26,600 nt of DNA from Chrysochromulina tobinii (taxonomy: Eukaryota; Haptophyta; Prymnesiales; Chrysochromulinaceae), in assembly GCA_001275005.1 (NCBI GenBank), contig JWZX01001569.1:1-26600 (forward strand). Reading direction: 5' to 3'. A model generated the notes under the pieces. It saw only the letters and a list, made by a program, of their open reading frames with translations, did no database searches and was not told the origin of the DNA. Both the position numbers and the translations under genes were made by a program. How positions within the stretch are numbered: position 1 is the stretch's first letter; the number at the start of each line of letters is the position of its first letter. Shown here piece by piece: positions 1 through 26,600 of this stretch.

Positions 1-2
1 AG

Positions 3-131
3 GCGGCGGCTGCCATGGCGGCGGCGGCCGTGGCGGCGGCGGCCGAGGTGGTCGTGAAGGACATCATCGTCGAGGAGAAGAAGGACATCACCGCCGAGCC
101 GATCGCCGCGCCCACCGCGGGCGCCGCTTAG
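3..131 (+). CDS. C-terminal end of an alanine-rich protein (5' partial)
   Basis: An open frame enters from the left edge and ends at TAG 129-131. The visible 42 residues are an alanine-rich stretch followed by a charged tail with the motifs EVVVKDIIVEEKKD and ITAEPIAAPTAGAA. Codon use is strongly GC-rich at third positions, like the certain genes of this window. There is an in-frame ATG at 15, so a very short separate peptide is formally possible, but entry of the frame from outside the window is more likely. No family can be assigned from this fragment. Confidence 0.5.
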   Translation, partial: AAAAMAAAAVAAAAEVVVKDIIVEEKKDITAEPIAAPTAGAA

Positions 132-968
132 AGTCCCCACAGCGCATCCCATGAAGAAGGGTCCATGCCAGTGCCCACCACGGCGCCTCTCCCGCATCCC
201 ATGCAGAGCGGGGGGGGCACGCGTGCCCCAAGGGCGCCCCAGATGTGAATGTGAACGCCCCAGATGAGCATGCTGTGAACAGTGGGCACGTGAACGGCGG
301 ATGACTCTGCCGGAGCCGTCTGCAAGGTGCACCGTGTACATGTGGGGCATGAATGCCACATGGCGGCCAGAGAGTCCTGGACGCGCGGGCGGGTGCAGCA
401 AGCTGACCATGTCAGAGTGCCACGGCGCGGGGTCTGCCGCGGGCTGTGTTGCAACGTTCGCACATGTGTCCTACGGAGAGAGATTTGTAACTGAACCAAG
501 CCACCCGCACGCCGCATATACCTCCACACGCCAATCCGTAAACGCAAAACGGTAAGGAACTAAGGCCGTAAGGGGCCCACTTCGGGGCCCCGCCAATACA
601 TCGACCAAACCGAAGTCATTTATGGATGGGGTTTCATCCCGTCCACGAAGGCTCTCATCATTAATCTCCCTGGCCGTCGAGCTGTGACTCATCGGGGAAT
701 CATTAAGGGGACGTCCCAGCTCCCAGGGACAGTGCCGGTGCATGAACGCCTGATGACGTGAGTGTGAAGAGCCGAATGCGTTACGGCTATCGACGCGGCA
801 TGTAGACTGTGCGCGCGCGCGCGCGCCAGTCGGCGCACCTCGGCTTCGCCGACATTCAATTTCGTTTCGTTATACTGCGCCCATTTATAACTGTTTCGTT
901 TGCGGACTGATAAAATATGTTGACCGGGTTCTAGTACTCCTTGGCGTCGCACAGTGATCCCCCGCCCC
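132..968. other. Intergenic region, no gene recognised
   Basis: No convincing coding frame on either strand; the short open frames here have no domain or signal sequence. It holds a GC-rich hairpin at 572-591, a (GC)n run around 810-826, and AT-richer tracts just before the next gene, such as tttataa near 883 and gataaaatatg near 909. Those tracts may belong to the promoter of the CBM1 gene, but I cannot define a transcription start. Confidence 0.5.
572..591. repeat. Perfect 7-bp stem hairpin
   Basis: GGGGCCC at 572-578 and GGGCCCC at 585-591 are perfect inverted arms around a 6-nt loop (acttcg). The stem is all G-C pairs. It lies between genes about 440 bp past the first stop codon. No role is known; a 3'-end or RNA structural element is one possibility. 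Confidence 0.55.
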
Positions 969-1613
969 ATGACACACTTCGTGCCCGCCACACTCCTTGT
1001 CTTCGTCAACCTCGTCAAGAGCGATTGCCATAACAAGGAGTATGACCAGTGCGGCGGTCAGGGCTTTCCGGGTGAGACGTGCTGCCCCTCGTATGACAAC
1101 TGCACCTACGTCAACCCTTACTACTCGCAATGCCAGCCAAAGGACCTCTGCCTCAACCCCATGTACGGCCAGTGCGGTGGCTACGACCACAACCAGCCGC
1201 CGCGCCCGTGGAATTCGACGTACCATCACCAGACGTGCTGCCCTGACAGCTTCCTTTGCCAGTACCAGAACGAGTACTTTTCGCAGTGCGTATACGACCC
1301 CGCGAACACGACCTGCTCCCTCGGCTACAAGCAGTGTGGGGGCGAGGGCTGGTCAGGCCCCACTTGCTGCATTCCCGGTTTCGCGTGCCAGCCCGACCCC
1401 GTCAACCCCAAGTACTACAGTGGCTGTGTGCCAGTTCCAGTGTGCTCGAATGCACGCTACGGCCAGTGCGGCGGCATCGGCCCCGACGGCGAGCCTTGGG
1501 ACAGGGCGCACGAGCACGACACGTGCTGCCCCGATGGCTTCGCGTGCATCTTTGACTCGCAATACTACTCGCAGTGCAAGCCGAATATGACCGCAGTCCT
1601 CGAGCTCCGCTGA
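969..1613 (+). CDS. Secreted protein with four CBM1 (fungal-type cellulose-binding) modules
   Basis: The 214-residue product begins with a hydrophobic signal peptide (MTHFVPATLLVFVNLVKS, cleavage about residue 19). The rest is four CBM1 repeats at about residues 25-55, 66-107, 120-153 and 164-203. Each shows the CBM1 signature QCGG, then TCC, a further Cys and an aromatic pair before the last Cys (YYSQC, YFSQC, YYSGC, YYSQC). Repeats 1 and 3 have the compact canonical spacing; repeats 2 and 4 carry about 8-10 extra residues between QCGG and TCC. NxT/S sites occur at about N44, N82, N113 and N206. CBM1 binds crystalline cellulose or chitin through three coplanar aromatics and six Cys form disulfides. 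There is no catalytic domain, so it is a pure binding or scaffold protein of the secretory route, perhaps of scales or cell wall. I chose the first ATG; an upstream GTG at 954 is unlikely in a eukaryote. Confidence 0.9.
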   Translation: MTHFVPATLLVFVNLVKSDCHNKEYDQCGGQGFPGETCCPSYDNCTYVNPYYSQCQPKDLCLNPMYGQCGGYDHNQPPRPWNSTYHHQTCCPDSFLCQYQNEYFSQCVYDPANTTCSLGYKQCGGEGWSGPTCCIPGFACQPDPVNPKYYSGCVPVPVCSNARYGQCGGIGPDGEPWDRAHEHDTCCPDGFACIFDSQYYSQCKPNMTAVLELR

Positions 1614-1663
1614 TCGGAGGTCGCGGGAGATCGCGTGCTCGGTGCTCCGCTGATCGGAGGTCG
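1604..1663. repeat. 20-bp direct repeat overlapping the CBM1 gene stop codon
   Basis: gctccgctgatcggaggtcg occurs perfectly at 1604-1623 and 1644-1663, separated by 20 nt. Each copy contains the small inverted repeat ctccg-ctgat-cggag. The first copy includes the TGA stop of the CBM1 gene (1611-1613), so the duplication joins the coding end to the 3' flank. Confidence 0.85.
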
Positions 1664-2499
1664 CTCGTGTGCCTCCAGGGTGTGCACATGCATGCCGTCT
1701 CCTCTCAGGACGATGCCGAGCTCCACAGCGTGCGAGCATGGGTGTCCGTCAGTGAGGAGCGATCTCCAGTCATCATCTCCAATCATCTCCAGTCATCATC
1801 GCCATGCTTCCGGCTTCCAGATCTGTGATCTGAAGACATCTGAAGCGTGAATGCTGAATCTCATGCTGACGTGATGTGAGCGCCCAACCCCAAGCCAGTA
1901 AGTAAGTAACAGTAGCAACCGCCGCGGAGCGGCAACGGCACACGTGGCGCCCAACCCCAAGCCAAGGCCTCGTGGAGATTTGCGTGTCAGAGTAGTTCTT
2001 GTACATTTGTCTAGCCCGGCGTGCGCGCCAGCGTGCGCGCTGGCCCGCTGCGTCCTGCGAGGAGGCATGGCAAGGGAAGATCATAATTAATCGCGTGGAA
2101 CAATGTCGATTGTCGCGGTAGAAATACGGAACTAAGATGTTACTAAGACGTTCACGTTGAGCAGGCAATGTGAGCAGGAGAAACTGTGTGCGTTCCTCTT
2201 GCCGCGCGTGCGCACATTTGAGGTACGGTGGTACATGTATGACAAAAAAGTCAGATCGTCGTCGGTCGGTAGCAAGCGTCTCGTCGACGTCGATTACGTC
2301 GTCGTAGAGATCGTGCTGCGCTTCTGATGTGATTGCGACTACTTGTCACTTGTGTCTTGTCCCTCTCTCAAATCCACAAGTGCCTCGACACTTGAACAAA
2401 AAGACGAGGATTGCGAATGCAATGAACTCGTTTATAAAGGGTTGGTTCGAGGAATTGCTTCACAAGACGTCGTGTTGAGCGCATGGTTGGCGACGCGCG
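1614..2499. other. Intergenic region with short repeats, no gene recognised
   Basis: No coding frame with recognisable content on either strand. It holds an 18-bp direct repeat gcgcccaaccccaagcca at 1880-1897 and 1947-1964, clustered catctccagtcatcatc-like repeats at about 1768-1803, and an inverted repeat gccagc-gtgcgc-gctggc near 2029-2046. Pyrimidine- and AT-richer sequence just before 2500 may be the promoter of the next gene. Confidence 0.5.
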
Positions 2500-4573
2500 A
2501 TGCGAGCCACAATGCTGCCCGGCAATTACGACTTGCGCGCCATCTCGGCGCGTGCGACCGCGGCGGAGCGACTCGGCTCCAAGCTTCACCAGGCATGCTA
2601 TGCTGCCAACGAGGCTGAGGCCTTGCGGCTCATTGAAGAAGGCGCAGACGTGAACTACATATCGAAGGCGAATCAGCAGAGCCCGCTGCACCAGTGCGCG
2701 ATCCGCGGCCTGCGTACAGCGGGCCTGAAGCTCATTGAGCGCGGTGCTCGCCTCGACCTGCGCGACTACTACGACCGCACTCCGCTTGACGCTGCTCGAG
2801 AGCTCGGCCATCCAGAGTGCGTGCAGCCTTGGAGGCGGGCGGCCACTCAGAGAGAGGAAGCGCCGTCGTCGTGCCCGCCCTCGCCGCCCGACGTCGATCA
2901 GAGTGCGGCCGACGATGCTGACGAGGAAACCGGGATGGACGCCATAGATGCCGTGCCTGCGGCTTTCGACTGGGACGCCGGTGCTGGCGCCGATACCATC
3001 TTCTTCGCGAGCACTGCGGCCCGCCCTCATGACGCGCTGGCAGACATTGCGGCCACGCTGGATGCGAGTTGGCTCACGCGGGCGCCCAAGTCGCTGCAGG
3101 GGCAGGTGCTCTTCACCGTGCGTGCGGCTGTCCCGCCGGCAGCGCTGGCCGCGCGCCTGCTGCGGCTGCGCACCCTTGATTACATCCACGTGATGCTCGT
3201 GAGCTGCGATCTCGGCGAGAATCTCGGCGAGAAGTTGCTCCCGGGCGGCACGCATGCATCCATCGAGGTGCCGAGCCTCGTGGCGGTGCTCGAGGCTGCG
3301 CGGGCCGTGCCGCGCTCCCGATTCGGCGCCGCACTCACCCTGTGGCGCGCGCTGACTGCGGCCGACACGTGCAGTACGGCTGATCGGCGCGAGGCTGCGG
3401 CGACGCTGCCGGATCGCGCGCTTGTCTTCCGTGCTGTGGGGAAGCGCGGCGGTAAGGGTCACAGCTTCAGCTCCGACGAAGCCAAGCGCGCGGCCAAGCG
3501 AGGTCTGACGGAGGCCACCGGCTGCCTCGGCTCGACTGGAACGTACCACTTTGAAGTGCTCTCGCAGGTGCGATCTCCATTGATCTCCCTGGTGGTTTGC
3601 CCTGGTTTGCCCTTGATTGCCCTTGATTGACCGCTTTGAGGTGCTCTCGCAGGTCCATCGGCAGCGCTTCTGGCTGGGCTTGCGACTCAACCAGCTGCCC
3701 CTTGCGCCGCAGCCCACGGCCCCTCAGCTGCGTGAACGCCCCTTGCCCTTGCGTACGCTCGGGGATGCTGACGAAGCTGACGAAGCTGACGAAGCTGACG
3801 AAGCTGACGAAGCTGACTTGTCCTCGCGTGCGCTCGGGGACGCTGCGCCATCACGAGCATCGCCGCCTTTTGGGTCAGCCGGACGGGCGACAAGACCGAA
3901 GCGGCCCCTGCCCACCGCCACGGCACACGCGCGTGGGCTCGATCGAGAAGCTGTGAACAGCAAGGAGGTGCCTGTGAACGGCGAGGAGGTGCCTGTGAGC
4001 CTCACACGTTGGCTGAGTGCGCGGCTGACATCCTTGGGCCTTGACGGCCCCCGTGATGCCCGCGATGCTGTGACGCCTCTGTGGGAAATGCCGCTACGCG
4101 AGCAGCATGCTTTCAAAGCGGCCGAGATGGATCATCTCCTTCGGACTCAGCTCGCGCCGAGCTCGCGCCGAGATGCGGTCGAGATGGACGATCTCGCGAT
4201 CGAGATGGATCGTCTCCATCGGACTCAGCTTGCATCACCGGCCGGCCCACCCGAAGCCCTTCGCTGTGGAGCCCTTCGCTGTGAGCCGTTACGCTTTGCT
4301 GCAGGCGAGGACGCTGCCGCGGCTTGCGCCGGGATCAGCAGCTGCCCAACGACGTCGACGTTTGTGCCAGCCCGGGATGTGTGCGACTTGCATGTCGGCT
4401 TTGACCGCGAGTGTCTCCCGTGCTGCGGATTCCGACTGGGGCTCGCGGGCAGTGTTGACGGGCGGTCGGTGGCGAGCCCGGGAGGAGTGCCGATTGTACC
4501 CGAGTGGATGGTGGCGGTGGCAGCGGAGCTCACAGCATGGCTATGCGAGCGTGCGACGGGCGCCGCCCAATCC

Positions 4574-4612
<39 letters not shown>

Positions 4613-6142
4613 CCAGCAGAAGCACCAGCGCCAGCACCAGCACCACCAGCACCAGCACCACCACCGCCGCCGCCGCCACCACCAGCCCTCGCCACCACCC
4701 TCCTGCCATACACATCTCTCAAGCTCCGAGGAAGCATGCGCACACACGAAGCCATGGCAATGCTCACTCTCACGCCCTCTGTCGTCATCGAGGGCACTGC
4801 CGAGGTCCTCCTGGCGAAACGAATGGTCGAGGCGGCGGCTGCACACGGATTCACTATTGTGAGTGTTCTCGCGCGTAGCGATTGCAGCGGCGCAGAAGGT
4901 GGTGGCCTCCGTGGCGACAGCGACAGCATGGAGAGTTGTCGTGGCATCCGCTCACTCTACTGCGCCAGCCCCGATGACGGAGAGGACGACGGAGCAGCAG
5001 GCAGAGAGATGGGAACCATCACAGAGGTGCTTGCGAGTGGGCTTCGGCTTCGCATCTCGCCGCTCGCCTTCTTCCAGGCGAGCACCTCGGCAGCTGACGT
5101 GCTCTTCGCCACGATCCTTGAGCTCGTCGCCAGATCGTCGCCAGATCGTGGCCAGATCGTGGATTCGCTCGAGCTCGTCGCCAGATCGTCGCCAGATCGT
5201 CGCCAGATCGTGGATTCGCTCGAGCTCGTCGCCAGATCGTCGCCAGATCGTCGCCAGATCGTGGATTCGCTCGAGCCACCGCCTCCTGCCAAGCCACCCT
5301 CGCTGCCCTCGCCGCCGCTGCCCTCGCCGCCCTTGCCGCCACCATCCGCTTACCCGCATCTGCTGCTGGATCTGTGCTGTGGCGGCGGGGCGATCGGCCT
5401 CGAAGTGGCGCGAGCAGCGGCGGCGCACGGCGTGATCACTCGTGTAGTAGGCATTGAGAGCTGCGCAGCCGCCGTAGCCGACGCTCGCCACAACGCGGCG
5501 CTCAACGGCCTGCATGCACCTGCGTACACGGTGTTGCATGCAAAGGCCGAGGAGGGCATTGAGCATGCTCTCGCCTGCTTTCGCTCGGAGCACAAGAACT
5601 CAGTGAGCGACGCCACGGCGATCGACGAGGAGCCTCTGCCCATGACGGCGGCGCCCGACACGACGCGACGGGCGATCGACGAGGAGCCTCTGCCCATCAC
5701 GGCGGCGCCCGACACGACGCGACGCATCACGGTGGTGCTCGACCCGCCGCGCACGGGCCTCGCCCCGTCCGTGTGCAAGGCGCTCCGGGCAGAGAGTGCC
5801 ATCGACCGGATCGTGTTCGTGAGCTGCAACCCGCATGGCCACACGCTGCGCCATGACTACGTGGTCAAGGGCGGCTCGCTCGCGGCCAACACCAAGATCC
5901 TTTGCAGGCGCGGTGGGCGCTCGGCGCCCTTTATTCTCAGCCGTGCCATCCCGGTCGATCTCTTCCCCCACACGCCGCACGTCGAGCTGTGCTTGTGCTT
6001 CGAGAGGGTTGGGGCAGGCGTTGCTCGGCAGGTCGGGAGGAGAGCTGCGAATCTCGGTGAGAATCTCGGGGCGAATCTCGGGAGGAGAGCCAAGCCCACG
6101 GCGAACGCAGCTCAGGTCGCGGGGCTCGCGGCTGGGATGTGA
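2500..6142 (+). CDS. Ankyrin-THUMP-TRMT2A-like tRNA (uracil-5-)-methyltransferase fusion, two exons
   Basis: Exons 2500-3567 and 3653-6142 give 1185 residues. Residues ~26-105 are two to three ankyrin repeats (EGADVN, SPLHQCA, RTPLDAAREL). Residues ~165-375 resemble the THUMP region of THUMPD2/3 (VFRAVGKRGGKGHSFSSDEA); the intron falls inside it and splicing restores FEVLSQ-VHRQRFWLGL. From ~500 on it matches TRMT2A/RumA-family m5U methyltransferases: PLWEMPLREQ, RISPLAFFQ, SAM motif I DLCCGGGAIG (D929), LDPPRTGL (D1053), SCNP with predicted nucleophile C1081, and TPHVEL with predicted base E1134. The expected reaction is SAM-dependent C5 methylation of tRNA uridine. No Met lies between the THUMP part and PLWEMP in the exon-2 frame, so the fusion is the simplest reading. 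Low-complexity inserts (DEA repeat, poly-Ala/Pro, 17-residue repeats) interrupt the enzyme. A second in-frame ATG at 2512 is possible. Further unseen introns cannot be excluded. Confidence 0.85.
3568..3652 (+). other. 85-nt phase-0 intron bounded by a tandem duplication
   Basis: The intron reads GTGCGA...CTCGCAG and interrupts the THUMP region. The 20-nt segments 3550-3569 and 3635-3654 differ at one base and both contain CTCGCAGGT, so an AG|GT junction lies at each end exactly one duplication period (85 nt) apart. The unspliced frame stops at TGA 3628-3630; removing the intron joins two frames into one continuous homologous protein. A separate gene starting at ATG 3617 is the alternative, but that ATG lies within the duplicated, intron-like DNA. 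Confidence 0.85.
3767..3817 (+). repeat. 9-nt coding microsatellite (gctgacgaa)n
   Basis: Five and two-thirds copies of gctgacgaa encode Ala-Asp-Glu repeats in the linker between the THUMP and methyltransferase parts of the fusion protein. The array is flanked by imperfect copies of a cgctcgggga(t/c)gctg segment. Confidence 0.9.
4574..4607 (+). repeat. (GCA)11 trinucleotide run coding poly-alanine
   Basis: Eleven uninterrupted GCA codons encode poly-Ala inside the methyltransferase gene. They are followed by mixed Ala/Glu/Pro repeats and a poly-Pro stretch up to about 4690. This is a low-complexity insertion between conserved TRMT2A segments. Confidence 0.9.
5120..5272 (+). repeat. 51-nt coding minisatellite, three copies
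   Basis: Copies at 5120-5170, 5171-5221 and 5222-5272 encode the 17-residue unit ELVARSSPDR(R/G)QIVDSL, with a partial fourth start (gag) after them. Each unit contains three 11-nt sub-repeats gtcgccagatc (one with g for c). The array keeps the frame and sits just before the SAM-binding motif I, separating it from the preceding FFQAS segment. Confidence 0.95.
5618..5725 (+). repeat. 54-nt coding tandem duplication
   Basis: Units 5618-5671 and 5672-5725 are nearly identical and encode AIDEEPLP(M/I)TAAPDTTRR twice. The duplication precedes the catalytic LDPPRTGL motif and preserves the reading frame. Confidence 0.95.
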
Positions 6143-6468
6143 GGCGTGACGTTTCACTGGAGTTTGTTTTCGCATAAAATTTGAAGCAGCGCAATGTTAA
6201 TATTAGTCACACCGATCGTTGATGTCGCTTAATTTGGCGACATTTGGCGAGCGACGCAAGTGGTGTCGCCGCAGCGCAGTGGCGGGGGTCCACGCGAGAC
6301 GGCACGTCCGAGGGTCCTCAGAAGTCCGAGGGTCCGATCTACCTTGACTTTTTGCATCACACATTTCGCCATTTTGGCAAGTTAGGGTCGAAACAAAGTC
6401 TTTCACGTTGAGACGCCGTGGACGGGCGATTCCCCTTGGAAAGCAGTGCACCCACGCCGCCACCAGCG
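6143..6468. other. Short intergenic region between methyltransferase and kinase genes
   Basis: About 326 nt, AT-richer than the genes. It carries a 12-bp direct repeat gtccgagggtcc (6306-6317 and 6324-6335) and a doubled atttggcga near 6233-6250. It presumably holds the 3' end of the upstream gene and the promoter of the kinase gene. No other gene is visible. Confidence 0.5.
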
Positions 6469-7833
6469 ATGCCACTCATCGCCTCGTTGTGGACGTCGAA
6501 GGTAGAGAAGGACACCGCGGCGGCTGCTGCGAAGAAGGCCGAGAAGGGGACCGCCCGCAAGGGAGCATTGAGCTGGAACTCTTTGGGAACTCTCGGGCAG
6601 CCGCCAGCCGCTCAGGCGCAGCTTGACCTTCAGCTGCAACTAGCAGAGGCGATCCGCCAGAAGCAGCAGCGCGAGGGCCTCGTCGTTGTCCCATGGGAGA
6701 CGATCTCGTTCACCCAGACCACCTTGGCCAAGGGCGCGTTCGGCTCCGTCGCGCTCGCCGAGCTGAACGAGATCGGAGGCATGCAGTGTGCGGTCAAGAT
6801 CGCCGATGTGCACTCGGGCGATGGGCTAAAAGAGGCACTCGCGCTGCTGAATGAGGGCTCGATGAAGAACATGAATCATCCGAACATTGTGAAGACGCTT
6901 GGGATCGCCTTCGACGCGCCCGCAAAGATCGGCTTGATTATGGAGCTCATGAGCTGCTCACTGCATGAGCTGATGCATGGGCATGCCTTCAGAGGCCTGC
7001 GCAGGCACGTGACATGGGCAGACTCGCTGCTCGCGATCGCAACGGACGTCACATCCGGCATGACCTTCCTTCACTACCACAACGTCATCCACCGCGACCT
7101 CAAGCCGCTCAACGTGCTCATGACCGACGGATGGACGGCCAAGGTGGCCGACTTTGGCGAGGTGAAACTCATCAAAGGAGAGGGCGACGCCGGCGTGCGA
7201 GCCGCTGTCAGCACCGCCAGCGGCGTCGCCGTCGAAACCCATTTCAGGTCGGATTTCGGCAGGTCGGGGGGCGTGCGCATTCATGGCACTCCGTCGTATG
7301 TGTCGCCTGAGGCGGCGAGCATCGACATACCCAGTGCGCCACGGGTGGGCAAACCGACGGACGTGTGGAGCTTTGGGTGCTTGCTGGCGCATTGCGCAGC
7401 GCGCGCACCGCCCTACACGGACATGAAACTTCTTTCAGTGCACGACGTGATTCAGCAGCTGCGGGATGGTCGTGCGAAGCCACTCTCGATGGTCGTTGAA
7501 GGTGACAACATGCCTGCGCTGCTTGTGGACATTGCACGGGATTGTACACGCATAGTTCCCGAGCAACGTCCCACGTTTGCCCAGCTCTCACAGCGCCTGT
7601 CGGCACCGAGCTTGGTCCGTACAATTTGCTTCGAGCGGTGGCTCGTCGTCGAGGAGGAAGAGGACGACCTTGAGGCGCGCCGACCACTTGTGAGGCTCAA
7701 CGTACCGACGACGTTGATAAAGGAGCCCAGCGCTGTCGTGGGCAGCGCCAGTGGGGATGGCCGACTCGCCAGCGGCTCAGTTGCCAGCATCCCGAAGCCG
7801 AAGTCCATGGACCATGCATGCGTCATATCATAA
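6469..7833 (+). CDS. TKL-like serine/threonine protein kinase
   Basis: A single open exon gives 454 residues from the first ATG. After an Ala/Lys-rich N-terminus and a Gln-rich helix (about 45-70), a full kinase domain spans about 78-385. It has glycine loop KGAFGSV (88-94), AVK with K110, catalytic loop HRDLKPLNVL (H208, D210, N215), DFG 228-230, GTPSYVSPEA near 272-282 in place of APE, DVWSFGC 298-304 and EQRPTF with R367. The motif set fits the tyrosine-kinase-like group of Ser/Thr kinases. All key residues are present, so it should be active. The segment between DFG and GTPSYVSPE is about 40 residues long, with a Ser/Thr/Gly-rich insert, longer than usual. The C-terminal 70 residues are acidic then Ser-rich and unassigned. 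No transmembrane segment is seen, so it is probably cytosolic. Substrate unknown. Confidence 0.93.
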   Translation: MPLIASLWTSKVEKDTAAAAAKKAEKGTARKGALSWNSLGTLGQPPAAQAQLDLQLQLAEAIRQKQQREGLVVVPWETISFTQTTLAKGAFGSVALAELNEIGGMQCAVKIADVHSGDGLKEALALLNEGSMKNMNHPNIVKTLGIAFDAPAKIGLIMELMSCSLHELMHGHAFRGLRRHVTWADSLLAIATDVTSGMTFLHYHNVIHRDLKPLNVLMTDGWTAKVADFGEVKLIKGEGDAGVRAAVSTASGVAVETHFRSDFGRSGGVRIHGTPSYVSPEAASIDIPSAPRVGKPTDVWSFGCLLAHCAARAPPYTDMKLLSVHDVIQQLRDGRAKPLSMVVEGDNMPALLVDIARDCTRIVPEQRPTFAQLSQRLSAPSLVRTICFERWLVVEEEEDDLEARRPLVRLNVPTTLIKEPSAVVGSASGDGRLASGSVASIPKPKSMDHACVIS

Positions 7834-8639
7834 TCCACTCGCCAACAGCGAAGCCGAAGTTACGTTGCACATTGCCAATGACATGCCGTCATGTTCGATT
7901 CGCGTCGATTCTGCACGTGTCTCCGATGAGCGCCGGCCGCCGCTGTCCGACGGTCGTGTTCGCGCGCTTTCTCGTGTATACGTAGTATGACGTGAGTGTG
8001 AGAGACTCGGAAAGTGCGTGTGGCGCTGTGGCCGGTTTCTCCATGCGGTGGTTCCCTCCGCGCGAATACGTGTGGCGCGGCGTACGCGGAGCCGGCGTAC
8101 ACGACACGATTTAATCGATATTTGGATATAGCTCGCCTATAATATAGTCGATACTGACGGATTGGTCTTCTCATTGGTTTTCGTTATTGCGTGCACGACG
8201 ACCCCGTCGCGTGCTGTGCCGGTCGCGCGCGTTTGCTGTGCGGTGTTGCTCTTGTCTTCGGTCGCCGTTGGGAGCTCGTGCACACACGCGCGCTCCCGCC
8301 ACCGCCGCATGCACCGATGCACCGCACGGTTTTCATCATTCGAGCACATTCACAGCCACACTCAAGATGTGCGTGGCGGCGCGCGCGGCGCATGCAGCAT
8401 TCAGCAGACGGCGGTACGCGTAGCCCAGCAGTCTCTGCCGAATGGATCGATTGTGTGCAAGGGCCCTTGAGCGCGCACCATGGCGCGCACCATGGCGCTC
8501 ACCAGACCTGGCCACGATGGCCGACGGCATGGACGGGCACGACAGGGAAGGCGGGCGGCTGGTAGCGTCGCAGCCCTGAATATGGCGTGTTGGCGAGCCG
8601 AGGGCTGAGGATGGCATAGTTTGAGCAGGCTGACATGTC
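7834..8639. other. Intergenic region, no gene recognised
   Basis: No coding content on either strand beyond chance open frames. There is an AT-rich patch near 8110-8155 (taatcgatatttggatatag, cctataatatag) that could be a promoter-like element, and a doubled gcgcaccatggc at about 8475-8498. Confidence 0.45.
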
Positions 8640-9075
8640 GTATTGGGCCTGAGCGTACACGGAACGCACCCAATAGAAGAGCAGACTGGCCGCCGCAGAA
8701 ATACTGCGCATCTGCTCCGCCTTGAACGGCTCCACGAGCGCCCTCATCCGCACCGTCGCCTCCAGCGTCACGGAAGATGGCTTGAAGCTCCGCAGCTGCC
8801 GCAAGATCGCCTCGGCGGAGGTGCGCATGAGGAAGGATTGGACATGGTCCCAGTCGCTTTCTGAGTGCTGCGAACACGTGCGCACGTCGGATGCGGCCGT
8901 CAGTATTGCGTGCGCGCGTATCGGCAGACTGTGTGCGGGATGAGCGAGACACGTACCCCGAGAGCAATGCACATCGCACTAAGGCAACATTTGACACCGT
9001 GGGGGGCACCCGCAGCTCCGTTGCGGGACATCGACTTCAGCTCCTGGATGACGTTACGGGAGATCAGGACCGCCG
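8640..9075 (-). pseudogene. Dynein heavy-chain stalk fragment (two exons, truncated)
   Basis: On the minus strand, about 9075-8957 encodes RNVIQELKSMSRNG...CCLSAMCIALG. A GT-AG intron of 89 nt (8956-8868, gtacgt...ttcgcag) follows, then 8867-8640 encodes SDWDHVQSFLMR...MRSISAAASLLFYWVRSVY. The spliced order matches the dynein heavy-chain region at the end of stalk coiled coil 1 and the microtubule-binding segment, where family members show '..EIKS..PP..V...MEAVC..LG', 'DW..A..FL' and 'V.K.S.AA..L..WV.AM..Y'. Neither the AAA modules upstream nor the VxPKR-type continuation downstream is visible; the frame runs to TGA-type stop only through non-homologous sequence ending near 8499. Family heavy chains exceed 4000 residues, so this is a relic or captured fragment. 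A live, very small gene cannot be formally excluded. Confidence 0.65.
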
Positions 9076-9720
9076 CGGAGCGCCGTACGGCGCGGAGCGC
9101 CGTGCGAGGCGACGGAGGGGCACTGAGCGCTGTGCGAGGCGACGGAAGGGCACTGCTGGCCATGGCGTGACGCGCTTGACCACACACAATCGTGTCGGAC
9201 CCCTCGTGCCCTGCCTGCCGGGATCGTTACAGAAGTCGGATGTCGGGTGTTTGCGACGGCGTTCTCGAATGAAAACAACCACCGAAGAAACACCTAGAAC
9301 TAGGATACGCCCGGTCTAAATGTAGCCAGCGCCCTCGACGTTTCAAAGAGTTACGTCAAAATGCAGCACTTCTTCGACACGAGTTTCGTCACGACAAGTC
9401 GCCTGAGCGCTGACGTTCGAGCCTGGTCTCGCACTGGCCTAATATGGCAGTGCCCTCTGACACTCCAGCTTGGAGAGGAGTACCTGCCGTCCTCAGCGAG
9501 GAGCTCAAAGGCATTCTGTGATGGCAACGCTCCCATGGCGCTCACTACGGCGCTCACAGAGACGCTGCCGCCCAGCTCGCGGAGCCGCAGGATCTGCGGC
9601 ACGCAAGCCAGCTCTTCGTAGCCTCAGTAGTCTCAAAATGAGATGCTCACTGCCATCAGCACCGGGTTCGTGCCGCGCTTGCAGCGTCTCGGCTTCTGCC
9701 GACAATCGAGCGGCCGCTCG
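9076..9720. other. Region without a recognised gene
   Basis: Near 9080-9160 there is an imperfect ~30-nt tandem repeat built on gtgcgaggcgacgga. A minus-strand open stretch around 9602-9351 (LRLRELGGSVSVSAVVSAMG) has coding-like composition and a GT donor-like site after GAGGACGGCAG, but I recognise no family and no proper start. Nothing else can be supported. Confidence 0.4.
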
Positions 9721-10188
9721 TCAAGCTGCTCGCTTCTCAGCGCTCATCCACATTCGGTATTGCCCCTCGGGGGTGATTGTTGTAATGACAAGCTCGCCGG
9801 CGTCGATCGCGTGCGTTATCCTCGTCGTGTTTGTCGAGCCTGAAATAATGTAGCCATCCGCCGAAGTCGTCTTCATCGTCGACACGAGAAGCTGGCCCTC
9901 GTCCTCCCAGGTTATCAAGGTGTCGATCGTGTATCCAAGCACCGTGAACGTAGTTGGCACGTTGACGCGTAGCTCATTCCACGAGCCAGTGAGCATCTTG
10001 GAGCGGAACAGGAAGCCATCACCATCTTCAAGGAATTCTCGTTGCGCCGTGAACTGCTGAAGGAGCGCGCGCACAGCCCACGGTAGGCCTTGCTCGCCGA
10101 GCACGCGGTGATAGTCGTCGTCCTCCATGCGCGTATAGGTCCACAGGCCGAGGAACTTGCTCGACTTCGCAGGACTGCTCGCCGCCAT
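9721..10188 (-). CDS. Fatty-acid-binding / lipocalin-like (calycin) protein
   Basis: The 155-residue minus-strand product starts at ATG 10188-10186 (MAASSPAKSSKFLGLW) and ends with TGA 9723-9721. It has the calycin N-terminal G-x-W (GLWTYTRMEDDDYHRVLG). Alternating beta-strand pattern follows (FLFRSKMLTGSW, LITWEDEGQLLVST, AGELVITTITPEG), ending in YRMWMSAEK, where FABPs place an Arg/Tyr binding motif. Length and strand layout match intracellular FABPs, about 130 residues. The expected role is cytosolic binding of a fatty acid or other small lipid in a beta-barrel. No signal peptide is seen. It is transcribed away from the zinc-finger gene at 10398, with a ~210-bp shared upstream region. Family assignment rests on pattern, not a search. 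Confidence 0.75.
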   Translation of the reverse strand: MAASSPAKSSKFLGLWTYTRMEDDDYHRVLGEQGLPWAVRALLQQFTAQREFLEDGDGFLFRSKMLTGSWNELRVNVPTTFTVLGYTIDTLITWEDEGQLLVSTMKTTSADGYIISGSTNTTRITHAIDAGELVITTITPEGQYRMWMSAEKRAA

Positions 10189-10397
10189 CTGCTTTCGTGC
10201 CACACCCTCGAGGGTGCCCCGCGCCCACCCAAGGACTTGCCCCAAAAGGTGCGGATTCCCGTTTCGTCATGTTTCGCGATCGCGACACGTGACTAAACAA
10301 CAGTACCGCCGGAGATGGTCTTCGCGTGAAAAGGCGCGGCCGTTACATTTCACGACTTCCTCGCTAACTGGGTCGCCCGCGGGTGCCGTCGACGAGA
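10189..10397. promoter_or_regulatory. Putative shared promoter of two divergent genes
   Basis: The FABP-like gene (minus) and zinc-finger gene (plus) start 209 nt apart and face away from each other. The interval holds a CACGTG palindrome at about 10285-10290. No TATA box is clear. Shared control is an inference from the spacing. Confidence 0.4.
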
Positions 10398-10694
10398 ATG
10401 AGCCGATCGACCTCGTCGGACGAAAGGGGGCAGCTTGCGTCGCCTACAAAGAGCGCCATGCCACTGCCCAGCCTCGGTGGAACGCTGGGGTTCGGCGTGC
10501 CAGAGCCGGAGCCGTTCTGCGTGTGCTGCAATAAGCACTTTGCAACGCTGGACCTTTACACTAACCACCTGCCGGGCAGCACGCACCGATCGAAGCTTGC
10601 GACGATGGGCACGGGAAAGCTCTTTGGCTGCGAGCCCTTGTACTCGCACATCTACGCCTTGCTGGAGCCAGTGCAACTACGGGAGACCGACTGA
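10398..10694 (+). CDS. Small U1-type C2H2 zinc-finger protein
   Basis: The 98-residue product starts at ATG 10398 (MSRSTSSDERGQ). A single zinc finger lies at residues 40-66: FCVCCNKHFATLDLYTNHLP with C41, C44, H57 and then H63 in GSTHRSKL. The spacing C-x2-C-x12-H-x5-H and the H.R.K.L end resemble U1-type/matrin zinc fingers of RNA-binding and splicing proteins. The remainder (GTGKLFGCEPLYSHIYALLE) is unassigned. It may act in RNA binding in the nucleus, by family. A second in-frame ATG at 10458 (MPLPSLGG) would also keep the finger. Stop is TGA 10692-10694. Confidence 0.75.
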   Translation: MSRSTSSDERGQLASPTKSAMPLPSLGGTLGFGVPEPEPFCVCCNKHFATLDLYTNHLPGSTHRSKLATMGTGKLFGCEPLYSHIYALLEPVQLRETD

Positions 10695-11060
10695 GTGAGG
10701 CGGCAGTGTGTGATTGATAAATCGGCGTTCCAGAGGCTGGAGTGGCACATGTGTGTGCATCCCTGGGAGAACTTAGCCGGCACTCGACCGTGCCGCGGGT
10801 CGCGGGCTGTGAGATAGGTACCCATGTGTTTGCATGCGCTCAACATCATGTTTACCGTATTCGCGTATCCAAACGAGCCGCGCGCGCACCGCTCACAACG
10901 CCGCCCCGCCCGGCACTGTGACTGTCTCGGACTCGGCATACGTCGACTGTGGGTGGGGTGGCGGTCCAGTCGCCACTCACGGCATCTCGCCACTCCGCAC
11001 ACGTGGCCACACGCGATCTCAACGCGATCTCGCGATCCGGCGGCGGCGTCGCGTCCATAC

Positions 11061-11199
11061 ACGGCGCCCATGACGGCGCCCATGACGGCGCCCATGACGG
11101 CCCGACCCTCCGCATCTGCAAGCGCATCGCCGCATGTGCGTTCACAGCCTCCAGTCTTGCGTTCACAGCCTCCGCATCTGCAAGCGCATCGCCGCATGT
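11061..11199. repeat. 12-nt tandem repeat and 28-nt direct repeat
   Basis: Three copies of gcgcccatgacg-type units lie at about 11064-11101. A 28-nt segment is repeated perfectly at 11110-11137 and 11172-11199. Between the two copies is a doubled gcgttcacagcctcc. Confidence 0.85.
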
Positions 11200-11270
11200 C
11201 CCACCAGCCCCCAAAGCTACTGTAAGGCCAGTTCGAATCACCACGCTGCCATCCGGGCATCCGAGCTCCT

Positions 11271-11330
11271 CCAATCTCATCCAATCTCATCCGATCTCAT
11301 CCGATCTCATCCGATCTCATCCGAGCTCAT
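11271..11330. repeat. 10-nt tandem repeat, six copies
   Basis: Six consecutive units of cc(g/a)a(t/g)ctcat-type sequence (consensus ccgatctcat) run from 11271 to 11330. The 10-nt period does not preserve a reading frame, which argues against coding. Confidence 0.95.
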
Positions 11331-11351
11331 CCATGCTATGCTTCTTGTACC

Positions 11352-11426
11352 GATCTGCATGCATCCGATCTGCATGCATCCGATCTGCATGCATCCGATC
11401 TGCATGCATCCGATCTGCATGCATCC
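11352..11426. repeat. 15-nt tandem repeat, five perfect copies
   Basis: gatctgcatgcatcc is repeated five times without a mismatch, then decays into gtgcatcc units to about 11445. Each unit contains the palindrome atgcat. Perfect identity suggests a recent expansion. Confidence 0.97.
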
Positions 11427-11658
11427 GTGCATCCGTGCATACGAGATCCTCCATGCTACCACCAGTCTTGCGTTCACAGCGTTCACAGCCTCCGCGTTCG
11501 CCGGTTCGCGCTGCGTTCGCCGGTTCGCCCGGTCAGGCAGCTATGAGGAGGGAACGCGCCTGTGCCCACGCCGGCGCTCAGGCATGGGTGTTCATCGACG
11601 GCGTCCCCTCGGTGCCTCACGAGAGAGGGCAAAGCCACGAGTAGCGACCCTTCAATAC

Positions 11659-11724
11659 ATGCGATCGGTCCATGCCCATGCGATCGGGCCCATGCGATCG
11701 GGCCCATGCGATCGGGCCCATGCG
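11659..11724. repeat. 14-nt tandem repeat with palindromic unit
   Basis: Three perfect copies of catgcgatcgggcc at 11677-11718, one imperfect copy at 11659-11672 and a partial one after. The unit includes CGATCG and GGGCCC palindromes. Confidence 0.93.
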
Positions 11725-11737
11725 AGAGCCTTGGCAA

Positions 11738-11870
11738 GGCCTTTCCCAAAGCCACCCGAAGGTCATTAGAGTCAATTAGAGGCTATCAGAGGCCATTCCC
11801 AAAGCCACCCGAAGGTCATTAGAGTCAATTAGCTATCAGAGGCCATTCCCAAAGCCACCCGAAGGTCACC
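11738..11870. repeat. 50-53-nt tandem repeat, two and a half copies
   Basis: Units start at 11738 (53 nt), 11791 (50 nt) and 11841 (partial), each beginning ggcc(a/t)ttcccaaagccacc. The last partial unit ends about 20 nt before the stop codon of the PX-domain gene, so the array is in its 3' flank. Confidence 0.93.
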
Positions 11871-11890
11871 CGCTGCTCATCCGAAGGCCA

Positions 11891-14800
11891 TCAGATCTGG
11901 GCACACGGGCAGCCGAGGCACGGGCAGCGTGCCGACAATTCGTCACGCCACATGCTGTGCACCCCGTTCACAGCGGCGGCCAGCACGTTCACAGCGGCGG
12001 CCAGCACACCGCCGATCGCCTCAATGCGTCTCTCAATGGATCCAGTCACCACAGTAACGGCACGTCCGCTCGCCGACACGGCGCGACCGCCCAACACGGC
12101 GCCGAGCACGACGCCAGGCGTGAGGGTACGCGCCGTGTCGAGCAGCGCCTTGTCGAGCGCCGACTCGACGGCCACCGCCGCGCCGAGCGCCCTGCGCGCC
12201 GCGCCGAGCGCCATGAGCGCCGTGCCGAGCACCGACGTCGCCATGGCACTCGAGGTTGCGATCTCGATGTGCTTGGCGCACGAGGAGCCTGCATGCTGGG
12301 CGCCGTGTCGGGCGGCCGCCCAGCCGGCCGCCGTGGCGCGCGCCGTGCCGAGCGCCGCCGCCGCCGCCGCCGCCGCGATCGAGCGCCAGCCACGGAGCGC
12401 CGTGCTGGTCGCCGCCGCGCCGCCTTCGGCCAAGGCATGCACGACGGCGGCCGCCATGGCTTTGGTAGCATTGCCTGCCGCCGCTGCGCTCGCGACGGCG
12501 CTGGTGCTCACGACGGCGCTCGCGTGCAGGACTCGAATGGCCTGACCGGTCGCCCAAGATGGCGCCTTACGGGTCGCCCGAGCCGCCGCGAGGATCGTCA
12601 ATCTCGTCAATCTTGCACCGCTCGTCACCGCCCCCGCGGAGGAGTTGCGCGCCGACTTCCACGCCGCCGAGATCGACGTGCACACGGTGTGCGGCGCAGG
12701 CTCTGCTTCGGCGTACGGCCCGTAGAAGAGGTCAGCCAGGAGGACGAGCCCGCGTCGTTCTGGGCGCTCAACGAACCCGCGTCGTTCTGGGCGCTCGTGC
12801 CCTGCGTCGGCGGCGACCAAGGGCTTGCAGATCGTTTGGCCGACTGCCGCCGCCGCCGTGTGCCCGAATGCGACCGTGGCGTTGCGCGCCGAGGCCCACA
12901 TCGCCGCTGCAGCGTCGCTCGTCAATCTCGTCAATCTCGTCAATCTCGCTGCCGCTTTGCTCGCGGATGCGCGCGACCACGCGGTGGCGGTGGCGGCACG
13001 CGCTGACGACCCCATCGTTGCCGTCGCGTAGCTGATGGCATAGATGGACTTGGAGAGTAGGATGCCGGCGAGGGTGTAGGCCCAGCGCGCGGCCGCCGCT
13101 GAGCGATCGGCCGCGCGGATGGCGCTCAACACGGCGCGGGTGGCGCACCCGTGGAGGGTGGACGCGCTCAACACGGCGCCCCGGTGGAGGGTGGACGCGC
13201 ACCCCTTGAGACGCGCGTGCACGTGCGCCGTCGCCGCCATCGCACCAGCCCTCGAGGCGCTCGTGGCGCTGCGTGTGCCGCGCGCCGCTGCTGCGCTCGC
13301 GCTCGATACGACGCGCGCCGTGTTGAGCACCGCGTCGCGCGCCGCCGTCGCCGTAACGGTAGGGGCACCGGCCGCCGTGTTGAGCGCCGCTCGCTGCGCC
13401 TTGAGCTTCTGAGCGGCCGCTCGCAGAGCCTGCGCCCCGCCCCCGCCCCCGCCCGCGTCGCCGCCGCCGCCCCCGCCCGCGTCGCCGCCGCCCGCGCGCT
13501 TAGTCAAGCCCAGGTGTGAATGGCGCTCAGTCAAGCCCAGGTGTGAATGGCTGCCGTCACGTGCCGTGCGCGCCGCCGCCGTCGTCGCCGTCGTGGGCGC
13601 ACCTGTGGGCGGGCGTGCAGGGGCGAGCAGGACGGGAATGCAGAGGAGCCCGAGGACTAGCAGCACGAGCCCGATCACTGTCATTGCCGAACGCCGCCAC
13701 GCCACATCCAAGTCCCACAGCGGCGCCCAGGGCGCCTTGGGCGCCGTCGTGGGCGCCGCGCTGGTGGGGGCGATGCGCAGAAAGGTGCCCGGCCCGTACT
13801 GGTAAAACGTCGCCGGTGCCACGTGTCGCTCCGCGGCGGCCACGTGGCGCTCTACCGATGCAGAGGACGTTGCGGAGATCTCGGAGATCTCGGCGGAGGT
13901 ACTGGTACGTGAGGATCCCTCAAGCTTGAGGCCTTGTGCGGCGTCGAGAACATTGCTGGTCGTCGCTTGGGCGATCGCGGCGTCAAGAACATTGCTGGCC
14001 GTCGCCTGGGCGATCGCGGCGGCGAGAATGTGGCTGGCCGTCGCCTGGGCGATCGCCTTGTAGTCGGTGGGCGATGCTGTGAACCCGTGGGCATCCGTCG
14101 CTGTGAAGACCTCGTCCGGTGTGAAGACCTCCTCGGCGATGGTGTGAAGGTCCTCGGCGATGGTGTGAAGGTCCTCGGTGATGGCGGTGGTCATCGAGCC
14201 CTCCTCCTCCACCGCGCCGTGCGTCGACGGCGTGGGCGAGGGCGGCACCGGGTCCGCCGCACCGGCCGCACCGGCCGCACCGGCCGCACCGCCCACCTTG
14301 CCAGCCGACGACACAACGCGCGCCGCCGCTTCGAGCTCCGCCGCGGTGGTCTCCTCCGAGGGCCTCACGTCAATCTCGTCAATCACGAGGCCCTCTGGCG
14401 GCGGCCGCCACGTCGACGTGTCGCTCAGCGCGCCGCGCAGCAGCTGGCGCAGCTGCGCGACGCCCGGTGTGTCGGCCGCATGCTCTTGCCAGTCGGACAG
14501 GCGGAGGACGACGACGAGACCTTGGAGCAGGACCTCCATGCACTGCGCGCGCTCGTCGAGCCACTTCTGATCAAAGGCGTTGGCGTTGAAGAGGTTGGCG
14601 GCCGAGCCCAGGCGCCACGCGTTCAGCGCGTCCAGCGGCAGCGTGCCCGCATGCTTAGCAGCGGAGAGCGCGTCCTTGTGGTCGTGCGCAAGCGTGGCGA
14701 CGAGGCTCTTGAGCACCGACCAGCGCACCCAGCAACTGCGCGTCTGCTCGCTCCCGCGACTCGAGGTGACGACCTTGAAGGCGGCAAACGTGCCGCTCTT

Positions 14801-14953
14801 GAGGCTATCCTCGAAGACCCAGTGCTCACACACGCTGATGCGCAGCTGGGACGAGTCGCTCGCGGGGGACTCTAGAGTCGCCCCCGTTGGCGAGCGCGCT
14901 GCTGCTGGGGAAGCTGGCTTCTCCTTCGTTGCGGCATGCACATCCGATTCCAT
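11891..14953 (-). CDS. PX-domain, transmembrane, alanine-rich protein
   Basis: The open frame gives 1020 residues from ATG 14953-14951 (MESDVHAATKEKP) to TGA 11893-11891. Residues ~36-175 look like a phox-homology (PX) domain: RISVCEHWVF, CWVRWSVLKSL (place of the RRYSDF motif), FDQKWLDERAQCMEVLLQGL and LRQLL. PX domains bind phosphoinositides, usually PI3P, on endosomal membranes. Residues ~200-400 are Ala/Ser/Thr-rich with three 13-residue repeats AIAQATASNVLDA. A single hydrophobic helix at ~423-444 (MTVIGLVLLVLGLLCIPVLL) is a likely membrane anchor. Residues 445-1020 are extremely alanine-rich, amphipathic and low in complexity, ending CPCLGCPCAQI with several Cys that could be lipidated. 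It may be a tail-anchored or trafficking protein. Domain order is inferred; undetected introns in the low-complexity part are possible. Confidence 0.75.
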   Translation of the reverse strand: MESDVHAATKEKPASPAAARSPTGATLESPASDSSQLRISVCEHWVFEDSLKSGTFAAFKVVTSSRGSEQTRSCWVRWSVLKSLVATLAHDHKDALSAAKHAGTLPLDALNAWRLGSAANLFNANAFDQKWLDERAQCMEVLLQGLVVVLRLSDWQEHAADTPGVAQLRQLLRGALSDTSTWRPPPEGLVIDEIDVRPSEETTAAELEAAARVVSSAGKVGGAAGAAGAAGAADPVPPSPTPSTHGAVEEEGSMTTAITEDLHTIAEDLHTIAEEVFTPDEVFTATDAHGFTASPTDYKAIAQATASHILAAAIAQATASNVLDAAIAQATTSNVLDAAQGLKLEGSSRTSTSAEISEISATSSASVERHVAAAERHVAPATFYQYGPGTFLRIAPTSAAPTTAPKAPWAPLWDLDVAWRRSAMTVIGLVLLVLGLLCIPVLLAPARPPTGAPTTATTAAARTARDGSHSHLGLTERHSHLGLTKRAGGGDAGGGGGGDAGGGGGGAQALRAAAQKLKAQRAALNTAAGAPTVTATAARDAVLNTARVVSSASAAAARGTRSATSASRAGAMAATAHVHARLKGCASTLHRGAVLSASTLHGCATRAVLSAIRAADRSAAAARWAYTLAGILLSKSIYAISYATATMGSSARAATATAWSRASASKAAARLTRLTRLTSDAAAAMWASARNATVAFGHTAAAAVGQTICKPLVAADAGHERPERRGFVERPERRGLVLLADLFYGPYAEAEPAPHTVCTSISAAWKSARNSSAGAVTSGARLTRLTILAAARATRKAPSWATGQAIRVLHASAVVSTSAVASAAAAGNATKAMAAAVVHALAEGGAAATSTALRGWRSIAAAAAAAALGTARATAAGWAAARHGAQHAGSSCAKHIEIATSSAMATSVLGTALMALGAARRALGAAVAVESALDKALLDTARTLTPGVVLGAVLGGRAVSASGRAVTVVTGSIERRIEAIGGVLAAAVNVLAAAVNGVHSMWRDELSARCPCLGCPCAQI
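13938..14054 (-). repeat. 39-nt coding tandem repeat, three copies
   Basis: Units 13938-13976, 13977-14015 and 14016-14054 encode AIAQATAS(N/H)(V/I)L(D/A)A three times in the PX-domain gene. The 13-residue amphipathic period fits a helical linker. Confidence 0.9.
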
Positions 14954-15377
14954 CGACGAGGAGAAACGTCGAGGCACGAAGACCCGAGAGCGGCACGTCC
15001 AACACCGAGCAGCACGCCGCCGCGTGAGCGCGTGAATCGGCAGCAAAGCGTACTAGTAATGAAGGGAATCCATCCATTCAGAGATTCTTGACGCGACGCG
15101 AGGGTGTGTGGGCTTCGCATGCAAGAGGGGGAAGGGGGGGGAAGGGGGGAGGACTAATTTGTCGATAGGTGAGGATAGAAAGCAGGGCTGCCGCATAGGT
15201 GAGGATAGAAAGCAGGGCTGCCGCACGTGATCACCGTGGCCCCAACGGCAACGGCACCTTCGCATCGGCGCCACTCACCGACTCCCGTCGCTCCTCGAGC
15301 AGCGGAGGCAGTGAGTCTCTCCCTGACTGGCCTCTCGAAGCCTCTCCGTACGCACCACGAGTCCACGACGGTGCGCC
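14954..15377. other. Upstream region of the PX gene with poly-purine tract
   Basis: No supported gene. It holds a purine-rich G tract at about 15123-15152 (runs of 5-8 G with single A or AA) and the 30-nt tandem duplication at 15165-15224. The G tract could form a G-quadruplex. Promoter function for the PX gene is only inferred. Confidence 0.5.
15165..15224. repeat. Perfect 30-nt tandem duplication
   Basis: The 30-nt unit beginning ataggtgaggatagaaagca occurs at 15165-15194 and again immediately at 15195-15224 without a mismatch. It contains gtgag and cag elements, so it has donor- and acceptor-like bases one period apart, but no coding frame around it suggests an intron. Confidence 0.95.
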
Positions 15378-15530
15378 TTGTGGATTGGCGACTCCGCGAC
15401 GGTGGAGAAGGCGGCGGCACGCAAGGCGAAACGCGACGCAGCACGCGAGGTGAAGGCGCGGGAGAAGGCAGAGAAGGCGCGGGATGAGGCGGAGAAGGTG
15501 GCAGCACGCGAGGCAGCACGCGACGCAGTG
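15378..15530 (+). other. Possible coiled-coil coding remnant
   Basis: One plus-strand frame reads VEKAAARKAKRDAAREVKAR and continues EKAEKARDEAEKVAAREAARDA, a charged Ala/Lys/Arg/Glu helix typical of real coiled coils. It has no ATG after the preceding in-frame stop (TGA 15324-15326), and beyond about 15530 it turns into non-protein-like sequence. It could be an exon of a gene I cannot reconstruct, or a chance reading of a GCG/GCA-rich repeat. Confidence 0.3.
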
Positions 15531-15542
15531 TTAGTTGATGTG

Positions 15543-16548
15543 CCATGTCTTTTCGTGTGGCCTTGGGCGTGTGCATGGCAGCTTGTGCGTGCCAACGCAC
15601 CCGAGGCGCTCGGCACGCACGCATGCCTCTGGCCCAAATTGGGTCTCTGCGCAATCAATCTGAGACGCAATCAGCATAAGCGGGTGACCGGCCAGCTCAC
15701 CATCGGCCAGCTCGGCCTCTCCTGCGCGCAGCTTCTCGCAGAGTGTGCGTTGGCAGAGCCCCGATGCAAGCCCGGCCCATGGAGGCTTGGCCCGACTTCC
15801 TTGATGAAATCGCGGGCGGCGACGCGTGCGTCGGCGATGCACGCATCCTTCAAGCCACCCTTCTTGTCACGCCAGATGTCGCCTCCAAGGTGCTCCAATT
15901 GGCGAAGATGCTGCCACAGCCCTCAAAATCACAGCTCTTGGGGTTGGGGCAACAGATCGGGCATTCGCGGCGGCGAGCATAATGAGCACATGCCTCTTTG
16001 GCCTGCGCCATCTCAGACCGTACCGACGCCTCAATGCGCGCCCATTCATCACCCTGCCCGCCCTTCTGCTCGTTCAGGGTCTGCTTCTCGGGGTGGTCGA
16101 CGTTGGGGCCACGCCACGTGCCCTATTGAGCAATCCACGCTATTTCTCGTACGTTACCGCGTCGATGACACGCCACGCGCGGCAAGTCTTCGCGCTTCGC
16201 TGTCAACGCCTGATGCGCTGACATTGCTTTCTCCGTGATGATCTCGAGGACAACCATGTCGCTGAAACAAGCCCAGCCAATCTCTTCCACCAACTCGGAA
16301 AACGCGGACGAGCCACGATTTTGTACGTATTGGCGAAGACGGCGCGCGAGGACTGCGTCCCGCCCCATACCCATGTGGTCGGCGGCCTGGCCGATCCTCT
16401 GGATGCCCTTGAGATGCTCGTACTTCTTCGGCGGTTCGAGGAGGATGATCGCGTAGATGTAGATGGTGCACGCGTGCCTAGCGAGCTCAAGCACCCTCGC
16501 CTTTTGCCGCGCCGACGTGACATGCCCGCCCTTCTTTCTTGGCGGCAT
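15543..16548 (-). pseudogene. Decayed gene of unknown family with a Cys cluster
   Basis: The minus strand opens at ATG 16548-16546 with MPPRKKGGHVTSARQKARVL and continues with protein-like sequence (FSELVEEIGWACFSDMVVLE) to an in-frame TAG at 16125-16123. The same frame then goes on without a break in character: PEKQTLNEQKGGQGDEWARI, then ECPICCPNPKSCDFEGCGSI near 15960-15920. At about 15900 the plausible sequence jumps to another frame (LEHLGGDIWRDKKGGLKDAC) and later again (LCEKLRAGEAELADGELAGH, then down to TAA near 15543). This pattern of one stop and two frame changes suggests a pseudogene; undetected short introns are an alternative. The Cys cluster C-x2-C-C-x5-C-x4-C could bind zinc. 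I recognise no family; a transposon-derived protein is possible. Confidence 0.45.
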
Positions 16549-16756
16549 CGTGGACCGCTGCGCAGATTTAGAGGACACTGCGAAAAAACGAAACGAGCAA
16601 GTTCGAAACGATTTCTGTTAATGCATGCAAAAATTTATGAATCGTTTATAGGACAATCTATGAAAAGTACACGGCTCACTAGAGTCAAATTTACAGTAAG
16701 AAAACAGCGCGCGCGCGCAGGGGCGGAGTAGGTGCCGGAAGTTTCTGAATCGAACG
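16549..16756. promoter_or_regulatory. Short divergent upstream region
   Basis: 208 nt between the start of the decayed minus gene and the plus-strand gene at 16757. It is notably AT-rich (tttctgttaatgcatg, aaaatttatgaatcg) against the GC-rich genes and ends in a (gc)n run near 16708. Promoter role is inferred from position. Confidence 0.4.
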
Positions 16757-19030
16757 ATGTGTGATGTTTTAGACGCACGCACGCACACGCGCTGTGTGAC
16801 GCGCTTCTTGTTTTCGGCAGAAACATTTGCGAACGCCTTGGGCCATGCGACTGCCTCTCAGGTGGAAGAGATTGTAGAGTTCAAGGAGGCGTTCGACTCG
16901 TTGGTTCAGTCCGCTTGCGACATCGACGAAAAAGTCACACAGGCACACATTGACGAGCTCAACACCGACATCCTGCCAGAATTTGCGAGCGTGGGCGACC
17001 TTGAGGGCTACCAGGGTCGCATGTTGCTCTTCCTGCTTGAGCACGAAATCATCGGTTGTGTGAGGCTGGTGGGTCTCAAATCGAGGCCCGAGCTCAATGG
17101 ACGCTTTGGCAGGATTTGCGGTGAGCTGCAGCCGACCGATTCGCAGATGCAAGCGCGCAGCCGCTGGCCCATTGAGGTCGACTTCAACGACCCAACAAAG
17201 CAGCCGACATTCCTCAAGCTCAAGACCGCAAATCTGCGCCCAATGAGCATGTCCGAAAAGCTCTCCTCCGCAGCCGCGTTCCTCCGGCGAAGGACTTTGC
17301 CGGACGAGCCTCACAGGAGGGCAGTTGCGGAGAAGGTCAGCAACACGATAGCGGCCATGAGCATCGCCGCCGATGCCTGCACTGACCCGATGGCGGCAAG
17401 GAGCAACGCCGCCGCTGCCTTAGAGATGGTCGCGTCAGCTATGCCGCCGCCCTTCCCTGTGCATGCACGAGTGCTCATCCATGGCCTGCAGAGCCGACCA
17501 AGCCTCAACGGGTCGGAAGCGTGCGTCCTCGGCTGGCACGCTGACAAGGGTCGCCTCTCCATTCGGATCGTGGGCGGCGCGTGCCACGGCGAGAAGGTGC
17601 TGGTTCGCAGCGCCAGCCTCGCGCGCGCGCCGCCGCCCTTCGAAATGGCGCCGATGCACGACATCCTATGCCTCATGCTCGGCCACCTCGGCACGTGGAC
17701 CGATGCCGCACGGGCGGCGGCAGTGCATCCAACGTGGCGACGGGCGCTCAAGGGCGGCGCCTGGCCTGCGCGTGCTGAGGCGAGGGTTCCTGAGCGCTGG
17801 CGAGATGTCCAGCGCTTTGGCTGCGATTGGGAGGAGTGGCGCCCGTTTGCGCGCCCAGCGCTCTGGTACAAGTCCCCACACACCTCCTCGCCACCGAGCT
17901 GGCTGTGGGCGCTTCAAGGGATGCCCGCCTATGAGCGCGCGCCCGAGGTGCTCATCTTGCTCGATGCTTTCGAGCGCGAGTGGCCAGGCGTGCTCGTCAC
18001 GCGCTGGCCCGGTGTGGCGCGCCGGCTGCAGTGGATGCGTGGGCTCGAGGACCCATCCCTCACCATCAATGACCTTCTTGGCACCATACCGCGACGGCGC
18101 CCCCAGCTGTCGGAGAGGGACCGGACAGCTGTCGCAAGCTGGGGGGCAGAGATGCCTTGGAACCCCGACAGTGAGTTCTGCCTTGGGAGACCGACGGGCA
18201 CGCTCAGCATGAACTTGTACCGCGACGGTGGCTGTCGCGTCGGTGGTGAGGCACAGGCCCCCGCGTGCCCTTTCAACCTGCCTGCGGACGTCGCGCTCTT
18301 CTTCGCACTGCTCCCGGAAGGCTATGGAGAGCAGGCGAGCGATGGTGCATCTCTCCATGCGTACTGTGGCTTCGAGTTCAGCATGGAGCCGTGGCATCAG
18401 TCGCGGCCAAGCTTGTCGACCCTTGGGCTGAGCGCGGAGACGGTCGCGTGGGCCATTGCATTCTGGGGATGCCGCCCTGAGAAGATGCTCGACGTCGCCG
18501 TGTGGGAAAAGGTCAACCAGGAAGACTACAGTTTTGATGAAGACGACGACAGCATCGATAAAGTCGATGTGTGGCACACAAAGGTGGTCCTCTCGGTGTG
18601 CTGCGACGAGGGCGCAGATGACAAGTACGGCAAGATCGTGGTGCTGGTGTATCAGCATGGAGACGACGACGACGATTTCCGTCTTACCATGAGGCACTTG
18701 TGGACGGACGTGTCCTTCATCGAGATGCATCGTCTCGTCCTTGAATCAGCACGATTGGCCATGAAACAGAAAGTGTGCGCGTCCGACGTGCGCAGAGCTG
18801 GCTCGGACTCCGTGGGCTCGGACGAGACCTCGAGATTAGCTGGCGGTGGCAAGTGGGACACCGTGTGGGCAGTCGAGCACGGCGCGGCTAATGTCCTGTT
18901 AGAGACGCTTCTCCGTCGCGAGGTCGAGCAACCGCCTTTTCCCGAAAAAGGCGACTACAAGACGTCGATGGACTCCTTTCTACGGCTGTACGGTATAGCG
19001 GAGGTTCCTGTCATGGTTCCTGTATCCTGA
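16757..19030 (+). CDS. F-box-like protein with two SH3-like 'GL.SRP.LNG' modules
   Basis: A single open exon gives 757 residues from ATG 16757. Residues ~101-160 (CVRLVGLKSRPELNGRFGRI ... FLKLKTANL) and ~238-289 (RVLIHGLQSRPSLNGSEACV ... KVLVRSASL) are two copies of a small beta-rich module with the pattern V-GL-SRP-LNG-...-RW/GR-V/I-...-L-..NL. This module is common in algal proteins, often next to MYND or F-box domains, and probably binds protein. Residues ~296-331 (MHDILCLMLGHLGTWTDAAR) resemble an F-box, which would link to Skp1-Cullin ubiquitin ligases; this is weak. The C-terminal half is Trp-rich with an acidic stretch DEDDDSIDKVD and DDDDD; I recognise no family there. It ends PVMVPVS, and this 3' end is at the edge of a duplicated segment. 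The gene converges on the minus-strand gene at 19711. Confidence 0.8.
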   Translation: MCDVLDARTHTRCVTRFLFSAETFANALGHATASQVEEIVEFKEAFDSLVQSACDIDEKVTQAHIDELNTDILPEFASVGDLEGYQGRMLLFLLEHEIIGCVRLVGLKSRPELNGRFGRICGELQPTDSQMQARSRWPIEVDFNDPTKQPTFLKLKTANLRPMSMSEKLSSAAAFLRRRTLPDEPHRRAVAEKVSNTIAAMSIAADACTDPMAARSNAAAALEMVASAMPPPFPVHARVLIHGLQSRPSLNGSEACVLGWHADKGRLSIRIVGGACHGEKVLVRSASLARAPPPFEMAPMHDILCLMLGHLGTWTDAARAAAVHPTWRRALKGGAWPARAEARVPERWRDVQRFGCDWEEWRPFARPALWYKSPHTSSPPSWLWALQGMPAYERAPEVLILLDAFEREWPGVLVTRWPGVARRLQWMRGLEDPSLTINDLLGTIPRRRPQLSERDRTAVASWGAEMPWNPDSEFCLGRPTGTLSMNLYRDGGCRVGGEAQAPACPFNLPADVALFFALLPEGYGEQASDGASLHAYCGFEFSMEPWHQSRPSLSTLGLSAETVAWAIAFWGCRPEKMLDVAVWEKVNQEDYSFDEDDDSIDKVDVWHTKVVLSVCCDEGADDKYGKIVVLVYQHGDDDDDFRLTMRHLWTDVSFIEMHRLVLESARLAMKQKVCASDVRRAGSDSVGSDETSRLAGGGKWDTVWAVEHGAANVLLETLLRREVEQPPFPEKGDYKTSMDSFLRLYGIAEVPVMVPVS

Positions 19031-19600
19031 GAGAACTGCTACGCACGCGATTTCGATTCTTTGCCGCCGAGCAAGCCGTATTGGCCGTCGCACCGTGTAC
19101 AGTATCGGCGTAAAACGCAGGAGCCGCGATTGTATGAGCGGCAGCGCCATCCAGAAATTGATTTCCTTAGATTTCCTTTTTCGTCCCGTCCCGGCAAGCA
19201 AGCGTGACAAGTCTCACATCCGGCAAACGGAAACGCGAAACGGCATTCACGGTTCTCACGTTCAGCAAACTAGACGATCTAGATGCAACTTTGTCCCCCC
19301 CACCCCATAGTCACCCACCTGTCGCGTGTCGGTCTGGCCGCGAGTGCTCCGCCTCCCTGCGCCGACACGGCGTCCGTATGATACGGGCGTAGAGCCGGGT
19401 CTCGACACATCTACATACTCCAACGCGGCGCAAGCAGGCACCATCTGCTCGACGCTGCAACGCGGCTGTAGGCGTCTCAGTCGTCGTCGTAGTACTCCTC
19501 GTCCTCCTCCTCGTCCTCCTCCTCGTCCTCCTCCTCGTCCTCCTCCTCGTCCTCCTCCTCGTCCTCCTCCCCATCACCGCCAAAGTCGTGATCCGCGCAC
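19011..19600. repeat. Segmental direct repeat, left copy
   Basis: The ~590-bp segment from tcatggttcctgtatcctga (19011) to about 19600 matches 22548-23112 in the same orientation. Near 19325-19480 identity is high over more than 150 bp with only scattered changes; the middle is more diverged. The copy includes the last codons of the plus-strand gene and a truncated minus-strand coding end (19477-19600). The offset is about 3.54 kb and the ankyrin/RING2-like gene lies between the copies. Confidence 0.9.
19477..19600 (-). pseudogene. Truncated 3' coding end of an F-box/ankyrin gene paralogue
   Basis: The minus strand reads DHDFGGDGEEDEEEDEE... and ends YYDDD with TGA at 19479-19477. The functional gene at 23019-26000 ends DHDFGGDGEEEMEEDDEEDE...YYDDD. 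Upstream of DHDFGG homology stops, so only the last ~38 codons are present. The GAG-GAG-GAC codon unit is expanded here to about five regular repeats. It could be read as an alternative last exon of the neighbouring ankyrin/RING2-like gene, but a duplication relic is simpler. Confidence 0.75.
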
Positions 19601-19710
19601 GAAAGTATAGAGCTCGGTCTTCGTCTTGATTCGCGGAGAACCGGCGATCAAGTCCGAGACTGTGCAGAGACGACACAGAAACATACACCGTCAGGATACT
19701 GTTCTAGAAC

Positions 19711-21945
19711 CTATTCGTCCTCCTCGACGTCGTCAATGATGATCGGGTTTCGCTCTGCGGCCTCGTTAGCGGCCTTGTTAAGAAGCTCTCGCGCCAGGAG
19801 CCGGCTCTCCTCGTCGTTCCGTCCGGGGCACTGAGGGCACGGTAGGCCGCCTGGGCACTCTCTACGACAATGATAGCAAAAGTGAAACCAGGACCTCCCA
19901 GTATGATCAGAACTGCGGCAGGTGATCGTGTTGCACCCTTTTGCGCTCACGTAGATGCCACATTTGCACGATGGGCAGTTGATGTCGCCGTTGAGAAAGT
20001 CTTCTTGCTTGATGGTTGGCGCCGCTGCGCGGCGAGCCGAGCTGCGCACGGGGCTGCCGTCCGCCGTCCGAGGCTCCAAAGCGCGCTTCGCACCTATCCT
20101 CTTCGGCGTGCCCACGGCCACGCTTGGGTCGACGCCTGGGTCAAGTCGGTTTGTAGCCTTCCGGATGCGGCGGAAGGGAAAACTCTCAACATCGACTGCC
20201 CCTGCCTGCAGGCGGGCGTTTCGCTCGGCGAGGGACGTTTCGCCCTCGAAAGCCACCTCGCCATCGCTGTCCAAAACGGTTCCCTCCACATCTTGCATGC
20301 CATCGCTGTCGATGCGCACACGGCACTTGCGCTTGTGGCGCAGGCGTGCACCGCTCGTGCCGGCCAGTGTCGGTGTGTCGTGCTCCTCGTACGCCTGGCA
20401 GTAGTGCCGTCGCGCCTCGTCGATCTCGTCAATTTCAGGCTTAACCTCAGTCTCATCTCGCTCGGGCGTGGCATCAGGCGCAACCTGCGGCGAGTTCACA
20501 GCCGGCGACGACTTTGCGGCCGGTGGCGACTTCATGGCCGGCGGCGGCATCGCCTCGTAGTCGCTGTCGTCATAGACCACGCTGTTTTCTAGATGTGAAC
20601 TCCCGCTTGAAAGCTCTGGCACAGTCTGGCGCTCACGCCACTTGATGTAGCGCGCATGACATGCGCGCATGACATCATAATTCTTCTGGACACCGAAGAG
20701 TATCTCGAGGAAGCGACGGCCCTGTATGGTCGTGACACGATTTTCCAAAAGCAGGTCAACTCTTCGTTCAGCTTGAGACTCGCTCTCGTTCAGCAGCAGC
20801 TCGGACTCGAGTTCTGCCTGTCCAAGCTCGGAAAGCATGAGCACTGCCTCGAGCGCTGCCTGTTCAATGCAGGGCGACGCCTGTTTGAGTGATTGCACCC
20901 ACTCTTTGTCATCTAAGCACTCCCACATGTCACACCACAACGAGTAGGACAAGGTTTTGTCGCTTTCGCATTTCAGCTGGACTGAGTTGCATCGAATCAA
21001 GGAATAGAATGGACAAAGATTGTCCTTAGCTCGTAACGTGGCATCTGCCCCGAGTTCCAGCAGCTTGGGAACCCATCTGTCAGCGTAGCAGGACGGCGGA
21101 CTCCTTCTCCATGGAACCCATTCCCGTGCAGAATCCGTAATCGCTTTTACAGCGATGTGCATAGCCGATCGTCCGAGATTATCCTTGACGTTCGGGTTTG
21201 TACTTTTAGAAGCCAAAAGCAAATCAACAATGTGCGCAGAACATCCACGATTCTGTAATTCTAACACTTTGATAGCCTCCGTCATGGCAGCCATCAAAGG
21301 CGTGCAGCCCTCCTCATCTTGCGCATTGACGTCTGCGTCCCCATTGAGCAAAAGCTTGATGACCTCGACATCTCTCAAACAAGACGGCTGACCCTGATCC
21401 TGGAAGACAGCTGCGTGCAGTGGAGTGTCACCATGCTCACCTCGATGATTCACGCCGCATCCAAGTTCTTCGACGAGGCACCGCACAGCTTCCAAATTGC
21501 CAGAGTAACATGCCATATGTAGACACGTGTTGCCGCGGTTATTTTTTCTGGCGTCAACATCATACACGGTTGACGCCAGCAGTCTCACCAGCTCGACTGG
21601 GGCAAGCGGATCGAAGCACGTGATATGAAGCGCCGTTGAGCCATCTTTGTCTCCTTTCGCAGACACACGGGCATGTTCTGCGCGGGCAGCCATGCTGCCC
21701 GCACGAACAAATCCACCATTCGATATTGCCACCCAATTCTCCACAGCCTCAGGTGGAATCTGCACGTATTCTTCTTGTCGCTCCGTGATGGCAACTAACA
21801 CATGTGAAGATGCATGCCAGAGATCGGTGTCACAAGGGTTCGGTTTCAGTCCTGCCATTCCAAGCACGGGCGGTTCGTCTTCTGCGCACCAGCGATAGAT
21901 TCGTCTGAATTTAATCGTGAAAGGCCATCTGCGTGCCCCGTTCAT
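19711..21945 (-). CDS. Ankyrin-repeat protein with RING2/IBR-like zinc domain and C-terminal SIM-like motif
   Basis: 744 residues from ATG 21945-21943 (MNGARRWPFTIKF) to TAG 19713-19711. Residues ~100-310 hold five or six ankyrin repeats (DGSTALHITCFD, RGNTCLHMACYSGN, HGDTPLHAAV, EEGCTPLMAAM, LGRSAMHIAV, LLELGADATLRAKDN). Residues ~400-640 are a charged, Pro/Ser-rich linker. Residues 657-706 form a Cys/His cluster: CPSC, GCNTITC, FHFCYHC, CPGG and CPQC. This matches the RING2 (Rcat) or IBR fold of RBR ubiquitin ligases; C671 in KGCN sits where RBR enzymes have the catalytic Cys. The protein ends ERNPIIIDDVEEDE, a textbook hydrophobic-acidic SUMO-interaction-type motif. By family it may be a ubiquitin-ligase-like factor recruited by ankyrin or SUMO contacts, but no RING1 domain is visible. 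Upstream the frame is open to a GTG at 22101; the first ATG was chosen. Confidence 0.85.
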   Translation of the reverse strand: MNGARRWPFTIKFRRIYRWCAEDEPPVLGMAGLKPNPCDTDLWHASSHVLVAITERQEEYVQIPPEAVENWVAISNGGFVRAGSMAARAEHARVSAKGDKDGSTALHITCFDPLAPVELVRLLASTVYDVDARKNNRGNTCLHMACYSGNLEAVRCLVEELGCGVNHRGEHGDTPLHAAVFQDQGQPSCLRDVEVIKLLLNGDADVNAQDEEGCTPLMAAMTEAIKVLELQNRGCSAHIVDLLLASKSTNPNVKDNLGRSAMHIAVKAITDSAREWVPWRRSPPSCYADRWVPKLLELGADATLRAKDNLCPFYSLIRCNSVQLKCESDKTLSYSLWCDMWECLDDKEWVQSLKQASPCIEQAALEAVLMLSELGQAELESELLLNESESQAERRVDLLLENRVTTIQGRRFLEILFGVQKNYDVMRACHARYIKWRERQTVPELSSGSSHLENSVVYDDSDYEAMPPPAMKSPPAAKSSPAVNSPQVAPDATPERDETEVKPEIDEIDEARRHYCQAYEEHDTPTLAGTSGARLRHKRKCRVRIDSDGMQDVEGTVLDSDGEVAFEGETSLAERNARLQAGAVDVESFPFRRIRKATNRLDPGVDPSVAVGTPKRIGAKRALEPRTADGSPVRSSARRAAAPTIKQEDFLNGDINCPSCKCGIYVSAKGCNTITCRSSDHTGRSWFHFCYHCRRECPGGLPCPQCPGRNDEESRLLARELLNKAANEAAERNPIIIDDVEEDE

Positions 21946-22547
21946 CGTGAAAGGCCTCCCAGCCCCCGACACGGCGACGTGATATCCAGATGGCCGTGAT
22001 CGCAGCCCGACCGCGACGACGACGAGTGCACCCGAACTTGGTTGCGTCGCCTTCGGTATACCCGGTTCAGTAAAAAGACACCGGGGGGAGCTGGGACACA
22101 CAGTACCCGGAACTGTACAGTCACGAGTTTTCCCGGCGACCCCGGTGTCTTTTTACCGGTACAGTACGAGGTTCGCGGTGCGTTGATGGGGAAAAGTGCT
22201 TGATGATTCATTCATCAACGCGAATTGTCGCGGTTGCACTAAGTGAAAGTGATCTCGAACACCAAGAATGCCTTCAAAGCGGTCCCTAAAGCTGTAACAG
22301 ATGTCATCCATTTCACACCTCAACAGCCCACGCCCCTCCTCAACACCTCCTGGATGCCCCTACAGTACCATCTTGGCTTCTAGTTCTAGATCTGCATGCC
22401 CTTACAGTCGCTGGAGCACCCCCGTCGCCATTACACCCCCGTCGACACCCCTGTCGCCCTTGCCTACAGTACCATGACGCATGAGGGAGGCTGTCATTCC
22501 AGTACAGTACTGTATACTCGGAAATCTAGAAGTAGAACTCGGAAATA
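21946..22547. other. Intergenic region with long inverted repeat
   Basis: Presumed promoter region of the ankyrin/RING2-like gene followed by unassigned sequence. It holds the 17-bp inverted repeat at 22070-22156 and several cagtac/gtac-containing short repeats (for example around 22110, 22365, 22467 and 22503-22515). A tcgtgaaaggcc repeat (near 21915 and 21944) spans the start of the gene. No other gene is visible. Confidence 0.5.
22070..22156. repeat. 17-bp perfect inverted repeat with 53-nt spacer
   Basis: gtaaaaagacaccgggg (22070-22086) is the exact reverse complement of ccccggtgtctttttac (22140-22156). The spacer contains cagtacccggaactgtac, itself partly palindromic. It could be a small MITE-like element or a cruciform, but I see no clear target-site duplication. 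Confidence 0.9.
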
Positions 22548-23112
22548 TCATGGTTCCTGTATCCTGAGAGGACCTGTGACGCACGGCCACGGGCACGCGA
22601 TTCCGAAATGAGCCGCGAGCGAGGTCGATCGCAACGTGTATCGGATAAGCGATGGGACGGCGATGCAGGGACCGCTCACGTGATCGCGGGGACGTTGTAT
22701 GTACGAGTAGTATGAGCAACCCGCGGTCCAGATTCATTTCCTTTATCATTCCCGTCCGCAAGCGTGACAAGCCTCTCAGGTCCGGCAAACGGCATCACGG
22801 GGTTGGCGGGTTCTCACGTTCACACTAGACGATCTATAGATCCAACTTTGCCACCCCCCCCCAGTCACCCAGTCGGTCTGGCCGCGAGTGCTCCGCCTCC
22901 CTGCGCCGACACGGCGTCCGCGTGATACGGGCGTAGAGCCGGGTCGACACATCTACACACTCCGACGCGGCGCAAGCAGGCACAATCTGCTCGACGCTGC
23001 AACGCGGCTGTAGGCGTCTCAGTCGTCGTCGTAGTACGGATACTCCTCGTCCTCCTCGTCGTCCTCCTCCATCTCCTCCTCCCCATCTCCGCCAAAATCG
23101 TGATCCGCCAAA
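22548..23112. repeat. Segmental direct repeat, right copy
   Basis: This copy matches 19011-19600 in the same orientation. It begins with tcatggttcctgtatcctga and runs through a region of near identity around 22870-23035 into the last codons of the minus-strand F-box/ankyrin gene (stop 23021-23019). It carries the intact version of the acidic gene end. Confidence 0.9.
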
Positions 23113-26000
23113 GTCGTGAGGTAGCTCACCGCGACCAGGTTCGGGTGAGAGAATTCCCCGGCGTGATATGTGTAGCTCCCAGCCCCTTGTGTGTAGCGCC
23201 GCAAGTTTCGGCCGTCATGCGCGGGCGCGCCGTGCTGGGCGGCCCACTTGTGCACCTCGACAATCTCGCGTTTGAGCCGCGGCCACTCGCACGGGTGGTG
23301 GAGCAGGGGATGCTCTCCCCATGGGCTCTCGACGGACCGAAGCCACTGCGACGGAGTCGGACGCGCTGTGGTGAGCATTTGCATGCAACAGGGGATGCCC
23401 TCCCCAGGGCGCTGTGGTGAGCACTTGCATGCACGGGTAGGTCATCAGTGGCAATCAACGTACCTGGTAGGGCGACGGGTAGATCGAGGCGGGAGGGAGT
23501 CGGGCGCGCTGTGGTGAGCACTTGCATGCACGGGTAGGTCATCAGTGGCAATCAACGTACCTGGAGGGTGCGCAGCTTCGAGGCGCCGATTGCGAGCTTG
23601 CACGCGTCCTCCGGCAGCCGGAACCCGTGCGCATGCGCCCAGCGCAGCGCCACCAGCGGGGTCTCCTCCTCATCGGGCTCACCTGTGGGGAAGAGAGGGC
23701 GCCGTGGTGAGCACTTGCATGCCGCGGGGTCTCCTCCTCATCGGGCTCACCAGGCTCCCGATCGAACCGATCGACGATCAGCCGTTGGAGCAGCCGAGGG
23801 CCAGGGGCGAAACCGAGGCTGAGGGCCCAGTCCAGCACGCCCAGCTGACGATGGCACGCGGCGCCGTCGAGCAGTTCAAATACGCCCGAACCCTCGGGCG
23901 CCTCCGGGATGCCCGAAGGGACGCAGCCAGTACCTGTGGGGAGAGGGGAGGGGGCGCTGTGGTGAGCACTTGCATGCGGAGGCAGCATGCATGCCCTCGC
24001 GCGGCTCCCCGGAGCTAGTGCTCACGACGGCGCCCTTTCTTCCCCTCAGGTTAAGCTCCCCGGAATGCGTGCCGCTCCCAGCCAACGGCGGCGCAGCAAG
24101 AGCCATGGCGGTACCTGTATTCACAGCGGTACTTGTATTCACAGAAGTACCTGCAACTCCGGCGGCGGCGGCGGACGCGGAGGGGGCGGTGGTGGCGGTG
24201 GCGGCCGCGGCGTCCCTCGCCTCCTCCTCGTCATCAAAGGTGCTCGTCTTGAGCAGCCGACGGACGAAGCACCACTCCAGCGTGGCGAGCTGCCCCACAG
24301 TGGCCGCATGCCGCACCTGATGAGGGAGGCCATCCGATGCAATCAGACGCAATCACCTCCAATAGCGCCGCCACACAGTGGCCGCATGCCGCACCAACTC
24401 GAACTCGAGATTGAACCATCAGATGCGGCCAGATGCGGCCAGATGCGGCCAGATACGGCCAGATGCACTCAGATGCAATCAGCCGCACCAACTCGAGCTC
24501 GAGATTGAACAGATTGGAGCGATCGTCATAAGAGTGGTTCGGCTCGAGCTTGCTGCACAAGAGGTCGTACAAATAATCGAGCACGCTTGTCAAGCCATTG
24601 TGGCCCGCCTGATGAGGCGCGCAATCGGCGGTCATCATCATCAGTCGCGTCCTCAGGGCTCGTCAGTGGCGTCATCGGTGGTTCGTCATCAGTGGCTCGG
24701 CATCAGTGGTTCGTCAGTGGCGTCATCAGACGTCATCAGTGGTTCGGCATCAGTGGTTCGTCATTGGCGTCATCAGACGTCATCAGTGGTTCGTCATCAG
24801 TGGTTCGTCAGCCCGCTGACGCAAGCACCTCAAGCAGCGAAGGCTCCGGCTCGATGCGGCAGCCGCGCTCCACGCACCTGTGGGGAGAGGGGAGAGGGCG
24901 CCGTGGTGAGCACTTGCATGCACGCGGCAGCCGCGCTCCACGCACCAGAAGAAGAGCGTCGCATCGCCGCCACGGCCAGTCTGGTCTACCTGATTTGGTT
25001 CGGGACCCGCGACGGCTGCGAGCGTCACGCCGTCGTCCCACGCGCAATGGTTCTTTCGAGCCCACTGGAGTACCGGTAAGTACCCGCGCCTGGCCGCTGC
25101 GATGCAAGTCGTGGCATCCCAGGGGCATTTGCGGTAGCGCAGCCAACGAAGCACCTCGAGGCTCCCTCCATCCGCAGCTGCGGCGGTCACGGACTCGTCC
25201 CACGCCAGCCGCTTCGCGTTCGCCTTTGGCCCCCCCTTGACCTTCTCCAGGGCCCTCAACCACTCAAGCACGTGAAGATGGCCCGCCCTCGCCGCCTCCT
25301 CGTACGCCGACACGTCGAGCCGGTAGCCCAACCGGTAGGCCTCTTCAAGCGTGCTGACGCTGCCGTGTCTCGCGGCGCAGCTGCACACGCGGTGCGTGGC
25401 CGAGCTGTGCATGTACTTGGCGTCGTCGAGCGGGAAGCCGCCGAGGTCGCGCGCGAGGCGTAGCCGGGCCACGCTCATAGTCCATCCGAGAGGGTGGAGG
25501 GCCTCATGACAGAAGCGCTTGCTCGAGGCGACGCCCGACGCGAAGGTGCGTGGGCCACCGAGGAGCGGCGTGTGGTGGAAGACGGCGTCGCGCAATGTGC
25601 GGCACGAGAGCGCGGCGCACATCGCGTCGGCGGCGCACAGCTGGCCGACGATGGACTCCACCAGCTCCTGCTTGCCCTCGAGCAGCCGAAACGGCGAGGG
25701 CGCGACGATCTCGGGCGGCTCACGCTGCACGCGCGCTTGCAGGCTGGCGACGATCGGATTGATGAGCGCGAGCATCGCCGCGCTCTCGTCGCGAGAGAGC
25801 GCCGTCGTCGAGATAAAGCCTCGGAACTCGTTGATCATGAGCGAAAGCACCGGCTCGTCGCGAGGCGGATGCTGGCCATATGCGATGCCAGTGCTCACAG
25901 GATTATGGGGGGCAAACTGGCAGACGGGCATCGTCCAGCGCTTGTTCTCTGCGATAGGCGTGAGCGCCTGGCTCTCGTTCATGGGCACGCGGTCGCCCAT
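23019..26000 (-). CDS. F-box-like / ankyrin ('CPWD'-type) repeat protein, seven exons
   Basis: Minus-strand exons 26000-24946, 24877-24817, 24608-24489, 24316-24151, 23933-23751, 23682-23561 and 23345-23019 join in frame to 677 residues plus stop. ATG 26000-25998 has gagATGG context. Residues ~102-145 resemble an F-box (PFRLLEGKQELVESIVGQLC). From ~205 on come ankyrin-like repeats of the algal and giant-virus CPWD class (GHLHVLEWLRA, GGSLEVLRWLRYRKCPWDAT, GYLPVLQWARKNHCAWDD). Splicing restores repeat logic: CVERGCR-IEPEPS, LEVLAS-AGHNG, LELEL-VRHAATVGQLATLEWC, REP-GEPDEE and RTLQ-WLRSVES. The protein ends in an acidic tail (EEEMEEDDEEDEEYPYYDDD). F-box proteins select substrates for SCF ubiquitin ligases; that role is inferred. 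Exon 2 needs a GC-AG junction, or a GT donor 12 nt upstream that drops four residues. Introns carry introner-like elements. Upstream of it, divergently, is the rhodanese gene. Confidence 0.85.
23346..23560 (-). mobile_element. Composite intron 6 with three introner cores and a 55-nt direct repeat
   Basis: This 215-nt intron (GTACGT...GTCGCAG on the minus strand) contains the core at 23511-23529, 23414-23432 and, with one mismatch, 23368-23386. A 55-nt segment is repeated perfectly at 23506-23560 and 23409-23463. A strong donor follows the inner acceptor-like CCTACCAG, so the 45 nt at 23508-23464 could be spliced as an exon. It reads as nested insertions or duplications of the same element. 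Confidence 0.85.
23683..23750 (-). mobile_element. 68-nt introner-like intron 5
   Basis: The intron equals a 27-nt copy of the downstream exon start (23750-23724, identical to 23682-23656) plus a 41-nt element (23723-23683) ending TTCCCCACAG. The donor GTGAGC comes from the duplicated exon sequence and the AG from the element. The core lies at 23704-23722 on the plus strand. Phase 1; splicing gives REP-GEPDEEETPL. Confidence 0.93.
23934..24150 (-). mobile_element. 217-nt intron 4 with introner core and a nested inverted copy
   Basis: Intron GTACTT...CCCCACAG, phase 1, flanked by the 8-nt direct repeat caggtact (24153-24146 and 23936-23929 on the minus strand). It contains the standard core at 23959-23977 next to its acceptor, a 16-nt tandem repeat around gtacttgtattcacag near 24111-24145, and an inverted introner copy at 24014-24054. 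Confidence 0.88.
24014..24054 (+). mobile_element. Inverted introner copy with 10-bp target-site duplication
   Basis: On the plus strand the segment reads agtgctcacgacggcgccct then a pyrimidine tract and cctcaggt. This is the same order as the minus-strand element (agtgctcaccacggcgccct, pyrimidines, cacaggt), so it is inverted relative to the gene. It is flanked by perfect direct repeats gctccccgga at 24004-24013 and 24055-24064. Confidence 0.8.
24317..24488 (-). other. 172-nt intron 3 built by stacked tandem duplications
   Basis: Intron GTGCGG...CATCAG, phase 0. The first 21 nt of exon 4 (24316-24296) recur perfectly inside the intron at 24394-24374. A 26-nt segment at the exon 3 end (24485-24510) recurs at 24391-24416 with one mismatch. 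Between them lie four or five copies of gatgcggcca-type 10-mers at about 24421-24465. It lacks the introner core. Either duplicate could supply a functional donor. Confidence 0.8.
24609..24816 (-). other. 208-nt intron 2 with possible GC-AG ends and a minisatellite
   Basis: To give the ankyrin-like LEVLAS-AGHNGL the intron must run from GCGGGC (24816) to CATCAG (24609), a GC-AG intron flanked by duplicated tca-gcgggc. A GT donor at 24828 would also keep frame but delete VLAS. Most of the intron is a repeat of cgtcatcagtggtt-type units (24657-24812), so its length is probably polymorphic. Confidence 0.65.
24878..24945 (-). mobile_element. 68-nt introner-like intron 1
   Basis: The intron equals a 22-nt copy of the downstream exon start (24945-24924, identical to 24877-24856) plus a 46-nt element (24923-24878) ending CTCTCCCCACAG. 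The duplicated exon sequence gives the donor GTGCGT. Phase 2, restoring TG|G (Trp) in LFFWCVERGC. The core is at 24903-24921 on the plus strand. Confidence 0.93.
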
Positions 26001-26175
26001 CTCCCGCTCCTCGCAGGACGTCTCAAGACAAGGTCCTCATGCCACAAATGAACGAAGTGCTGTGAAGCTTCAAAACTACTTTGTTTGGCTGAAAAAAAAA
26101 CCACCACATTCTTCACGCTGATTTCGATAAATTAGGGGGACTTCTCTTCCCTCCTTTCCCCTTCGTGAAATTAGT
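26001..26175. promoter_or_regulatory. Short divergent upstream region
   Basis: 175 nt separate the ATG of the F-box/ankyrin gene (minus) and the first ATG of the rhodanese gene (plus). It is AT-richer and contains an A9-10 run near 26091-26100 and a pyrimidine tract near 26144-26162. A shared promoter is inferred. Confidence 0.4.
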
Positions 26176-26600
26176 ATGAATACCCAGCAAGAAAGGCAAT
26201 CGCCGACATCAGACCCCGACATCAGTCCCCGAACCTCGTTCCGACCGTCATTGGTGAGTGGTGATGATGTCTGAGTCCACGTTTCCCGCCGTTTCCCTGA
26301 TCATACCTCCCGTGTTGCCTCCCGTGTTGGCTCAGATCCATATGGAAGCACCGCCAGACAGCTCTAGCCTCGCAAATCTCCTCGTCGAGAAGCTCGACGG
26401 CGGCGCAGTGCTCGTCGACGTGAGGCCGCCGGACTCCTCGGAGGCCATCGATGGTGTGTTCCGGGCGCTCCTCGGAGCGGTTTCGGCGCCCCTGCAGGGT
26501 GGTGTGGTCCCACTGAGCGCCCTTCCCGCAGACAAGGAGACGGTTCTGATCGTGTATTGTCGTTCTGGTCGGCGTGCTGGCGCAACGGCAGCGCACCTCC
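26176..26600 (+). CDS. Rhodanese-domain protein (3' partial)
   Basis: Exon 1 (26176-26253) encodes MNTQQERQSPTSDPDISPRT and SFRPSL; an 82-nt intron (26254-26335, GTGAGT...GGCTCAG, phase 0) leads to exon 2, open to the window edge. Exon 2 shows LLVEKLDGGAVLVDVRPPDS, VVPLSALPADKETVL and the active-site loop YCRSGRRAGATAAHL. The Cys codon at 26558-26560 is the predicted sulfur-carrying residue. The pattern fits a single-domain rhodanese (sulfurtransferase) lacking only its last helix in this window. The usual GH-(I/V)-PGA segment before the active site is altered to GVFRALLGAVSAPLQGG. No clear targeting peptide. If exon 1 is not used, ATG 26342-26344 inside exon 2 could start the protein. Confidence 0.82.

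Follow-up and report, generated by a model that had tools for sequence, protein, structure and literature searches.

Evidence for a recently mobile introner family with long target duplications in the haptophyte Chrysochromulina tobinii

Background

Where new introns come from has long been asked, and their origin has seldom been caught in the act. SINE/LINE-type retroposition leaves target duplications of variable length, a variable 5' end and carriage of 5' flanking sequence, and intron gain by tandem duplication of exon segments involves AGGT. Among introners, target duplications of 3-9 bp are reported in the literature. In Symbiodinium microadriaticum family 1 and Chrysochromulina sp. family 5, one splice site is the element's own and the other is co-opted (Gozashti et al. 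2022, PMC9860276); both are described there with 4-bp duplications, and the Symbiodinium elements also with inverted ends. The detection rule given in the same source calls for similarity between introns that starts within 10 intronic nt of both splice sites. Among the introner elements of Micromonas, class IE-C has a mean length of 67 nt, and canonical introns favour AG/GTGCGT (PMC3879977). Aureococcus elements are reported with direct and inverted repeats of constant length (PMC7789003), and a tandemly duplicated exon segment has also been described as a source of introns (PMC4974935).

The window analysed here is a stretch of 26,600 nt from the haptophyte Chrysochromulina tobinii (contig JWZX01001569.1, positions 1-26,600, forward strand). 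We propose that it very probably carries members of a recently and repeatedly mobile introner family with long target duplications. A further reading, plausible and slightly short of probable, is that the family represents a class of introners working with long, variable duplications by primed or template-switch copying, by neither a fixed-stagger transposase nor reverse splicing. The gains differ between relatives with 97-98% identical proteins, the sequence before insertion has been identified, and a unit of this size lends itself to reporter tests, so that the splicing and insertion steps are directly examinable.

Results and discussion

The host gene and its introns

Seven exons of a minus-strand gene were joined into a single open frame of 673 aa (Table 1), with four in-frame options for the 5' end of intron 4. 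The initial annotation had called it an F-box/ankyrin gene. In Pfam analysis of the protein, one ankyrin match (Ank_4) reached 21.0 bits, below the cut-off of 22.7, and ankyrin Pfam domains are present in most listed homologues, the closest listed one (P0121) having none; an ankyrin-like protein is therefore a weakly supported label, and the F-box part, for which the protein gave no Pfam match, is unsupported. Satellite-like repeats lie within introns 2, 3 and 6 of the gene, and the window gave no Rfam match at gathering scores.

The core gtggtgagcacttgcatgc occurs on the plus strand at 23368 (one mismatch), 23414, 23511, 23704, 23959 and 24903, where it had been reported before (expected by chance 0.01; largest count in 100 shuffles 1). 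All six copies fall within introns 1, 4, 5 and 6 of this one gene with its seven exons in frame, which confirms their earlier assignment to its introns. A seventh match on the opposite strand (163-181) has three mismatches and looks like chance. Introns 1 and 5, both of 68 nt, could be re-found as previously outlined, each consisting of a perfect exon duplicate (22 and 27 nt, respectively) and an element ending in CAG, with no other sequence. The type-B extension of intron 6 and its second copy belong to a perfect 59-nt repeat (23409-23467 and 23506-23564).

Table 1. Coordinates of the host gene and of the element copies in the window
Feature	Position	Strand	Basis
Host gene, ankyrin-like protein, 7 exons	23019..26000	-	joined exons; homologues with ankyrin domains
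Exon 1	26000-24946	-	exon joining
Exon 2	24877-24829	-	exon joining
Exon 3	24608-24489	-	exon joining
Exon 4 (four in-frame options for its 3' end)	24316-24151	-	exon joining
Exon 5	23933-23751	-	exon joining
Exon 6	23682-23561	-	exon joining
Exon 7	23345-23019	-	exon joining
Intron 1, 68 nt, introner type A	24878..24945	-	exon joining; present in environmental homologue P0121
5' copy of 22-nt target duplication, intron 1; gives the GT	24924..24945	-	perfect match to 24877-24856
3' copy of 22-nt target duplication, start of exon 2	24856..24877	-	perfect repeat
Intron 1 element, 46 nt: gt, core, pyrimidine tract, CAG	24878..24923	-	core search
19-nt core GCATGCAAGTGCTCACCAC with branch-point-like GCTCAC, A at 24907	24903..24921	-	core search
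Intron 5, 68 nt, introner type A	23683..23750	-	exon joining
5' copy of 27-nt target duplication, intron 5; gives the GT	23724..23750	-	perfect match to 23682-23656
3' copy of 27-nt target duplication, start of exon 6	23656..23682	-	perfect repeat
Intron 5 element, 41 nt: core 23722-23704, tail through CAG	23683..23723	-	core search
Element at 3' end of intron 4: core 23977-23959, tail CCCCACAG	23934..23977	-	core search
Intron 6, 215 nt, three cores: 23529-23511, 23432-23414, 23386-23368	23346..23560	-	exon joining
Type-B 5' extension gtacgttgattgccactgatgacctacccgt, own GT	23530..23560, again at 23463-23433	-	repeat search
Decayed element copy, opposite orientation, within intron 4	24014..24051	+	inverted repeats I1-I4

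A dispersed element family

In the 53-Mb host genome 1,667 cores were counted when at most one mismatch was permitted, versus none for the reversed sequence, and near-identical introns stand at many unrelated gene positions, as expected of introners. The exact core plus CCACAG is found in 399 copies, with GT next in 338. A sample of 211 copies included 158 with the splice tail, GT standing directly after CAG in 134 of them; a duplication was found in 118 of the 158 (control 8/786), and the remaining 40 tailed copies are presumably old. Many dispersed copies with duplicated flanks, the check proposed in the initial annotation, are thus present, and its remark that duplications this long are unusual holds against the reported 3-9 bp and fails within the family, where they are the rule. 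Perfect non-tandem duplicates (n = 23) range from 18 nt, the floor that we set, up to 41 nt with no common length, most of them spanning 22-41 nt. An earlier sample of 100 duplicated copies gave the splice-site statistics: the upstream duplicate starts with GT in 75 and GC in 9, and is preceded by C at -3 in 54, A at -2 in 51 and G at -1 in 76.

The distance from the 5' splice site to the core is 18-51 nt in 118/118 duplicated type-A copies, in which the stretch upstream of the core is mostly local exon sequence; the duplicate makes up a median 38% of intron length. A mirror-image subfamily, type B, has its own GT and draws its 3' AG from the duplicate, the own-3'-site and own-5'-site forms being built on one common core. 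Unit and duplicate are often repeated together in tandem. The longer the duplicate, the shorter the element tends to be (correlation of lengths -0.65 among the 94 non-tandem copies and -0.40 among the 23 perfect ones), and the 94 introns with non-tandem duplicates are 63-96 nt long, which we read as selection on intron size and not as a length fixed by the mechanism. The A of GCTCAC in the core is invariant in 211/211 sampled copies, as are C6, G11 and C12; since GCATGC is conserved equally to the branch-like motif, conservation alone cannot single out the branch point. Folds of intron 1, intron 5 and the element were no better than shuffles (z 0.02, -0.72 and 0.07, respectively), and a structured RNA was set aside. 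A bacterial sequence (L062) contains the 19-mer, by eye with neither tail nor duplicate, and was taken as a chance match.

The left flank is common to a copy on another contig in 21 of the 56 type-A copies with at least 5 nt between duplicate and core, compared with a mean of 2.06 and a largest value of 8 in 50 shuffles. The clearest shared flanks link C684 to C1628 and C1185, C784 to C126, C1191 to C214, and C913 to C65. The pair C783/C546 was dropped because the shared stretch also lies within the C546 duplicate, and C2235, with only 5 nt in common with C684, was not counted.

Splicing and empty sites

From the sequence we infer that the introners are removed by splicing and the mRNA restored. 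Pfam domains continue across the removed introners (Orn_Arg_deC_N in L134 and DSPc in L044). Testing for open frames across 90+90 nt gave no separation in a genome this GC-rich (joined 51/63, unspliced 49/63, antisense 50/63) and was therefore replaced by a comparison with junctions shifted by 1 or 2 nt. Of the 56 joined junctions, 19 lay in a frame that stayed open for 450 nt or more in each direction, versus 4 and 5, respectively, after shifting; a shifted junction had the longer open frame in 12 of the 56 and tied in 19.

At the DNA level, a 25-nt target is single in environmental contig L061 and double around the element in L018; L061 may be chimeric, because only its bases 4180-4554 align to the loci compared from the host genome. 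A wider pattern search in viral contigs returned L061 again and nothing else, and comparison of the loci with one another gave no usable pair for a further empty site, C101 and C235 being near duplicates. Two protein-level cases come from a MORN gene (224 homologues found, best 120 listed, 51 of those aligned). Among the 51, junction 1 is filled in one (P0148, 98% identity), lacks the insert in 49 and is uninformative in one. In P0146 and P0147 (97%) junction 1 is empty, yet the sequence reads into the older introner at junction 2, and the two could in principle be partly spliced transcripts; in P0139 and P0140 (91%) both introners are absent. The duplicate of the younger insertion is perfect over 27 nt, that of the older one 85% over 20 nt. 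Insertion into exons is seen, then, at three empty sites in two genes, as the initial annotation had anticipated for other strains; the window gene itself gave none. Introns 1 and 5 look recent, but in the single environmental homologue that is near-identical to this gene (P0121, 99%) intron 1 is already in place. With dispersed copies, long duplications and empty sites in other genes, the introner interpretation is well supported.

Route of insertion

The mobile unit would measure about 40 nt; in it, the 19-nt core with its branch-point-like GCTCAC leads into GGCGC and a pyrimidine tract, and CAG closes the unit. It resembles a movable module that combines branch point, pyrimidine tract and 3' splice site. 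Insertion would take place in exons, at breaks whose staggered ends leave a long overhang, and would typically duplicate 20-45 nt of exon, and the upstream duplicate would provide the missing 5' splice site, splicing then restoring the original mRNA; type B would obtain its 3' AG in the same manner. Survivors in genes would mostly be copies whose duplicate starts with GT at the CAG joint, and the exactness of this joint may reflect selection rather than mechanism, because the fixed end in type B is the left one. The route would be copy-and-paste, its likeliest form being the copying of a template from a primer at the cut, much as in target-primed reverse transcription, since the duplications vary in length, the left end varies and carries donor flank, and the two ends do not form inverted repeats. 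The variable duplication and variable 5' end of target-primed reverse transcription are both found; taken alone, the primed-copying step is plausible and falls slightly short of probable. No autonomous partner of the element was found, and the reverse-transcriptase domains (26 matches, 22 above cut-off) show no link to it.

DNA repair with template switching, in which a broken or stalled end copies an introner stretch via microhomology and re-enters the gene upstream, duplicating what lies between, is possible and somewhat unlikely. Tail-less copies frequently join within GGCGC also present in the target (by eye, without control), the tandem repeats are in keeping with it, and CAGGT is shared by the donor and many targets in the base counts given above; CAG/GT is the expected 5' splice-site consensus anyway, however, and the choice of a single core on more than 1,600 occasions calls for an explanation. 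Most known introners are considered to move as DNA (PMC9860276), and this element too is flanked by duplications, as a non-autonomous, MITE-like transposon moved by cut-and-paste with a fixed short stagger would be; the perfect duplications have no single length and exceed 3-9 bp, the ends (GCATGC.. and ..CACAG, read directly) are not terminal inverted repeats, and the left end varies from copy to copy and brings donor flank along, which makes such an element distinctly unlikely. For fungal introner-like elements it has been proposed that excised introns splice back into RNA or DNA. Such reverse splicing would suit the exact CAG end of tailed copies and the GT that follows it, but should copy the whole intron and leave the target unduplicated. 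In this family the part of the intron up to the core is mostly local exon, tail-less copies also insert, and L061 versus L018 shows duplication upon insertion, so that this route is highly improbable. Satellite expansion in old introns, or later insertion into existing ones, could be read from the satellite-like repeats of the window gene; with introns 1 and 5 made up of duplicate and element and the empty sites intronless, coincidental repeats are refuted for the polymorphic loci and hardly credible overall.

Comparison with described systems

The element resembles SINE/LINE retroposition in its variable duplication, variable 5' end and 5' flank carriage, whereas it is only about 40 nt long, with no A-rich or LINE-like 3' end seen and no reverse-transcriptase link. 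With Symbiodinium family 1 and Chrysochromulina family 5, the latter compared by description and not by sequence (PMC9860276), it shares dispersed similar introns, one carried splice site, a second one from the duplication and an unchanged mRNA length; it differs in its long and variable duplicates, ends that are not inverted, carried donor flank, and own-3'-site and own-5'-site forms on one core. Short introns, a branch-point motif, a pyrimidine tract and recent gain recall Micromonas and Aureococcus introners (PMC3879977, PMC7789003), and GTGCG/GTACG in the element introns resembles the Micromonas AG/GTGCGT preference, whereas the duplicate is variable in length, unlike the constant repeats reported for Aureococcus. 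As in tandem exon-segment duplication (PMC4974935), a duplicated exon piece gives a splice site, but the two copies in this family are separated by a foreign, dispersed element.

The family falls outside the similarity rule of PMC9860276, which is a search rule and not a biological definition, in all 118 duplicated type-A copies. On our reading, searches by this rule would pass the family over, local exon making up the first third of each intron, which suggests that such families are overlooked; if so, introner-driven intron gain would be undercounted across eukaryotes.

Copies without a tail

Copies that lack the tail persist and are mostly in frame, the insert length being a multiple of three at 16 of 21 sites under a rule altered after the data had been seen (AGCG-type copies and those with a splice tail within 150 nt excluded); the first rule (39 copies) gave 20 of the 28 above control level. 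If the proposal is correct, the unit would survive in either of two forms, as a spliced intron or, in copies without the tail, as an in-frame coding insertion. By eye, the five out-of-frame exceptions are cases of a missed splice tail or type-B extension, and L002+1248, among the 16 in-frame sites, possibly has a missed tail as well.

Introner introns of the window gene

The initial annotation is exact on the six cores, on both 68-nt introns and on the perfect 22- and 27-nt exon duplicates. The gene lies on the minus strand, where its seven exons join into a single 673-aa frame. Of the proposed F-box/ankyrin label, the ankyrin part is plausible from the domains of most homologues and a sub-threshold Ank_4 match, but no F-box was detected. 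Retention of introns 1 and 5 would shift the frame, since 68 is not a multiple of three; intron 1 is already read through in P0121, an environmental cluster of 95 sequences and the sole near-identical homologue (99%). Introns 2 and 3 could be the decayed remains of a different introner family (Table); the start of intron 3 (GTGCGGC) recurs at the next exon.

Table. Coordinates of features in the window, in L061 and L062 and at loci with tail-less insertions
Locus	Position	Strand	Feature
Window	24609-24828, 24317-24488		Satellite-like repeats (introns 2, 3)
Window	24014-24051	+	Decayed element in intron 4, reverse orientation, short repeat GCTCCCCGGA on either side
L061	4180-4554		Only part aligning to the loci compared
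L062	1703-1721		Exact 19-nt core without tail, Flavobacteriales MAG
L006	2238-2497		Tail-less insertion with duplicate
L029	1213-1280	-	Tail-less insertion with duplicate
L015	593	-	Tail-less insertion with duplicate
L108			Tail-less insertions with duplicates
L116	140	-	Tail-less insertion with duplicate
L143	1992	-	Tail-less insertion with duplicate

Family size and anatomy of the element

The window is a complete contig (C658) of a 53.15-Mb assembly of 2,253 contigs, and the copies anticipated elsewhere are indeed many and dispersed: a search for the core that allowed one mismatch gave 1,667 matches (808 on one strand, 859 on the other), and one for the reversed pattern gave 0. There are two designs of element, type A with its own pyrimidine tract and CAG, the GT coming from the exon duplicate, and type B with its own GT, the AG coming from the duplicate. 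The exact core with CCACAG 5-35 nt away was found in 399 copies, 338 of them with GT next, and the type-B extension plus core start (34 nt, at most 3 mismatches) in 171. The core in the Flavobacteriales MAG is probably due to chance. Near-identical stretches in contigs C101 and C235 (298 nt at 100% and 265 nt at 99.6%) are haplotypes or a strain mixture within the assembly.

Anatomy was studied in 211 distinct copies and their flanks, allowing up to 2 core mismatches and excluding 8 copies at locus edges; the sample is non-random, its loci having been picked either for their sequence match or for their position in the list of matches. A pyrimidine-rich tail ending in YAG is present in 158 of the 211, with GT next in 134 of these. 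The duplicated flanks seen in the window proved general: an anchored duplicate (score at least 10) accompanies 118 of the 158 tailed copies, against 8 of 786 shuffled pairs, and is lacking in 40; in a prior, stricter test 111 of 180 copies exceeded the 99% level of shuffled pairs. Among the 94 non-tandem cases the duplicate has a median length of 28 nt (range 10-47) and the intron one of 78 nt (range 63-96); 23 of these duplicates show no mismatch over 18 nt or more, the longest reaching 41 nt. In the 118 copies the core lies 18-51 nt from the 5' splice site, and the duplicate accounts for 38% of the intron at the median. Core positions G11, C12 and A15, within GCTCAC, are invariant in all 211 copies, T13 and C14 show one change each, and C6 is likewise invariant, GCATGC being conserved as strongly as GCTCAC. 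The A of GCTCAC lies a median 28 nt upstream of the YAG end, and the tail is 87% pyrimidine. From the general branch-point consensus, yUnAy, GCTCAC is taken as the putative branch point.

In published accounts (PMC9860276, PMC7789003, PMC3879977, PMC11782384, PMC12768974), target duplications of earlier families are given as 3-9 bp, 4 or 8 bp in the illustrated examples, and the direct repeats of Amoebophrya as 3-5 nt. The detection rule of Gozashti et al. 2022 (PMC9860276) asks for similarity starting within 10 intronic nt of both ends; the type-A copies of this family do not satisfy it at the 5' end. PMC11782384 describes direct repeats of 4-30 bp with 71-100% similarity near all 213 introns of all kinds studied. 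No introner family with long duplications appears in the titles or abstract openings among the matches listed; it is not claimed that long duplications have never been seen before.

Empty sites in relatives

The MORN gene at L025 carries two introners of 69 and 72 nt, both in frame by coincidence, the younger with a perfect 27-nt duplicate and the older with one of 85% over 20 nt. In 51 aligned homologues, among the 120 listed, the insert at junction 1 is absent from 49, is present in P0148 (98% identical), and P0165 is uninformative. P0146 and P0147 (97%) lack the insert at junction 1 yet continue into the older introner at junction 2, an indication that their sequences come from genomic DNA, not spliced RNA. 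Neither introner is present in P0139 and P0140 (91%). P0140 has a tandem peptide repeat, VTAICNGHLG, mid-protein in an otherwise conserved sequence, possibly read-through of another repeat insertion. The nearest named proteins are those of Chrysochromulina parva, which points to a haptophyte host close to that genus: the MORN protein matches at 61% over 87%, and a kinase, with two models, at 58% over 89% and 91% over 30%. Environmental proteins are closer (up to 94%) than these named ones.

A further empty site is found in L061, an environmental contig retrieved through the core (viral collection, IMGVR 3300027760_000958) and alignable with L018 of the C. tobinii genome. The 25-nt GTGCGAGCTCGTGGCGAGCGTTACC occurs once in L061 and twice in L018 (one base apart), where it flanks a 50-nt element. 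The next downstream introner is present in both, its upstream duplicate being 14 nt short in L061. Other open reading frames of L061 (1-4180) look bacterial or phage-like by eye, and the contig is probably a chimera of such DNA with algal DNA.

Mechanism of insertion

Our first choice is primed copying. Copying with a variable left end would carry donor host flank along 5' of the core, and it is favoured because the host flank of one copy recurs 5' of the core elsewhere: 21 of 56 type-A copies in which at least 5 nt separate the duplicate from the core have this flank in common with a copy on a different contig (50 shuffles: mean 2.06, maximum 8), the type-B extension accounting for part of the 21. 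In the clearest pairs, chosen by eye, the duplicate end at C684 recurs in C1628 and also in C1185, there with a small deletion; C784 and C126 share 15 nt, C1191 and C214 share 15 nt with 1 mismatch, and C913 and C65 share 11 nt, again with 1 mismatch, or about 20 nt by eye when one extra G is allowed. The shared stretch belongs to the duplicate at one copy, which is therefore read as donor and the other as daughter. Template-switch repair ranks a close second. A transposase with fixed stagger is argued against by the varying duplicate length and by element ends that are not inverted, and reverse splicing by the duplication that comes with insertion.

The mirror-image type B carries GTACGTTGATTGCC.., with AG supplied by the duplicate; duplicates of 10-25 nt occur in 12 of 19 rows, counted with tandem rows and without a control, and a further row (L090) is type A. 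In type B the fixed end is the opposite one, so selection may lie behind the exact CAG|GT joint. At 26 places in the assembly, long open frames contain reverse-transcriptase domains, 22 of them above the Pfam cut-off; these are candidate copying enzymes.

Predicted splicing and tail-less copies

Domain and frame continuity lend indirect support to predicted splicing. Of 6 proteins scanned, 2 have a domain that continues unbroken across the removed introners, ornithine-decarboxylase in one and dual-specificity phosphatase in the other; in the remaining 4 the best domain match lies elsewhere or there is none. Over 56 loci, the joined frame stays open on each side for at least 450 nt in 19, versus 4 and 5 with shifted joins, for at least 300 nt in 24 versus 15 and 13, and for at least 150 nt in 35 versus 26 and 28; the true join beats both shifts at 25 loci, ties at 19 and loses at 12.

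The element may have a second fate, persisting also as coding sequence. By the rule used, 32 copies lack the splice tail; in 27 of them the duplicate exceeds the 99% level of the control, and these reduce to 21 sites, 7 of which lie within the single locus L108. Insert length is divisible by three at 16 of the 21 (p 7e-5), the other five being explained by eye and post hoc; the rule had been narrowed after a first pass, which gave 20 of 28 copies. Introner introns have no such bias (21, 14 and 21 by remainder, 56 loci). Open frames reach 810 aa, in GC-rich DNA that often has long open frames. At the tabulated loci most insertions are a multiple of three in length and sit inside long open frames, and some form 45-60-nt tandem arrays. 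Several joints of tail-less copies lie, by eye, inside a GGCGC common to the target.
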